NCBI RefSeq assembly: GCF_028768465.1
Contig: NZ_CP118225.1
Location: forward strand, 6,987,001 to 7,051,000
Reading direction: 5' to 3'
DNA from: Rhodopirellula sp. P2
GTDB taxonomy: Bacteria > Planctomycetota > Planctomycetia > Pirellulales > Pirellulaceae
DNA length: 64,000 bases
The position numbers and the translations under genes were made by a program. Positions 1-64,000 of this stretch are shown piece by piece. The notes beneath the pieces are model-generated. The model was not told where the DNA came from and did no database searches. It worked only from the letters and a program-made list of their open reading frames with translations. Position 1 is the stretch's first letter. Each line of letters begins with the position of its first letter.

Positions 1-333
1 ATCGTCACTCGCGACATGCTGCTGGCGATGCAACCCGGCAGCGTCGTGGTTGACATGGCAGTCGAAACGGGAGGCAACGTTGAGGGTTCCGTGCTGAATG
101 AAATCGTCGATGTCGAAGGCGTCAAAATCATCGGCCAAGGAAACTTGCCATCCGAGGTGAGTCGCAATGCCAGCGAGATGTACTCGAACAACTTGACCGC
201 CTTGATCGACGATTTCTGGGACGCCGAATCCAAGCGATTCGCATTCGATCCCGAGGACGAAATCGTTCAAGCCGCCGTCATCACTCGTGGTGGCGTGATC
301 GTGAACGACACCATCGCCAAGCTTCATTCATAA
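1..333 (+). CDS. pntAA: NAD(P) transhydrogenase subunit alpha part 1 (5' partial)
   Basis: This is the C-terminal end of the NAD(H)-binding domain I subunit of the proton-translocating transhydrogenase; the gene begins before the window. The frame is open from base 1 (IVTRDMLLAMQPGSVVVDMA, then a GG-N-E-S segment) and stops at 331-333. The visible part fits the alanine dehydrogenase/PNT fold, including the VVDMAVETGGN region after the nucleotide-binding site. The two membrane subunits follow at once on the same strand, the three-gene split (AA, AB, B) common outside enterobacteria. The enzyme makes NADPH from NADH using the proton gradient. The family call is firm; the length is unknown. Confidence 0.9.
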   Translation: MVTRDMLLAMQPGSVVVDMAVETGGNVEGSVLNEIVDVEGVKIIGQGNLPSEVSRNASEMYSNNLTALIDDFWDAESKRFAFDPEDEIVQAAVITRGGVIVNDTIAKLHS

Positions 334-365
334 ACCACCATTCATCCTTTCAAACAGGGGTTCCC

Positions 366-661
366 ATGGAAGCCGTGCTGCTCGCCTTCATTTTGATGTT
401 GTCCGTGTTCTTAGGCTTTGAACTGATCGCCAAAGTGCCGGCGACCCTGCACACGCCCCTGATGTCGGGTGCCAATGCCATTTCCGGCATCACCGTCGTC
501 GGGGCCATCATCGCCGCCGGAGCCGATTTGGGCCCGTGGTCGACGTGGCTGGGGGCACTGGCCGTCTTCTTTGCCACGGTCAACGTGGTCGGCGGCTACA
601 TGGTGACCGATCGCATGTTGAGCATGTTCAAGAAGAAAGACAGCCCGTCAGGAGGTGACTC

Positions 662-665
<4 letters not shown>
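366..665 (+). CDS. pntAB: NAD(P) transhydrogenase subunit alpha part 2
   Basis: A 99-residue membrane protein matching the short transmembrane half of the alpha subunit (domain IIa). It has hydrophobic helices at about residues 3-22, 33-52 and 59-80, with the family-typical HTPLMSGANAISGI segment near residues 28-41. The C-terminus is charged (FKKKDSPSGGD). It starts 33 bases after pntAA, and its stop overlaps the pntB start (ATGA at 662), which implies translational coupling. It forms part of the proton channel with PntB in the inner membrane. Confidence 0.92.
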
Positions 666-2023
<1,358 letters not shown>

Positions 2024-2776
2024 ACCACGCCGTCAGCCCCACGGGGCAAGGCGTGGTCGAACGCTCCGAACGGCTCACCGCCGTCGGCGGGACCTTTCGG
2101 TCGAGCCATCCACGCCGTCACCGGGGAAAGGTGAACTTGCCCGTGGTGGACTCGCCGCTGCTGAGCTCCACGCTGGCCGCAAATAATGCGAACCAGCTTG
2201 TCCTCTCAGCCGGCCACTGAAGTCCATTTCGACTTCAGCTGGCTGCGTTCACTTGGATTGCTTCGGCTTCCGCCGCGAACCTGCTTTTCGCTGGGAACCA
2301 ACTTTCGAGTTGCCTTGAGACCTCGTTGTCTTCGGTACCATGACCGTGTAAGTCAGGCCGTGATTCGTTTGAATCGTTACCGCGACATTCGACATGCCAG
2401 TTGACACAACAATTTCCTTCGAGAATGGAAAACGAATTGACCGATCAACTCGACCAGTGATTGCAAAAGCCGGACCAAGTGGCCCGGGGAACGAATCCCG
2501 CGTGTTCGCGAAGAACAGCGTCAACCACGGTTTCCAAGCGTGTCGCCGGAGATTGTCACCGTCCGCTGGTCAACCCAATCCACTGACGAGGTCGTGCGAT
2601 ACCGACGCCTCCGAGTCCTGGAGCGACGACAGTTGGCAGCGAGTTCGATTCCACCTGTCGCCGCTCTGCGGCTTTGAACCGGTACGGGGTCCCTTGGGAC
2701 CTCGGGTTGAAACCCGACGCTGGCGACTGTCACCGCTCCGCGGTTTGGTTGGGCCATGCGTCAGGCGACCGGTTGG
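2024..2776. other. Intergenic region, no gene supported
   Basis: About 750 bases between convergent pntB and gdhA. Short open frames exist on both strands, but none shows a recognisable domain or start context. The stretch has GC-rich near-repeats such as CTGTCGCCGCTCTGCGG and CTGTCACCGCTCCGCGG with small hairpin potential, like other intergenic regions in the window. I see no RNA gene. Confidence 0.5.
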
Positions 2777-4591
<1,815 letters not shown>

Positions 4592-7500
4592 GTGCGAGAT
4601 CCGATTCGTGCCTTGCTTCCTTCCAGGCCGGAAAGCTACAGAGGAATGAACGGATTGCCACTCCTTCTTTTAGCCCCCATCAAGGACGACTGCTTGCGAA
4701 CGAAGAAAGGCGTCCGAACGTTCGCAATCCGAGCGATCAACCTGGGGCTGTTGCTCACCTTCCTGCTTCTAGTTTCCCGGAACTTCGTTTCACGGCACCT
4801 TGCCGAACGAGTGGCGTCTTCCCTGCTGGCAACAGAAGTCCGCGTCGAATCAGTTCACATTGGCCTGGGTACCATTCAAGCCCATGGCATCACGGTGATG
4901 GAACCTTCGATCCCGGATGCCGCGCAGATCGAAGTCCGCCAAGTCGACCTGGTCGCTTCGATCTTCCGAGGCCTGAGTGACGGCAAATGGGTTGATCAGA
5001 TTGCCGTTGCCAACCCCGTTCTCCACCTTCGGTTCGACGACGAGGGCCAACTGCTCTCGGTCTTCCCGAAATCCCAAAGCTCTTCCGAAGGCGAGACCAA
5101 GATCCCGCTTCGGTCTCTGTTGGTTCAGAACGCAGAACTGATCGTTCACCAGGGCCCCCATTGCAAAGCGATTGTTGCAGGAGCCAGCCTCTCGGGCGTG
5201 TTCGGAACGGAACTGGAGCTGCGTGGGCAAGTCAAGCAATTGCTCGACGGACAACTCGAGTTTCAGACCCAAGTGGATGCGGCCACCTTCGCTGGCTCAA
5301 CCGTCGTCCAAATGCAGGGCTGCCGACTCGATTGCAACACGCTTCCGGCCAGTTTGTTACCGGCTGACGTTCGTCGGGAACGCATCCGCGGAACAGCCTC
5401 GATGCTGGTCAAAGTGCAGCATCCAGCCGACGAGAAAGATTTCCGACACCATCCCACCGAAATGCAACTGCGGTTGCAAGACATCGTCTGGAGTGACCTC
5501 GGAACGGTGGTGAGCCAACTGACACTGCATGCCAACACAAGCCGCGATGGACTGGCACTGAACGTGGACGCGGCCCCGCTCCAGGGCAGGGCTCGATTGT
5601 CGTTGACGACCGATTCACTGGCTGCGCCACTGAACGCGAATGTGACCAGCGAGGTCAGCGGTTGCGACCTCCAACCCCTGTTTGCGCATTTCGCCCCAAA
5701 CCTCGATGTCCACGCGACAGCGGGCTTCTCAACACGCTCTCAGTTCCGCTGGCACGACGGTGTCGCTGACTTCGAGAACACCGTTCATGCGGTGGCGTCG
5801 GGTCTCGTCGCAGATAACATCGAACTGGCCCCCGTCGTTGGTGACGTCGTTTGCAACGGGCAGATTCCACTGGATCCAAACAACTTCGATCCGATGGGAG
5901 GTTTGCAAGGCGACCTCTCTGGCAACGTGACGTCAGACGGTCTTGGTCTGCAACAGCTGGCCAAGCGACTCGGCATCGCGGATCTAGGTGGTCGCCTCCA
6001 AACATCGGTCGCTTTCTCACTGCCACTGGATCAATGCCTCGATCCCAATGCCCTGACCGTCGCAGCTGCCGCCACTTGCGTTGACGTCCAGGCACACGGC
6101 GTCACGCTGAACGACACAGTCGCGCGAATGAGCCTTTCCAAAGGCACGGTGGTCGCTCGTTTGGACGAAGCCCGATTCATCGGCGCAGAGGGCGAGACGA
6201 TTGCGGTGACAAGCGGTTCGGCGCAGACCAGCCTGTCCACTCGGCGACTGGAACTGCAGGCCATCTTGAACGAACTGGATGGACAGCAAGCCGCCCGCCT
6301 CTGCAACGTCGATGAGCGTCACCTGAGTGGGCAGGCCACCGGCCGAGTGGACGCATCGGTCTCGCTCGATTCGATGGTTCACCCCGACGCCTGGCAAGTG
6401 TTGGCAAGCCTGAACACGGTCGGCGTCTCCGTCTTGGGAGAGCAGGTCCACGACGTCAACGCCCAACTGGAACTGAACCACGGGCGAATCGTCATTGCTC
6501 CCACCACGTTGCAATGGCGTGAGAACCGCTGCCAGCTTTCCTTGGATGGAAAGCTCAGCAATGAATTGACAATGGACGCAGACTTTTCAGCCGGGCCGAT
6601 CTCACTGCGTGACGTTGCCGATGTCGCGTCACGTTTTTCATCCACCCGGTTGCCGCTCGCCGGAACAGCCCAACTGGATGGCAAACTGCACGCGGACTCC
6701 AAACGACACACCATCAAGACAACCGGGACCGCGTCGTTGTCGGACGCAACCTACGCCCACACAAGCATTGGTTCGGCCCGTCTGAATTGGGAAGCCGACT
6801 CAACTGGTCTGGTGATCCACACGGGATCCGACGATCTCCTTGGCGGCCAATACACGCTCTCGTTGACAACCGACCAGCTTGATTGGACGCAGTCGACGAT
6901 CGAATCGTGGTTCACAGGAATCCAGGCCAGCCGTTTGCCTCGATTTGCCAACCTCCAAGTCCCTGTGACAGGCACATTGGAAGGCGGATTCAAATTCACC
7001 TCACTCGGGTCGCTCGCCAAACTGGGTGGAAACGCCTGGATCCGCAGTCGCTCACTCTCCGCGATGAACGTGCCCATTGAATTGACACGGGCCGAGATTC
7101 AGATCGAGAACGGGAGAGCGATTGGGAATGCAGACGGCGAGCTGTTGCAAGGCAGCTTTGACGCCAAGGTCCAAAGTGATCTGCAAGAGCTTGTCGCATT
7201 CGCGAATCAAGACACCACCGACCTGCGTCAGATCCCAATCTTCGTGGAAGCCAAACTCAGCCGACTCTCGATCGACAAAGCCATCCAAGCCGCGAAGTTG
7301 CCGGCATCGCTTCGCCCGTTGTCAGGATTCGTGGATGCCAGCTGCACGCGTGATGCAAACTCGATCCGCGACGGTTTGCTTTGCACCGCGACGGCTTCAG
7401 CGGAACGAGTTCGCTGGAACCAAGCCAGACTTTCCGATCGCGTGACCGCCACCGTCGAACTGCGTCCTGACCGTCTGGCCCTGGAATCCGTTGACGGACG

Positions 7501-8542
7501 ATTCGCAGACGGGCGGCTCAGCGGACGGGCAGAAGTCACTTTGATTGGCGAACCTCGGGGGACGTTTCAATTCGGAATCAACCGTATGAACCTACGACTC
7601 GCTACCGCACCACTGGGCAACATCGCAAGCGGAGCGTCAGGAACAGGCAGCGTGCGGGTCACCGGTCGCATTGCGCAAACCATTTCGGGCCGGGCCGATG
7701 TCTCGGCCAACAACCCTTCGATTGCCGACCTCAATATTCGAGCAGTGCGATTCCCCATCGACTGGACGGTGACCCCCGCCTCAAACCGCATTGCTTGGCG
7801 CTGTCGAGCAGGGGTGATCGAAGCCGGCGGTGGGAAAATCAATGTTTCGACCGAGGGCGATTACAGCCGCTCTCTCAACATGCAACTTGCTGCACGGCTG
7901 CATCAAATCGACACCTCGCGCTTGCTCCGCGGCAAAAGCGTTGGCGCAGGTGTGATGGATGGGCAAGTCAACTTGAACGCCCGACGTGCCAGCCGCCCCG
8001 ATCAGATTGCCGGCAACTTCGACCTCCAGATGTCCCAGGTCAATTCGTTGGAGATGCCAATCTTGGGCCAACTTGATTCCCTGGTGAGTTTGACTCCTTC
8101 ACTGGGTTCCAAGCACGACAATGACGGAACGATCACCGGTCGACTGTCCGGCGGATTGGTCCACCTGGATCAACTGGCCATCACACAAAGCAACGTTCAG
8201 GTCCTGATGAGCGGCAATGCTTCGCTCGATGGTCGGCTCAACTTTGACGTGACCGCGGCAACCGGTCAGGTCGGACCAGCCGACGGGTTGATGGCGCTCA
8301 CCGACTCGCCGCTCTTGCTGGCTGCCCCCGCACCGGTCGCCCTGGTGTTGAAAGCGAACGAGGCGATGAAAGACCGGGTCGTTCATGTCCATGTGGGTGG
8401 CACTTCCTCACGGCCAACCCTTCGATTGCAACCCGGCAAAAACTTGACCCAAGACACCTTGCGATTCTTCTTGACCAACAGCTTCGGATCGCAGGTTGCC
8501 AATGTGGCGGACCAGTCACGGAACCGGAACCGCGTGCGTTAG
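4592..8542 (+). CDS. Large AsmA/TamB-like envelope protein
   Basis: A protein of up to 1316 residues with one N-terminal transmembrane anchor (hydrophobic around residues 45-65, AINLGLLLTFLLLVS). The long repetitive beta-rich body and C-terminal pattern are like AsmA/TamB/YhdP bridge-like proteins that span the periplasm and are thought to carry lipids or assist outer membrane assembly. Conserved-looking pieces are the anchor, a DNPVLHLRFDDEG-type segment around 145, and the C-terminal part (VNSLEMPILGQLDSL) near 1170. The frame opens with GTG at 4592. An ATG at 4646, just after an AGAGGA box, gives 1298 residues and is equally plausible. The export lipoprotein gene follows on the same strand. 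The exact subfamily is uncertain. Confidence 0.7.
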   Translation: MRDPIRALLPSRPESYRGMNGLPLLLLAPIKDDCLRTKKGVRTFAIRAINLGLLLTFLLLVSRNFVSRHLAERVASSLLATEVRVESVHIGLGTIQAHGITVMEPSIPDAAQIEVRQVDLVASIFRGLSDGKWVDQIAVANPVLHLRFDDEGQLLSVFPKSQSSSEGETKIPLRSLLVQNAELIVHQGPHCKAIVAGASLSGVFGTELELRGQVKQLLDGQLEFQTQVDAATFAGSTVVQMQGCRLDCNTLPASLLPADVRRERIRGTASMLVKVQHPADEKDFRHHPTEMQLRLQDIVWSDLGTVVSQLTLHANTSRDGLALNVDAAPLQGRARLSLTTDSLAAPLNANVTSEVSGCDLQPLFAHFAPNLDVHATAGFSTRSQFRWHDGVADFENTVHAVASGLVADNIELAPVVGDVVCNGQIPLDPNNFDPMGGLQGDLSGNVTSDGLGLQQLAKRLGIADLGGRLQTSVAFSLPLDQCLDPNALTVAAAATCVDVQAHGVTLNDTVARMSLSKGTVVARLDEARFIGAEGETIAVTSGSAQTSLSTRRLELQAILNELDGQQAARLCNVDERHLSGQATGRVDASVSLDSMVHPDAWQVLASLNTVGVSVLGEQVHDVNAQLELNHGRIVIAPTTLQWRENRCQLSLDGKLSNELTMDADFSAGPISLRDVADVASRFSSTRLPLAGTAQLDGKLHADSKRHTIKTTGTASLSDATYAHTSIGSARLNWEADSTGLVIHTGSDDLLGGQYTLSLTTDQLDWTQSTIESWFTGIQASRLPRFANLQVPVTGTLEGGFKFTSLGSLAKLGGNAWIRSRSLSAMNVPIELTRAEIQIENGRAIGNADGELLQGSFDAKVQSDLQELVAFANQDTTDLRQIPIFVEAKLSRLSIDKAIQAAKLPASLRPLSGFVDASCTRDANSIRDGLLCTATASAERVRWNQARLSDRVTATVELRPDRLALESVDGRFADGRLSGRAEVTLIGEPRGTFQFGINRMNLRLATAPLGNIASGASGTGSVRVTGRIAQTISGRADVSANNPSIADLNIRAVRFPIDWTVTPASNRIAWRCRAGVIEAGGGKINVSTEGDYSRSLNMQLAARLHQIDTSRLLRGKSVGAGVMDGQVNLNARRASRPDQIAGNFDLQMSQVNSLEMPILGQLDSLVSLTPSLGSKHDNDGTITGRLSGGLVHLDQLAITQSNVQVLMSGNASLDGRLNFDVTAATGQVGPADGLMALTDSPLLLAAPAPVALVLKANEAMKDRVVHVHVGGTSSRPTLRLQPGKNLTQDTLRFFLTNSFGSQVANVADQSRNRNRVR

Positions 8543-8626
8543 CAAGCAACGAAAAACGACCGTTCCTTCACCAGCAACAGCGTGTCGACCAAGCAGACAG
8601 AACCCAAACTGAACACGGAGATTCCT

Positions 8627-9478
8627 ATGACCCATCATCCTACATTTCGCATCATTCAGGTGACGCTGCTGGTCGCATGCTGCGTCGCAGTCATCGCCGG
8701 CTGCCGCACCGCGGCATCGCTCGGACTGCCGGTTTCGGCCAGTTCCAACGCGTTGCTTCCCTACGCGACGAATCTCCGCCAAGCCGGACATCGCCATGGA
8801 ATCCCAACGGAGTTGGCCAAGCAAGCCCTGCCGCCTCACCGAATGGAAGCGGGCGATGTCTTGGTCATTGAGCCCAACGATTTCAATTCGCCCGTGCGTC
8901 TGCAAAGTGACCAAACCGTCCATCAAGATGGCTACATCGAACTGGGTGACTACGGCCGTGTCGCAGTCCTCGGCATGACGACCGAAGAGATTCAGCAAAC
9001 GGTTCAATCTCGTGTCGCGGCGCGCGAAACGGAGAAGAGTCAACAACGATTCGCGCTCGCCTCGCACAGCCCGAATCGCCCGCCCGAGGAAGTCGCCGAC
9101 TACGGCGTCAACGTCCGCTTGGTCAACAACGAAAGCGATCAGTTCTATGTGATGGGTGAGGTCAATGCGCCAGGCTCGTATCAGTTGGTGGGAGCCGAAA
9201 CAGTGCTGGACGCACTGATCGCTGCCGGCGGTTTGTCCGATCGAGCGAACGAACACAAAATCATTCTCACTCGCCCCCAACCGGACGGACAACCACGACT
9301 GGTCCTCCCCGTTTGCTACAAACAGATTCTGCAACTGGGCGATGTCACCACGAACTACCAATTGTTTCCCGGCGACCGCATCTATGTCCCCAGCATCACG
9401 CTCTGGGAAGACGTCAAACAAAGCGTCGCCTTCAACAGCGACAAGAGCTGCCCGCACTGCCGAGAGTACCGCCAGTAG
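8627..9478 (+). CDS. Polysaccharide export lipoprotein with SLBB domain
   Basis: A 283-residue lipoprotein of the Wza/Poly_export type. It has a basic-hydrophobic signal with lipobox VIAGC (Cys near residue 26), a polysaccharide export domain (RMEAGDVLVIEPNDF through DGYIELGDYGRVAVLGMTTEE), then an SLBB module (FYVMGEVNAPGSYQL...TVLDALIAAGGL) and the closing LFPGDRIYVPS. The ATG at 8627, preceded by CGGAG at suitable spacing, is preferred over the GTG at 8582. Such proteins form outer-membrane secretion channels for capsular or exopolysaccharide. No polymerase or co-polymerase gene is adjacent, so its partner lies elsewhere. Confidence 0.85.
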   Translation: MTHHPTFRIIQVTLLVACCVAVIAGCRTAASLGLPVSASSNALLPYATNLRQAGHRHGIPTELAKQALPPHRMEAGDVLVIEPNDFNSPVRLQSDQTVHQDGYIELGDYGRVAVLGMTTEEIQQTVQSRVAARETEKSQQRFALASHSPNRPPEEVADYGVNVRLVNNESDQFYVMGEVNAPGSYQLVGAETVLDALIAAGGLSDRANEHKIILTRPQPDGQPRLVLPVCYKQILQLGDVTTNYQLFPGDRIYVPSITLWEDVKQSVAFNSDKSCPHCREYRQ

Positions 9479-9527
9479 TTGGCGGCAGGGTCAGCGACAC
9501 AAGCGGCTCTTTCAGAGCGCCCACGGC

Positions 9528-10709
9528 TCACTCGAGTTCGCTGAGCAAGGCATCCGTTTCTTGGATTCGGAAACGAGTGGTCACCACCGAGTGTTTCTCG
9601 GGCCCCGGTCGGTACTTGATGTACGTGGTCGCCACGATCGTCCCATCGGGCAACAACTCGACGCCCGGATAACCACAATCGGCCACGTTCTTCGCGTGAC
9701 TGTGCAAGAGCTTGATGCGATATTGCCCCGGTCGGTTTTCGCGAATGTCCTCGTAGATTCCCACCCAAGCCACGAAATGCCCTCGTGTGGGGCTGCCGGG
9801 GGCCTGATCACGGAATGCGAAGACCCAGCGACCGTCGGGGAGCGGGACGCCGATGTGTCGATCGCCCGACAATCCCCATGGCGTGTCGACAGGCGTGGTC
9901 CAGGTCTGCCCCTCATCACGCGAGAACATCATCAGACTGCGGCCGCGGTGCGTGTTCTCTCGCAGCAGACAACACAATTCTTCCCCGTCGGGTGAACGAA
10001 ACACAAACGGCTCACAGGGATTCTTCCCTTCCACCGCAGCGACCACACGTGGCTCGGACCAAGTGAACCCTCCGTCCGCGGTGATGGTTTGCAACACGCT
10101 CAGCGGTGCTCTGTCCTTGCCGTCAGGCCCTTTGTGATACAGCCCCAGAGTTCGCCCATCTTTCAGTGTCACCACACTGCTGAACGTCATCACACATGGA
10201 AAACCCAGTGGTGGCATCTCGGTCCAAGTCTGGCCGTCGTCTTCGCTCATGATGCTCGGCATCCCCGGACCACCACGCTGGTTGAGCGCCGCCGAAAAAA
10301 CCCAGAGTCGCGGATTTCCCTCGGGATCACGAATCCGATAGATGCTCGGACAATTCTGATGCTTTGAAAAGTTGGCTGGCAACTGATCGTCCAGTCGTGT
10401 CCACGTCAGTCCCCCGTCGTCGCTCTTGGCCATCGGGCCCGCCGAGCCACCGTGATTGACACACCAAACGCAAAGGATGGTTTCGCTCTCCGGCATCCGC
10501 AACGTCGTGGGATGGCCTTGATAAACGCCATTGGTTCCCGCTGCGATGACCACCTGACGTTCCGTCTGCTGCGACAAATCCACGACCGGCAAATCAGGAC
10601 CATCGCCCGACGCGATGGAAGCTGCCGACATGATTCCCACGATCCAGATCGAATGCAGGCAAGTCAACGCGGTGAACGGATTCCTTCGATCAGCAAGCGA
10701 TCGATCCAT
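9528..10709 (-). CDS. Secreted sialidase-like (BNR/Asp-box) protein
   Basis: A 393-residue exported beta-propeller protein: N-terminal signal ([24 protein letters not shown]) followed by four Asp-box repeats ([44 protein letters not shown]). An LRMP segment early in the domain resembles the sialidase FRIP arginine motif. This fits exo-alpha-sialidase/neuraminidase-family proteins, which are abundant in planctomycetes; the real substrate may be another acidic or sulfated glycan. An in-frame TTG lies at 10715, but the ATG at 10707-10709 with an upstream GGA is preferred. It stands alone on the minus strand. Confidence 0.82.
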
Positions 10710-10826
10710 GGTCAATTCCAGTGAAAATGTGAGGTGATGTTCGAATCGAAACGAGACAGTCTACTCGAATCACGCATCGCATTCTTGATTCTCCGGAGCA
10801 CTCCTGAGCAACTCCGCGCGGTGGCC

Positions 10827-12665
10827 TCAGGGAGCGAAGGGAAACAGCAGAGGCACGATCCAGAGCGTGACCGCCAGGACGAGCAACTGCAGCGGGATGC
10901 CGACCTTGAGGAAATCACCGAAACGGTAGCTTCCCGCGCCAGTCACCAACGCATTGATCGGAGAGGCCATTGGAGTGGAAAAAGATGTCGACGCCGCCAA
11001 GGCAACGCCCATCAACAACGGGTACGGCGAGACACCCAGCCGATGAGAAACCTCCAGTGCCAGCGGTGCGACCAGCACACTTGTTGCCGTGTTGGAGATC
11101 GCTTGACTGAGCAGCGACGTGACACTGAACAGCAACAGCAACAACAGAGTGGGGTTCGCTAAATGAGGGCTCTCCACAATCGCATCGGTCACCATCCCCA
11201 GCACGCCCGTCTTTTCGAGCGCCGTGGCCAGCGGCATGACCGAAGCGATCATCACGATGCTATCCCAGTGGATACTCTGGTAAGCCGTCGATCCACGAAA
11301 TGCTCCGACCACCACGGTCAACAACGCGGCGACCAGAACGGCGGTCACATTGGCAACCATCCCCGTGCTCATCACAATCAACATCCCCAATAAGATCGCA
11401 ACGACCCAGCCAGCTGCGGGAGTCAGTGTTGGTCCATGTTGCTCGTCCTGCGTGCTGATCAGCAACACGTCCCGTCGCGATTTCCAGAGTCGCTCCAGCG
11501 CGCTCGTGTTGGTGGCAATCAAAAGCGTGTTGCCTGGATTCAATGGCGTGTCAGATGTGCGAGTGCCGATGGGCTCCTTGCCATCGTGCATCGCCACGAC
11601 CATCGCCCCGTATTGACGAAAAAAGTCGATCTCCCGAACCGTCCGTCCAATCAGTTCCGAGCGAGGTGGGACGATCAATTCAGCCAGATACACATCCTTG
11701 GGAAGCGACGGAGCGGTTGAAACCAATTCGACGTACCCGCCCGTGATCAGACGCTCAACGGCTCCTTTGTTCGATGACTTGATGAAGAGCGTGTCGCCGG
11801 GTTGCAACAACGTATCGGCGTTGCATTTACGCACAGCCGCCCCGTCCGAACGACGAGTCAGCACCGCAATCACATTGACATAAAACGTCGTCCGCAGCCC
11901 AATCTCCCGAAGCGTGCGTCCTGCAAATTCGGACCCCGCCGGAATGGTGACTTCGCTGATCTGCCCCTCCACCCCGTAACTGTGAAGCAGGTCAGGACGG
12001 GAAACGTATCGCTGCTCATGACTCGCGTGGGCCGCGTCGTCGTTCCCCTTCGCCCTGTCCGGCAACAGCCGCGTGCCGATCGTGCACATGAAGCCAACCC
12101 CGACGCAGAGCATGACCAAGCCCGCCGGCGCAAACGAAAAGAAGTGAAACGGCTCCAACCCCGCATGCCGAAGTTCTTGACTGACGACGATGTTCGATGG
12201 GGTGCCGATCAGCGTCAGCATCCCGCCCAAGGCGGCCGCAAACGCCAGTGGGATCAACAACTTCGACGGTGAGATCTCCGCGCGACGACTCAGCGCGAGC
12301 ACCACGGGCAACATCACCGCAACCGTTCCTGTTGAACTGATGAACGCCGACAACAGGGCACAGGCAAGCATCACCGTCGCGGTCAACCGGACCGTCGACT
12401 TGCCCCCGATTCGGCCCAGCCCATTGCCGACCTGATCCGCCACGCCGGTTTCCAAGATCGCACCGCCCACGACAAACAATCCGGCAATCATCAGCACCAA
12501 CGAATTGGAAAAACCGGCGGTTGCCTCCGCCGGCGTCAGGATGCCAGTCAGCACGAGCGCCAACAGCGAAACGAACGCCACAAGATCCATCCGGAACCGG
12601 TCCACCACAAAAGCGATGATGGTTGCCACCAGGATGAAAGTCACCATCCAAACGTCAGCGGACAT
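10827..12665 (-). CDS. SLC13/DASS-family transporter with two RCK_C domains
   Basis: A 612-residue inner-membrane transporter. The N-terminal half-transporter has several helices (from VTFILVATIIAFVVD), including SSTGTVAVMLPVV and LIGTPSNIVVSQEL, motifs of the SLC13/CitT-ArsB superfamily. Two cytosolic TrkA-C (RCK_C) domains follow around residues 210-390 (EVTIPAGSEFAGRTLREIGL and ELIVPPRSELIGRTVREIDF), then the second transmembrane half. The family moves sulfate, dicarboxylates or related anions with sodium; the substrate cannot be read here. The frame extends to 12758, but the hydrophobic start suits the ATG at 12663-12665. Confidence 0.87.
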   Translation of the reverse strand: MSADVWMVTFILVATIIAFVVDRFRMDLVAFVSLLALVLTGILTPAEATAGFSNSLVLMIAGLFVVGGAILETGVADQVGNGLGRIGGKSTVRLTATVMLACALLSAFISSTGTVAVMLPVVLALSRRAEISPSKLLIPLAFAAALGGMLTLIGTPSNIVVSQELRHAGLEPFHFFSFAPAGLVMLCVGVGFMCTIGTRLLPDRAKGNDDAAHASHEQRYVSRPDLLHSYGVEGQISEVTIPAGSEFAGRTLREIGLRTTFYVNVIAVLTRRSDGAAVRKCNADTLLQPGDTLFIKSSNKGAVERLITGGYVELVSTAPSLPKDVYLAELIVPPRSELIGRTVREIDFFRQYGAMVVAMHDGKEPIGTRTSDTPLNPGNTLLIATNTSALERLWKSRRDVLLISTQDEQHGPTLTPAAGWVVAILLGMLIVMSTGMVANVTAVLVAALLTVVVGAFRGSTAYQSIHWDSIVMIASVMPLATALEKTGVLGMVTDAIVESPHLANPTLLLLLLFSVTSLLSQAISNTATSVLVAPLALEVSHRLGVSPYPLLMGVALAASTSFSTPMASPINALVTGAGSYRFGDFLKVGIPLQLLVLAVTLWIVPLLFPFAP

Positions 12666-13243
12666 CGGTTGATCTGTTCTTTCGTGGGGAGTGATTCTTG
12701 TTTGAAAAAGCAGTTGCGAATCCTTGGTCCCACCGCGGTGAAGGACCATCGCAACCATAGCTCTCGTCGCTCGCCTCGTCGATCCATGTTGGAGACAACG
12801 GATCGACGCAGCAGCCCGCGTTCATTCCACCGCGGAATGCTCGATCGGCCGCTCCAAACTTTTTGGCTCCCGTTGAATTCGCCACTGGATGCAGAGTATG
12901 GCGACGATGCAGACGATGCCTTTCGTCGTCCCCGGCGATGACGTGCCATATCGCACGCGGGAACCGTGCGGGTCGTCACACTGTGTGACGGTCTTCCCAA
13001 GCGTGTTCCAGCGGCGGTGCTGGGGTGCGACCTCTTGTCCGCTGAACCTCATTGATGGTGGCGAACGGGAACCATGCTGATCGAAATTTCGTTGGCAGCG
13101 GCAGCGGCGTTCCTTCCGGGATGAATGTCGATCGCGGAACAACGTTTGCGATGAAAGGATGGCAACTTGATTGCCACGTGTTGACCGCTGATGGATCTTC
13201 AATTCCTCCATCCTTTGGTTCTGCACCACTCCTTGGAAATAAG
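12666..13243. other. Divergent intergenic region
   Basis: About 580 bases between divergent genes, with no gene I can support. The open frames here are antisense shadows or out-of-frame extensions of the flanking genes. Confidence 0.4.
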
Positions 13244-13660
13244 ATGAAGAAAAACGAGCCGCTGACAAAAATCATGTCAACTGGATTGCAAACGATTCAC
13301 GACGGCGAGCCCGTCTCAAAGTTGCGAGCCATGTTTGAATCCGGTGGCATTCACCACATCCCTGTTGTCAGCGGGGAGAAGCTGATCGGCATTGTGAGCT
13401 GGAGTGACTTCGTGCGAATCTCTTTCGGCGAGTTCGGAAACCAAACCTCGAAGTCCTTGGACCAAACACTCGATCACCTTTACAAGGTGCATGACGTGAT
13501 GGTCGCCGATTGTGTCACGATCGAAAAATCGAGCACGATCCGTGACGCAGCCAGGCTGCTTGGGTCTCATAGTTTCCACTCCTTGCCTGTGGTCGAAGGA
13601 GAGAAGCTTGTGGGGATCGTGACATCCACCGACTTGATTCAGTATCTCGCGGAGCAATAG
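13244..13660 (+). CDS. CBS domain-pair protein
   Basis: A 138-residue stand-alone Bateman module: first CBS about residues 8-58 (IHDGEPVSKLRAMFESGGIH, then HIPVVSGEKLIGIVSWSD), second about 80-136 (DCVTIEKSSTIRDAARLLG, SLPVVEGEKLVGIVTSTDLI). CBS pairs bind adenine nucleotides and act as energy or ligand sensors. The ATG at 13244 follows TTGGAAATAAG; the open frame starts at 13052, but the extra 64 residues resemble no CBS protein. No neighbour reveals its target. Confidence 0.85.
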   Translation: MKKNEPLTKIMSTGLQTIHDGEPVSKLRAMFESGGIHHIPVVSGEKLIGIVSWSDFVRISFGEFGNQTSKSLDQTLDHLYKVHDVMVADCVTIEKSSTIRDAARLLGSHSFHSLPVVEGEKLVGIVTSTDLIQYLAEQ

Positions 13661-13792
13661 GCCTTCTGCGTCGCTTGAACGACCTCATCCAAAGAACGGT
13701 TTCGATCACGCTGGGTGACGCCCGCACAGCTTTTCAACTGCGGGCGATCACCCACTTTGGATTAAAAACCAACGTCTGGTCCCTCCCTCAAC

Positions 13793-15439
13793 TCACTTGT
13801 CGAGTGTTTGAATCAACGCTTCGGGACGCACGAGGTGGAAGTAGTGCCCGTGGTCGGCGGTCAAAACCAACGCGGTGTCGTCCCAGCCACCGTTTTGCTC
13901 AATCCACTGCACCACCGCTGCGAACGCATCGTCGCCGCTGATCACAGCCCCAATCGAATTGTCGATGTTGTTGGAGTGGTTTGCCCAATCGACGTCGCCC
14001 GATTCCACCAGCAGCCACCAACGTTCATTTTTTGATTGGAGCACCTCCATCGCAGCGACCGCCATCTCGCTCAGCTTGACGTTCTCAACCCGATCCGCCT
14101 CGCTGTAGACCTCCGCCTTGGCCGGTTTCGGATTGCCAACGCTGACGACAGGATCGTAGTTGCCATCGGCGGTACGGAACGGCAGGTGACCGGCTTGAGC
14201 ACCAAAGAAACCAAACAACCGCTTGCCATCGGTTTTCGCTTGCTCGACGGCCTTGCTCAACACCTCGGTGCCAGCCACCCCACCGGTTCGCTGAGCCACG
14301 ACGTACTTGCCGCCGTTTTGAACATCAATCGCTTCCAAATCTTCGGGTGCAAGGTAGCGGTTCCCGGGCACATAGTTTTTGCCCTGCGCGCCGTCAGTGT
14401 CCTTGTCCATTCCCCAGCCGCCACCGAGCAGCACATCGACGCCCGGCAGACCACCGGGATGATAAATCGAGGGACGACCGATCAGGTCACGGGTCAAATC
14501 TTGATAGTCGTTTCGATGAACGTTGTTGGCGTAGGCGCATCCCGGCGTTGCATGGCTGATCGGAACGCTGGTCACCACTCCCACCGCAAAACCATCTTCT
14601 TGCAGTGTTCGAGCGATCGGCAACGCCTCACGCCCCATCGGATCGACATTCATCGACGCGTTGTAAGTCTTGATGCCGCTCATCAACGAGGTCGCCGAGG
14701 ATGCCGAATCGGTGTAAGCCTGCTGGTTCTGCTTGCTTTTGCCGATCGGATAGTCCGCGTCCGTGATCGGGCTCCACGGTGAATCGCCACCCAGCTCAGG
14801 GTCATAGCCACCGCGGAGTTTGCCGTTGGGATTGACGACGATTTGCTTGTCGACACTCACATTGGTGCCATCGTTGTGCGGGCTGGTCACGCAATAACCG
14901 AAGTCGGTCGTCGTGCCACGGTAATCTTGGAAATGCAAACCGCTGCCACGTCCTTGGTCGTAGGCAACACGACCTGACTTGGCAATCGCAGCCGCTCGCG
15001 TCGTGTCCCAATCCATGCCGTCGAAGACGAACAGAATGACGCGTTTCTTCCCTGACTCGGCCGCTTGCTTCTGCACTCGATAAACGTCGGTTTGGTCAAA
15101 GTACTCCGCGTTCGGGTTCAAGGTCTTTTCAGGCAGATAGCCGTAGAGTTTCTCGATGGCCGCTGCATCGCGATACAAACTGTTCTCACCGCGGACCGAT
15201 TGAAGATCCATCCCAAACGAGTAGACCGGAATCAACCGGTTGCTGTGCGTTTTCCAACTCGAGTAGGTCTCTGGGTTGGATCCCCAGTGGCCCCAGTCTG
15301 ACGTCCGTGTTGTCGCCGCATCCGCCTGCAACTTCGCGATCGGGTCCGGGACCTGCGCCAGCAACGGCGTCCATGATGTCGTGACCGCTCCTCCCAACAG
15401 AATGGCGAACAGCATTGTCAGGCGAGAGAAAAAACGCAT
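13793..15439 (-). CDS. Alkaline phosphatase (PhoA type), secreted
   Basis: A 548-residue phosphomonoesterase with an N-terminal signal peptide (LTMLFAILLGGAVTTSW, cleavage near LLAQV). Metal and active-site segments of the PhoA family are present: FVFDGMDWD with Asp near 140, TDSASSATSLMSG with the nucleophile Ser near 245, VESGDVDWANHSNN, and LTADHGHYFH near the C-terminus. It would release phosphate from organic esters in the periplasm or outside. No Pho box could be confirmed upstream. It is monocistronic and convergent with the CBS gene. Confidence 0.92.
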   Translation of the reverse strand: MRFFSRLTMLFAILLGGAVTTSWTPLLAQVPDPIAKLQADAATTRTSDWGHWGSNPETYSSWKTHSNRLIPVYSFGMDLQSVRGENSLYRDAAAIEKLYGYLPEKTLNPNAEYFDQTDVYRVQKQAAESGKKRVILFVFDGMDWDTTRAAAIAKSGRVAYDQGRGSGLHFQDYRGTTTDFGYCVTSPHNDGTNVSVDKQIVVNPNGKLRGGYDPELGGDSPWSPITDADYPIGKSKQNQQAYTDSASSATSLMSGIKTYNASMNVDPMGREALPIARTLQEDGFAVGVVTSVPISHATPGCAYANNVHRNDYQDLTRDLIGRPSIYHPGGLPGVDVLLGGGWGMDKDTDGAQGKNYVPGNRYLAPEDLEAIDVQNGGKYVVAQRTGGVAGTEVLSKAVEQAKTDGKRLFGFFGAQAGHLPFRTADGNYDPVVSVGNPKPAKAEVYSEADRVENVKLSEMAVAAMEVLQSKNERWWLLVESGDVDWANHSNNIDNSIGAVISGDDAFAAVVQWIEQNGGWDDTALVLTADHGHYFHLVRPEALIQTLDK

Positions 15440-16383
15440 GGTGGGGCCTCAGATGTCGGGCGGGAGAGGTGTTGGTGGGACGGCTTGGCAGGAGAGTTTT
15501 GCGGCGAATCGCAAATCTCGGGGGATAGCGATCATCCTTGGGGACATCCAACCATTCAAGACCCTGGTCCTCAATGATTTCGTCTGCCCTCAAGAATCAG
15601 CGGCCTGCCCACGTCCGAACGAGCCCGCTTTCATCCGCGTTTGGGCCTGATCCGCGTGACAAAAGAAACCGCCCCTGAACGAACCGCCCCCCACTGCAAT
15701 GGATCAACTCCCCCAAAGCTCGCGCAGCGGTCGCGTGCCGCCGAACAGAATGGACCTTGCTCGGGAACCCCACGCGTCCGTTTCGAACTTGGCTTTTGCC
15801 GATCGGTCCTGTTGGCCAAAACGCCGTTTTGCACCCCAACACGATCCGTCCAACCTTTGTCCCCTGCTCCCACACGCTTCGGATCTCGGGCGGCTTTCAA
15901 GTCTCGAACTGCCAGGCAATCTCTCATCCACCTCGCTCCCGGAAGGTCGAGCGAAGCGAGGGGAGGGTGAAGCAAAGCCGCACGACCCGTGAAGCGGTAG
16001 GGGTCGGGAAAGGGGCGTTCAGCGACGCATCCGGGTGAGGGCAGCACGCACAACCAGCGCCCAACAACACCCAATTCCAACCGCTATCCCCTCTCACACA
16101 CGCTTCGTGGGGAGAGGACGAGGGGCAAGATCTCAACCCAAGGTTCGGAGCATCAACCGGCGTGTTTCGACCACTCCTGGGTGATTTTGGATTGTATTGA
16201 CACTGAATCGTGGTAGCTTGCAATGCTGGCCTGCGCGAAGCGTGCACTCAAATCACGCCCGTGAGTTTCCACCGCATCTTCCGGTTCAAACTTCCCTGTT
16301 CGCAATTCGCAGTTTGATTTCGCCGTCGATTTTCTTCGGCAGACAAACCGCAGCAGGCCTCTGGATGGCCCAAGGAGGCGATC
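15440..16383. other. Intergenic region with hairpin-rich repeat pieces
   Basis: About 940 bases with no supported gene. From about 15940 to 16130 it carries repeat-like, hairpin-prone sequence (GGTCGAGCGAAGCGAGGGGAGGG, CACACGCTTCGTGGGGAGAGG). It also has a 29-base stretch at 16015-16043 identical to part of the repeat unit at 30699-30727, so it belongs to the same dispersed repeat family. The strong ribosome site of the next gene lies at 16371-16377. Confidence 0.55.
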
Positions 16384-16809
16384 ATGGTGGATGTTTTTGC
16401 CAAGACACCGCGTTATGTCTTGAAGGACGGGGCGAACCCGACGGGTCCGCCTGTCATTTCAGCAACGGCCGATCCCCCTTCCGTTGTCATTCACGGGTTT
16501 TCGGACAAACCAGACTACGACGTGTTCGTGTCTGCCAGTTCGCTGGAACTCACCCCGTACCCGCTGGTCAAAGGGTTCTTGAAGAATCAATGCGAACTGG
16601 ACACGGACGTTCGAAGACTGATCGTGCTCGATCCAGTCTCGCCCACCCAAGCGTGCCTGGATGCCACCACGCTTCAAGCCGTTCTCGAGGCCTTGCGGAT
16701 TGGTTCGAAGAGTGTCCCGGTCTCCCACCGATTGCGACGGGACCCGTCTTCGTCGGGCTACCGAATTGAACCGCTTGCTTGCTCCTCCCCAGCGAGCCCT
16801 CTGTCATGA
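16384..16809 (+). CDS. Hypothetical protein opening the glycan operon
   Basis: A 141-residue soluble protein of unknown function. It has an excellent ribosome site (AAGGAGG five bases before the ATG), and its stop overlaps the next start (ATGA at 16806), so it is probably real and translated first in the operon. No signal peptide or membrane segment. The sequence is Pro/Ser rich with a segment VIHGFSDKPDYDVFVSASSLEL. I recognise no domain. Confidence 0.6.
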   Translation: MVDVFAKTPRYVLKDGANPTGPPVISATADPPSVVIHGFSDKPDYDVFVSASSLELTPYPLVKGFLKNQCELDTDVRRLIVLDPVSPTQACLDATTLQAVLEALRIGSKSVPVSHRLRRDPSSSGYRIEPLACSSPASPLS

Positions 16810-17093
16810 ATTGGAAACAAGTCAAACGGCAATGGCCGGCCGTCCAAAACGGCATCAAACGCACCTGGGGAAAGATCGACGAGATGGATTTGAAGATGAT
16901 CCACGGCGAACGTGAATCGTTCATCCGAATTCTGGCCCAGCGGTACCACTACACCGAGGCAGTGGCAGAAACCAAGGTGGACCACTTTGTCGCCTGCTTG
17001 CAACTGAGCAGTGAGAGCCACGCGTGGCCATCCTGGGTCTCTCAACGACTGCAAAGATGTTGGGATCATGTCCATTTTACAAGTCGGCGATGA
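16806..17093 (+). CDS. CsbD-like stress-response protein
   Basis: A 95-residue protein whose first 65 residues follow the CsbD/YjbJ pattern: MNWKQVKRQW, then KRTWGKIDEMDLKMIHGERE and RYHYTEAVAETKVDHFV. CsbD proteins are small, abundant, stress-induced helical proteins of unclear biochemistry. The start overlaps the upstream stop by four bases, and the 3' end overlaps the next ORF by 26 bases. The C-terminal 30 residues are not family-like. The assignment rests on this pattern only. Confidence 0.72.
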   Translation: MNWKQVKRQWPAVQNGIKRTWGKIDEMDLKMIHGERESFIRILAQRYHYTEAVAETKVDHFVACLQLSSESHAWPSWVSQRLQRCWDHVHFTSRR

Positions 17094-17373
17094 CACCGAT
17101 CCATGGATCCAATTTGTCGGCGGCCCCTTCGATGGGCATCGGCAACACCATCGGTCGACGACGGAACCATTGGCGGCGGATGTCGTCTGGCTGGTTACGC
17201 CGGACTCTTTGCGACAGATCGACCATCTCGAATCCATCCACCCCGCCTTGGGAAATCCGTTGACCAGTGTCGCGCTGTACATCCTCAACACGACTTCGGA
17301 GCACCCCAATTACATGTATGCAGGATCCCTGGGACCGCGAGCGTTCAGCGATGTGATTGCGAATCTGAATTGA
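17068..17373 (+). CDS. Small hypothetical protein
   Basis: A 101-residue protein starting inside the CsbD-like gene (ATG at 17068). It is soluble, with a compact beta-like N-terminus (ILQVGDDTDPWIQFVGGPFDGHRQ) that resembles short planctomycetal proteins carrying a GGPFDGH motif. No known function. Its position between the CsbD-like gene and ptsI suggests it belongs to the same transcript. Confidence 0.5.
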   Translation: MSILQVGDDTDPWIQFVGGPFDGHRQHHRSTTEPLAADVVWLVTPDSLRQIDHLESIHPALGNPLTSVALYILNTTSEHPNYMYAGSLGPRAFSDVIANLN

Positions 17374-17414
17374 CACGGATGCCCCCCACCAACCCAACCC
17401 TCAAGGAAAACGGA

Positions 17415-19226
17415 ATGGAACGCATGGAAGGAAAATCACTTTCGAGTGGGCTCGCCAAAGGAATTGCGGTTGTGGTGGGTTACGAATTGCAGCGGACAAT
17501 CACGCTGCCCGATCTCGATCAACCTGCCCCCGATCAAGCTGCCCCCGATCAACCCGAGTCCATCTCCAGAGCTCGCGTCCCAGTCGAATGCGACCGCATG
17601 GACGATGCCCTGGAACGATCCCAACGAGACCTCCAGGAACTCAAAACGATTGCGTCCGACAATTCTTCGGTCGCCTCGGCGATCGAACTGGTGTCCGCCC
17701 ACGCGGCGATGGCGGGGGAGATCGCGTCGCTGGTAAAGGACCGAATCTCAAACGATCTGGTGGGAGTCGAGGAGGCCCTGGATTCTGTCATCGTGCAAAC
17801 GGTCAGTCGGCTGACCAAGATCGACAACGACTACCTCCGCGAACGAGAAACGGACGTCCGTGACATTGGGCAACGCATGATGCGACATCTGCTGGGACTG
17901 ACACCAACCAACCTCGCTGAACTTCCTTCCAATGCGATCATCGTTGCCCGGGAACTCGTTCCGTCCGATGCGATTGCACTGGCGAATTCAGGCCTGGTTG
18001 GCATCGTGACGCAGATCGGCGGGAACCTCGGGCACACGGCCATCATCGCTCGATCGCTGGGCATCCCCGCTGTCTCAGGCATCGCCAATGTCACTCAGCG
18101 AATCACCAGCGGAATGACTCTGTTGCTCGACGGGGAGACCGGCATCATCACCGCCGAACCTTCCCCAGAACAACTGTCCAACTTCGACGCTCGAATCGTG
18201 GAAGCGGAACGTCTCACCGATGCCAGCGACACGCTGAACAGCGGCCCCTGCCGGACCCTCGATGGCATCGAGATCACGCTGCTCGGCAATGTCGGGTTGT
18301 CGGCCGATCTGGACCAAGTCCTTCGTCGCGGGATGGCAGGCGTCGGTTTGTTCCGAACCGAATTTCTCTACTTGCAATCCAAACAACGACCAGACACCGA
18401 GGCCCAACGCCGGATCTTTGCCCCGATGGCAAAACGTCTGGGTGACCGGCCACTGGTGATCCGCACCTTCGACCTGGGCGGCGACAAACTGCCCCCGTTT
18501 CTGTCGCTGGATGAGAACATGGATCCATCCAGCCTGAGTTTGCGTGGGCTGCGATTCTCACTCGCCGAAAAGCATTTGCTTCGGTCGCAACTGACCGCGA
18601 TCGTCCAGGTTGCCCAAGACGCCGACGTGAGAATTCTGTTCCCGATGGTGATCGGTGGTCACGACTTCGCGCAAGCGATTTCGATGGTGGAAGAGGTCGT
18701 CGAAGAATGCCAGGCGTTCAAGCGACCTCTGATCGGAGCCATGATCGAAACGCCTGCCGCCCTGTTCTGTTTGGACGAAATTCTCGAACTCGCTGACTTT
18801 GTCGCCATCGGCACCAACGATCTCACGCAGTACCTGTTGGCTGCCGACCGCGAACTGTCCGCCGAAAGCGAACTGGTCACGGCGATGCACCCGGCGGTTT
18901 TGCGAGCGATCCAGCAAGTCGTGGTGGCAGCCAAACGCTGGAATTGCCCGGTCTGTGTTTGCGGCGAAGAAGCCAGTGACCCCGAATTTGCAGAACTGTT
19001 GATCGGACTCGGAATTCAAGAACTGAGCATCAGTCCTTCGCGCGCGGGCGACCTCGCAACCGCCATCGGCAAGATGGATTCGGCAACCGCGAGTGCCCTT
19101 GCGCAACTCGCACAAAAGTGCCGCAGCCCGCAAGAGGTTCGGCAATTGTTGACGCCAGAGAGCAGACAAGAACGGCTCGAAGAATCAGACCACCAACCCG
19201 CTGATGCAATCGGAACTCGCTCGTGA
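17415..19226 (+). CDS. ptsI: Phosphoenolpyruvate-protein phosphotransferase (PTS enzyme I)
   Basis: A 603-residue enzyme I, which moves phosphate from PEP through its own histidine to HPr. It has an N-terminal HPr-interaction region, a mobile phosphohistidine domain with QIGGNLGHTAIIARS (His near 207), then the PEP-binding barrel: GVGLFRTEFLY, IRTFDLGGDK, FVAIGTNDLTQYLLA and CVCGEEASD (Cys near 516). All catalytic motifs are kept. The ATG at 17415, preceded by AAGGA at 17403-17407, is chosen over 17379 or 17103. A Pro/Asp repeat (DQPAPDQAAPDQPE) interrupts the N-terminal region. No HPr or EII gene is nearby. The stop overlaps the next start. Confidence 0.93.
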   Translation: MERMEGKSLSSGLAKGIAVVVGYELQRTITLPDLDQPAPDQAAPDQPESISRARVPVECDRMDDALERSQRDLQELKTIASDNSSVASAIELVSAHAAMAGEIASLVKDRISNDLVGVEEALDSVIVQTVSRLTKIDNDYLRERETDVRDIGQRMMRHLLGLTPTNLAELPSNAIIVARELVPSDAIALANSGLVGIVTQIGGNLGHTAIIARSLGIPAVSGIANVTQRITSGMTLLLDGETGIITAEPSPEQLSNFDARIVEAERLTDASDTLNSGPCRTLDGIEITLLGNVGLSADLDQVLRRGMAGVGLFRTEFLYLQSKQRPDTEAQRRIFAPMAKRLGDRPLVIRTFDLGGDKLPPFLSLDENMDPSSLSLRGLRFSLAEKHLLRSQLTAIVQVAQDADVRILFPMVIGGHDFAQAISMVEEVVEECQAFKRPLIGAMIETPAALFCLDEILELADFVAIGTNDLTQYLLAADRELSAESELVTAMHPAVLRAIQQVVVAAKRWNCPVCVCGEEASDPEFAELLIGLGIQELSISPSRAGDLATAIGKMDSATASALAQLAQKCRSPQEVRQLLTPESRQERLEESDHQPADAIGTRS

Positions 19227-20305
19227 TCGAAAGAAGCTCCGCTTCGTTGCTGCTGCAACCGAGTGAGGTGCCGCCATCGCAGGCTGACCTCCGAGTGATC
19301 GGCGTGTTCAACCCGGCCGTTGCAATCCTCGATGACGACCGGTTGATGCTGGCCCGCGTCGCGGAACTGCCATCCGAATCACGAACAGGCTGGCTGCCTC
19401 TGCCTCGCTGGTCAACTTCCGGAACAACCGAAGTCGACTGGGTGCGGGAAGAGGACCTGACCCACGTCGATGCTCGCGTGGTGGCGATGAAGACCAGCGG
19501 CGACCTGCGTTTGACTTCCGTTTCCCATTTGCGACTCTATCGCTCATCCAACGCAAGCGACACGTCCTGGGAGTTCGTCACAACGATTCATCCCGAAGGC
19601 CCCTGGGAAGAATACGGCATCGAAGACCCTCGGATCACCAAGATCGGACCAACCTACTGGGTCACCTATGTTGCCGTTTCGCGATCCGGTGCAGCAACCG
19701 CGTTGTTGTCATCGACGGATCTGGTGACCTTCCAACGTCACGGCATCATCTTCCCCAGCGAAAACAAAGACGTCGTCCTGTTCCCGGAAATGATCTCCGG
19801 TGACTTTGTCGCCTTGCACCGCCCGAACCCACATTCGCACTTTCACGCGCCCCAAATTTGGCTGGCCCGTTCGCCCGACATGATTCACTGGGGGCGTCAC
19901 GAATGCGTTCTCAGCGGAATGCATGCCTGGGAAAGCGACCGCGTCGGCAGTGGCACACCGCCGATTCTGTGCGAGGAGGGTTGGCTCACGCTTCATCACG
20001 GCAGCACTCGCCCCCGTTCCGCCGGCACCGTGGGTTGTTACTCCGCGGGTGCGATCTTGCTCGATCGCGATCATCCCGGTCGTGTGCTGGCTCGGTCCAG
20101 CCAACCGATCATGCAGCCCACAACCGAATATGAGCTTCATGGTTTTGTCCCTCAGGTTGTGTTCCCAACCGCCATGTTGGACCGAGACGATGAGCTTCAA
20201 GTGTTTTATGGAGCCGCCGACACCTGTGTCGCCTCGGCCCGTTTCCCAAAGCGATCCGTCCTGGATTCGCTGCAACGACAAGACCGGAGTCAACCCGAAC
20301 GATGA
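19223..20305 (+). CDS. Glycoside hydrolase family 130 enzyme (phosphorylase-like)
   Basis: A 360-residue five-bladed propeller enzyme of GH130, a family of mannosyl-oligosaccharide phosphorylases and hydrolases. Family-like pieces are GIEDPRITKIGPTYWVTY (around 130), KDVVLFPEMISGDFVALHRP, VGSGTPPILCEEGWLTLHHG and the C-terminal YGAADTCVASA. It starts with GTG overlapping the ptsI stop (GTGA). In context it would phosphorolyse a mannoside or glucoside made or imported by the operon. The substrate is not deducible from sequence alone. Confidence 0.85.
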   Translation: MIERSSASLLLQPSEVPPSQADLRVIGVFNPAVAILDDDRLMLARVAELPSESRTGWLPLPRWSTSGTTEVDWVREEDLTHVDARVVAMKTSGDLRLTSVSHLRLYRSSNASDTSWEFVTTIHPEGPWEEYGIEDPRITKIGPTYWVTYVAVSRSGAATALLSSTDLVTFQRHGIIFPSENKDVVLFPEMISGDFVALHRPNPHSHFHAPQIWLARSPDMIHWGRHECVLSGMHAWESDRVGSGTPPILCEEGWLTLHHGSTRPRSAGTVGCYSAGAILLDRDHPGRVLARSSQPIMQPTTEYELHGFVPQVVFPTAMLDRDDELQVFYGAADTCVASARFPKRSVLDSLQRQDRSQPER

Positions 20306-22572
20306 CCTCACCTGATCTATTGAAAATTGCCTTCATTGGCGACTACCTGCCTCGTAAATGTGGCATCGCCACGTTCACTCACGACCTGCGAATCGCCGTC
20401 GCCAGCGAATCCTGCGCGGAATGCATCGTGGTCACGATGGACGACGTCCAAGGGGGCTACGACTACGACGATGAAGTCCAATTTCAAGTGGCCGATCAAG
20501 AACTGGATGAGTACCGATCGGCAGCCGACTTCCTGAACTTCAGCAACGTGGATGTGATCTCGCTGCAGCACGAATTCGGCATCTATGGCGGTCCCTGCGG
20601 AAGCCACATCCTGGCCCTGCTGCAAGACGTTCGGATGCCGGTCGTCACGACCCTTCACACCGTTCTGTCGGAACCCAGCCAAACCCAGCGGGCGGTGATG
20701 ATGCAGCTGATTCGGTTGTCAGCGCGGTTGGTCGTGATGACGGAACGAAGTCGCCAAACGCTGCTCAACACCTACTCCGTCGACAGTGAACAAGTCGACT
20801 TGATCGCGCACGGAATCCCAGAAGCCCCCGAGACCGACCAAAGCGTCCTGAAAGAACAATTCGGCGTCGAGAACAACAACGTCGCACTCACCTTTGGCTT
20901 GCTTTCCCCCGGCAAAGGCATCGAACATGTCTTGAAAGCGATCCCAGAGATCGTCGCCCAATTCCCAGATTTCATCTACATCGTCCTGGGAGCAACGCAC
21001 CCCAGCCTGATTCGCGATCAAGGCGAACGCTATCGGATCGGCCTGGAACGGATGGCAAAGGAACTGGGCGTTTCCAAGCACGTCAGCTTCTACAACCGCT
21101 TTGTCGAACTGGAAGAACTGACGGAATTCATTGGTGCCGCGGACCTGTACATCACACCGTATCTGAATGTGGAACAAGCCGTCTCGGGAACGCTAGCCTA
21201 CGCGTTTGGTTGTGGCCAAGCCGTGATTTCCACCCCCTACTGGCACGCCGAAGAACTGCTCGCCGATGGGCGTGGGGTGCTGGTCCCGTTCGCGGATCCA
21301 GCCGCGATCGCGCGCGAGGTGATCGGGTTGTTGGGCGACGACGACCGGCGTCTGGCGATGCGAAAGCAGGCCTACGAACTGGGTCGCAGCATGACCTGGG
21401 ACCATGTCTCGCAGATGTACCTCGACTCGTTCAACCGAGCCCGAGATCAACGCACGTCGTCCTTGAAACCACTCGCGGTCCGCACGCTGGACGAGCAACC
21501 CTTGGCGCTGCCGCAAATGCAGCTCGACCATCTGCAGCACCTCAGTGATTCCACCGGCATCGTCCAACACGCCATCTATTCCATTCCCGATCACGCCCAT
21601 GGCTACTGCACCGATGACAACGCTCGGGCCTTGATCCTGACGGTTTTGCTGGAGGAACAAGGCAAGGATTCCCCCGAAGTGCGTGCGTTGGCATCTCGCT
21701 ACGCCGCCTTCCTCAACAACGCCTTCGATCGTGACACCGGACGGTTCCGAAACTTCCTCGGGTTCGATCGGCAATGGATGGAAACAGACGGTTCCGACGA
21801 TTCGCAAGGCCGCGCCTTGTGGGCGCTGGGAACTTGCATCGGTCGCTCCCGCAACGCGGGCTTGGTTGCCTGGGCGCGAGAGGTGTTCCATCAAGCACTC
21901 CCTGCCAGCGAGCAAACAACCTCACCAAGAACCTGGGCACTCGCCATCATCGGCATCCACGAATACTTGCGACGCTACAGCGGTGATCGTGTGGCCGCGG
22001 CCATGAGTCAGCAACTGGCCGACCGCCTGGCCGACATGTACGAAGCCATCGCCACGGACGATTGGCCCTGGTTTGAAAAGAGCGTGACCTACAACAATGC
22101 CAAACTATCGCAAGCCCTGATCACACATGGTCGCTGGTTTGACAATCAACGAGTGGCCGACATCGGGCTGAAATCCTTGCATTGGCTGGGCGAAATCCAA
22201 CGCTCGCCGCAAGGAAGGTTTCGTCCGATTGGTTCCAACGGCTTCAGCCGCGAAGGCGGGGTGGCGGCCGTGTTTGACCAACAGGCCATCGAGGCTCACG
22301 CAATGGTCTCCGCCTCGATCGAAGCCTTCGCTGCCAGCAAAGACAACTTCTGGTCCGAACAAGCTCACTTGGCATTCGATTGGTTCTTGGGACGCAATGA
22401 TCTCGGCCAACCCATTTACGATCCCTCCACAGGCGGTTGCTTTGACGGCTTGATGGAGAATCAAGTCAACGAAAACCAAGGCGCCGAGTCCACGCTCGCG
22501 TTCTTACTCTCACTCGCTGAAATGCGTGGCTTGAATGCCATGATGCGCGTCGTCCCCAACCCCACTCACTGA
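20302..22572 (+). CDS. GT4 glycosyltransferase fused to a C-terminal alpha-helical catalytic-like domain
   Basis: A 756-residue two-part protein. Residues 1 to about 385 form a GT-B glycosyltransferase family 4 unit (FIGDYLPRKCGIATFTHDL at the N-terminus, LQHEFGIYGGPCG, TFGLLSPGKGIEHVLKAI). From about 400 to the end lies an all-helical region with SIPDHAHGYCTDDNARALIL and WVLGT-like segments resembling the alpha/alpha-barrel domains often fused to these transferases. The start overlaps the GH130 stop by four bases (ATGA). It probably builds the glycosidic bond later handled by the GH130 enzymes; donor and acceptor are unknown. Confidence 0.82.
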   Translation: MTSPDLLKIAFIGDYLPRKCGIATFTHDLRIAVASESCAECIVVTMDDVQGGYDYDDEVQFQVADQELDEYRSAADFLNFSNVDVISLQHEFGIYGGPCGSHILALLQDVRMPVVTTLHTVLSEPSQTQRAVMMQLIRLSARLVVMTERSRQTLLNTYSVDSEQVDLIAHGIPEAPETDQSVLKEQFGVENNNVALTFGLLSPGKGIEHVLKAIPEIVAQFPDFIYIVLGATHPSLIRDQGERYRIGLERMAKELGVSKHVSFYNRFVELEELTEFIGAADLYITPYLNVEQAVSGTLAYAFGCGQAVISTPYWHAEELLADGRGVLVPFADPAAIAREVIGLLGDDDRRLAMRKQAYELGRSMTWDHVSQMYLDSFNRARDQRTSSLKPLAVRTLDEQPLALPQMQLDHLQHLSDSTGIVQHAIYSIPDHAHGYCTDDNARALILTVLLEEQGKDSPEVRALASRYAAFLNNAFDRDTGRFRNFLGFDRQWMETDGSDDSQGRALWALGTCIGRSRNAGLVAWAREVFHQALPASEQTTSPRTWALAIIGIHEYLRRYSGDRVAAAMSQQLADRLADMYEAIATDDWPWFEKSVTYNNAKLSQALITHGRWFDNQRVADIGLKSLHWLGEIQRSPQGRFRPIGSNGFSREGGVAAVFDQQAIEAHAMVSASIEAFAASKDNFWSEQAHLAFDWFLGRNDLGQPIYDPSTGGCFDGLMENQVNENQGAESTLAFLLSLAEMRGLNAMMRVVPNPTH

Positions 22573-22580
22573 TCTTCACC

Positions 22581-24026
22581 TTGCCAATCAAACGAACCGG
22601 AATCGTCCTCTCGCCCAACCGCCAACGCGTCGTCCTGCGACCGTTCCAACCCCCTGGGGACGATCGTGTGCTGCGCGTCGTCGGGCGAGTTTGCACCTTG
22701 TCCGAAGCGGAGGTCGACCAACAACTCGCCCATGTCCTGGAAGAGTTCCACGGGCGACACCAGAAACCCAAGGCCTACTTTGAACAAAGGTTTCGGGACC
22801 TCAAACACCACCTGCTCACCGACACCCCGCTCAGCGAAAACCGGCGACTGCTGCTGGGAGCGTACTTCACCCAAGAATACGCCCTCGAATCGGCCGCCCT
22901 GTTCAACCCTTCGATCGTGTGGCATCCCGATCAATCGGATCTGCCCAATGGAACGCGGCGGTTTGCAATGAGCTTGCGAGCCGTCGGCGAAGGGCACATC
23001 TCCTCCATCGTCTTTCGCAGTGGAACGATCGACCGCAACTGCAACATTCAGGTCGATGAATCCGTGCGGTATGTCACGACCCCTCAGTTCGTCCCCGATT
23101 CCTGTTACGAGAACGATCTGTTTCGACGCAAACTCATCGAACTGGGGCTCGGCAACACGTTCACCTACGAAGTGCTGGAGGCACTCCCAGAGGAATTCAC
23201 GCTCGCCGAACTGGAAACGCGCTTGCAAGCTTCGCTCCGCGAACATCGCTCGCTTCACAACGAACTCGCGCCGCTGGTGGATCGAGTGGTCATGCTGGCG
23301 AAATCCAACTACGAAATCCAATACACACCCGATCACGAACTGTCCGAACGAGTCATCTTTCCGTTCAGTCCCACCGAAAGCAACGGGATCGAGGACGCGC
23401 GTTTCGTGGACTTCCAAGACGAAGATGGCAGCCGTCGATACTACGCCACCTACAGCGCCTACGACGGCCAATTGGTCTTGCCCCAATTGTTGGAAACGAA
23501 GGACTTCCTGAATTTCAAGATGCACACGCTCAACGGTCCCGCCGTCGCCAACAAAGGCATGGCGTTGTTCCCCCGCAAGATCAACGGCCACTACGCGATG
23601 CTGGGCCGACAAGACGGCGAGCATTTGTTTCTGATGTATTCGGACATGCTCTATTTCTGGCACACCAGCGAACTGATCATCAAACCCGCCATGCCCTGGG
23701 AATACATCCAAATGGGCAACTGTGGCTCGCCCATCGAAACCGATGCGGGCTGGCTGGTCCTGACCCACGGCGTCGGCCCGATGCGCAAGTACTGCATCGG
23801 CGCGATGCTGCTGGACCTCAACGATCCCTCCCAGGTCATCGCTCGATTGAACGAACCTCTGATCACGCCCAACGAAGTCGAACGAGAAGGCTACGTTCCC
23901 AACGTGGTCTACACCTGCGGTTCCATCGTTCATGAAAACCAACTGATCATCCCCTACGCGATGTCCGACTACGCCACCACGTTTGCCACCATCGGGGTCC
24001 AAGAGCTGCTGGATTCCATGTCGTGA
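22581..24026 (+). CDS. Second GH130-family protein (longer type)
   Basis: A 481-residue GH130-like enzyme with a longer N-terminal region (about 140 residues before the propeller). Recognisable pieces are SNGIEDARFVDFQDEDGSRRYYATYSAYDG (around 265), NKGMALFPRKINGHYAMLGRQDGE, GNCGSPIETDAGWLVLTHGVGPMRKYCIGAMLLDL and YVPNVVYTCGS. It begins with TTG nine bases after the upstream stop. Two different GH130 paralogues in one operon suggest two steps or two chain lengths of the same mannoside/glucoside. The 3' end overlaps the GH13 start. Confidence 0.83.
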   Translation: MPIKRTGIVLSPNRQRVVLRPFQPPGDDRVLRVVGRVCTLSEAEVDQQLAHVLEEFHGRHQKPKAYFEQRFRDLKHHLLTDTPLSENRRLLLGAYFTQEYALESAALFNPSIVWHPDQSDLPNGTRRFAMSLRAVGEGHISSIVFRSGTIDRNCNIQVDESVRYVTTPQFVPDSCYENDLFRRKLIELGLGNTFTYEVLEALPEEFTLAELETRLQASLREHRSLHNELAPLVDRVVMLAKSNYEIQYTPDHELSERVIFPFSPTESNGIEDARFVDFQDEDGSRRYYATYSAYDGQLVLPQLLETKDFLNFKMHTLNGPAVANKGMALFPRKINGHYAMLGRQDGEHLFLMYSDMLYFWHTSELIIKPAMPWEYIQMGNCGSPIETDAGWLVLTHGVGPMRKYCIGAMLLDLNDPSQVIARLNEPLITPNEVEREGYVPNVVYTCGSIVHENQLIIPYAMSDYATTFATIGVQELLDSMS

Positions 24027-25708
24027 TCGACAACGTTCCCGAACTTCCGCCAAACGATCATCGATGGTGGGAAACCGGGGTGATCTACCAGATCTACCCG
24101 CGTTCGTTCCAAGATCGCAATGGCGACGGGGTCGGTGACCTAGCGGGAATCGAGACGCGGTTGGATCACCTGGTGACGCTGGGGATCGATGCGATTTGGC
24201 TCTCGCCGATCTACCCGTCCCCGATGGCGGACTTCGGCTACGACGTGGCTGACTACTGCGACATCGATCCGATCTTCGGTGATCTCGATGCCTTCGATCG
24301 GTTGCTGGCCGCGATTCACTCGCGAGGGCTCAAGCTGCTGCTGGATTTTGTGCCCAACCATTCCTCGGACCAACACCCCTGGTTCGTCGAAAGCCGTTCG
24401 GCTCGCGACCATCCCAAACGCGACTGGTACATCTGGCGCGACCCATCGCCCGGTGGCGGACCGCCCAACAACTGGATCAGTGACTTTGGCGGCTCATCCT
24501 GGCAATGGGACGAAGCCACGCAGCAATACTACCTGCACGCGTTCCTGCCGCAGCAACCCGATCTCAATTGGCGGAATCCGGAACTGCGTCAGGCGATGAT
24601 GCAGGTGCTGCAATTCTGGTTGGATCGCGGCGTCGATGGATTCCGCATCGACGTGCTGTGGCACATCATCAAAGACGCCGACCTAACGGACAATCCAATC
24701 AACCCGAACTGGACGCCCGACCAAACTCAGCGAGATCAGTTGCTTCAGTTGCACTCGACCGATCAACCCGAAGCTCATCAGATCGCCGCCGAATTCCGAG
24801 CCCTGGCCGACAGCGATGGCGACCGCGTCCTGATCGGCGAGATCTGCTTGCCTGACGATCGTCTGGCGCGTTGGTTCGGCACCGAGGATCGCCCCGAAGT
24901 CCATTTCCCGGTCAACTTTCACCTGATCGAAAGCGAATGGAAGGCGGATACCCTGTGCCGGATGATCGCCGACTACGAGCAATCGCTTCCGGCATTTGGT
25001 TGGCCCAACTGGGTCTTCGGCAGTCACGATGCACCTCGCATCGCGGCCCGACTGGGAGACGCTCAATCCCGAGTGGCCGCCATGCTGTTGCTGACCCTTC
25101 GCGGCACCCCGACGCTCTACCAAGGCGACGAGATCGGGATTGGCGAAGTGACCATTCCTCGCGATCGGGTTCGTGACCCACAGGATCTGCGGCAACCCGA
25201 GTTGGGGATCGGTCGCGATCGTTCCCGCACACCGATGCCCTGGGATGATTCCGCTCACGCCGGATTCAGCACCGTCGAACCATGGCTGCCACTGGGTGAC
25301 GATTGGCAGACACGGAATGTTGCGGCGCAGAACCAAGACCCTCAATCGATTCTGGCTCTCTACCAAACGCTGCTCGCACTGCGGCGAAGTCACCCGGCAC
25401 TGACGATCGGCGACCTCGTGCACCTGCAATCCGCCAACAACATGCTCTCCTTTGAACGGCAGCATGGCGACGAACGACTGTGGATCGCCCTGAACCTCAG
25501 TGACCAAACCCAGTACCTCAGTGACCTGACCGAGGCGCTGCCCATGTCCCCCGCAGTTGCCTCAGGTACGGCACCAGGAACCGTCCCAGACGTCGCCCTC
25601 AATATCTCCCAATTCACGCTTCTCTGCTCAACATCAACACCTCGACCGCTGGATGGCACGCTGGCGCCCAACGAAGGTCTCCTCCTGCAACGAAGAAAGC
25701 AATCCTAA
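24023..25708 (+). CDS. GH13 alpha-glucosidase-like enzyme
   Basis: A 561-residue (beta/alpha)8 GH13 enzyme of the oligo-1,6-glucosidase/alpha-glucosidase group. It has GVIYQIYPRSFQDRNGDGVGDLAGI at the N-terminus, LDFVPNHSSDQHPWF, DGFRIDVLWH (nucleophile-type Asp210), LIGEICL (acid/base-type Glu273) and GSHDAPR (Asp336). All three catalytic acids are present. It starts with GTG overlapping the GH130 stop. It may hydrolyse or transfer alpha-glucosyl units; a phosphorylase role is possible but not shown. No signal peptide, so it is cytoplasmic. Confidence 0.9.
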   Translation: MIDNVPELPPNDHRWWETGVIYQIYPRSFQDRNGDGVGDLAGIETRLDHLVTLGIDAIWLSPIYPSPMADFGYDVADYCDIDPIFGDLDAFDRLLAAIHSRGLKLLLDFVPNHSSDQHPWFVESRSARDHPKRDWYIWRDPSPGGGPPNNWISDFGGSSWQWDEATQQYYLHAFLPQQPDLNWRNPELRQAMMQVLQFWLDRGVDGFRIDVLWHIIKDADLTDNPINPNWTPDQTQRDQLLQLHSTDQPEAHQIAAEFRALADSDGDRVLIGEICLPDDRLARWFGTEDRPEVHFPVNFHLIESEWKADTLCRMIADYEQSLPAFGWPNWVFGSHDAPRIAARLGDAQSRVAAMLLLTLRGTPTLYQGDEIGIGEVTIPRDRVRDPQDLRQPELGIGRDRSRTPMPWDDSAHAGFSTVEPWLPLGDDWQTRNVAAQNQDPQSILALYQTLLALRRSHPALTIGDLVHLQSANNMLSFERQHGDERLWIALNLSDQTQYLSDLTEALPMSPAVASGTAPGTVPDVALNISQFTLLCSTSTPRPLDGTLAPNEGLLLQRRKQS

Positions 25709-25709
25709 G

Positions 25710-26756
25710 ATGCGAATCGCAATGCTGGCCCCGATCGCGTGGCGAACTCCTCCCCGAGCGTACGGCCCTTGGGAACTGGTCACCAGCATGTTGACCGAAG
25801 CCCTGGTGGCGCGGGGCGTGGACGTGACCCTGTTCGCCACGCTCGACAGTCAAACGTCGGGAAAGCTCGCTGGCGTGGTCCCGGCACCCTACAGCGAGGA
25901 CGCATCGATCGACGCAAAGGTTTGGGAATTCCGGCATCTGGCTCATCTGTTTGAACAAGCCGACCAGTTTGATTTGATCCACAACCAAGCCGACTTTCCC
26001 GCCCACGCCTTCGCCCGGATGATCGACACGCCGATCGTCACCACCATTCACGGATTCTCCTCCGACCGCATCCTGCCGATGTACCAGGAGTTCCAGGACG
26101 TGGTGCATTACGTCGCGATCAGCGATGCCGACCGGCATCCCCGCCTGCGGTACGCGGCCACCATCCATCATGGCATCCCAATCGACGAGTTCCCGTTCCA
26201 AGCGAAGCTCCGCGATGAGCTGTTGTTCTTTGGCCGCATCCATCCCGACAAGGGTGCCGCGGAAGCGATCACGGTGGCGCGGCGGAGCGGACGCCCGCTG
26301 CACATGTACGGTCTGGTGCAAGACCGTGAGTACCATCAATCACACGTCGTGCCGGCCGATGATGGCGTGCACATGACCTATCACGGGGTGGTCGGCGGGA
26401 AGCAACGACTGGACGCCTTGGGCAACGCACGAGCGTTGTTGCACCTGATCAACTTTGACGAACCCTTTGGCCTGTCGGTGATCGAAGCGATGGCCTGCGG
26501 GACCCCCGTCATTGCCACCCGGCGCGGCTCGATGCCCGAACTGATCGAGCACGGCGTCACAGGTTTCCTGGTCGACAACTTAGAAGAAGCGAACCAAGCG
26601 ATCGAGCGGATTGACGAGATCGACCGAGCCACCGTTCGGCGAGCGGTCGCAGAACGTTTCTCCATCGACCGAATGGCCGACGCCTACCAGGCCCTCTACC
26701 ACCAAATCACATCGTCCCCCCACTCACACGCCCCGTCGGAAAAAAGCACCACCTGA
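25710..26756 (+). CDS. GT4 glycosyltransferase
   Basis: A 348-residue GT-B fold glycosyltransferase: N-terminal MRIAMLAPIAWRTPPRAYGPWE, donor-site region LLFFGRIHPDKGAAEAI (about 170), and NFDEPFGLSVIEAMACGTPVIATRRGSMPELIEHG with the E-x7-E motif near 255-263. The longer open frame from 25557 overlaps the GH13 gene; the ATG at 25710, one base after the GH13 stop, is the proper start. It is the last gene of the operon; repeats begin about 20 bases after it. Confidence 0.88.
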   Translation: MRIAMLAPIAWRTPPRAYGPWELVTSMLTEALVARGVDVTLFATLDSQTSGKLAGVVPAPYSEDASIDAKVWEFRHLAHLFEQADQFDLIHNQADFPAHAFARMIDTPIVTTIHGFSSDRILPMYQEFQDVVHYVAISDADRHPRLRYAATIHHGIPIDEFPFQAKLRDELLFFGRIHPDKGAAEAITVARRSGRPLHMYGLVQDREYHQSHVVPADDGVHMTYHGVVGGKQRLDALGNARALLHLINFDEPFGLSVIEAMACGTPVIATRRGSMPELIEHGVTGFLVDNLEEANQAIERIDEIDRATVRRAVAERFSIDRMADAYQALYHQITSSPHSHAPSEKSTT

Positions 26757-26775
26757 GGTGGCATCGCCACTCGTG

Positions 26776-27116
26776 TCCGCTCTCCCACACGCTTCGTGGG
26801 GAAAGAGGGTGAGGGAGCATCCCAACCAAGCGTCCACCGCCAACCACCTGCCACCGCTCCCGACGAAGAGGCCGTGCAGTTCACAAGTGCCGTGCTCGCA
26901 AGGTTGAAATCACCCTCCTGAACGCAGTTGGGGAGGGTCGGAATGCGAGCGTCCAGCGAGAATTCCGGGGAGGGCACCAGCGCCACCATCTCCCAACCAG
27001 TCCCAACGGGACGACAGGCTGTCGCCACGGGCACCAGCCCGTGGATTCAAAGACCACCAGCAACACAAAAGCCCTGAAGGGGCGACAGGAGTCGTTGCAA
27101 GAAGCCGCAACGCTTG
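26776..27116 (+). repeat. Hairpin-rich dispersed repeat, copy A
   Basis: First of five related copies. A unit runs from TCC.CTCTCCCACACGCTTCGTGGGG to GTTGCAAGAAGCCGCAACGCTTG. It contains a perfect 8-bp stem CCACGGGC/GCCCGTGG with ACCA loop at 27025-27044, and further stems around CTCTCCCAC...GTGGGG. Open frames across it change between copies, so it is judged non-coding. Confidence 0.8.
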
Positions 27117-27462
27117 TCCCCTCTCCCACACGCTTCGTGGGGGAGAGGGTGAGGGTGAGGGGGCATCCCAACCAAGCGTCCACCGCCAACCACCTGTCAC
27201 CTCTCCCGACGAAGAGGCCGTGCAGTTTTCAAGTGCCGTGCTCGCAAGGTTGAAATCACCCTCCTGAACGCAGTTGGGGAGGGTCGGAATGCGAGCGTTC
27301 AGCGAGAATTCCGGGGAGGGCACCAGCACGACCATCGCCCAACCAGTCCCAACGGGACGACAGGCTGTCGCCACGGGCACCAGCCCGTGGAATCAAAGAC
27401 CACCAGCAACACAAAAGCCCTGAAGGGGCGACAGGAGTCGTTGCAAGAAACCGCAACGCTTG
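27117..27462 (+). repeat. Hairpin-rich dispersed repeat, copy B
   Basis: Directly abuts copy A and is nearly identical over about 340 bases. Copies A and B share an 80-base internal stretch around GAGGCCGTGCAGTT...CACCCTCCTGAACGCAG that copies C-E replace with a short GTGGGGAGAGGTCGGATGC segment. Confidence 0.8.
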
Positions 27463-27470
27463 AAACCCAC

Positions 27471-28043
27471 TCAGCCTTCAATGGAAGTCGGGTTGGTATG
27501 CACGAGCCTTGGCGATTCGCAGGCCTCGCAGTCGCGATAGAAACAAAGCCCTTTCTTGCGAAGCTTCGCTTTGGTGCCGCACAGCTCGCACTTTTGCGGC
27601 ACGCTTTTCGTCTGGCTGCAAGCTCGGCACCGAAGATAGTAACCATGCCGACCGTAAAGAATCTCGACATCCGAAACGCCGCAACCTTCGCAGTTCGTCT
27701 TTGCATCCGATGGACCGGCGTCTGCAGTCGTAACAGGCTTGACCGCTCTCGTCTCGGCGGCTGGAGTCCTGGCAGCGACCGGCGGTGGGTTCGTTGTTCG
27801 CTGAGGTTCCCTTCGGCTTACCAAAAACTCGCGGATGGACGCCATTTCTTGATCCGTGAACGGACCAACATGGTGATCCTCCAATCGCTTGGCTTCCTCC
27901 TTTCCCGCCTTCACAAACTTCACGAATCCCTTGATGCCTTGAGTCTCTTGGTACGCGTTCGCTTTTTCAGTCAGTTCCGCGACCACTCGATCCGCCTTCA
28001 TCAACTCAGGCGGACTGGCGCCATTGCGTTCGATCACGCCCAA
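27471..28043 (-). CDS. Zinc-ribbon protein, probable C-terminal part of a NERD-type nuclease
   Basis: A 190-residue soluble protein. The C-terminal 70 residues carry four Cys pairs (CEGC, CRAC, CELC, CEAC) around GRHGYYLRC and KAKLRKKGLCFYRDC. That arrangement resembles the zinc-ribbon tail of nuclease-related-domain (NERD) proteins. The segment GIKGFVKFVKAG...FTDQEMASIREFL could be the end of the nuclease-side domain, but the catalytic core is missing. It is therefore either a truncated gene or a small zinc-binding protein. It sits directly beside repeat copy B, which may have caused the loss. Confidence 0.5.
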   Translation of the reverse strand: MGVIERNGASPPELMKADRVVAELTEKANAYQETQGIKGFVKFVKAGKEEAKRLEDHHVGPFTDQEMASIREFLVSRREPQRTTNPPPVAARTPAAETRAVKPVTTADAGPSDAKTNCEGCGVSDVEILYGRHGYYLRCRACSQTKSVPQKCELCGTKAKLRKKGLCFYRDCEACESPRLVHTNPTSIEG

Positions 28044-28244
28044 ACCCGGATCGATTCAAACCGTCTCCGCTCACAGACTCCTCTATCGATCGCAGACGGT
28101 ATCCATTCTGTGCCTAACTGTCTGAAATGTGCGTTGTTGTGACAATGAAACATCGTGTTAGCATTGCCTGACACAGCGAAAAACGCGAACGTTCCTTCTC
28201 GACACGACAGCATTTCGCCACATCGAATGGAAAGACAAGAAATC

Positions 28245-29414
28245 ATGAGTCTGAAAAAGCATCCTTCGATCATTGCCTTGTTGATGGCCAGTGTCGTCAT
28301 GCCGTTGCTCGTCCCCTTCGTTTCCGCCCAAGAGCCGAGCAACGAACCGACCAACACACGCGCGACCGAATTGGAACTCCACGCCTCACTCGATCAAGCC
28401 GTTGGCAACATTGCGTTCCTGCCTGACGGACAGCTTGTCTTCAGTCATCATCCGTTTTTCAAACCGGGTGTTCGCGTCGCCACCTACGACGCCGCGACGG
28501 GAGCCGTCACACCGTTTCCCAACCAGCAATGGAACACTCCTCGCAGCGAAAACGATTGGTACCTCGACGACGTGCTCGGCATTCGCAATGACGGCGACGG
28601 GGTGGTTTGGATCCTGGACATGGGCACTCGAAACGACATCACGCCCAAACTGGTTGGCTGGGACGCCCACAAAAACGAACTTCATCGGCTCCTTTACATC
28701 CCGGCCCCGGCAAGTCGCGAAACGTCGCAGCTCAACGACTTTGTGATCGACACCAAGCGTCAATTGGTCGTGATCGCCGATGAAGGCATCGGCCGCGGTG
28801 GCGACGGATCCAAGGCCGCACTGGTGGTCGTCGACTTGAAGACCGGGAAGACTCGTCGCTTGTTAGAAGGACGGTCGATGACGAAGGCGGACACGAATTC
28901 GCCCATCCTGATCAACGGAAAACCCATGAGCGTTTCGCAGGATGGCCAGCCGTCGCCGATCCACGTCGGTTGCGACGGAATCACGTTGGACGCCGCCAAC
29001 GAGTGGCTCTACTTCTGCCCGCTTTGCGGCACGAAGATCTATCGCGTGCGCATGGACGCCGTCGCAAACGAATCGCTTTCTCAAGACGACTTGGCGGCGG
29101 CCGTGGAAACGTACAGCGACAAAGTCAACAACGGTGGGCTCTCGATCGACACGGCCGGCAACCTGTACTCGACGAATGTCGAAAGCCGTAGCATTGGCTT
29201 CGTCTCAGGTGACCAAAAGCAATACTCTCAACTGGCCTTTGACGATCGGATGCTGTGGCCGGACGGGATCAGTTTCAACCAAGACGGCTACATGTACGTG
29301 TCCGCCGCTCAAGTTCACTTGGGCGCCCCCTTCAACGGCGGCACCGACCAAACGTCCAAGCCGTTTTACATCTTCCGGTTCAAGCCCCAAGCACCGGGAA
29401 TCATCGGTCGGTAG
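28245..29414 (+). CDS. Major royal jelly protein-family secreted protein
   Basis: A 389-residue exported beta-propeller protein: signal peptide (SIIALLMASVVMPLLVPFVSAQ) followed by an MRJP/yellow-family domain with IAFLPDGQLVFSHHPF, DDVLGIRNDGDGVVWILDMG, LNDFVIDTKRQLVVIADEG, GCDGITLDAANEWLYFCPLCG and MLWPDGISFNQDGYMYV. The ATG at 28245 is used; an upstream frame to 28155 adds no signal-like sequence. Bacterial members are of unknown function and may be ligand-binding or lactonase-like. It lies between the two repeat clusters. Confidence 0.85.
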   Translation: MSLKKHPSIIALLMASVVMPLLVPFVSAQEPSNEPTNTRATELELHASLDQAVGNIAFLPDGQLVFSHHPFFKPGVRVATYDAATGAVTPFPNQQWNTPRSENDWYLDDVLGIRNDGDGVVWILDMGTRNDITPKLVGWDAHKNELHRLLYIPAPASRETSQLNDFVIDTKRQLVVIADEGIGRGGDGSKAALVVVDLKTGKTRRLLEGRSMTKADTNSPILINGKPMSVSQDGQPSPIHVGCDGITLDAANEWLYFCPLCGTKIYRVRMDAVANESLSQDDLAAAVETYSDKVNNGGLSIDTAGNLYSTNVESRSIGFVSGDQKQYSQLAFDDRMLWPDGISFNQDGYMYVSAAQVHLGAPFNGGTDQTSKPFYIFRFKPQAPGIIGR

Positions 29415-29528
29415 CGTTCCTAAACCACGACCGAAAAGGAAGCCTCGACACCGGAGTCCAAACCGCCAGCCCTGTGGGTCCGACGGCATGGCACTCCGGT
29501 CCATTCCGTTAACCTGCAAGCCTGAGCC

Positions 29529-30314
29529 ATGTCCCAACCAATCACTCTCGGTGTGACTGATCTCTCATTTCATCATGTGACCGGGTCCCTGGTCGCCCAT
29601 GTTCTGACCGAGATGGGGTTGGAGGTCGAACGTGTTCGTTCACCTCACGAAGCGAACTTTCAAAAACTGAAGTCCGGCGAAGTCGACCTGCTGGCTTCAG
29701 CATGGCTGCCATCCAGCCACGGGGGATACAAAGCGGAAGTCGAGCGGACCGTGCCGCTGCTCGAACTGGGCCTGCACTACCAACCGTATGCGTTGTGGGG
29801 CGTGCCGGAATACGTTCCCGCGGACGAAGTGCGGGAGATTGCCGACCTGCTGAAACCGGATGTGATCGCCAAGCTGAACCGCGACATCCAAGGCATCAAC
29901 CCTGGCGCCGGAATCACGCGATTCTCCATTCAGATGATGGACGAGTATGGATTGAACGAGGCTGGGTATCAGTTTCATCCCGGCACCGAAGAGGATTGTT
30001 TCGGCGCGTTTGAGCGAGCGGTTGAAACCAAGCAATGGTTGGTGGTCCCGTTGTGGAAACCTCAATTCCTGCACCACCAACACGCCATCCGTGAGCTGGT
30101 CGAGCCCAAAGGGTTGTTAGGGACGGTCGACAAGGCCGTGCTGCTCTTGCGACAAGACAAGCAGTCGATGTTCAGCAAGGACCAGCTTCAAACGCTTGAT
30201 CGATTGAAGTTTTCAAACGAGATCATCGCTGAGCTGGATCACCGAGTCTGTCGAGAGGGCCAATCGCTCGACCAAGTGACCGGAAACTGGCTGGCCACTC
30301 ATCCAGTGGCTTGA
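29529..30314 (+). CDS. OpuAC-type (glycine betaine/choline) substrate-binding protein, no signal peptide
   Basis: A 261-residue type II binding protein: ITLGVTDLSFHHVTGSLVAHVL at the N-terminus, GEVDLLASAWLPSSHGGY (the aromatic box region), YALWGVPEYV, INPGAGITRFSIQMMDEYGL and KQWLVVPLWKPQFLHH. It matches ProX/OpuAC proteins in length and motifs. There is no signal peptide or lipobox, and no permease or ATPase gene is adjacent, so it may be a cytosolic sensor, or its transporter lies elsewhere. The start rests on the ATG at 29529. Confidence 0.85.
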   Translation: MSQPITLGVTDLSFHHVTGSLVAHVLTEMGLEVERVRSPHEANFQKLKSGEVDLLASAWLPSSHGGYKAEVERTVPLLELGLHYQPYALWGVPEYVPADEVREIADLLKPDVIAKLNRDIQGINPGAGITRFSIQMMDEYGLNEAGYQFHPGTEEDCFGAFERAVETKQWLVVPLWKPQFLHHQHAIRELVEPKGLLGTVDKAVLLLRQDKQSMFSKDQLQTLDRLKFSNEIIAELDHRVCREGQSLDQVTGNWLATHPVA

Positions 30315-30348
30315 TACAGATCCGAAAGTCTGGGTCGCCGGAACCTGC

Positions 30349-30580
30349 ACCAAGCGTCCACCGCCAACCACCTGCCACCTCTCCCGACGAAGTGGGGAGA
30401 GGTCGGATGCGAGCGTCCAGCGACGCATCCGGGGAGGGCACCAGCACGACCATCGCCCAACCAGTCCCAACGGGACGACACGTTGTCGCCACGGGCACAA
30501 GCCCGTGGATTCAAAGACCACCAGCAACACAAAAGCCCTGAAGGGGCGACAGGAGTCGTTGCAAGAAGCCGCAACGCTTG
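30349..30580 (+). repeat. Hairpin-rich dispersed repeat, copy C
   Basis: A 5'-truncated copy beginning at the CAAGCGTCCACCGCC part of the unit, 35 bases after the binding-protein gene. It keeps the CCACGGGC/GCCCGTGG stem (with ACAA loop) and the GCAACGCTTG end. Confidence 0.8.
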
Positions 30581-30866
30581 TCCCCTCTCCCACACGCTTC
30601 GTGGGGGAGAGGGTGAGGGTGAGGGGGCATCCCAACCAAGCGTCCACCGCCAACCACCTGTCACCTCTCCCGACGAAGTGGGGAGAGGTCGGATGCAAGC
30701 GTTCAGCGACGCATCCGGGTGAGGGCATCAGCACGACCATCCCCAACCAGTCCCAACGGGACGACAGGCTGTCGCCACGGGCACCAGCCCGTGGACTCAA
30801 AGACCACCAGCAACACAAAAGCCCTGAAAGGGCGACAGGAGTCGTTGCAAGAAGCCGCAACGCTTG
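30581..30866 (+). repeat. Hairpin-rich dispersed repeat, copy D
   Basis: Abuts copy C. It has the full CTCTCCCACACGCTTCGTGGGGGAGAG hairpin at its start and the GTGGGGAGAGGTCGGATGC variant in its middle. A 29-base piece (30699-30727) recurs at 16015-16043. Confidence 0.8.
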
Positions 30867-31120
30867 TCCCCTCTCCCACACACTGCGTGGGGAAGAGCGT
30901 GAGGCGGCGTCCACCGCCAACCACCTGTCACCTCTCCCGACGAAGTGCGGAGAGGTCGGATGCAAGCGTCCAGCGACGCATCCGGGTGAGGGCATCAGCA
31001 CGACCATCTCCCAACCAGTCCCAACGGGACGACAGGCTGTCGCCACGGGCACCAGCCCGTGGAATCAAAGACCACCAGCAACACAAAAGCCCTGAAGGGG
31101 CGACAGGAGTCGTTGCAAGA
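30867..31120 (+). repeat. Hairpin-rich dispersed repeat, copy E
   Basis: Abuts copy D, with a shortened and mutated first hairpin (CACACACTGCGTGGGG). It breaks off at GTTGCAAGA near 31120. Confidence 0.78.
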
Positions 31121-31565
31121 GCGCCCCAACCCCTTGTTTCCTCACCCCAGCGTTTCATTGGGAAGAGGCTCGGGCCGAGGTAGGTGATGCAAAGTCACAA
31201 CCCGCCGAATCAGCAAGGCCGCCCACGTCATCCGACCCGCAACCGCTCGTTGATTTTGTTGATAGGTTGGCCACTCTTGGCCGACTTCCCCAGCTCCGAC
31301 GGGCAAGAGTGCCCATCCTACAAGCCTTCAAGCATCATTGACGACTCAATCAACAGCCTGGTCAGCGAGGCACGCACCTGCCTCCGCCCCATCAGCACGT
31401 CTGCAAGCCTACTCCGCCTCATCCAAATCCGACGTCACCTTCGCAACCAGCAATGCTTCACTGGGCACTTAATGCTGCCACACGCCTGGCTCCCCACCAA
31501 TCCCAGCGTGCTCTTCAACTCTTTCTCGCGTCCTCGGGGGTCGTCGATAATATCATGTCCCATTA
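31121..31565. other. Intergenic region after repeat cluster
   Basis: About 445 bases with no supported gene or RNA. The short open frames have no domain or start context. Confidence 0.4.
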
Positions 31566-32628
31566 TCAGCAGATGCTGTGTAAAAAGTTAGCGAATTCCC
31601 AGAGTTGGCGTTTTTGCGAGGGCAGGAGACCTTCAGGGTCAAAGTGCATCACTTCATTTCGGGCGATACGGATTTCTTCCAATCTCGCTATAAAAATATT
31701 GCGTTCAACGTTGATCGACAGTCGGTCCCAGTTCGCCGGATTTTCGAGTAGTCGTCGGTATTGTCCGAAGGTCAAATCGGTCACGTCGTTGATCTCGCGA
31801 TCATCGTCCTTCTTGACTGAGCGGATGTCCTCTTGCGTGAAGTGATTTGCAATTAAACTTCGCAGGAACCGCTCAATCTCGCCGACGAGCAAGTAAGGCT
31901 TTGCGAGTTCGTAGAACGACTTTGCGACATCATAGGCCGTGATGATCCCGGACATTTCGCGTTTCTGGTTGCGGACCAACACGCATCCGTACTTCAAGAC
32001 ACGATCCACGGCCTCGAACATGGAATCACTTTGTTCGATGATCTGCGGCTGCATCATGCAGTTAGTAGCAAGCTCGGCTGGCTCGCTGGATGCGTTTGCT
32101 TGAGCAATGCTCTTCCAGCTCCCCACGCCTCGAACCTCGCATCACGGGAATCTGATCGATATCTTTCAACAGCATCGTCATCGTGGCTTGCGAGATCGTG
32201 TCATCAGGAAGCACCGAGACAACCGCTTTTGGTGCGTATGCAAAGTGGCTGCCCCGAAACGTTGGGTTATCGATGATGCTCAAGGTAACCGGCGCAGCGA
32301 TTTCCTCGGGAGGCTCGTACTCCTCAATCTCTTCGGTTAGCTCAGTCTTCGGGGGATCCGTTTCCAATTCGTCGACCTTGTCTTCCGAATCGTGATCGCC
32401 GCCTGCCAGGCGAACGAAGTAAACTTGATTGTCTAAGAACTCGTCTTGGATGTCTGGCTCGGTTCGGAGCCGGACCGACTCTAACGCCTCACTGATTTGC
32501 TTCACGACGTGCTCACGCCGACGCGAATATCCAAACCAGCCGAGAAGCGTCCGTACCTTCGCACGCCGCTTCTTGCTTTGACCAACAACATCGTTGGCGA
32601 TTTCCTGAAGTGGATCGGGAATCGTCAA
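31566..32628 (-). pseudogene. CBS-HEPN protein gene broken by a frameshift
   Basis: Two overlapping minus-strand frames (32628-32062 and 32126-31566) read as one protein. The first gives an acidic N-terminal region and half a CBS domain ending IDQIPVMRGSRR. The other frame resumes exactly at the expected next residues, VGSWKSIAQAN, then completes the second CBS motif (LVRNQKREMSGIITAYDV). The C-terminal part (GEIERFLRSLI, DLTFGQYRRLLENPANW, IARNEVMHFDPE) looks like a Swt1-type HEPN domain with an RNxxxH-like RNase motif. One base near 32133 is missing or two are inserted. This could also be a sequencing error or programmed shift, but no slippery sequence is evident. Confidence 0.7.
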
Positions 32629-32775
32629 ATGGCTGCTCCGTAGGTATTTCGGTCAATAATGGTAACGGATTTATTTGCGGAGTTGCACCTGGATCGCCGT
32701 TCAACAGCGGCGCTGCGTCTCCATCTGCCTAGCAATACAATGCAGATCTCAGAACAGATAAATGGTTAGAGGAAC

Positions 32776-34881
32776 ATGAATATTGACCCCGCATTGGCCA
32801 GCGTCGAGAAGGTTGCGACGATCAAGCAACTTGACGCTGTCAAAGAAATCCACCGCGAACACAAGTCGATTCTTGGCCAAATGCCCGACGGGGCGTTTGA
32901 CGATCGGTTTGCGAACGGTCAGATCTACCTTGCAAATATTGAAAACGCGGCTGCTGGATACGTACTCTTCTGGCGAAACCGTTCTGATGAGATTCGGATT
33001 GCACATCTTGCTGTCCGGAAGTCTTGCCAGCGGCTTGGCGTCGCGAACGCACTGCTAGATCATTTAAAACAGAATCATTCGACGTGCAGTCGGATTCGAC
33101 TGAACTGCAGGTCTGATTTCGCAGCTGCCCAGATTTGGCCCAAGCTCGATTTTGTAGCGTGCGGTCGGAAACCTGCAAAGCAACCAGGGAAAGAACTGAC
33201 GATCTTTCAGTACCGACTCGATGATACGCCACTGTTTGATATTTGCGAAGATGCCCCCCATCTACCCGTAGTCGTGTGCGATACAAACGTCTGCATGGAC
33301 ATCGAGTACTCAGAGCGAGATAACCATGAGTCGTCCTCCGGTTTGCTGGCCGACTGGCTCGTCGATCAAATTGAATTGCGAGTTACCGAAGAAATCCTGA
33401 ATGATCTAGATCGCCAAGACCAGTTAACTCGAAGCCGGATGACATCCGTCGTTCAAGCGGACTGGGACCAGGTTGATGCGGATCCCGACGAGGTCAGAAG
33501 GTATCGGGCGATCGTTCGTGAAGTACTCGGCAAAGCTGAACGCGAAGACGATCTATCCGACGAAAAGCACTTGGCCATTGCGGCGGCGGTTAAGGCTGCC
33601 GCTTTTGCAACTCGAGATCGCCGGATTCTGAACGCTGCCCCCGAGCTACTCGAAAAAATTGGCTTGCGGGTCCAACGTCCGTCGGAAATCATCGCGGAGC
33701 TGGATTCGCTACAGTCCTCGGGAAAGCCTCACTTTGGCGATTTGAAAAACGCTGGGATTTTCAGGACGCAAGTCACGTCGGTCGGCGATGTCGATGCAGA
33801 ACAGTTCTTGAAGTCGACCAGAGGTGAGACCATCGGTGAATTCCGTCGCTACCTTGATGATGCGTTGGCGGCTCCGAAGACCTACCGTGTCGACTCCATC
33901 AAAAACGGCGACGGAGAGCAACTTGCTTTCATTGTCGTCCGACGGTCGAAGGAAAGCGAGCACCGCGTTGAGCGGCTGCGAATTGCCCACCGTTGCGAAG
34001 GGACCAGGTTGGGCGGAGCCTTGGTTGAACATCTGGCCGAACGACCGCTGGGTTGCACATGGAGCAATGCGGCCGTCTGTCGTAAGTCCACGGCAACTGT
34101 CATCGAGGATCCAGTGCTTTCCGGTGATCTCGCTCGATCGTGTTTCCACCGGGGATTTTCATACCAAGATGGTGAGCTGATTAGGATCTCGATGCCCGGA
34201 ACGTGGACGCACGCTGAATTCGAAGCCCAGCTTGACCAACTGCTGGCACGAAACGCTATCCAGCAGTCATTGGCGAGTCGGCTTCGCACCTTGGCCGCTC
34301 TCAGTGACCCAGCTGCGATTCGCGAACTCGAACAACGAATTCACCCCGGAAAAGTGACTTTCGGTGATTTATCAAACTGGATTGTCCCGATACAGCCGGA
34401 ATGGGCGCAGGAGCTATTTGATATCCGGATTTGGAATCGCCCACTTTTTGCAGCCGAGACGAACTTGGCCATCAACCCCGATTCGGTTTACTACAAACGG
34501 CCAAGGAACAGCCCCACGGGTGAATATGGTCGAATCTTGTGGTATGTAAGCGGAGACGCCGAAAAAGGCGGAAATTCGATCCGAGCGTGCAGCATGATGA
34601 CCAAACGTGTCACGGGACCGATCAAAGATGTCTATCGACAATACGAACGGATGGGGGTTTTCGAGTGGAAGCAGATCAAAGAGCACTTTGGAAAGGCCAC
34701 CAGCGAAGCGGTCGCAATCGAATTCACTGATACCGAACTGCTTCCGCATCCGATCAACTTCACTCGTGCGAACCAGATCCTCGTGCAGACTGGAATGAAA
34801 GCCAACCAGTTTCAATCAGCTCTACGGATCACGGCTCCCACCTTTCACCAACTCTACGACGAACTCACGAAAGCCAACTAG
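32776..34881 (+). CDS. GNAT-PIN-GNAT-like fusion protein
   Basis: A 701-residue multidomain protein. Residues about 15-135 form a GNAT acetyltransferase domain with acetyl-CoA loop QRLGVANAL near 85-93. From 164 a PIN nuclease domain begins (VVVCDTNVCMDIE, with VTEEILNDLD and DEKHLAIAAAVKAAAFATRDRRIL supplying further acidic positions). Around 385-440 is a second, more diverged GNAT-like piece (RIAHRCEGTRLGGALVEHL). The last 150 residues (GRILWYVSGDAEKGGNS, VYRQYERMGVFEWKQI) look like a PUA/ASCH-related fold. The ATG at 32776 has a GAGGA box. The ASCH gene follows after five bases, so the pair is probably one operon. The activity and target are unknown; an RNA-linked toxin or modifier is a fair guess. 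Confidence 0.75.
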   Translation: MNIDPALASVEKVATIKQLDAVKEIHREHKSILGQMPDGAFDDRFANGQIYLANIENAAAGYVLFWRNRSDEIRIAHLAVRKSCQRLGVANALLDHLKQNHSTCSRIRLNCRSDFAAAQIWPKLDFVACGRKPAKQPGKELTIFQYRLDDTPLFDICEDAPHLPVVVCDTNVCMDIEYSERDNHESSSGLLADWLVDQIELRVTEEILNDLDRQDQLTRSRMTSVVQADWDQVDADPDEVRRYRAIVREVLGKAEREDDLSDEKHLAIAAAVKAAAFATRDRRILNAAPELLEKIGLRVQRPSEIIAELDSLQSSGKPHFGDLKNAGIFRTQVTSVGDVDAEQFLKSTRGETIGEFRRYLDDALAAPKTYRVDSIKNGDGEQLAFIVVRRSKESEHRVERLRIAHRCEGTRLGGALVEHLAERPLGCTWSNAAVCRKSTATVIEDPVLSGDLARSCFHRGFSYQDGELIRISMPGTWTHAEFEAQLDQLLARNAIQQSLASRLRTLAALSDPAAIRELEQRIHPGKVTFGDLSNWIVPIQPEWAQELFDIRIWNRPLFAAETNLAINPDSVYYKRPRNSPTGEYGRILWYVSGDAEKGGNSIRACSMMTKRVTGPIKDVYRQYERMGVFEWKQIKEHFGKATSEAVAIEFTDTELLPHPINFTRANQILVQTGMKANQFQSALRITAPTFHQLYDELTKAN

Positions 34882-34886
34882 CCTCG

Positions 34887-35324
34887 ATGCTCTTTCTCTC
34901 GATCCACCCCGAATACGTCCAAGCGATCCTGGAAGGTCGCAAGACGGTCGAACTTCGCAAGCGGCGTCCGCGTGCAGAAGTGGGGTCGACGGTCGTGATC
35001 TATGCAACGATGCCCCAGTGCGAAGTTGTCGCGACCGCGATCGTCGAGCGTATTCAGTCCGCAGAGCCAGCGAAACTTTGGCGGCAAGTACGCGACACCG
35101 CTGCAGTGAGCAAGCAGGCCTACGAAAGGTACTTTGCGGACACAGAAACAGCGGTCGGAATCCACCTTCGCCACGTCCAACGATTCGTTGAGCCGATTCC
35201 GCTGGGTGATCTTCGTAAGAGCTGGGAAGGTTTCCACCCGCCCCAGCAATTCCGCTACCTAACAAGTTGCCAGCAGAATTTCATCAGTTTGAGGCATACA
35301 GAAAACTGCACGCCGTCTAGCTAG
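34887..35324 (+). CDS. ASCH-domain protein
   Basis: A 145-residue protein matching the ASCH fold of the COG4933 type: MLFLSIHPEYVQAILEGRKTVE, RKRRPRAEVGSTVVIYATMPQCEVVATAIVE, GIHLRHVQRFVEPIPLGDLR and PPQQFRYL. ASCH domains share the PUA-like fold and are predicted RNA-binding or RNA-processing modules. It starts five bases after the GNAT-PIN gene stop, so it is probably co-translated with it. The last 15 residues are poorly conserved and may be extra. Confidence 0.83.
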   Translation: MLFLSIHPEYVQAILEGRKTVELRKRRPRAEVGSTVVIYATMPQCEVVATAIVERIQSAEPAKLWRQVRDTAAVSKQAYERYFADTETAVGIHLRHVQRFVEPIPLGDLRKSWEGFHPPQQFRYLTSCQQNFISLRHTENCTPSS

Positions 35325-35349
35325 TCAGATCCTTGGTCCGACACTAGAG

Positions 35350-35760
35350 CTAAAGAGATTCCAAGGCGGAATCGAGCGATAAACGAAGCTGACGAATGAT
35401 TTCAAAGGCACCTGTAGCTTCTTTAGTGTACAGCGGCGTAACTCCAGCGTGAGACGCAGGTTTAAGAATGCGGTCCTTGATCTTCTTGACCTCATCAAAG
35501 AGCTGAGCTGCATTTCGCTGCTTCCTCGCTGCAGCTGACAGCAACTCGAACATGCTGGTGTGAAGATTGGCACGGGCACCGACAAGCTTCGCGATAACCT
35601 TGCCCTTCTCATGATTATTCGCTGCGGTCACCTTTGCTGGGTCGATTTTCTCGTCGGAAACCAATTGCTCAAATTCTTCGAGCGAGTACTCTCCTTGAAG
35701 CAACGCAACAAACTCTTTGTTGGCCTGCAAAAGAAGCAATCCCCTCGGTTCAGAAATCAT
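35350..35760 (-). CDS. Hypothetical helical protein
   Basis: A 136-residue minus-strand ORF with even composition and alternating charged helices (KQRNAAQLFDEVKKIKDRIL, EIIRQLRLSLDSALESL). No signal, membrane segment or recognised domain. It is convergent with the ASCH gene (25 bases apart). Codon use looks coding, but no ribosome site is obvious. It could be a partner of either neighbour. Confidence 0.5.
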   Translation of the reverse strand: MISEPRGLLLLQANKEFVALLQGEYSLEEFEQLVSDEKIDPAKVTAANNHEKGKVIAKLVGARANLHTSMFELLSAAARKQRNAAQLFDEVKKIKDRILKPASHAGVTPLYTKEATGAFEIIRQLRLSLDSALESL

Positions 35761-36080
35761 ACTTGCGAGCGATTTAAACTTTCAACGCTCAATTATGAAG
35801 CCATGATTTCTCTTGTCGTTTGCTGCCGCAAGAAACCCCGCCAATATTTATTCAGCACACTTTCTTAATCTACGCTCGAGCACTCGATACAACAAGCAGA
35901 CCTGAACATCGACTTGCTTGGTAAGGAACATGGATATTTGAGTCAGCAAGCTCTGCAAGCAGTCGCCAGTAAATCTTGATTTTCGTCGGTTCGCCCAAAT
36001 ACGACCCGCGTTTGAATTGCCATTCGGCAAAGCAAGCCAATAGTACTGCATTCAAAACTTATCTAATTCACGGACCGACT
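35761..36080. other. AT-richer gap between hypothetical gene and hsdM remnant
   Basis: About 320 bases of lower GC than the surroundings. Short minus-strand frames (for example LACFAEWQFKRGSYLGEPTKI near 35990) could be decayed coding sequence, but I cannot assign them. Confidence 0.35.
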
Positions 36081-36221
36081 CTATATCCTTTGTTTTTCGC
36101 GGCCAAACAAGAACGCTTGCTGATAGCCAGCCGCGTCGAGGTTGGATCGAAGTTTGTCCGCTGCCGTCCAAAGTTTCTTGTCGAGATCCTTGAGGAACTT
36201 CTGGCCATCCGCCTCTGACAT
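36081..36221 (-). pseudogene. hsdM: Remnant of type I restriction methylase N-terminus
   Basis: A 46-codon ORF (ATG at 36219-36221, TAG at 36081-36083) whose first 36 residues match the conserved start of HsdM proteins: FLKDLDKKLWTAADKLRSNL, then DAAGYQQA. A whole HsdM is about 500 residues and continues with an LGLIFLKYIS-type segment. Here the frame turns into FLFGREKQRI and stops, so only the N-terminal helical start survives. It shows that a type I restriction locus once stood between the ASCH gene and the helicase. Confidence 0.72.
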
Positions 36222-36399
36222 GGGCTTGATTCATTCAATGGATTGACGAACACGCATTGCCACATGACTCCCTCATGTGGTTGCAAACTGAAGCCCGCCA
36301 TCCTATTGTGCCAGGGACCACCAAACAAGCAGGCAGGGGGTCTGCCACGCTCCGATAGGTGAGCTCACTGGATCGACACGACACACGTTTGAGGAACGC

Positions 36400-39300
36400 A
36401 TGGATCGCTCTCCGTTTCTGAGTGTCGACAAAAAGGATTGGATCGCGGCGAACGAATTGGCGTTCGCCTTCCATGATCGTTTTCCGGTGACACGTGGCCA
36501 TGCGCTGGTGGTGACTCGCCGCGTGGTGCCGACTTGGTTTGAGGCCTCGCCAGAAGAACAAGCTGCGCTGATGGGCTTGGTCAACGTGGTCAAGCAACGG
36601 CTGGACGAAACGCTGGATCCCAAGCCCACTGGATACAACGTCGGTTTCAACTGCGGCGAAACCGCTGGTCAAACCGTCATGCATGTTCACGTTCATGTGA
36701 TCCCTCGCTATCGCGGCGATGTGCCGGATCCACGTGGCGGTGTTCGATACGTGATTCCCGAGAAAGCGAACTACCTGGTCGATGAGACACCGGCCCAGAC
36801 AGCGCAAGCGGAGGCCGGCAACGCGACGAACGCTCCACGCTTGGAACTGTTGACCGGGTATCCGGATTCGACGTTGTGGGAACGACTCTCGGACCGGATG
36901 GCGGATGCGAGGAAAGTCGACGTGCTGGCTTCGTTTGTCCAGCCTTCCGGCCTCGCGGTGATCGAAGGTCGGCTGTTCGAAACGTTGCAGCGAGACGCCG
37001 CCGTTCGAATCCTGGTCAGCGATTACCTGTACATCTCGCATCCGAAAGCTTTGGCTCGGTTGCTCGCGTGGCAGGACACGGTTGGCGACGACGAAGCCTT
37101 GCGTGGCGAGCTGCGGGCGCGGCTGGTGAAACATAAGTCGCTTTCGCGGGGACCAGATTCATTCCATCCCAAGGCGTGGCGAATCATGGATGACCACGGT
37201 TCGTTGGTGGCGGTTGGCAGCAGCAACCTGTCGAAGGCCGCATTGGAAACGGGTGTCGAATGGAATCTGATCTGTTCCAGCCGAGGACACGTTGGCGTGC
37301 CCGACGATTTCGTCGAGGCGTTTGATGAGCTATGGCAGTCCGCGGAACCGCTGACGGTTGATCTGGTGGAGCAGTATCGGCTGGATGCGAAAGCGTATCG
37401 CAAGGAACACTTCGAACCCCAGAGCATCGACCAGACAACGATTCCTGAGCCTCGGCCTTGGCAGGCGGCGGCGCTGGGGTCTCTCGCCAAGCTGCGTGCC
37501 GAAGGTTTCGCCAAGGCGTTGATCTCAGTGGCCACCGGGATGGGGAAGACTTGGTTGGCTGCCTTTGATGTGCGGCAAGTCGGGGAGACACTCACACGAC
37601 GCCCGCGGGTGCTGGTGATTGCACACCGCTCGCACATTTTGTCGCAAGCCGAAGGTGTTCTGTCCCAACTGCTGGACGACGCGTTCGAGGATGGCGATTC
37701 GCTGGCGGCGCAAACGTCATGGTATGTCGGCTCCCGTAGTGAACTGGACGGTGAGTTGGTGGTTGCCTCGATTCAAAAACTCGCTCGCCCCGAGGGCCTG
37801 AAGCGTCTGGCGAACGAGCGTTTCGACTACGTGATCATCGATGAAGTTCATCACGCAGAAGCACCCACATACCGCCGTGTGCTGGCAAAGCTGGACGCAG
37901 ATTTCGTGCTGGGTTTGACCGCGACTCCCGAACGCACCGATGGTGTCGATGTGGTCAGCATCTTCGATGACAACTTGGCCTATCACGCCTCCATTGGCAC
38001 GGGCATCGAAGAGGGAGCGTTGGTTCCGTTCCACTACGTTGGCATTCGAGACACGGTGGACTTCGAACAAGTCCCGTGGCGCAACGGCCGGTTCGATCCC
38101 GATGAGCTGGAACAACGCGTCGCGACGAGCGAGCGGATGGAACGATTGTGGCAAGCAATCAACGAGCATCCCGGTGAGCGAACGATTGTCTTTTGTTGCT
38201 CTCGGCGTCATGCCAAGTTCGCGCGTGATTGGCTGCGCGCGAAAGGCGTCCGCTCAGCAGCGGTGTTCTCAGGCGGAGGCGGTGACAGCTACGGACAATC
38301 GCTGGAACAGTTGCGTGATGGCTCGCTGGAAACCCTGTGCGTGGTCGACATGTTCAACGAGGGGCTGGATGTCCCAGCGGTGGATCGCGTTGTGATGCTG
38401 CGGCCCACGGAATCGAAGGTTGTCTTCCTTCAGCAGCTCGGCCGTGGATTGCGAGCCAGCATGGGCAAGACACGGTTGTTGGTGATCGATTTCGTCGGCA
38501 ACCACCGCTTGTTCGCTCAACGAATGCTGCACCTCTTGTCGCTGGGGAACCACACGGCTCAGTGGGGTGATTTGAGGAATTGGATCCAGGGTTCACCTCC
38601 GGAGTTGCCCGAAGGTTGCTTGCTGGATGTTGAACTGGAAGCACAGGATCTGTTGAAACAGTTCCTCCCCACGGGAGCCGCCGCCGGGGTCGAGGCGTAT
38701 CGCGGGCTGCGTGATGAACTGGGGCGTCGCCCGGCTCCATCGGAATTGGTCACTCGCGGGTACATCCCAGGAACGATCAGTCGCAGTGCAGGCAGCTGGT
38801 TTGCTTTCGCGGCTGACGAAGGCGACCTGAATGACGACGAACAGCAAACGCTTGGCTTGTTCGGAAATTGGTTCAAGACGGTGGAGACGACCAACCTGAA
38901 CAAGTCGTACAAGATGGTGGTGCTTCGCGTGTTGCTGGATCAATCATCGTTCTTTGATCCAGTCGACTTGCCAGAGTTTGCCAAACGCTGCCGGACTCAC
39001 ATGCTGGAACACCCCGTTCTCCGGCAAGACCTGCTGGAGGGCAAGCACGCGATCGATCATCGCCATGCGAGCGACGCGGAGTGGATGACATGGTGGATCA
39101 AGTGGCCGATTGATCGATGGCTGGACAACCAAAACGGCTCGCGTTGGTTCAAGCGGACGGGCGACCAAATGCGGTTGGCAATCGATTGCCCGACCGAACT
39201 GCGTGGTTCCCTGGAATCCATGACGGAAGAGTTGGTGGAAGGACGTTTGGCTCGGTACATCCAATCGAAACGCTTGGCGGAGTCGCCTGAGTCAACGCAT

Positions 39301-40170
39301 TCGTTCTCGGGAAAGGTTTCTCACGCAAATGGAAAGCCGATTCTTTTCATTCCGACGGTGGAGAAAGAACCGGGGCGACCGGTGGGCCCGACCGAAGTGC
39401 AGCTGCCCAGTGGTGATGGGTGGACGTTCAAGTTTGTAAAAGTCGCCTGCAACGTCGCACATCCCCAGGGTGAAAAGAAGAATCGTTTACCGGAACTGCT
39501 TCGGCAGTGGTTTGGGGATGACGCGGGGTTGCCGGGCACAGACTTTCGCGTGCATTTCAAACGGCATGAGGGGCATTGGCAGGTGGAGCCGGCCGGCGTC
39601 CAAGACGTGGTTGCTGCTGCAACCGAACGCCAAATCACAGAGCCGATTGCAGAACCGGAAAATCCGGAATGGGTGATCGAGCCGTCGGTCAAAGACTCTG
39701 CCAAATATGCCAGCCACGTCCCGGCGGTTGACTTGGTTGCCGCGGCCGGAGGCTTCGGGCCGGAAGGTGTTCCCGAAGAGATTGGCTGGATCGAGGTTGC
39801 CGACCGCAAGCTATCACGAGGGATGTTCGCCGCACGGGTGATCGGTCACTCCATGGAGCCTCGAATCACCAGTGGAAGCCTGTGTCTGTTTCGTCCCTGC
39901 CCAGCCGGTTCGCGGCAGAATCGTTTGGTACTCGTTCAACTGAACACCCATGCCGATCCGGTGGACGGAGGACGCTACACAGTGAAGCGATACCACTCCA
40001 CCAAACGCGCCGACGAAGACGGTTGGCAGCACCAAGCCATCGAGCTGCAGCCCCTCAACCCCGAGTTTTCGGCAATCCAAATTGACGAGGAATCGGCGAC
40101 GGACCTTCGGGTGCTGGGGGAATTTGTTGAGATCTTGCACGAATCAAAACCAGATGACGAGAGCCACTGA
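36400..40170 (+). CDS. HIT-PLD-DEAH helicase-S24 fusion protein
   Basis: A 1256-residue fusion. Residues 1-115 form a HIT-family domain with histidine triad MHVHVHVIPR (His95, 97, 99). About 150-320 is a PLD-like (HKD) nuclease domain with FHPKAW and VGSSNLS. About 345-720 is an SF2 helicase: ATGMGKTWLA (Walker A), DYVIIDEVHH, LGLTATPERTDG, FNEGLDVP, QLGRGLRAS. A DUF3427-like middle follows. The last 110 residues (VIGHSMEPRITSGSLCLF, YTVKRY) look like an S24/LexA-type peptidase domain with Ser-Lys dyad candidates. The ATG at 36400 has GAGGA upstream. The 3' end overlaps the next gene (ATGA). It plausibly acts in nucleic acid defence or repair. Confidence 0.83.
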   Translation: MDRSPFLSVDKKDWIAANELAFAFHDRFPVTRGHALVVTRRVVPTWFEASPEEQAALMGLVNVVKQRLDETLDPKPTGYNVGFNCGETAGQTVMHVHVHVIPRYRGDVPDPRGGVRYVIPEKANYLVDETPAQTAQAEAGNATNAPRLELLTGYPDSTLWERLSDRMADARKVDVLASFVQPSGLAVIEGRLFETLQRDAAVRILVSDYLYISHPKALARLLAWQDTVGDDEALRGELRARLVKHKSLSRGPDSFHPKAWRIMDDHGSLVAVGSSNLSKAALETGVEWNLICSSRGHVGVPDDFVEAFDELWQSAEPLTVDLVEQYRLDAKAYRKEHFEPQSIDQTTIPEPRPWQAAALGSLAKLRAEGFAKALISVATGMGKTWLAAFDVRQVGETLTRRPRVLVIAHRSHILSQAEGVLSQLLDDAFEDGDSLAAQTSWYVGSRSELDGELVVASIQKLARPEGLKRLANERFDYVIIDEVHHAEAPTYRRVLAKLDADFVLGLTATPERTDGVDVVSIFDDNLAYHASIGTGIEEGALVPFHYVGIRDTVDFEQVPWRNGRFDPDELEQRVATSERMERLWQAINEHPGERTIVFCCSRRHAKFARDWLRAKGVRSAAVFSGGGGDSYGQSLEQLRDGSLETLCVVDMFNEGLDVPAVDRVVMLRPTESKVVFLQQLGRGLRASMGKTRLLVIDFVGNHRLFAQRMLHLLSLGNHTAQWGDLRNWIQGSPPELPEGCLLDVELEAQDLLKQFLPTGAAAGVEAYRGLRDELGRRPAPSELVTRGYIPGTISRSAGSWFAFAADEGDLNDDEQQTLGLFGNWFKTVETTNLNKSYKMVVLRVLLDQSSFFDPVDLPEFAKRCRTHMLEHPVLRQDLLEGKHAIDHRHASDAEWMTWWIKWPIDRWLDNQNGSRWFKRTGDQMRLAIDCPTELRGSLESMTEELVEGRLARYIQSKRLAESPESTHSFSGKVSHANGKPILFIPTVEKEPGRPVGPTEVQLPSGDGWTFKFVKVACNVAHPQGEKKNRLPELLRQWFGDDAGLPGTDFRVHFKRHEGHWQVEPAGVQDVVAAATERQITEPIAEPENPEWVIEPSVKDSAKYASHVPAVDLVAAAGGFGPEGVPEEIGWIEVADRKLSRGMFAARVIGHSMEPRITSGSLCLFRPCPAGSRQNRLVLVQLNTHADPVDGGRYTVKRYHSTKRADEDGWQHQAIELQPLNPEFSAIQIDEESATDLRVLGEFVEILHESKPDDESH

Positions 40171-40634
40171 TGACGAAGACAACACTCGTGATCGTTCCGT
40201 GCGGCAGCAGCAAGGTTTGGTCAAAGAATCCCTTGGCGGGGCCGACGATCGCTCGCGATGCTTACGTGGGATCGCCGTTCAAGGTCAATCGTCGGTACGC
40301 GGAATGTGTCGGCGATCAATGGCTCATCCTCAGTGCGAAGCACGGTTTCATTGCCCCGGACTTCGTCTTGCCAGGCCCCTACGAAGTCACTTTCAAAACA
40401 AAGTCGTCAGGGCCGATTGATTTGAACACGCTGTCGCAACAAGCCCTCGACCATGGGTTGGCAAAGTTCCACACCGTGATCGGTTTGGGCGGGAAGGAAT
40501 ATCGCCACGCGATTGAAACCGTGTTCGAAGGGTCGGAAGTGGAACTGCAGTTCCCGTTCGCTGGCCTGCCGATTGGCAAAGCGATGCAGGCGGCCAAGCG
40601 GGCGGCTGAGAAAGCGATTGCGGGCACTGGGTGA
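40170..40634 (+). CDS. DUF6884-like protein
   Basis: A 154-residue protein matching the DUF6884/YaaA-related pattern: LVIVPCGSSKVW, GPTIARDAYVGSPFKVNRRYAE, WLILSAKHGFIAPDFVLPGPY. It overlaps the helicase stop by four bases, so the two are translationally coupled and probably work together. The biochemical role of the family is unknown; a nucleotide- or base-related function has been suggested for similar folds. No membrane or signal segment. Confidence 0.8.
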   Translation: MTKTTLVIVPCGSSKVWSKNPLAGPTIARDAYVGSPFKVNRRYAECVGDQWLILSAKHGFIAPDFVLPGPYEVTFKTKSSGPIDLNTLSQQALDHGLAKFHTVIGLGGKEYRHAIETVFEGSEVELQFPFAGLPIGKAMQAAKRAAEKAIAGTG

Positions 40635-40776
40635 TCCGGCCAGCAGACCGGGGACCGAAGCAGCCCGCCCCCAGCGCCGACGCTGGCTGGCAGACGTTTC
40701 TTTCGTGACCAGGGGCACGGATCATTCACCCACGCGACAGCTCCCGTGCGAATCATTTGAGCGGTTTGATTCGGAT

Positions 40777-41031
40777 TCAGCACAACGTGATCGTTGCCGG
40801 CGAGGGTGCCCTGGCAGCTCGCAGTTCCAGAAACCTCCTGTATCGTTGTCGAATGGGATGCTCGGGATCAAGCTCGGCGAGTTGCCGCCGAAATTCGCCC
40901 CTCACTTCTTGGGCAACCTGTGTGTCATCGCGTGACCGCTCCCTTGCCGCGCTTCTGCGAAAATGCTGCGAGAAGAGGAAACCACCAACCAACACGGTGA
41001 GGGCGGAAGCGGCAAGAATCGGTTTTCTCAT
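40777..41031 (-). CDS. Small membrane-anchored hypothetical protein
   Basis: An 84-residue protein starting at the ATG at 41029-41031: MRKPILAASALTVLVGGFLFSQ is a single hydrophobic anchor or signal, followed by a strongly charged helix (RSAARERSRDDTQVAQEVRGEFRRQLAEL). The open frame extends to 41310 without homology. A plausible real small envelope protein, no family recognised. Confidence 0.45.
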   Translation of the reverse strand: MRKPILAASALTVLVGGFLFSQHFRRSAARERSRDDTQVAQEVRGEFRRQLAELDPEHPIRQRYRRFLELRAARAPSPATITLC

Positions 41032-41419
41032 GATTGAATCGGCGAAATGTCCACAGGTCAGAAATCGAAAGCTTTCTCCCAAGAACCCGTGCCTTCCCAC
41101 GTGCAGCGCCGTTCCACTGATCCGGAAGTCATCCGAGCAATTTCCTCCGCAACCATGCGGACACGAAGACACCGAACTCGGAGCAGGGCGGTGTCTGGTG
41201 CGCAGAGGCTCGGTTTCGTCATTCGGTTTGAAGCGGACTGCGGCGATCGGACAGGATGTGAATGAACGCATCACCATTGGTTGGTGACTCTCCCATGGAC
41301 CGGTGATCACTCAGAACGGCCGCTGACGTGATCGAGCCGTGTCACCGAACCAACCCTGCCACCAATCATCCAGCCGCAGATGCCTGTTGTGATCAAGGCC
41401 GTTCGCTGCAGGGCTTGTC
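41032..41419. other. Intergenic region
   Basis: About 390 bases between two minus-strand genes. I see no gene, RNA or clear promoter. Confidence 0.35.
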
Positions 41420-41737
41420 TCAGTTCGCTTTCGTTACCAGCATGATGGAATCTTCGATCGCCGTCAGGCTGTGCAGTTCTTCGGGAGGCAGGAACAGCAT
41501 CGTCCCCGGCGTCATGGTTTGAGTCTCGCCCATGGTCGTGAACTCAACCTTCCCGGCCACGCACTGGACCGTGATGTCCTTGGCGGCCTTGTGCTCAGGG
41601 ATCGCTTTGCCGGCCGGCAGCACCAATCGCATCACGTTCATTGGTCCGGTTTGGACCAGCAGTTTCGGCTTGGGCTGGCCGTCGGTGGTGACATCATGCA
41701 GGTCGATCAATTGGCCGGCGGGAGTCGTGTTGGTCAT
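41420..41737 (-). CDS. Small cupin-domain protein
   Basis: A 105-residue single-domain cupin. The beta-barrel motifs run MNVMRLVLPAGKAIPEHKAAKDITVQCVAGKVEF and TMTPGTMLFLPPEELHSLTAIEDSIMLV, with His and Glu at metal-binding-like positions. It probably binds a metal and a small ligand; the reaction is unknown. It overlaps the truncated YwiC-like ORF upstream by four bases (ATGA on the minus strand). Confidence 0.82.
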   Translation of the reverse strand: MTNTTPAGQLIDLHDVTTDGQPKPKLLVQTGPMNVMRLVLPAGKAIPEHKAAKDITVQCVAGKVEFTTMGETQTMTPGTMLFLPPEELHSLTAIEDSIMLVTKAN

Positions 41738-42000
41738 CTCAAGTGCTTTCTGAAAGAGGGATCATCATCCAAATGGCCGTGGCGACAGTGCCAGCGACCA
41801 AGGTCCAACGGTTCATGAGCCAGAAAACCAGCCCCGGAAGCGGCGGCGACACAAAGTCCGCCCCAAGTGAGCCCAGCGACGATCAAGGACGTGATCAGCG
41901 GAATTGCAAGGATCGCGTAGGCACCATGTTCCTTGGGTTTCAACTTCGCCGCCGGTTCAGCAGACAGCCGTTTGGTCGCATCGAATGCCATGCTACTCAT
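41734..42000 (-). pseudogene. Truncated YwiC-like membrane protein
   Basis: An 88-codon ORF. Residues 20-65 (LKPKEHGAYAILAIPLITSL, then an AGFLAHEPL-type turn) match the N-terminal start of YwiC-like integral membrane proteins, which are normally about 250 residues. After HEPL the sequence (DLGRWHCRHGHLDDD) is hydrophilic and unlike the family, so most of the gene is gone. It is still joined to the cupin gene by an ATGA overlap, so an internal deletion is likely. It could alternatively be expressed as a short peptide. Confidence 0.55.
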
Positions 42001-42490
42001 GGAACGAACGCCAGATTCGTGAAGGTGCCATCACCATGAAGCCCGGCAGGGCTGGCAAACAAGCTCGCATGCCCGAGCCAGCTCGCAACACATCAGCATC
42101 GAACGGTGCCCACACGACTTCCTGCACCGGATGTGAGCGGGCTGGATGTGAGCGGGCCGGGTTGCTGACACGGATGCTGGACGGGTAAACACGCGAAATC
42201 TCCTTGACGATCGAACCATCCGCCCATCCTAACGAAACCTGCACACACAGGGGTACAATATCAAAGAAGATTTCCCCGTGGCGAAAAGTCACACCGGCAA
42301 GGCAGACGGCTTGGCTGGAGAGGTGTCGCTTCCCGCTGCCACCCTTGTCGCTGGCGACGAGAATCCCGCACTGCATTTGAACTCGCGTCGAAGCAGGTCG
42401 GCAGGAATGATCGGGTGCAACGATGTGAGCCGTTTGGGCGTTCGCCCCGGTTGCACGTGGGAGCAACGACGCTACCCAAAACATTCCAAA
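42001..42490. other. Gap before IS630 remnant
   Basis: About 490 bases with no recognised gene. A short tandem duplication of GGATGTGAGCGGGC lies near 42130-42160. A minus-strand frame of 183 codons crosses it, but has no domain and overlaps the transposase remnant. Confidence 0.35.
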
Positions 42491-42540
42491 TGATGAAAGC
42501 CCCCTGCCGAACTGCTTCGTCGTTCCTCCGTCAGTCAGAC

Positions 42541-42831
42541 TCAACGCAGGACATGCCTCTTATCCAAGCATTGGAGCGAATTGCTGCAGACATGCTTCCT
42601 CTCAGCGGCCTAATCGTACGCCGGGAATACGAGTACACACCCAAGCATTGCAGTTGGCTCAATCAAATCGAAATCTGGTTGGGGACTCTGCGGAAGAAAC
42701 TGACACGCTACGGATCGTTCTGTTCGTTGGACGACTTGCAAGATCGCATTCTTCGTTTCATCGAAGACTACAATCGCACCACGGCCAAACCATATCGATG
42801 GACAAGCGATGGTAGACTGCTGTGCAAATAG
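42541..42831 (+). pseudogene. IS630-family transposase 3' remnant
   Basis: The last about 60 codons match the DDE-domain end of IS630 transposases: YTPKHCSWLNQIEIWLGTLR, KKLTRYGSFCSLDDLQDRIL, FIEDYNRTTAKPYRWT. The catalytic region upstream is absent, so the element is dead. It ends 21 bases before the HipT-like gene, suggesting that the insertion removed whatever preceded that gene (possibly a hipB). Confidence 0.8.
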
Positions 42832-42852
42832 TAAGCCTGCGACGCTCATTCA

Positions 42853-43908
42853 GTGTCAACTCGAACATCGAGCACTAGCGTGAACCACATCGAAGTGCCG
42901 GTGATCATTAACAAGAGTGGAATGTCCGTCAACGCGAATCGTTTCTGTCCAAATTTGAAGTCGCGAGATTGGATCGCAATCGACGAGGCCATGACGGGTG
43001 ATGCTCCCAAAGACTTCCTGGCTGTTTATGAATACGGTGCTGGAAGTTGCCGGCGGGCCAACCGACGAACGTGGCCACGATACATCGCGAAAGTTGGTCA
43101 CAAATGGTATCCCAATGAATCCGTGACGGAGCACCTCATCACCCGAATCGGACAAGCAATCGGCATGGAGATTGCCGAGTCTCGCTTAGCTCACGTGAAA
43201 GGACAGCTTCGCTTCCTCAGTCGATACTTTCTGAGTAGTCAAGAGTATCTCCTGCACGGAGCCGATCTTTTTGCTTCCTATCTTCAGGATCATGGCCGCG
43301 AATTCGTCGAAGCAGTCGAGAACGAGAACAAAGCACCGGAGTACTTCGACTACGACTTCGCGGTAGACTCGATCAAAGCGATGGTTCCCCAGTCGGCAGA
43401 CGAGGTTCGGTGCGGGTTCAATCGGATGCTGGCATTTGATGCGTTAGTGGGTAACAACGATCGTCATTTCTTCAACTGGGCAGTAATCTGCCACCCGGAA
43501 AGTCATCACCCCCCCCGTTTCAGCCCAATTTACGACACCGCCCGAGCCTTGTTTTGGAACCACACCGAGGAAAAACTGTCTAAGATGAACTTGGACGGGC
43601 GTCGTCCCGAAGACGTGTTGCGAAAGTACTGCCGCAATTCAAGTTCCAAGATTGGCGTCGCCGGAGTCGGTCGGGTCAACCATTTCCAGTTGCTCGAATC
43701 CATCTTTGATCGTTCACCGGAAATGATCACACAATTCAATATTTTGAACGGCATCGACCGTGAGCCGGTTGATTTGGTAGGAGAGATCTTGAGGGAAGAA
43801 TTCCGCAATTTGGTATCGCCTTTGCGACGATCTTGGATTTGCCGATTAGTGGAGTACCGCACCGAGCAGTTTCGTCGCGTTCTAGCCGGAGAGACAACCG
43901 ATGTTTAA
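42853..43908 (+). CDS. HipA-family kinase (HipT-like)
   Basis: A 351-residue serine/threonine-kinase-like protein of the HipA superfamily without the HipA N-terminal subdomain. It has an ATP-side lysine in RYIAKVG (Lys80), helix NESVTEHLITRIG, catalytic loop GNNDRHFFNWAV (Asp203, Asn208) and metal-binding SPIYDTARALF (Asp228). This is the HipT arrangement of split HipBST systems. The frame opens with GTG at 42853, with other GTG codons nearby and an ATG at 42922, so the start is uncertain. It overlaps the next gene by eight bases. It would phosphorylate a translation factor or tRNA synthetase. Confidence 0.82.
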   Translation: MSTRTSSTSVNHIEVPVIINKSGMSVNANRFCPNLKSRDWIAIDEAMTGDAPKDFLAVYEYGAGSCRRANRRTWPRYIAKVGHKWYPNESVTEHLITRIGQAIGMEIAESRLAHVKGQLRFLSRYFLSSQEYLLHGADLFASYLQDHGREFVEAVENENKAPEYFDYDFAVDSIKAMVPQSADEVRCGFNRMLAFDALVGNNDRHFFNWAVICHPESHHPPRFSPIYDTARALFWNHTEEKLSKMNLDGRRPEDVLRKYCRNSSSKIGVAGVGRVNHFQLLESIFDRSPEMITQFNILNGIDREPVDLVGEILREEFRNLVSPLRRSWICRLVEYRTEQFRRVLAGETTDV

Positions 43909-44323
43909 TAAGTTCATGCGAATGTTTCGTGGCGTTTCAAGTGGCCATGGCGTATCCGACGATCGGTCTGCTGACGCGGTGTTTTTGCTGTGCATGGGTG
44001 AACTGCCAATGCTAATCTTGTCGCGGGATGCGACCGGCTGGTCGCTTCGCTACACCGACGAGTTCAAGACGCAGGATCGCGTCTCACCCCTGGTGCCATT
44101 TCCTGATGTGGAAAAGGTCTACCGGTCCAAGGAGATCTGGCCGTTCTTTGCCGTGCGGATTCCCAGCATTGCCCGTCCGGAAATTCAACGAACGGTTCGC
44201 AGCGAGCAACTGGACTACTCCGACGTCGCCGCGATGTTGTCTCGTTTCGGAAAGCGAAGCATCGCTGACCCATTCGAGCTGCGCCCTCAACCCGTTGGCG
44301 GACGACGCGTTGCGGCTATGTGA
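43901..44323 (+). CDS. HipA N-terminal-subdomain protein (HipS-like)
   Basis: A 140-residue protein matching the small N-terminal lobe of HipA: FLLCMGELPMLILSRDATGWSLRY, PFPDVEKVYRSKEIWPFFAVRIPS, DYSDVAAMLSRFGKRSIADPF. In E. coli HipBST the equivalent HipS is the antitoxin that neutralises HipT. Here it follows the kinase with an eight-base overlap, the reverse of the hipB-hipS-hipT order. No HTH gene (HipB) is seen in the pair. Confidence 0.78.
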   Translation: MFNKFMRMFRGVSSGHGVSDDRSADAVFLLCMGELPMLILSRDATGWSLRYTDEFKTQDRVSPLVPFPDVEKVYRSKEIWPFFAVRIPSIARPEIQRTVRSEQLDYSDVAAMLSRFGKRSIADPFELRPQPVGGRRVAAM

Positions 44324-44417
44324 TCAGAGAAGAGTATTGCTTTGGGACCGTTGGGAATTGCAGTGAGTGGATGCAAACGACGATTCACTCGCGTCAGCCA
44401 TTTCGTCAGAAGTGACG

Positions 44418-45515
44418 TCAGTCGTCAGCTTTCCCCAACTCCGCTTCAATCTGCTCGATCGTTGGCAACGACGATCGCAAGTCGTCAGGCAGGTGTTCTG
44501 TGATCTGGTACTCGCTGACGCCGATGGGTTTGGTGAGGTCGCGGAGAGAGTACTCGACTTTGATGTCGCTTTTACTTTTGCAGATCAGGATTCCGAGCGT
44601 GGGGCCGTCGGCTTCGGTGCGGACTTGGCTGTCGACGGCTGAGATGTAGAAGTTCATTTTGCCCGCGTACTCGGGCTTGAACTTGTCGACCTTCAGCTCG
44701 ATGACGACATAGCAGTGCAGCTTCAAGTGATAGAACAGCAGGTCGATGCTGTACTCATCGCCATCGACGTTGAGCTTGTATTGCCGACCGACGAAGGCGA
44801 AGCCCGCACCAAGTTCAAGCAAGAACTTGGTCAATTGGTCCATCAGGCCGTCTTCGAGCTCCCGTTCGTTGTGTCGCTCTGTCAGCGTCAGGAAATCGAA
44901 GTTGTACGGATCGCGGAGCAGTTGCCGAGCGAGGTCGCTTTCAGGTTCGGGCAACGTGGCGTCGAAATTGTCGATTGCCTTGCCTTCTCGCAGGTGCAAG
45001 CCGGATTCGATCTGGTGGGTCAGAACAGCTCGCGACCAATTGTTCTCGATCGTTTTCTGCACGTAGAAAAGGGCGTCGGCAGGATCGCTGAGCTTTTCCA
45101 TTATTCGCAGGTTGTGCCCCCAGGGAATTTTCGCCGCAAGCTGTGCCGCACCCTCCGGCAAAGAGGCAACAAGCTGTTGCCCTGTTGGGATGTTCAATTG
45201 GGCAACAGCTTGTTGCCCAATTGCAGGGATGCCAGTCCAGAACTGAACCCACTGACGCATGTACTTGAGGTTTCGGTGCGAAAACCCTTTCATCTCGGGG
45301 AACTCGGAAGACAGGTCTTTGCCCATTTGCTTCAGGAACCCATCTCCCCACTTGGCCGTTTCCTGCCGCTCGATGATCTGTTCGCCCAGGAACCAATAAA
45401 GCTCCAGCATCGCGTAATTGACCGCGACGGCGGCTTTGATCTGCGATCCCTGAATCTGGCTTTTGATCGAAACGATCCAATCGCGATATTCCTTGTCGTT
45501 GGTTAGCTCGCTCAT
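44418..45515 (-). CDS. DUF1016/YhcG PDDEXK nuclease-like protein
   Basis: A 365-residue protein with the N-terminal DUF1016 helical domain (VNYAMLELYWFLGEQI, FPEMKGFSHRNLKYMRQWVQFW) and a C-terminal PDDEXK-type nuclease core (DEYSIDLLFYHLKLHCYVVIELKV with Asp and E-x-K, TLGILICKSK). YhcG-family proteins are common in mobile and defence regions. Between the domains sits a repetitive insert (residues about 98-130, QAVAQLNIPTGQQLVASL) encoded by perfect DNA hairpins. A 16-codon ORF overlaps its start. Confidence 0.9.
   Translation of the reverse strand: MSELTNDKEYRDWIVSIKSQIQGSQIKAAVAVNYAMLELYWFLGEQIIERQETAKWGDGFLKQMGKDLSSEFPEMKGFSHRNLKYMRQWVQFWTGIPAIGQQAVAQLNIPTGQQLVASLPEGAAQLAAKIPWGHNLRIMEKLSDPADALFYVQKTIENNWSRAVLTHQIESGLHLREGKAIDNFDATLPEPESDLARQLLRDPYNFDFLTLTERHNERELEDGLMDQLTKFLLELGAGFAFVGRQYKLNVDGDEYSIDLLFYHLKLHCYVVIELKVDKFKPEYAGKMNFYISAVDSQVRTEADGPTLGILICKSKSDIKVEYSLRDLTKPIGVSEYQITEHLPDDLRSSLPTIEQIEAELGKADD
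45165..45223. repeat. Tandem perfect hairpins inside the DUF1016 gene
   Basis: Two inverted-repeat hairpins: GGCAACA-AGC-TGTTGCC at 45165-45181, and a 13-bp perfect stem CAATTGGGCAACA/TGTTGCCCAATTG with GCT loop at 45195-45223. The two are related in reverse orientation, as if a palindromic unit was duplicated in frame. Confidence 0.8.
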
Positions 45516-45562
45516 CTGGCGTCCTCTTTGACTTCCTTCTTCGTCGCTCGTTTCTTCGCCAT
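45512..45562 (-). CDS. 16-residue basic leader ORF
   Basis: ATG at 45560-45562, then AKKRATKKEVKEDAR and a TGA overlapping the DUF1016 ATG (ATGA). Lys/Arg rich. It could couple translation of the nuclease gene or be the surviving start of a lost gene. It is too short to classify. Confidence 0.35.
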   Translation of the reverse strand: MAKKRATKKEVKEDAR

Positions 45563-45840
45563 GATGGTTTGCTTCCTGCCTGTGCCTCGTGGCGGGAACG
45601 GATGAACCTTTTCTTAGGGGGCACTCCGGCTCAAGCCACCGGCATGCGTGATCCGTTTACGCACTTCCGCACGCCCCACGCTCATTCTGCAGGCATTTTA
45701 GTGGATTGGGCGGGGTTGGTTAGCGGTCGACTGGGGGGGCTGAAAATGTCATCCACTGGCAATCCGAAAAGCGTGAACGCTTCCGAAGCTGACCGAACCG
45801 GCAAAGCAGGGGAAACGAAAGCGGAAGCACCCCCGCGAAC

Positions 45841-45861
45841 GGTTGCACCCCTGGTTGCACC
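45841..45861 (+). promoter_or_regulatory. Candidate integrase arm-type site, older element copy
   Basis: Direct repeat GGTTGCACC-CCT-GGTTGCACC, the diverged counterpart of the pair at 55602-55622. It lies in the older integrase remnant. Confidence 0.4.
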
Positions 45862-45946
45862 TGATGCAGTCCGAGAGGGTCAAAACGGTCCGTTTCTGTC
45901 CCTTCCTGACCAAACTGCGGACGATCGAGCCGAGCCGACCGAACAC

Positions 45947-45982
45947 GAAAAAACCCCGCAAAACACAGGGTTTTGCGGGGTT
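45947..45982 (-). terminator. Duplicate of the tRNA-Val terminator
   Basis: Hairpin with 13-bp stem AACCCCGCAAAAC/GTTTTGCGGGGTT, with an A-run on the plus strand giving a T-run after the stem on the minus strand. Same hairpin as at 55707-55742. It has no tRNA in front of it now. Confidence 0.75.
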
Positions 45983-45990
45983 TTCGATGA

Positions 45991-46035
45991 TGGGCGATAC
46001 AGAACTCGAATCTGTGACCTCCACGATGTCAACGT
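45991..46035. repeat. Left attachment repeat (att)
   Basis: A 45-base sequence identical to 55751-55795, equal to the 3' half of tRNA-Val (anticodon loop to acceptor end). It is the distal boundary of the integrated element. Confidence 0.92.
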
Positions 46036-46253
46036 CCGAGCAGATTGCGAAAAAACCCCAAAAAACCATAGCGAATCGCGGTGCTGCGGAACGCTTGCAC
46101 CAATGCTTGCACCAGATTGAAAAGTGCGACGAACGTTCGGTCGCTTCGGTGTTGGTCGATGCCGTGGCTCGGGCGTTGGGGTCGGATGCGGTCGAACGGT
46201 TGCTGACGGTGCTGGACGAACAAGCCGAAGCGGTCGCCAATCGGAACGACTGA
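46036..46253 (+). other. Alternative 3' end of the integrase gene (attP-joined tail)
   Basis: An open frame in phase with the integrase once the two att copies are joined: 72 codons from SEQIAKKPQKTIANR to a stop at 46251-46253, with an amphipathic helical end (SVASVLVDAVARALGSDAVE). In the present integrated form it is separated from its gene by the whole element and fused instead to the older integrase remnant. Reading is by frame arithmetic: 55795 joins 46036. Confidence 0.7.
46093..46113 (+). promoter_or_regulatory. Candidate integrase arm-type site, left side
   Basis: Direct pair GCTTGCACC-AAT-GCTTGCACC, 57 bases inside the left att. An identical pair sits 128 bases before the right att core, in the same orientation. 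Such paired repeats beside att are typical of integrase arm-type sites. Confidence 0.5.
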
Positions 46254-47061
46254 ATCGGCGGGGCGTACGAACTCTCTCTCGACAGTCTGGGCTGCTGTAT
46301 CGCGGTACTGAGCCGTGAACGCTGGGGAGGACCCAAAGGGCGTAGGTACTACTTGTGCAAGCCGACACGGCGATGCCAAAGGGAACCGCCGCGATACGGA
46401 ACAGATTGGACAGACACCGCTGCGGGTCCTTCCCTGGATGAATTGCGAAGGCATCGACCGCTGTGCTGCTGAAATCTTGCACAGCCACCGAGCAAACAAG
46501 CATCACCACCACCCCCTGCCGTCATTGGGTCCCTCTGAGCGTTTCGATTCGGTTGCGGTAGAATTCAGCCCAGGGACCGCTGAACACAGTCCGTCCGGTC
46601 AATGTTCACGGGGGTCAGGGGGGCGATGCGCGGTGGCGGGTCCTTCCGAATGGGGTGGCCTGTCGGTGCGGGTCAATCTCCGAACGCTTCTCGCTGGCAT
46701 CGACGCAGAAAAACTAGACCCTCCCCCTCCTCCTTTCGTCGAATGCAGGGGGGGGGCGGTCGAAAACTCAAGCCAACGCTTTCCACATGCCGCTTCCCCA
46801 GGCGTGCGCATTCTGTGGCAAAAAACAAGGTTTTGGCGGCCAACCGAATGCAGGGGGGGGGCCGCTGATTTCTGACGCTGAATCGACAGCGACCTATCGC
46901 CCCCCGAATCCGCCGGCGCATGCAGCAAAATGATTGAATTGCCGTTCGGGGTAGGTTCTGGCAAAATCACCACAGTGGGTCTGGTCGCCCACTCACTCTG
47001 CCGGTGCCTGACCCGCGCCAGCATCACACGGTAAGCGTTCGACGGAACGCTGCACGATTCC
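46254..47061. other. Non-coding left region of the element
   Basis: About 800 bases with overlapping open frames on both strands but no recognised protein. GC-rich, with poly-pyrimidine and poly-G tracts. It may hold promoters or attachment functions. Confidence 0.4.
46740..46861 (+). repeat. Two G9 tracts with shared flank
   Basis: The phrase CGAATGCA followed by nine G occurs at 46740-46756 and again at about 46845-46861, 105 bases apart. Long homopolymers of this type can slip or fold as G-rich structures. Confidence 0.7.
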
Positions 47062-47094
47062 AACGGTCGACGCATGTTCTCTGCGTCGACCGTT
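47062..47094. promoter_or_regulatory. 13-bp perfect inverted repeat
   Basis: Stem AACGGTCGACGCA/TGCGTCGACCGTT with a 7-base loop, 30 bases before the likely start of the ORFan. It could be a protein-binding palindrome, or a hairpin in the leader. There is no T-run, so a plain terminator is unlikely. Confidence 0.6.
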
Positions 47095-47123
47095 CGGGAT
47101 CGGCCTTCCCTGGATGGAGAACA

Positions 47124-49100
47124 GTGTTGAGTTATCGAAGTCTGTGTCGTATGGCGGATGAGGAATTCGCGTTACTGATTGCCGATTCCAAAACAGTAAC
47201 CGAGCAATTTGCAACAGTCCTAGCCAATTGTTTCGTGCGTAGCGTCAACGTAATTTTCGCTGCTCAAAGCGGGAACAGCGAAGAGTTTATACGCAACGCT
47301 TGCTTCCTCCAACGTGGACGCAAGCAATTGAAGAAACTGCAATCCAAAGAACTTTGGGACCGATGGCCGAAGTCAAAAACACCAGTAGCGTTTGGGCAGT
47401 ACTTCCGAACAGCACGGTCCGCCGCAGCGGTTGCATACAGGTTCGTTGAAGGGCAATTTGCAGAAATTGAGTTTGCAAGACTGACCGCATTCCCAAACGA
47501 CTGCATCGACGAACGAGCCACTGGCGACCTAGCAGCATGGTCGACCGCCTTCACAGCCCAGGCTAAATCCCAGCGACGCGACCTTTTCGACTGGAAACCG
47601 TGGGCCCTTCACCAAGACCGGGACATCCTGTGCGCAAAAATTGAGACCGAGTGGGAAGAATGCGAGGCTGCTATGTCACATCCAACAGAACAACTGACGG
47701 GTTCGAACCTGAGCGATGCAATCGACGCGGCCTATCTCGCTGCGGGAGAACTTGCGGTGACGATGATGCAAGTGTCGTTGTTTCAGCATCGCCAAATCAC
47801 GATGCTGCTTGCGACACCTGAAACCGACGACGAACAGCAAGACCAAGAATTGAGAGCGGGGCATGTTGCAAACTTTCGCCTTGACCTTGGGAAGGCGCAG
47901 GATGATTTGGTTTCTTTGCTACAAACGCTGGAACAACAACACCGAGACTTCATTCCCAAATTCATGCCTTTGTCCGACTTACTGGACTACAGCCGAAAAG
48001 ACCTTGCCGAACTACCAAAGGTGCAACTCGCAAACACGGAAAGCATCGACATACGTGGCCCGATGAACGACCTTGCTTTCCACCTGGAAGGATGGGGCAA
48101 ACAGATGAAGCATTGCCTACGGTTTGGCGATGCTTGCGATGCACGGTCCGCTGAGAACGTTCGGTGCATCAAGCTTGCGAAATCATGCCCCTACAACGAA
48201 GACGCTCACACAGCGTTGCAGCAACGAATTGCAGACGAAAAGTCGCGGGTGATGCAAAACTGCTTGCCGTTCCTCCAATACAAAGGCAAGCCACAATCGA
48301 GCGAGACGAACAGAACGACAGAAACGGTCAAAATTCACATCGACGATACGGTGCGGAAGTTCCGCAACATTTGCGACCGTCTGAACGAATTCTGTCGTCG
48401 GCTGAAACATCCGGAGAGATTTGATTTTCAATCATTCCAGGCAATGGCGGCGATACTGCAAAGCCTTCAAGAAGAACTGCGATTGGATGCGACTTGCAAG
48501 GTATTGATTGTGAACCCGCCTCGCACCGTTCGCGTTCAACTGACCGATGCTTACGCCAGTATTCGCAAGTTGCGCTACATCGAGTTTGATGACCGCGGCA
48601 TTGTTGACAACGAAGAACTCTCATTTGAATTGAATGAAGTATTCCAGGCGGCATTCCTTTGGTACCAAGCAAAACTTGAATCGGCTGAAACATTCAGAAA
48701 TGAACGAATCAGATCAAAGCCCCCTGGGAAAAGCCAACCCCCACTCAACACAACGGCAACGCAGTCCGTTGGCGACGCATCGCTCCATGAGGAAGCTCGG
48801 CGACTTTTCACGTCAGAGATTAGCAAGCTGAGTAACCCTGAATGGGAACGCATTGATCGACAGATGATAGGCAGAGCGAAAAATGACGGTTGCGCACCAA
48901 GAGGGGAACCTATTTTCTTCGAGTCTTTGGGCGGAGTCTTATTTCAACAGAAACGCACCTACGTGTTCATCGAAAAGCCACGTTCAAAAACTGACCTTCG
49001 TCCGACATTCAGAGCGTTGTGTGCGTCACAGTCAGAAAAAATCGGCAAAAAAGTTGCGTCAGTACTGCAACAGAAAGTCACGCCAGTTCCCAAAAAATAG
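47124..49100 (+). CDS. Large ORFan cargo protein
   Basis: A protein of about 658 residues without recognised domains, signal or membrane segments. It is mainly helical with many Gln/Glu/Lys and coiled-coil-like stretches (ELRAGHVANFRLDLGKAQDD, VSLLQTLEQQHRDF). The open frame begins at 47004, but a palindrome at 47062-47094 and a GGAGA box at 47116-47120 point to GTG 47124 (or TTG 47127, ATG 47151). Lower GC than the replication genes suggests separate ancestry. It is the only long non-replication gene of the element, so it is the candidate cargo. Confidence 0.6.
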   Translation: MLSYRSLCRMADEEFALLIADSKTVTEQFATVLANCFVRSVNVIFAAQSGNSEEFIRNACFLQRGRKQLKKLQSKELWDRWPKSKTPVAFGQYFRTARSAAAVAYRFVEGQFAEIEFARLTAFPNDCIDERATGDLAAWSTAFTAQAKSQRRDLFDWKPWALHQDRDILCAKIETEWEECEAAMSHPTEQLTGSNLSDAIDAAYLAAGELAVTMMQVSLFQHRQITMLLATPETDDEQQDQELRAGHVANFRLDLGKAQDDLVSLLQTLEQQHRDFIPKFMPLSDLLDYSRKDLAELPKVQLANTESIDIRGPMNDLAFHLEGWGKQMKHCLRFGDACDARSAENVRCIKLAKSCPYNEDAHTALQQRIADEKSRVMQNCLPFLQYKGKPQSSETNRTTETVKIHIDDTVRKFRNICDRLNEFCRRLKHPERFDFQSFQAMAAILQSLQEELRLDATCKVLIVNPPRTVRVQLTDAYASIRKLRYIEFDDRGIVDNEELSFELNEVFQAAFLWYQAKLESAETFRNERIRSKPPGKSQPPLNTTATQSVGDASLHEEARRLFTSEISKLSNPEWERIDRQMIGRAKNDGCAPRGEPIFFESLGGVLFQQKRTYVFIEKPRSKTDLRPTFRALCASQSEKIGKKVASVLQQKVTPVPKK

Positions 49101-49231
49101 CGTCACAACCACCGTCACAGATTGGATTGTGACGCTTTAAGTAGCGGTTTTGACTGCGTTTAATCCCACACGTCCAGCAGGCACGGTGCCTGACACGGAC
49201 GGAACAGGATTACGCTTTCAAAAGGTAAGAC

Positions 49232-49480
49232 GTGAACACTTCTCAAACGGTCGCTTCCGCCATTCAGGACGGCAAGCGACGGGCGATGATGTCGGTCGAC
49301 GATGTCGCGAATGAACTTGGTTGTTCATCCCGACACGTCCGAAGGTTGATTGACCGCGGGAAACTTCCGCGCCCCATTCGGCTCGGGTCATTGGTCCGCA
49401 TTCTTCGAGCTGACTTTGACCACTGGTTGCAAGCTGGCTGCCCCAACCTCGGTTCTGCATCGAGGGGGCGGCGGTCATGA
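49232..49480 (+). CDS. AlpA/excisionase-like HTH protein
   Basis: An 82-residue protein with a MerR-like helix-turn-helix: MSVDDVANELGCSSRHVRRL, then DRGKLPRPIRLGSLVRILRADFDHWL. This is the pattern of AlpA/Xis-type regulators that direct excision or activate element genes. It starts with GTG at 49232 after AAAGG. Its stop overlaps the next start (ATGA). Confidence 0.8.
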   Translation: MNTSQTVASAIQDGKRRAMMSVDDVANELGCSSRHVRRLIDRGKLPRPIRLGSLVRILRADFDHWLQAGCPNLGSASRGRRS

Positions 49481-49947
49481 TTCAGCAAGAATTATTCGAT
49501 GCGGGGGTATCGGTTTGCTCCCTCTTTGTTGGCTCCCCTTTCGAGATGCGGAGCATTGGCGACCGCAACCGCGCTGCACAGTTGGCGCTACTGACGGTGC
49601 TGCTGAAAAGCCGAAGCGGCCAAGCCACCACCGACGACATCGTTCGGGATCGGAACAGGCGACACGACGGTGACGGGAAATGGCTCGGGCCGAAAATCAG
49701 CGAATTGTCCCGCGATGGATTGATTCGCCAGTGTGGAGCCAAACGTAGCGACCGCAAAACGCGAAAAGGCGGTTCGGTTTGGACCTGGGAAATTGTCGAC
49801 CGCCAAGCGGTCATTCTGAAAGTGAAGCGGCTGCGTCGGTCGCTCTCTTTCCATCAAAAAACCGATTCAACCGCGGCAACGGCTGAATCGGCTTCGAAAA
49901 CGTCAACCACAAAGCAAGGGGAAACAAGCAATGGGCAAACTGTCTGA
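49477..49947 (+). CDS. Hypothetical winged-helix-like protein
   Basis: A 156-residue basic protein. The middle (AQLALLTVLLKSRSGQATTDDIV, GPKISELSRDGLIRQCG, SVWTWEIV) has the spacing of a winged-helix DNA-binding domain; the C-terminal 40 residues are Ser/Thr/Lys rich and disordered. It overlaps its neighbours on both sides, within the replication operon. No firm family. Confidence 0.6.
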   Translation: MIQQELFDAGVSVCSLFVGSPFEMRSIGDRNRAAQLALLTVLLKSRSGQATTDDIVRDRNRRHDGDGKWLGPKISELSRDGLIRQCGAKRSDRKTRKGGSVWTWEIVDRQAVILKVKRLRRSLSFHQKTDSTAATAESASKTSTTKQGETSNGQTV

Positions 49948-50506
49948 CATTCTACGCGAACAGGGTTCGCTCGACACGATTAAATCGGCCTGGGATTCGA
50001 CCGCCGCGGCGGGGGACTTCGATTGCTTGCCGAAGGGCGAGTACATCGCAGACATCGTGAAAGGCGATGCCATCGAGTCGAGAACGAAAGGGACCCCCGG
50101 TTATCGACTGACGTTCGAAGTCGCGGAAGGGGAACACGCTGGTTCGCGGTTCTGGCATGAATGCTGGTTCACCGAAGCGGCGATGTCTCGCACCAAACGC
50201 GACTTGGAAAAGCTGGGCGTCTCGGACTTGCAACAATTGGAACGACCGTTGCCGGCGGTGTTCCGTTGCAACGTCAAGCTGAGTATCCGCCGCGATGACG
50301 ACGGCAACGAATCCAACCGGGTGCGGCGGTTCGATGTCATGGAAGTGATTCAACCAACACCGGACGCATTCGCGCCGGAATCCGAACCGATGACCGCCGC
50401 GGCGGGTGATTCGGGGAACGGTGACGATGGCGGCGCGACGGTGAATGATTTGTTCGACGATGCCGCGAACGATGACGACGACCAAAGTGAAAGGGAGTCG
50501 GCATAG
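49931..50506 (+). CDS. DUF669-like single-strand-binding-type protein
   Basis: A 191-residue protein with the DUF669 pattern: LPKGEYIADIVKGDAIESRT, GYRLTFEVAEGEHAGSRFWHECWFTEAAMSRTKRDL, RCNVKLSIRRDD. It ends in a long acidic tail (DLFDDAANDDDDQSERESA) like those of single-stranded DNA-binding proteins. In phages DUF669 genes sit with recombination and replication genes, as here, directly before the primase. The stop overlaps the primase GTG. Confidence 0.8.
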   Translation: MGKLSDILREQGSLDTIKSAWDSTAAAGDFDCLPKGEYIADIVKGDAIESRTKGTPGYRLTFEVAEGEHAGSRFWHECWFTEAAMSRTKRDLEKLGVSDLQQLERPLPAVFRCNVKLSIRRDDDGNESNRVRRFDVMEVIQPTPDAFAPESEPMTAAAGDSGNGDDGGATVNDLFDDAANDDDDQSERESA

Positions 50507-51474
50507 TGAACACTGCGATGCCGCTCGGGTATCGCATTGTCGGACCGTGTAGCCGCGAACGCAAAGTCGTCCAGTACGACCGAGCGTTCGCGGCCTACGC
50601 GGCCTGCGATGACCTGGCACAAATTGATTCGGAAGGGTTCCTATCGCCTTTCCAATACGACAACGAAATTTTGACCCGTCGCATCGACACGGCGGGAACC
50701 TTGGATGTCCGCGGTTTTGATGGCGGATGCTGGTCGCGGTTCATTTGGTTCGACATCGACCGTGAAGGCGACATTGATTCAGCAACACAGGATGCGCGGC
50801 GACTGGCGATGATGCTGGTCGAACGCTATCGCATCGACGAATCCGATCTGCTGCTGTTCTTCTCGGGCTCCAAAGGGTTCCACATCGGTTTGCCGACATC
50901 GTTGTTCGGTGCGGAACCGTCCATCGAATTCGGTTCGATTGTTCGGAAGTTGGCGGAAGGGTTGACCGCTTCGGTTCGTGTCGTCATTGACCCGTCCGTC
51001 TACGGCAAGGTGCAACCGCTTCGGGCACCGAACAGCCGACACGGCAAGACAGGGCGTCACAAACGCATCCTGACGTTCGACGAATTGATGCATCGCAAAC
51101 CGAGCTCCATCGTGACGGCATCGGCTGAGCCGCTGGAATTTGATTTGCCAACTGAACCGGACATCGACCAACGAGCGGTCGACGACTGGCACGCCGCGGT
51201 CGCAGCGATGAAACGCAAAGCCGAAGCGGTGAAAGTCATCGCGGCGGACCGTTCGGAACTGAACCGTTCGACACTGGAATTCATCCAAGACGGCGCGGAC
51301 CAAGGCGACCGGCATCGGTTGCTGTATTCCGCCGCGGCCAACCTTGCCGAATTCGGTTGTCCAACACGTTTGGCTCATGCGTTGTTGACCGAGGCGGCAT
51401 TGGATAGCGGGCTGACGCCAACCGATGTTCGTCGTGCAATCGACAACGCATTGTCGAAAGGTGGTGCGGCATGA
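50506..51474 (+). CDS. AEP-type primase (PrimPol-like)
   Basis: A 322-residue archaeo-eukaryotic primase fold protein: catalytic WFDIDRE (residues 81-87), SGSKGFHIGLP (120-130), and VIDPSVYGKVQPLRAPNSRHGKTGRHK (160-186) with the third-motif-type Asp and Arg. It should synthesise primers for element replication. It starts with GTG overlapping the upstream stop and is followed with a four-base overlap by the helicase. Confidence 0.85.
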   Translation: MNTAMPLGYRIVGPCSRERKVVQYDRAFAAYAACDDLAQIDSEGFLSPFQYDNEILTRRIDTAGTLDVRGFDGGCWSRFIWFDIDREGDIDSATQDARRLAMMLVERYRIDESDLLLFFSGSKGFHIGLPTSLFGAEPSIEFGSIVRKLAEGLTASVRVVIDPSVYGKVQPLRAPNSRHGKTGRHKRILTFDELMHRKPSSIVTASAEPLEFDLPTEPDIDQRAVDDWHAAVAAMKRKAEAVKVIAADRSELNRSTLEFIQDGADQGDRHRLLYSAAANLAEFGCPTRLAHALLTEAALDSGLTPTDVRRAIDNALSKGGAA

Positions 51475-52391
51475 CGGGGCGGCAATCATATGTCCGGTGC
51501 GACCGATTGTTCGATGACTGGCACGATGATGTCTTGCACGGCAAACCGCCGCGGCGGTTCCACATCGGCGACGGTTTGGACCACATCCGATTTGGTCCTG
51601 GAATGGTCGCATTGCTGGGCGGTTCACCTGGGATGGGCAAGACGGCATTTGTCATGCAGTCCGTTGTCACAGCAATGTCTGCTGACGATTCGTTGCGGGT
51701 TTGCGTGGCGAATGTCGAGATGCCACCGGAACGGCTGTTAGAACGGCAACTGAGCCGCCTGAGCGATGTTTCATTGACTGACATTCAGGACCGGACGTTG
51801 AACGACCGACAGCGTGAACGCTTGTCGGATGCATTCGACACGCTGGACGACATCGCGGACCGTTTGGTGTTTGTTCGTTCGCCAATGTCGCTCGAAAACG
51901 TGGCGGACGCTGCGGATTCCATCGACGTGGATTTGATCGTGTTGGACTACATCCAACGGATTCGGCCTGTCGGCAAGCATGACGACAAACGGGGGTCGGT
52001 CGATGCGACGATGGATTCGATTCGTCGGTTTGCCAATGCAGGGTGCTGCGTCATTGCGTTGTCCGCGGTGGGACGTTCGAAGGATGCCAAGGGACGTTCC
52101 AGCTACTCGGGCGACGGTTTGTCGCTGGCATCGTTTCGGGAGTCATCCGAACTCGAATACGGCGCGGACGATGCCTATCTGATTGTCCCTGCGAAGAACT
52201 CGGACGACGACGCGGACGATGGTGTGGTGGACGTTGAACTACGTCAACTGAAATCACGCTATGGCAAGCCGACCGACATCGAACTGACGTTCGACCGAAC
52301 ACGGCAACGGTTCGAACTGACCGAACCGCCGATGTCAGAAGAACACCAACGACTGCGGGATTCCATCGCAGGATTGTGGGGTGATGAATGA
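51471..52391 (+). CDS. DnaB-like replicative helicase
   Basis: A 306-residue RecA-fold ATPase lacking the DnaB N-terminal domain. Walker A GGSPGMGKTAF (50-60), NVEMPPERLLERQLSRLSDV, Walker B LIVLDYIQRI near 147-156, and the C-terminal LRQLKSRYGKPTDIELTFD typical of DnaB_C. It works with the primase upstream to replicate the element. Start and stop both overlap their neighbours by four bases. Confidence 0.87.
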   Translation: MTGRQSYVRCDRLFDDWHDDVLHGKPPRRFHIGDGLDHIRFGPGMVALLGGSPGMGKTAFVMQSVVTAMSADDSLRVCVANVEMPPERLLERQLSRLSDVSLTDIQDRTLNDRQRERLSDAFDTLDDIADRLVFVRSPMSLENVADAADSIDVDLIVLDYIQRIRPVGKHDDKRGSVDATMDSIRRFANAGCCVIALSAVGRSKDAKGRSSYSGDGLSLASFRESSELEYGADDAYLIVPAKNSDDDADDGVVDVELRQLKSRYGKPTDIELTFDRTRQRFELTEPPMSEEHQRLRDSIAGLWGDE

Positions 52392-52720
52392 CACGACCAA
52401 AACGCAAGCCGAAGCGACAAACGGCTGACCGCTTCGCGGTGTTGAATGCGTTCGTCGACTTCTCGCTGCGTGAACTGACGCGACCTGATTTGGCGGTTTG
52501 GATGGTGCTGTATCGCGACACCCGAAACGGAGTCGCCAAGACAGGGCAGACCGACATCGCCAAGCGAGCAGGAATCAGCGAACGAACCGTTCGTCGCTCC
52601 ATCAAGCGACTGTGCGATGTCGGGCTGCTGCTGGTTGTTCATCGCGGCGGGATTCGCTCGGGACCATCGTCCTATCGAGTGTTCCCAATGTCACAGGCTC
52701 GATTCGAGTCACTTCCCTAA
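52388..52720 (+). CDS. Winged-helix replication/regulatory protein
   Basis: A 110-residue basic protein with a winged helix: LTRPDLAVWMVLYRDTRNGVAKTGQTDIAKRAGISERTVRRSIKRLCDVGLLLVVHRG. It is similar in layout to phage replication-initiation or O-like helper proteins. ATGA overlap with the helicase gene. Two 48-bp repeats begin at its stop codon. Confidence 0.75.
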   Translation: MTRPKRKPKRQTADRFAVLNAFVDFSLRELTRPDLAVWMVLYRDTRNGVAKTGQTDIAKRAGISERTVRRSIKRLCDVGLLLVVHRGGIRSGPSSYRVFPMSQARFESLP

Positions 52721-52809
52721 CCGGACGCTGCGGGTCGGTTTCTGCGGTCACAGCTATGTCCGCATTAACCGGACGCTGCGGGTCAAAACAAGCGGACACA
52801 GCTATGTCC
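52718..52809 (+). repeat. Two 48-bp tandem iteron-like repeats
   Basis: The boxes TAACCGGACGCTGCGGGTC (52718-52736, 52766-52784) and CACAGCTATGTCC (52749-52761, 52797-52809) each occur twice with a period of 48 bases. They lie directly after the replication genes: a candidate origin or regulator-binding array. Confidence 0.75.
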
Positions 52810-52833
52810 TCTATCCCATAAAGGGACCATAAG

Positions 52834-52870
52834 GGTTTGCCCCTTTTGGTCCGCTGGACAGGGGCAAACC
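52834..52870. promoter_or_regulatory. 11-bp inverted repeat
   Basis: Arms GGTTTGCCCCT (52834-52844) and AGGGGCAAACC (52860-52870) around a 15-base spacer. A possible terminator or part of the origin region; no T-run follows. Confidence 0.6.
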
Positions 52871-52890
52871 AACAACGAACGGCGGACACG

Positions 52891-53103
52891 ATGACGAACG
52901 CACCCACCACCACCGATTTGCAATCGCTCTGGATGCAACCAGCGACGATGCAATTCCAACCAGATGTCGACGAAGGCAAGCGGCGATGCAATCACGCTGA
53001 CCGCTCTGCGTGGGTCGATTCGAAGGACGGTTCGCGGCACGGGTGGATTCGGACAACGTGTTCGCGATGCGGCGGATTTGTCGGCTATCGGCCAAGATTT
53101 TAA
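52891..53103 (+). CDS. Small zinc-binding-type protein
   Basis: A 70-residue protein from ATG 52891 with a compact Cys/His set (CNHAD, then [13 protein letters not shown]) that could hold one zinc. Small proteins of this type are frequent in phages and islands. No ribosome site of note; a longer frame from 52837 is less likely because it would overlap the inverted repeat. Confidence 0.55.
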
Positions 53104-53138
53104 CAATCCAAACAAACGCCAAAATGATCGAACTCGAA

Positions 53139-53176
53139 TTGCCTTTGCTATCGCTGTGTTGTAAAGTAAATACAAC
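53139..53176 (+). promoter_or_regulatory. Promoter and operator of the XRE/ImmA pair
   Basis: -35-like TTGCCT (53139-53144) and -10-like TAAAGT (53162-53167) with a 17-base spacer. A palindrome GTTGTA-n7-TACAAC (53158-53176) covers the -10 box and is a good candidate operator for self-repression by the XRE protein. GGAG lies before the ATG at 53197. Confidence 0.55.
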
Positions 53177-53196
53177 AACCCATCGGAGAGCAAGAA

Positions 53197-53565
53197 ATGA
53201 CACAATTTGGAAAACTGTTGAAACAGTACCGCCTAGCTGGCGGATGGTCACTGCGGGAATTTTGCAGCCTAAACGGATTTGATGCCGGAAATTACAGCAA
53301 GCTGGAACGCGGCCGGTTCGCTGCGCCGGACTCGGACGAACGGGTCCAAGCCTACGCGACCGCGCTAGGATTGAAGGAAGGCGGGGACGAATGGTTCACG
53401 CTATTTGACGCCGCTGCTGCTGAACGTGGACGGTTGCCTGCCGATCTTTTGACCGACGCCGAAACCATTGAGAAATTACCTGCGTTGTTCCGAACAATTC
53501 GCAGCGAACAACAGACCGGCGGAATAGACCTGAACGAACTAGTTGAGAGGATTCGCAAAAGCTGA
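53197..53565 (+). CDS. XRE-family repressor
   Basis: A 122-residue regulator with an N-terminal Cro/CI-type helix-turn-helix (LKQYRLAGGWSLREFCSLNG, then DAGNYSKLERGR) and a helical C-terminal part. It is paired with an ImmA-type protease by a one-base overlap, the layout of ImmR/ImmA switches that control ICE and phage-like elements. It probably represses the element's excision and replication genes. Confidence 0.85.
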   Translation: MTQFGKLLKQYRLAGGWSLREFCSLNGFDAGNYSKLERGRFAAPDSDERVQAYATALGLKEGGDEWFTLFDAAAAERGRLPADLLTDAETIEKLPALFRTIRSEQQTGGIDLNELVERIRKS

Positions 53566-54176
53566 TGGAAGTTCCGTATTTGTCCTATGACCAACTAAAA
53601 ACCGAAGCGGCTCGGGTGCGATCCCAGAGCAAGTATGCCAACCAGTTTCCGGTGGCTATCGAAATCATCGTAGAACGCGATTACGAAATGGACGTCGTTC
53701 CAATTCGCGGTTTGCAAACGGCTTTCAACATCGATGCGTTCATCTCTCAGGACATGCAGACGATCTCTGTAGATGAATTTGTCTTGGAGAATCGCCTCAA
53801 TCGATATCGGTTCACGTTGGCTCATGAACTCGGGCACCGGGTTTTGCACAGCGACATTTTGCAAACCATGAAATTTGATTCGATTGACGATTGGAAGTCG
53901 CAGCTTACGGAATTCCCCGAACGCGAATACGGATTTTTGGAATACCAAGCCAACACGTTTGCGAATTGCTTACTGGTTCCGGCAGATGAACTGGACCGTC
54001 GGTTTGTTCAGGCGATTGACCAAATCAAAACTGCCGGACTGAACCCTGCCGACTATCCCAATGAATGTTTGGACTCGATTGCTACGGGACTCGGCAAGCA
54101 ATTTGAAGTTAGCCGGGATGCGATTCTGAACCGGCTGACAAATAAGCAGGAAGATTTTGAATCACGACTTCGCTGA
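53565..54176 (+). CDS. ImmA/IrrE-family metallopeptidase
   Basis: A 203-residue protease with zinc motif LAHELGHRVLH (HELGH at 87-91) and EYQANTFANCLLVP supplying further family residues. ImmA proteases cleave their partner repressor on DNA damage or signals, inducing the element. It directly follows the XRE gene and is 16 bases ahead of the integrase gene, so repressor cleavage and integration are likely linked. Confidence 0.9.
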   Translation: MEVPYLSYDQLKTEAARVRSQSKYANQFPVAIEIIVERDYEMDVVPIRGLQTAFNIDAFISQDMQTISVDEFVLENRLNRYRFTLAHELGHRVLHSDILQTMKFDSIDDWKSQLTEFPEREYGFLEYQANTFANCLLVPADELDRRFVQAIDQIKTAGLNPADYPNECLDSIATGLGKQFEVSRDAILNRLTNKQEDFESRLR

Positions 54177-54192
54177 ACCGGGATGAATCACG

Positions 54193-55818
54193 ATGGCAAC
54201 GCTTTTCAAGAAGCAATACACGAAACCGATTCCCGACGGCGCACAAATTATCGCTCGGACGGTGAAAGGCGAATCCAAACGATTCGCTCAATGGACCGAC
54301 CGCCGCGGCAAGAAGCGAACCGCGGAACTGACCGCCAACGGCAAACGAATCAAAGCCGAAGCGACCACCTGGACCGCGAAGTACCGAGACGGGGAAGGCC
54401 TGGTTTGCGAAGTCGCGACAGGATGTCGGCAGAAGGACGCAGCGAATGCTGTACTGGCTGACCTGCTGAAACGCGCTGAACACGTTAAATCGAACATTCT
54501 GTCCCCTGAACAGGACCGCATCGCGGATCATGCCGCGGTGCCGATCACAGAACACATCGAGGCGTTTTTGGAATACCAACGACGCAAGGGAACGCACCCC
54601 GACCGAGTCCAGCACTACGCCACGAAGCTGAACGAAACCGCGGCAACCTGCCATTTCAGGACGTTGCGTGATTTGTCGGTCGACCGCCTGGAAAGCTGGC
54701 TGGGCGAACAACGCACCAACGAACGCGACATGGGGGCGGCGGTTTACAACGGCTATCGCGAATCCTGGCTCGCATTCGGCAATTGGTGCATCGGCAAACG
54801 AGTCAACGGAAAGCAAACGCATTTCAACGGTGAAAAGCGGTTGCTGACCAATCCGTTCGATGGAATGGCAAAGCTGGACGAAGAAGCAGAGCGACGACGG
54901 CGGGCGAGGGCATTGACCGACGACGAACTGACGCGGCTGCTGGACGCGGCGCGACGCAGACCGCTGGAACATGCGATGACGGTTTACCGAGGACCGAACA
55001 AAGGCAAGCTGCTGGCGAAGGTTCCCGACGAACGAAAGGAAAAGCTGATTGCGTTGGGGAACGAACGGGCGTTGATTTACAAAACCGCCGTCCTGACGGG
55101 GCTGCGACTGAATGAACTGCGAACACTGGAATGCCGCGATTTGTCGCTGGGCGATTTGGGGTTCATCCGGTTACGACATTCCAACGAGAAAAGCCGCAAA
55201 GGTTCAACGCTGCCGGTCCGGTCCGATTTGGTCGCGGAACTGCGGGACTGGATTGCGGACAAGCAACCCGGCGACCGGGTATTCGTCGTTCCCGATGGGC
55301 TGCTGCGGATCATGGACCGCGATTTGAAAGCGGCGGGCATCCCCAAGAAGGACGCGGACGGCTGCGTGGTTCACGTTCATGCGTTGCGACATTCGTTCGC
55401 CTCGCACCTGTCGAAAGCGGGCGTTGCCCCTCGCATCGCCCAAGCTGCAATGCGACATAGCAACATCCGTTTGACGATGGGGACGTACACCGACGAACGA
55501 TTGCTGGACACAGCCGAAGCTATCGAGACGCTTTCGATGTTCCGTTCGGCAGATATTCCCAACGAATCAGGGGATTCGGACGACAAAACCGAGCCACGAA
55601 AGCTTGCACCAATGCTTGCACCAAATTCAGTCCAGGACAGCAAAAACAGTCCTTTTGAGTCCCTTTCTGACCAATCCGACGACGACGCTGAAAACGGTGC
55701 GGACACAAAAAAACCCCGCAAAACACAGGGTTTTGCGGGGTTCTTGGGAGTGGGCGATACAGAACTCGAATCTGTGACCTCCACGATGTCAACGTGGCGC
55801 TCTAACCAACTGAGCTAA
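54193..55818 (+). CDS. Tyrosine recombinase integrase (tRNA-embedded 3' end)
   Basis: A 541-residue phage-type integrase. It has an SAM-like core-binding domain (EHIEAFLEYQRRKG around 120), then a catalytic domain with GLRLNELR (Arg305), HALRHSF (His396, Arg399), RHSN (His422) and TYTDERL (Tyr432). About 100 residues follow the catalytic domain, Ser/Asp rich with little homology. Its codons 520-534 lie inside the 45-bp att repeat, and the last seven residues (WRSNQLS) are read from the antisense of the tRNA 5' half. The gene also spells the tRNA terminator. In the excised circle the tail would be replaced. Confidence 0.93.
   Translation: MATLFKKQYTKPIPDGAQIIARTVKGESKRFAQWTDRRGKKRTAELTANGKRIKAEATTWTAKYRDGEGLVCEVATGCRQKDAANAVLADLLKRAEHVKSNILSPEQDRIADHAAVPITEHIEAFLEYQRRKGTHPDRVQHYATKLNETAATCHFRTLRDLSVDRLESWLGEQRTNERDMGAAVYNGYRESWLAFGNWCIGKRVNGKQTHFNGEKRLLTNPFDGMAKLDEEAERRRRARALTDDELTRLLDAARRRPLEHAMTVYRGPNKGKLLAKVPDERKEKLIALGNERALIYKTAVLTGLRLNELRTLECRDLSLGDLGFIRLRHSNEKSRKGSTLPVRSDLVAELRDWIADKQPGDRVFVVPDGLLRIMDRDLKAAGIPKKDADGCVVHVHALRHSFASHLSKAGVAPRIAQAAMRHSNIRLTMGTYTDERLLDTAEAIETLSMFRSADIPNESGDSDDKTEPRKLAPMLAPNSVQDSKNSPFESLSDQSDDDAENGADTKKPRKTQGFAGFLGVGDTELESVTSTMSTWRSNQLS
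55602..55622 (+). promoter_or_regulatory. Candidate integrase arm-type site, right side
   Basis: Direct pair GCTTGCACC-AAT-GCTTGCACC inside the integrase gene, 128 bases from the att core; identical to 46093-46113. Confidence 0.5.
55707..55742 (-). terminator. Intrinsic terminator of tRNA-Val
   Basis: 13-bp stem AACCCCGCAAAAC/GTTTTGCGGGGTT, loop of five, followed on the minus strand by a T-run. It begins about 10 bases past the tRNA 3' end and lies in the integrase coding sequence (TKKPRKTQGFAG). Confidence 0.85.
55751..55795. repeat. Right attachment repeat (att)
   Basis: 45 bases identical to 45991-46035, covering the tRNA-Val 3' half and restoring the intact tRNA on insertion. Confidence 0.92.
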
Positions 55819-55824
55819 TCGCCC
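55752..55824 (-). tRNA. tRNA-Val (anticodon GAC)
   Basis: A 73-base cloverleaf on the minus strand: acceptor GGGCGAT/ATCGCCC, D-stem GCTC/GAGC, anticodon stem CCACG/CGTGG with loop TTGACAT (anticodon GAC), T-arm ACAGA-TTCGAGT-TCTGT. CCA is not encoded. It is the integration site of the element. Confidence 0.95.
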
Positions 55825-56305
55825 GTCGGGGTCAGGTTCGGATGTGATCCGACTTCCTCGACCCGAGGGTTCCCGCCAGTCTCGCGGGCACTTTGTTAGG
55901 AATTCGGCTGTCTGGCGGACAAAATCCAGTGCCGGTGTTCCCCAAGCGGTCGCACAGTTTGCGTCGACCCTGACGGTTCGTCAAGCCTCCCCCAGCACGC
56001 AAAATCTGATCCTGGGCGGTTTGCACTCACTCCGACTGATTCCAACCGACCCTCGGAGTCGAAATGCTTTCAAGACTGCAACGGATTGGCGAAAACACAA
56101 AGATTTCGCCATTTCGCTGTTGACGGCTGCCGACCCACCCCTGGATACTTTGGCAAATTGGGGTTGACGCGGTTGGAGCGATTTTCAGGAATCCCTCCCC
56201 CACTGGTCAGGCTGACTAACCTATGTTTGGGCAGCGGCTTTGATCGGACGGCACGTCCGCCCGCTGCGGTGAGCACACATTCGTTCTCATCCACTTGATT
56301 TCCAC
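55825..56305. other. Intergenic region between tRNA-Val and infC
   Basis: About 480 bases that hold the divergent promoters of tRNA-Val (minus) and infC (plus). No gene supported. The region just before infC may form the leader used for infC control. Confidence 0.4.
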
Positions 56306-56875
56306 TTGCGCCGGAACGCCTCCCGGCCGGAGAAGATTGCTTTAGTGGCATTGGCACGCAGAAACGTACAACCGGAAAATCGCGATTCAACTCGCATCAA
56401 CTCCCAAATCCGCATCACTCCAGTGCGAGTCGTCAGCGAAGAGGGGGAACAGCTTGGAATCATTCCCACCGAACAAGCGCTGGAACGCGCTCGCGACGCG
56501 GGGCTGGATTTGGTTGAAGTGGCCCCCGGAGAGCGCCCACCGGTTTGTCGAATCATGGATTACGGCAAATTCAAGTACGACAAAAACAAGAAAAAGAACA
56601 GCGGCTCGTCTCATACCAAGACCAAAGAAATCCGCTTGCGGCCCAAAACCGGTGACGAAGACATTCGCACCAAGGTTCGCCAAGCTGAGAAGTTCTTGGA
56701 ACACAAGGACAAGGTGCAAGTCAGCGTGCTGTTCCGCGGCCGTGAAATGGCCCACATCGAAGAAGGCCGCAAAGTCATGGAACAGGTCATCGAGATCCTG
56801 AGCGAAGTGGGCAAGGTGGAAACCAAGCCCCAACAGCACGGTCGTCGAATGATCTGCATGATCGCTCCGAAGTGA
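56306..56875 (+). CDS. infC: Translation initiation factor IF-3
   Basis: A complete two-domain IF-3. N-domain [30 protein letters not shown] and [20 protein letters not shown]-domain [48 protein letters not shown]. It binds the 30S subunit and guards start-codon choice. No in-frame ATG exists before MDYGK, so the start is rare: TTG 56306, ATT 56336, GTG 56345 or TTG 56351. GGAGAAG at 56329-56335 favours GTG 56345 (or ATT 56336). infC of E. coli also uses a rare AUU start for self-control. rpmI and rplT do not follow here. Confidence 0.93.
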
Positions 56876-57006
56876 TTTCGGAAGCTGGCCTGGTTCTTTC
56901 CCGCCCCGTGGTCTCTCGCTTCGTCTGGCCACGCCGATTCTGATCGGCGTTGGATGGTGTTGGCGTTTCCACGGGAGGCACGTTTGGACTTGCCGAAAGT
57001 CTTGGC

Positions 57007-57060
57007 GACTTCCGCTACGGCTTGCTGACTTCCGCTACGGCTTGCCGACTTCCGCTACGA
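57007..57060 (+). repeat. 20-bp tandem repeat, 2.7 copies
   Basis: Unit GACTTCCGCTACGGCTTGC(T/C) at 57007, 57027 and (partial) 57047, in the 260-base gap between infC and purC. Non-coding. Confidence 0.85.
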
Positions 57061-57132
57061 CTGGAACGCGAACGCGAAACTGGCAGTGGGTGATGCTTGT
57101 CGACGCTCGGTCGGTGTGCGAACATCTGCGGC

Positions 57133-58095
57133 ATGAATGACCACTACCAATTCGATGCCACGGGTGCGCTGCTCCGCACCGAACTGCCATTCCCTCGCCG
57201 CCAAGGCAAGGTCCGCGACGTGTACGACCTGGGCGATCGATTGCTGATCGTCAGCAGCGATCGGATCAGCGCGTTCGATTACATCTTGCCCACGGGCATC
57301 CCCGACAAAGGTCGCTTGCTGACCGCGATGAGCCGGTTCTGGTTCGAGCAAATGGACGCCGGCCGCATCGGCCAGAACACGGATGTCCCGAACGCTGGCG
57401 GACCGAACGCCGAGCAATCGATTTCGCATCACTTGATCAGCACCGAGGTCCCGGAAGAGGTCGCCGCCAAAGTCGATCCGAAGCCGTTGGAAGGTCGCAT
57501 CATGGTGACTCGAAAGGCGTCGGTCGTGCCCTTTGAATGTGTCGTCCGAGGTTACCTCGAAGGCAGCGGTTGGAAAGAGTACCAATCCACCGGCGAAGTC
57601 TGCGGTGTGGCTTTGCCAGCCGGACTGAAGCAGTGCGACCAACTCAGCGAACCGATCTTCACCCCCGCGACCAAAGCGGAAGAAGGGCACGACGAGAACG
57701 TCTCGTTTGAGGTCATGTGCGAATCGCTGGGCGAGGAACAATCCACTCAACTGCGGCGGATGAGTTTGGCGATCTACCAGGACGCCTTGAAGATCGCGGC
57801 CGAACGTGGGCTGCTGATCGCGGACACCAAGTTTGAGTTCGGCATCGTCGATGACCAGCTGATCTTGATCGATGAAGTTTTGACGCCGGACAGTTCGCGG
57901 TTCTGGGCCGCCGACGAATACGAACCAGGACACTCGCAGCGATCCTTCGACAAACAGTTCGTTCGCGAATACCTGCAGGCATCGGACTGGGACCGCAACA
58001 GCCCTCCGCCGCCGCTGCCGGAATCGATTGCCCGTCAAACCGCAGATCGTTACCGCGAAGGTTACGAACGTTTGACCGGCCAAGCGTTCGCTTGA
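57133..58095 (+). CDS. purC: Phosphoribosylaminoimidazole-succinocarboxamide synthase
   Basis: A 320-residue SAICAR synthetase, the ATP-dependent step joining aspartate to CAIR in purine synthesis. Conserved segments: RRQGKVRDVYDLGDRLLIV (N-terminal ATP grasp region), SSDRISAFDYILPTGIPDKG, SVVPFECVVRGYLEGSGW, DTKFEFGIVDDQLILIDEVLTPDSSRFW, KQFVREYL. The length fits the longer (yeast-like) form. ATG 57133 is used; an upstream ATG at 57097 is not needed. Confidence 0.95.
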   Translation: MNDHYQFDATGALLRTELPFPRRQGKVRDVYDLGDRLLIVSSDRISAFDYILPTGIPDKGRLLTAMSRFWFEQMDAGRIGQNTDVPNAGGPNAEQSISHHLISTEVPEEVAAKVDPKPLEGRIMVTRKASVVPFECVVRGYLEGSGWKEYQSTGEVCGVALPAGLKQCDQLSEPIFTPATKAEEGHDENVSFEVMCESLGEEQSTQLRRMSLAIYQDALKIAAERGLLIADTKFEFGIVDDQLILIDEVLTPDSSRFWAADEYEPGHSQRSFDKQFVREYLQASDWDRNSPPPPLPESIARQTADRYREGYERLTGQAFA

Positions 58096-58179
58096 TCGCT
58101 GCGTTTCGATCCCCCATCGTGCTTCGGTCCAGCCAGAATCGTCACCCTCCTTTCAACATCTTTCGTCGGAAACACTGCC

Positions 58180-59553
58180 ATGAACGCGCCTCCGGTCATT
58201 GAACGCATCGTGAACCTGTTGGATCCCAGTGGCGACATTCTGTTGGGCATCACTCGGGAAGCGGCCGAAGCGGCGGTGCGGAGCGGGGACGCCGAGGCGG
58301 TGGGAAAGATCCGCGGGCAGTTCGCGATCCTGCAAGCGGAAGGCAAGACGGTTCACATGGCTCGTTCGATCGGGCGGCCAATGCGATACTTCTTGGCCAA
58401 GCGTGCCGCCGGACCGTGCTTGATTGTCGCTGAGCGAATCGACGAAATCTTTGAACAACTGCGTGCGGAAGGCTTGGAGGATCAGTTCCATCCGTCGTAC
58501 ACGCGAATGGTTCCGGCGCACCACGTGATGAAGTTGCAACTGACCGGTTGCCCGGATCCCAACCCAACCCTGCATCGTTTCTTTGACCCGCAGTCCAACA
58601 CGCTTCCGGCCAGCATCGAAGCGATCGGGACTCGGTACATCGAACGCATCGTGAAGGCGTGTTCGGATTGGCTCGACACGATCGAGAACGAGGCGCCGAT
58701 CGGAGTGATGTTCAGCGGCGGGATCGACAGCGGCGCGGTTCTGATCGCGATGATTCATGCCTTGAAGCAACGTGGCCAGACGCCTCAGCGATTGAAAGCG
58801 TTTGTGCTCTCGGTGGCAGACAACGCCGATTCCAACGAAACCGATTTTGCGCAAGCCAGCGAATTCCTGGAAGCGATCGGGATGCCGATGCTGTTGGAAG
58901 TCATCTCGGTTGAGAAGTCTCGCATCGATTGGCGTTCTGCGATCGAAGTCACCGAGGACTACAAACCACTGGACATCCAAAGCGCCACAATGGGGCTGGC
59001 CCTTTGCCAGGGCATTCGCGATCGCTATCCCGACTGGAAGCACTTGGTCGACGGGGACGGCGGCGACGAGAACTTCAAGGATTACCCGATTGAAGAGAAC
59101 CCGGAGCTGACGATCCGAAGTGTGCTGAACAATCAGATGCTGTACCAGGAAGGTTGGGGTGTGGATGCGGTGAAGCATTCCTTGGTCTACAGCGGTGGAC
59201 AGAGTCGTGGTCACGTCCGCACGAGTGCCCCGGCGCGACGTTTGGGCTTTCACGGATTCAGCCCGATGGCATTGCCCGAAGTGATCGAGGTTGCCGAAGG
59301 CACACCGTTCATCGAGATGACCGATTGGGACCACGAAAAGCTGTACGCCCTGAAGGGTCAGATCGTGGGCGCGGGAGTGCAAGCGGTCACCGGCATCCAA
59401 ATGCCGATCCATCCCAAGCGACGTTTCCAACATGGTGCGGGAGGCAAAGCAACGTTCGAAGCGTTGTTCCCCGTGAAGGAAATCGAGTACCGCCAGTACT
59501 TCAGCGACGCGTTCTCAACCGGCAAGCTGGCGGAACGACTTTCGGCGGAATGA
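58180..59553 (+). CDS. Asparagine synthase-like amidotransferase without N-terminal Cys
   Basis: A 457-residue protein with a complete synthetase domain: PP-loop MFSGGIDSGAVLIA (179-184 core), KPLDIQSATMGLALCQGIRD, HLVDGDGGDENFKDYP near 290, GFSPMALPEVIEVAE. The N-terminal 150 residues only loosely follow a class II glutaminase fold and lack the Cys2 nucleophile (starts MNAPP), so glutamine would not be hydrolysed. It may use ammonia or adenylate another substrate. The gene follows purC after about 85 bases; the start has no clear ribosome site. Confidence 0.8.
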   Translation: MNAPPVIERIVNLLDPSGDILLGITREAAEAAVRSGDAEAVGKIRGQFAILQAEGKTVHMARSIGRPMRYFLAKRAAGPCLIVAERIDEIFEQLRAEGLEDQFHPSYTRMVPAHHVMKLQLTGCPDPNPTLHRFFDPQSNTLPASIEAIGTRYIERIVKACSDWLDTIENEAPIGVMFSGGIDSGAVLIAMIHALKQRGQTPQRLKAFVLSVADNADSNETDFAQASEFLEAIGMPMLLEVISVEKSRIDWRSAIEVTEDYKPLDIQSATMGLALCQGIRDRYPDWKHLVDGDGGDENFKDYPIEENPELTIRSVLNNQMLYQEGWGVDAVKHSLVYSGGQSRGHVRTSAPARRLGFHGFSPMALPEVIEVAEGTPFIEMTDWDHEKLYALKGQIVGAGVQAVTGIQMPIHPKRRFQHGAGGKATFEALFPVKEIEYRQYFSDAFSTGKLAERLSAE

Positions 59554-59653
59554 AATCGAACGGGCGAGAGAGTTCGAACGCAGAGATTCGATTCGTCGGG
59601 CTTGGAAGCCCAACGGACGCGCCGATTTCATGATGCAGGGCTTGGTTTGGAAG

Positions 59654-59725
59654 CCCAGTGTTCAGACCAAGCCCAGTGTTCAGACCAAGCCCAGTGTTCA
59701 GACCAAGCCCGGCGTTCAGACCAAG
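59654..59725 (+). repeat. 18-bp tandem repeat, four copies
   Basis: Unit CCCAGTGTTCAGACCAAG at 59654, 59672, 59690 and a variant (CCCGGCG...) at 59708, plus a partial fifth. Divisible by three, so open frames cross it on both strands (for example LGLNTG repeats on the minus strand), but no gene context supports them. Confidence 0.85.
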
Positions 59726-59771
59726 CCCAGCGCAGAGAAACTGCGGGTTGGAAAACCAGCACGAGGGCTGA

Positions 59772-60071
59772 TCAGGAGCCCATGCAGACATCGACGCGGT
59801 TGACGACTTGGCGTCCAGCGGCGACAGGGCGAATGGCTTCTTGAGCCAGTTGCTTGTGGTAGAAGCTGCGAACTCGGCCGGTCAGGCAGATTTCGTTTTC
59901 ACTTTCGTCCACCCGCAAAAATCGCAGCTCAGCGACACTGCTGTCAGCCAAGGCTTTGATGGCGGCGGTGACTTGGATTCCCGAAACGCGATTGCTCGCG
60001 GAATCGGCAAAACCGGTCGATGTGGTGGAGAGCGACGGAGCGACGTGGGTGGTCTGCGTGGTCGATTGCAT
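59772..60071 (-). CDS. BON-domain protein
   Basis: A 99-residue protein from ATG 60069-60071. The BON fold is visible: GIQVTAAIKALADSSVAELRFLRVDESENEICLTGRVRSFYHKQLAQEAIRPVAAGRQVVNRV. BON modules bind phospholipid or membranes. No signal peptide, so it may be cytoplasmic. The reading frame is open to 60194 but without BON homology. No partner gene is adjacent. Confidence 0.82.
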   Translation of the reverse strand: MQSTTQTTHVAPSLSTTSTGFADSASNRVSGIQVTAAIKALADSSVAELRFLRVDESENEICLTGRVRSFYHKQLAQEAIRPVAAGRQVVNRVDVCMGS

Positions 60072-60611
60072 AAAAGTCCCAATTCCTTTTAGGTGGTCAT
60101 GAATGGCCCGGACAGGTTTGTAATGCGCAAAATTTGCACCGCGCAAACGCCGTCCCCTTAATTTTGCCGATGTTTGCGATTCAGGCCACGTCAATTTGGA
60201 TATTTTGTGACGATCAGCCGCAGGGAACCTGTCAAACCAGGAAAGCCCGGGGCAATGGGACGTCTTTTTGACGAAATCAGAGGCAGGCTCCGTTTTTCCT
60301 CAAGTTGATTCCAGTTGAGAAAGTCCGTGCCGTGGGGTTGCCGCTCGCGCATGTCCCCCGAGCGACTCGGTCGATCAGCCAGTGAAAGAGGCCGTTTGAG
60401 GGTGAACAATTTTCCATGGGGCACAAACGGTGACCTAGGTTTGTATCTCGCAAGCTTCATTCGGGTGGGTCAAATCGACTCCGGTTCACCCGGAAGCAGG
60501 CGAGAACCCCGACGGGAAGAGGATTCATCGATTCGATTTTCGAATCGCCTGTGTCCTCGCTGCCCCCTCTTCCACTGAACGAACTTAGAGATCCTCTGCG
60601 GGAACAAACAC
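60072..60611. other. Divergent intergenic region
   Basis: About 540 bases between the BON gene and the GGDEF gene. I see no supported ORF or RNA; promoters for both genes must lie here. Confidence 0.4.
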
Positions 60612-62375
60612 GTGCTTCTTGATATCATCATTGCAGCCAGTAGCGGCGGCGCCGGAATGACATGCGGTTGGGTGATGCATGCCCTTTACAATCAGGGCTT
60701 GGCGTTGGATGGTCCCCAGCCATCGCCCCAGACGCCAGCTTCCTCGAAGGCCTCTTCGACCGCCGAAAAGGCATTGTCGACCGACGCTGATTCTTCGATT
60801 TCAGAAGCCACGGAAGACTGTCCTGACACCGAAAAGGTGATGGCCGTCGCGGATCGCGTTCGCCAATTCACTCATTCAATTGCCGCGGACGTGGACGCTC
60901 ACCAAAGCCGCGTCGAAAACTTGAGCATGACGCTGCATGAAAGCGACCTGAGCAATTCACCGCCCGCGATTGTGGATGCGGTGGAACAGATGCTGGGAGC
61001 CAATGAGATCATGCGAAATCAGTTGGCTGATGCCCAAGCACGCATCCGCGAGCAATCGCAACAACTGCAATCGGCTGAGCAACGAGCCCAGACCGATGCT
61101 CTGACTCAAATCTACAACCGAGGGGCGTTCGACGAGCACCTGTTGCGACGTCACGCGCTCGGCCCATCCCGAGCCGGTGTGTTGGCAGTCCTCGACGTCG
61201 ACCATTTCAAAAAGTTCAATGACACGCATGGTCACCGAGCGGGTGACGAAGTGTTGCGAGTGGTTTCGCAATTGCTCGATGCACGTTTGCAGCCGCACGG
61301 GATGGTCGCTCGCTTTGGTGGCGAAGAGTTCGTGATGCTGTTGCATGACACCAGCTTGGCCGAAGCCGTGGACCTGATCGAACAAACTCGGATTGCCATT
61401 GGGACCCGCGAAGTTCGCTTCGAGGGCAAGTGTTTGAAAGTCAACGCCAGCGTTGGCATTGGAGCGCTCGAGCCCCAACAATCTGCCCAGGAATGGTTGC
61501 AACGCACCGACGAAGCGCTCTATCGGTCCAAAGAGATGGGCCGCAACTGTGCCCACTACATCGATCAAGACCGTTTCGTTCGAGCGGGCGAAGTTCCCAC
61601 CGAGCCAATCGTGAAGGACTCGCCGACCGCAGCAAAGGTTGCTGGTCAACCGATCTCTTCCAGCTCGGACCTGTTTGAGACTCCCGCCGTCGCCCCTCGT
61701 GCTCCGGAAGAAGAACTGGCAACGGAAGTGGAAGCGTTGGCTCGCGAAACCCGTTCGACCGCCCAAGCAGCACCGACTCCGGCACCACTTGCAGCCACCG
61801 ACAACACCGGCCATCCGGCTCCCTCCAGCACGCTGGACGATGTCTCGCTGTTGGACGATCAACCGCTCGGAGAGCGTCCCAAGGCACTCAGCTACCTTCC
61901 CGATTTAGCGACGATGGTCGACTACGTGGAAGACATGCAAACGTCGCCCCACCGCTCCAAGGCTCCCAATCAATTGATGAGCGTTCGGCTCTCGGGCACG
62001 CCCAGCGGAGCGACCATGCGATCGCTGTTGCAACTGGTTCGTGCCGCAACCCGCAACCAAGATCACATTGGTTGCTTGGATCAATCCACGTTGGTGATCT
62101 GCATGCCTCAGCTGGATGCCGAGGATGCGATGGATCGGGCTCAACAAATCTGCGGTGCAGCGGGTTCCATCGGCATGTCACTCGCAGCGGCTGAAAAGTC
62201 GGCTGATGGAGAGAAGTTGTCGATCGGTATCCTGCAGATCGGTTCTTCCGTCAACTCGATGTCGGCTTACGAAAAGTCCTTGAAACAGGTGTGTGCGATC
62301 GCTGGTTTGGCGGCTCGCCAAAGCGGCCAGGACGATCAGTTGCCGGTGCTGTCGCATCAGATGGCATCTGCCTGA
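60612..62375 (+). CDS. GGDEF diguanylate cyclase
   Basis: A 587-residue protein. After an N-terminal hydrophobic segment (about 4-25) and a charged coiled region (130-160) comes a GGDEF domain: TDALTQIYNRGAFDE (161), LDVDHFKKFNDTHGHRAGDEVL (194-215), RFGGEEFVMLL with GGEEF at 236-240, and ASVGIGAL. The signature residues are intact, so it should make cyclic di-GMP. No RxxD inhibitory site is seen just upstream. A Ser/Pro/Ala-rich linker leads to a second, degenerate GGDEF-like region near 455-565. It starts with GTG after GGGAA. Confidence 0.85.
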   Translation: MLLDIIIAASSGGAGMTCGWVMHALYNQGLALDGPQPSPQTPASSKASSTAEKALSTDADSSISEATEDCPDTEKVMAVADRVRQFTHSIAADVDAHQSRVENLSMTLHESDLSNSPPAIVDAVEQMLGANEIMRNQLADAQARIREQSQQLQSAEQRAQTDALTQIYNRGAFDEHLLRRHALGPSRAGVLAVLDVDHFKKFNDTHGHRAGDEVLRVVSQLLDARLQPHGMVARFGGEEFVMLLHDTSLAEAVDLIEQTRIAIGTREVRFEGKCLKVNASVGIGALEPQQSAQEWLQRTDEALYRSKEMGRNCAHYIDQDRFVRAGEVPTEPIVKDSPTAAKVAGQPISSSSDLFETPAVAPRAPEEELATEVEALARETRSTAQAAPTPAPLAATDNTGHPAPSSTLDDVSLLDDQPLGERPKALSYLPDLATMVDYVEDMQTSPHRSKAPNQLMSVRLSGTPSGATMRSLLQLVRAATRNQDHIGCLDQSTLVICMPQLDAEDAMDRAQQICGAAGSIGMSLAAAEKSADGEKLSIGILQIGSSVNSMSAYEKSLKQVCAIAGLAARQSGQDDQLPVLSHQMASA

Positions 62376-62457
62376 CACAAGGCCAGGGCGTTGAAACACA
62401 CGGTTGGGATGAACCGGTCTTTGGACCGCATCCTCCACGGTCTCGGGGCTTCCGCCG

Positions 62458-62600
62458 AATGGCACTTACTTCACCCTCCCTCAGGGAGGGTCGGCCCGCT
62501 TCGGGCCGGGGAGGGCGAACCTAAAACCCGGTGTGTAGCCCTCCCCTCGCTTCGCTCGCCCCTCCCAGGGGGAGGGTAAATTTGTAAAGTAAGTGCCATT
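62458..62600. mobile_element. MITE-like inverted-repeat element
   Basis: Perfect 14-base terminal inverted repeats AATGGCACTTACTT (62458-62471) and AAGTAAGTGCCATT (62587-62600) enclose 143 bases with internal hairpins (CCCTCCCTCAGGGAGGG, CCTCCCAGGGGGAGG). No coding sequence. GGCTTCCGCC-like flanks occur on both sides, a possible target duplication. Confidence 0.6.
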
Positions 62601-62944
62601 GGGCTTCCGCCCCGAGCTACCGATGTCGGCCCCTCCGGGGCGAATCTGCGTGCAGGAGTCCGGAGGCACAACCCAGCCGCTCCCCCCGGGAGGGTCGAGC
62701 GAGGGGAGGGTTCAGCACAGCCGCTCGACCTCAGGGTGTGGCAGAGGGGAACATGAGTCGCTCCGCGACGGCTGAGGAACGAGTTCCGGATGCACGGAAA
62801 ACTCAACGCCTGGATCGAATCTGGACATTCCGTGAACTTTCGCTCAAGAATTGGGCTTGAGGTTGGCTCCTCCGATTGCGTACCCCCAAAGGAACGTCGA
62901 GCGGTTCGGCGGAAGCGGAGTCACGCGATCCAAGCGAGCGGTCC
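62601..62944. other. Repeat-rich leader region of flgF
   Basis: About 340 bases with GC-rich, hairpin-prone sequence (GGTCGAGCGAGGGGAGGG) but no gene. Frames crossing it run into flgF out of start context. Confidence 0.4.
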
Positions 62945-63697
62945 ATGCCTTACGGAGTCTATCTCTCTGCAGCGGGTGCCCAGGCACAAAACCACCGTCT
63001 GCAGCAGATCAGCCATAACCTTGCCAACGTTGACACGCCTGGTTTCAAACCCAGCGAAACGATCCTGCAGGCGCGGTTCTCGGAAATGATCGAAGAAGGC
63101 ATGGTCTCCCCCGGTCTGGGCGGTGCCGACGACATCGGTGGGGGCGTCACCATTCAACCCGAACAGACTCAATTCACCGTGGGGGCGATTCGCACCACCG
63201 GCCGCGAAACGGACTTTGCGCTGCATGACAAAAAGAGTTTCTTTGTCCTGCAACGCGGCGACGAACAGCTGCTCACTCGAGCGGGTGACTTCCTGTTCGA
63301 TTCCACGGGCACGATGGTCAATTCAGGGGGCGATGCCGTCGTCGGAAAAGACGGCCGGCCGATCCAAATCGACCCTCGACTTCCATTCAACGTGGGCTCC
63401 GAAGGCACCATCACTCAAGCGGGCGAGACTCAACAGTTGATGCTTGCTCAACCGGCCAGCTACGGCGACTTGGCCAACATCGGCGGCAACTTGTTTCGCC
63501 CCTTGGCCGGGTTCAATCTGGCTGCCGACAGCGATCGGAATGTCGTGGCCGGTTCGTTGGAACAATCCGCCGTCAGTCCCACCGGCACGATGATGGAAAT
63601 GATTGAAACGTCGCGTGCCTATGAAGCCAACATTCAAATGATCAAGAACCAAGACAGCGTCTTGGGATCCCTGATCGGTCGCGTCCTCCAAGGCTAA
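62945..63697 (+). CDS. flgF: Flagellar basal-body rod protein FlgF
   Basis: A 250-residue rod protein: N-terminal MPYGVYLSAAGAQAQNHRLQ, then the family box ISHNLANVDTPGFKP, a middle D1-like segment (GRETDFALHDKKSFFVLQRGDEQLLTRAGDFLFDSTGTMVN), and the C-terminal VSPTGTMMEMIETSRAYEANIQMIKNQDSVLGSLIGRVL. It forms the proximal rod of the flagellum. The ATG at 62945 fits the family start. FlgG follows after 40 bases. Confidence 0.92.
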   Translation: MPYGVYLSAAGAQAQNHRLQQISHNLANVDTPGFKPSETILQARFSEMIEEGMVSPGLGGADDIGGGVTIQPEQTQFTVGAIRTTGRETDFALHDKKSFFVLQRGDEQLLTRAGDFLFDSTGTMVNSGGDAVVGKDGRPIQIDPRLPFNVGSEGTITQAGETQQLMLAQPASYGDLANIGGNLFRPLAGFNLAADSDRNVVAGSLEQSAVSPTGTMMEMIETSRAYEANIQMIKNQDSVLGSLIGRVLQG

Positions 63698-63737
63698 CCG
63701 CGATGCAGTCGTCGCTCTCTCTCAAGGTAAATTTCGC

Positions 63738-64000
63738 ATGAGTGTTCAAACGCTGTACACCGCCGCCACCGGCATGGAGGCGATGCAAACCAAACTCGAT
63801 GTGATCGCCAACAACCTGGCCAACATCAACACAACCGGTTTCAAAAAAGACCGCGCCAACTTCGAAGATTTGCTGTATCGAACCGAGGTCTACCCCGGCG
63901 TGCAAGATGCAACGCAAACCCCCACCGCGGTCGGCACCCAAGTCGGCTTGGGCGTTCGCGTGACCAGCACCCAAACGGATCAACGGCAGGGCACCCTGCA
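63738..64000 (+). CDS. flgG: Flagellar basal-body rod protein FlgG (3' partial)
   Basis: The first 87 codons of the distal rod protein: MSVQTLYTAATGMEAMQTKL, VIANNLANINTTGFKKDRANFEDLLYRTEVYPG, GTQVGLGVRVTSTQTDQRQGTL. ATG 63738 has AAGGT upstream. The gene leaves the window. Confidence 0.95.
   Translation, partial: MSVQTLYTAATGMEAMQTKLDVIANNLANINTTGFKKDRANFEDLLYRTEVYPGVQDATQTPTAVGTQVGLGVRVTSTQTDQRQGTL

Follow-up and report, generated by a model that had tools for sequence, protein, structure and literature searches.

Our preferred reading, to which we give a probability of roughly three in four, is that an integrated element of Rhodopirellula sp. P2 has its whole attP inside its own integrase gene, that integration cuts a C-terminal tail from the enzyme, and that the tailed form performs integration while loss of the tail lowers or redirects activity. 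This reading draws on the geometry of the sequence, on an in-frame tail kept in relatives, on repeats flanking the att core and on an intact integrase gene in one assembly. The window, by which we mean the whole 64,000-nucleotide stretch analysed, comes from a 7.29-Mb one-contig genome.

The integrase gene in its integrated form (54193..55818, + strand) encodes 541 aa plus a stop, the ORF ending WRSNQLS. Its product matches Pfam Phage_integrase (E 2e-17, residues 293-435 of 541) and a PHROG integrase (3.3e-31), which identifies it as a tyrosine recombinase; NCBIfam gave no family above cut-off for this integrase or for that of locus L146. The ORF terminates within a tRNA-Val(gac) gene on the opposite strand (55750..55824, − strand, called by ARAGORN), the integration target, and its last seven residues are encoded by the tRNA gene beyond the att core. 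The core is a 45-bp exact repeat whose right copy (55751..55795, +) is the 3' part of tRNA-Val, antisense in the integrase reading, and whose left copy lies at 45991..46035 (+). Allowing ≤3 mismatches, a 29-bp piece of the core occurs nowhere in the window but at these two sites (100 shuffles gave a mean of 0), and the element that the repeats bound is 9,760 bp.

When 55795 is joined to 46036, as in the excised circle, 54193-55794 supplies 534 codons, a Ser codon (T+CC) spans the junction, and the frame reaches a TGA at 46251-46253. The tail coding sequence after the core (46036..46253, +) thus has 72 codons including the junction codon, plus the stop, for 606 aa in all. The sequence-only reading had described the 541-residue form, with its stop in the tRNA gene past the 45-bp core, and this was confirmed to the base; its arithmetic for the joined form, 72 codons in the same frame to 46253 and 606 residues, was also right. 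By sequence, integration in the window is predicted to exchange 72 residues for 7. Under a first-order Markov model, an open joined frame in the window element alone has P = 0.17, so that the window by itself is insufficient for the claim; the open frame becomes convincing because relatives are open in the integrase frame too, with homologous in-frame tails.

Our family search covered 241 genomes, with an integrase match at E <= 1e-60 in 32 (the window's own included) and a tail-profile match in 24. A contig scan gave three integrase loci, one of them close (L075, on a Rubripirellula sp. contig), which is the same stretch as L134. We examined 42 stretches (40 fetched, the window and L075); 34 had a usable integrase C-terminal half, 33 of these being distinct given the L075/L134 duplication. 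Outside these counts are L158, which had no match, and L159-L164 and L168, which hold integrase 3' ends only. At 29 of the 33 distinct loci, 48-78 nt of the integrase ORF lie over the 3' part of a tRNA gene (Val, Pro, Ala, Leu or Gly) on the opposite strand; the ORFs lacking such overlap are those of L140, L145, L146 and L149. At L140 (G641:C159:53000-72900) the integrase reads the core in the integrase frame and continues into unrelated sequence; neither a tRNA (within the fetched stretches) nor a recognisable tail was seen there, and we omitted the locus, perhaps a rearranged or differently placed copy, from the counts. Among 29 more distant loci from a sample of the phylum, 11 integrase ORFs run into or through a tRNA gene. 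Viral contigs and plasmids each yielded one relative at 25% identity, with no close relative and no circle, and phages yielded no relative at 1e-10 and no circle.

For 13 elements the far end carries an exact repeat, at least 26 nt long, that overlaps the tRNA. In every one of these 13, the integrated frame stops 2-23 nt beyond the core and the joined frame runs on past it for 60-77 codons; none of the 26 alternative frames reaches 60 codons. Taken singly, these elements have P values of 0.05 to 0.29 under the same Markov model. Core identity linked five more pairs of ends; in three pairs the two ends are on separate contigs, and in one (L151/L210) the match is only 22 nt long. Four of the five are open, with tails of 67-107 aa. 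L165 is an additional in-frame case, with a 77-aa tail and a 17-nt exact core. The joined frame is therefore open in 18 of the 19 elements with both ends found, the tails spanning 60-107 aa. Relatives whose integrase stops before the core, which the sequence-only reading had named as evidence against it, were absent from these 18; the one exception is L145/L208, where the integrase ends 18 nt short of the tRNA and the peptide expected from the core lies in another frame, so that the linker frame looks broken. Two further pairings were rejected as having no common core, L205 with L156 (15 nt shared, within an arm repeat) and L209 with L149 (10 nt shared).

The tRNA core is read in three different frames across the family, giving peptides of the TELESVTSTMST, RTRICDLHDVN and DLNLRPLRPE types. 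Mapping the phase onto the integrase tree (with L147 and L146 set by hand) requires at least three changes of core phase for the 15 rows with a homologous in-frame tail, and at least five for the 18 rows whose tails are open. One tRNA-Val is targeted both by the window's group and by L133, L135, L137 and L139; the two sets read it in different frames, and the tail frame follows in both. This keeping of the tail frame across phase changes is new as far as our searches show.

The tails also look protein-like. Leave-one-out tail profiles matched 14 of 17 tails in the integrase frame (E <= 7.1e-6; 2.2e-23 for the window tail, also in the integrase frame) and missed those of L147, L152 and L154, though their frames are open. 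Comparing all 91 pairs of the 14 tails past the P' arm, we found a pooled pS of 0.63 against a pN of 0.49 in the integrase frame, with pS > pN in 83 of the 91 pairs; in the shifted frames the difference is gone (0.53/0.52 and 0.44/0.55). Six disjoint close pairs gave pS > pN in three, equality in one and a lower pS in two, the window-L129 pair among the latter (0.10 vs 0.12). Because only three of these six pairs have pS > pN, the constraint on the tail appears modest or weak, and part of its protein conservation, the LH..LH pattern, coincides with DNA repeats. AlphaFold2, given the tail alone without an alignment, predicted three helices (best model mean pLDDT 78.6, five models 62-79); a PDB fold search with this model returned six matches, the best at E 5.9, none of which we counted.

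Repeats flank the core on both sides. In the window a 22-nt word, GCTTGCACCAATGCTTGCACCA, occurs in the P arm at 55602..55623 (+), inside the integrase CDS, and again in the P' arm at 46093..46114 (+), inside the tail CDS, where 12-nt repeats were also detected. A word of 11-30 nt is common to both flanks of the core in 17 of 18 joined elements, one copy about 172-200 nt ahead of the core's end and the other 52-77 nt beyond it; most elements have it as two repeats with 12-nt spacing, and the word varies between elements (GCTTGCACC, GGTTGCACC, GTTGCCCC). L145/L208 has no word common to both sides of its core. Arm-type sites around a core, in the same layout, are described for cluster J mycobacteriophages in available text of PMC3706429. 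We take the planctomycete repeats as putative arm-type integrase sites, and because they flank the core on either side, the integrase gene appears to contain the whole of attP. The integrase CDS also holds a hairpin (55709..55745, −; inverted repeat 94%, with T's following on the minus strand) that probably doubles as the tRNA terminator on the other strand. It encodes KKPRKTQGFAGF in the window integrase, similar KKPxKTxGFxGF peptides recur in relatives, and a hairpin is noted at window 45950-45984 too.

A natural gene joining integrase, core and tail is present in genome G492, whose contig C516 (86,727 bp; L146, L197) encodes all three as one 582-aa gene, whose tail gave a profile match of 4e-10 when two sequences were searched; no tRNA was found on this contig. 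Contig C38 of the same genome shares its last 77 nt with C516 (the 46-nt core with 29 nt ahead of it and 2 nt behind) and apart from these continues into tRNA-Val(gac). As k = 77 is a usual assembler setting, we read the overlap as an assembly fork at that k, which would mean that both junctions were present in the G492 sample. The intact gene may belong to a circle or to a tandem pair, which would look alike here; such an assembled full-length integrase-core-tail form is new as far as our searches show. Together with the family comparison, this gene supports the sequence-only proposal that integration replaces the C-terminus of the integrase. In the window itself, the decayed 3' end of another family integrase lies left of the left core (45843..45990, +) and its frame runs uninterrupted across the core and on into the tail; we regard it as a remnant of an earlier or tandem element. 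In G373, a one-contig genome, a more distant integrase ORF (L231/L232, G373:C1:4200500-4237900) crosses a tRNA-Pro core; another copy of the core, differing at 4 of 39 positions, lies in the tRNA-Pro gene 13.3 kb farther on, much as a tandem array would look.

Elsewhere in the element, a gene at 49232..49480 (+) encodes an HTH_17 excisionase-like protein (Pfam 6e-13; PHROG excisionase 4.5e-11) that is a candidate directionality factor. Among nine other window genes tested, it alone was matched in all 13 elements (the window being one of them). Window 49931-54176 holds DUF669/SSB-like, primase-like, DnaB-like, replication-initiator-like, repressor and M78 peptidase genes, and a 698-aa ORF at window 47004-49100 has no Pfam or PHROGs match. 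With genes of replication type and neither capsid nor terminase among the ten element proteins scanned (Pfam, PHROGs), the element looks like a self-replicating satellite or a plasmid-like element.

Our preferred reading would work as follows. The 9.76-kb element would carry attP (P arm, core and P' arm, about 280 bp) within the 3' part of its integrase gene, which in the excised circle would encode the 606-aa enzyme with a helical tail at its C-terminus. By recombining with tRNA-Val the element would restore the tRNA and cut the integrase gene at the core, so that the integrated copy encodes 541 aa, with the catalytic domain whole and seven tRNA-derived residues in place of the tail. Both forms would be translated. 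The tailed form would be the integration enzyme, and excision would most likely be left to the short form with the HTH protein, tail loss and this excisionase-like protein together lowering or redirecting activity once the element is integrated. The tail swap may thereby act as a switch. We advance only tentatively the fuller proposal that recombination state selects the isoform, the tailed enzyme of the circle integrating and the tail-less one being biased toward excision or dormancy, with selection holding the tail to the integrase frame while target tRNA and phase changed repeatedly; if so, a neighbouring element in a tandem array could supply the tail. The choice of tyrosine integrases between integration and excision is usually credited to a separate directionality factor; under our proposal the DNA state itself would rewrite the enzyme.

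An objection to our preferred reading is that the arrangement is a compact module with no graded switch: the tail would be needed for any activity, the integrated copy would be dead, and excision would depend on a whole integrase supplied by a circle, by a tandem neighbour or by some other element. Such a scheme has been proposed for archaeal suicidal integrases, as described in part of PMC8371274, and tandem or remnant arrangements joining an integrase to its neighbour's left end do occur. We nevertheless consider it unlikely, since the Pfam catalytic match ends whole at residue 435, about 85 residues ahead of the core (which starts from about residue 520), so that the integrated enzyme may still act, and the shortened Mx8 enzyme is described, in the account available in PMC4701971, as less active, not dead. 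It is more doubtful still that the tail is translated and the swap has no consequence, attP overlapping the gene for compactness only and both forms behaving alike. The weak constraint in close pairs and the three tails without recognisable homology would fit this, but an unneeded tail would not require the frame to be kept in 18 of 19 elements and across changes of core phase. Very improbable is that the open frame is a by-product, conservation of the P' arm DNA reflecting its role as a binding site, with chance in G+C-rich sequence leaving the remainder open: single elements can be open by chance at the P values of the Markov model, and the most conserved tail residues fall on the repeats, but no control frame is as long, homology and synonymous excess extend past the arm, and a natural intact gene exists.

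The sequence-only reading was aware of no other case of this tail swap. A swap was already described for IntP of the Myxococcus phage Mx8, originally, it is said, in reports of 1996 (Tojo) and 1999 (Magrini) that we know via later papers. The Mx8 gene contains ARSTGLEPVLLGS, which has the look of sequence derived from a tRNA, and a long tail comes after it. From the parts of the literature available to us, Mx8 IntP is, like the window integrase, a tyrosine integrase with attP in its own gene and a C-terminus replaced on integration: 112 C-terminal residues are exchanged for 13, giving a less active product (PMC4701971), with specificity changed and the enzyme not inactivated (PMC6070905), and the Mx8 and SSV integrases both extend across attP (PMC4383910). 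The same partial sources liken to Mx8 the serine integrases of ICEs in rumA (PMC4701971, PMC4383910, PMC6070905); in these streptococcal elements att lies inside the integrase gene, which gains another C-terminus after excision (PMC4701971), and they differ from the window element in having a serine integrase and in targeting rumA, not a tRNA gene. Archaeal suicidal integrases (SSV1, pTN3, pT26-2) share with the window a recombination site within the integrase gene, according to the portion of PMC8371274 available; in those the gene split puts the catalytic part in a separate fragment, whereas here the catalytic domain stays with the N-terminal part. We accordingly rejected a split of the archaeal (SSV) type, because the catalytic match at 293-435 stays whole.

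The idea of a tail swap is thus not new, and the planctomycete family is, as far as our searches show; our literature search, with subscription journals mostly outside its coverage, found no planctomycete case. The Mx8 integrase has weak similarity to that of the window (BLASTP E 0.003 over 99 residues), and its tail scores 6.6 bits against the planctomycete tail profile, where the best shuffle scores 6.2, which we do not count as homology. The planctomycete tail, moderately conserved and with no clear relation to that of Mx8, is likewise new as far as we could search. Mx8 is moreover a phage, unlike the window element with its lack of capsid or terminase among ten proteins. The family shows that a gene can stay in frame across a tRNA-derived att core, and as a bacterial family with many natural variants it would make the role of the tail directly testable; the tail kept in frame in relatives suggests a built-in switch like that of Mx8.
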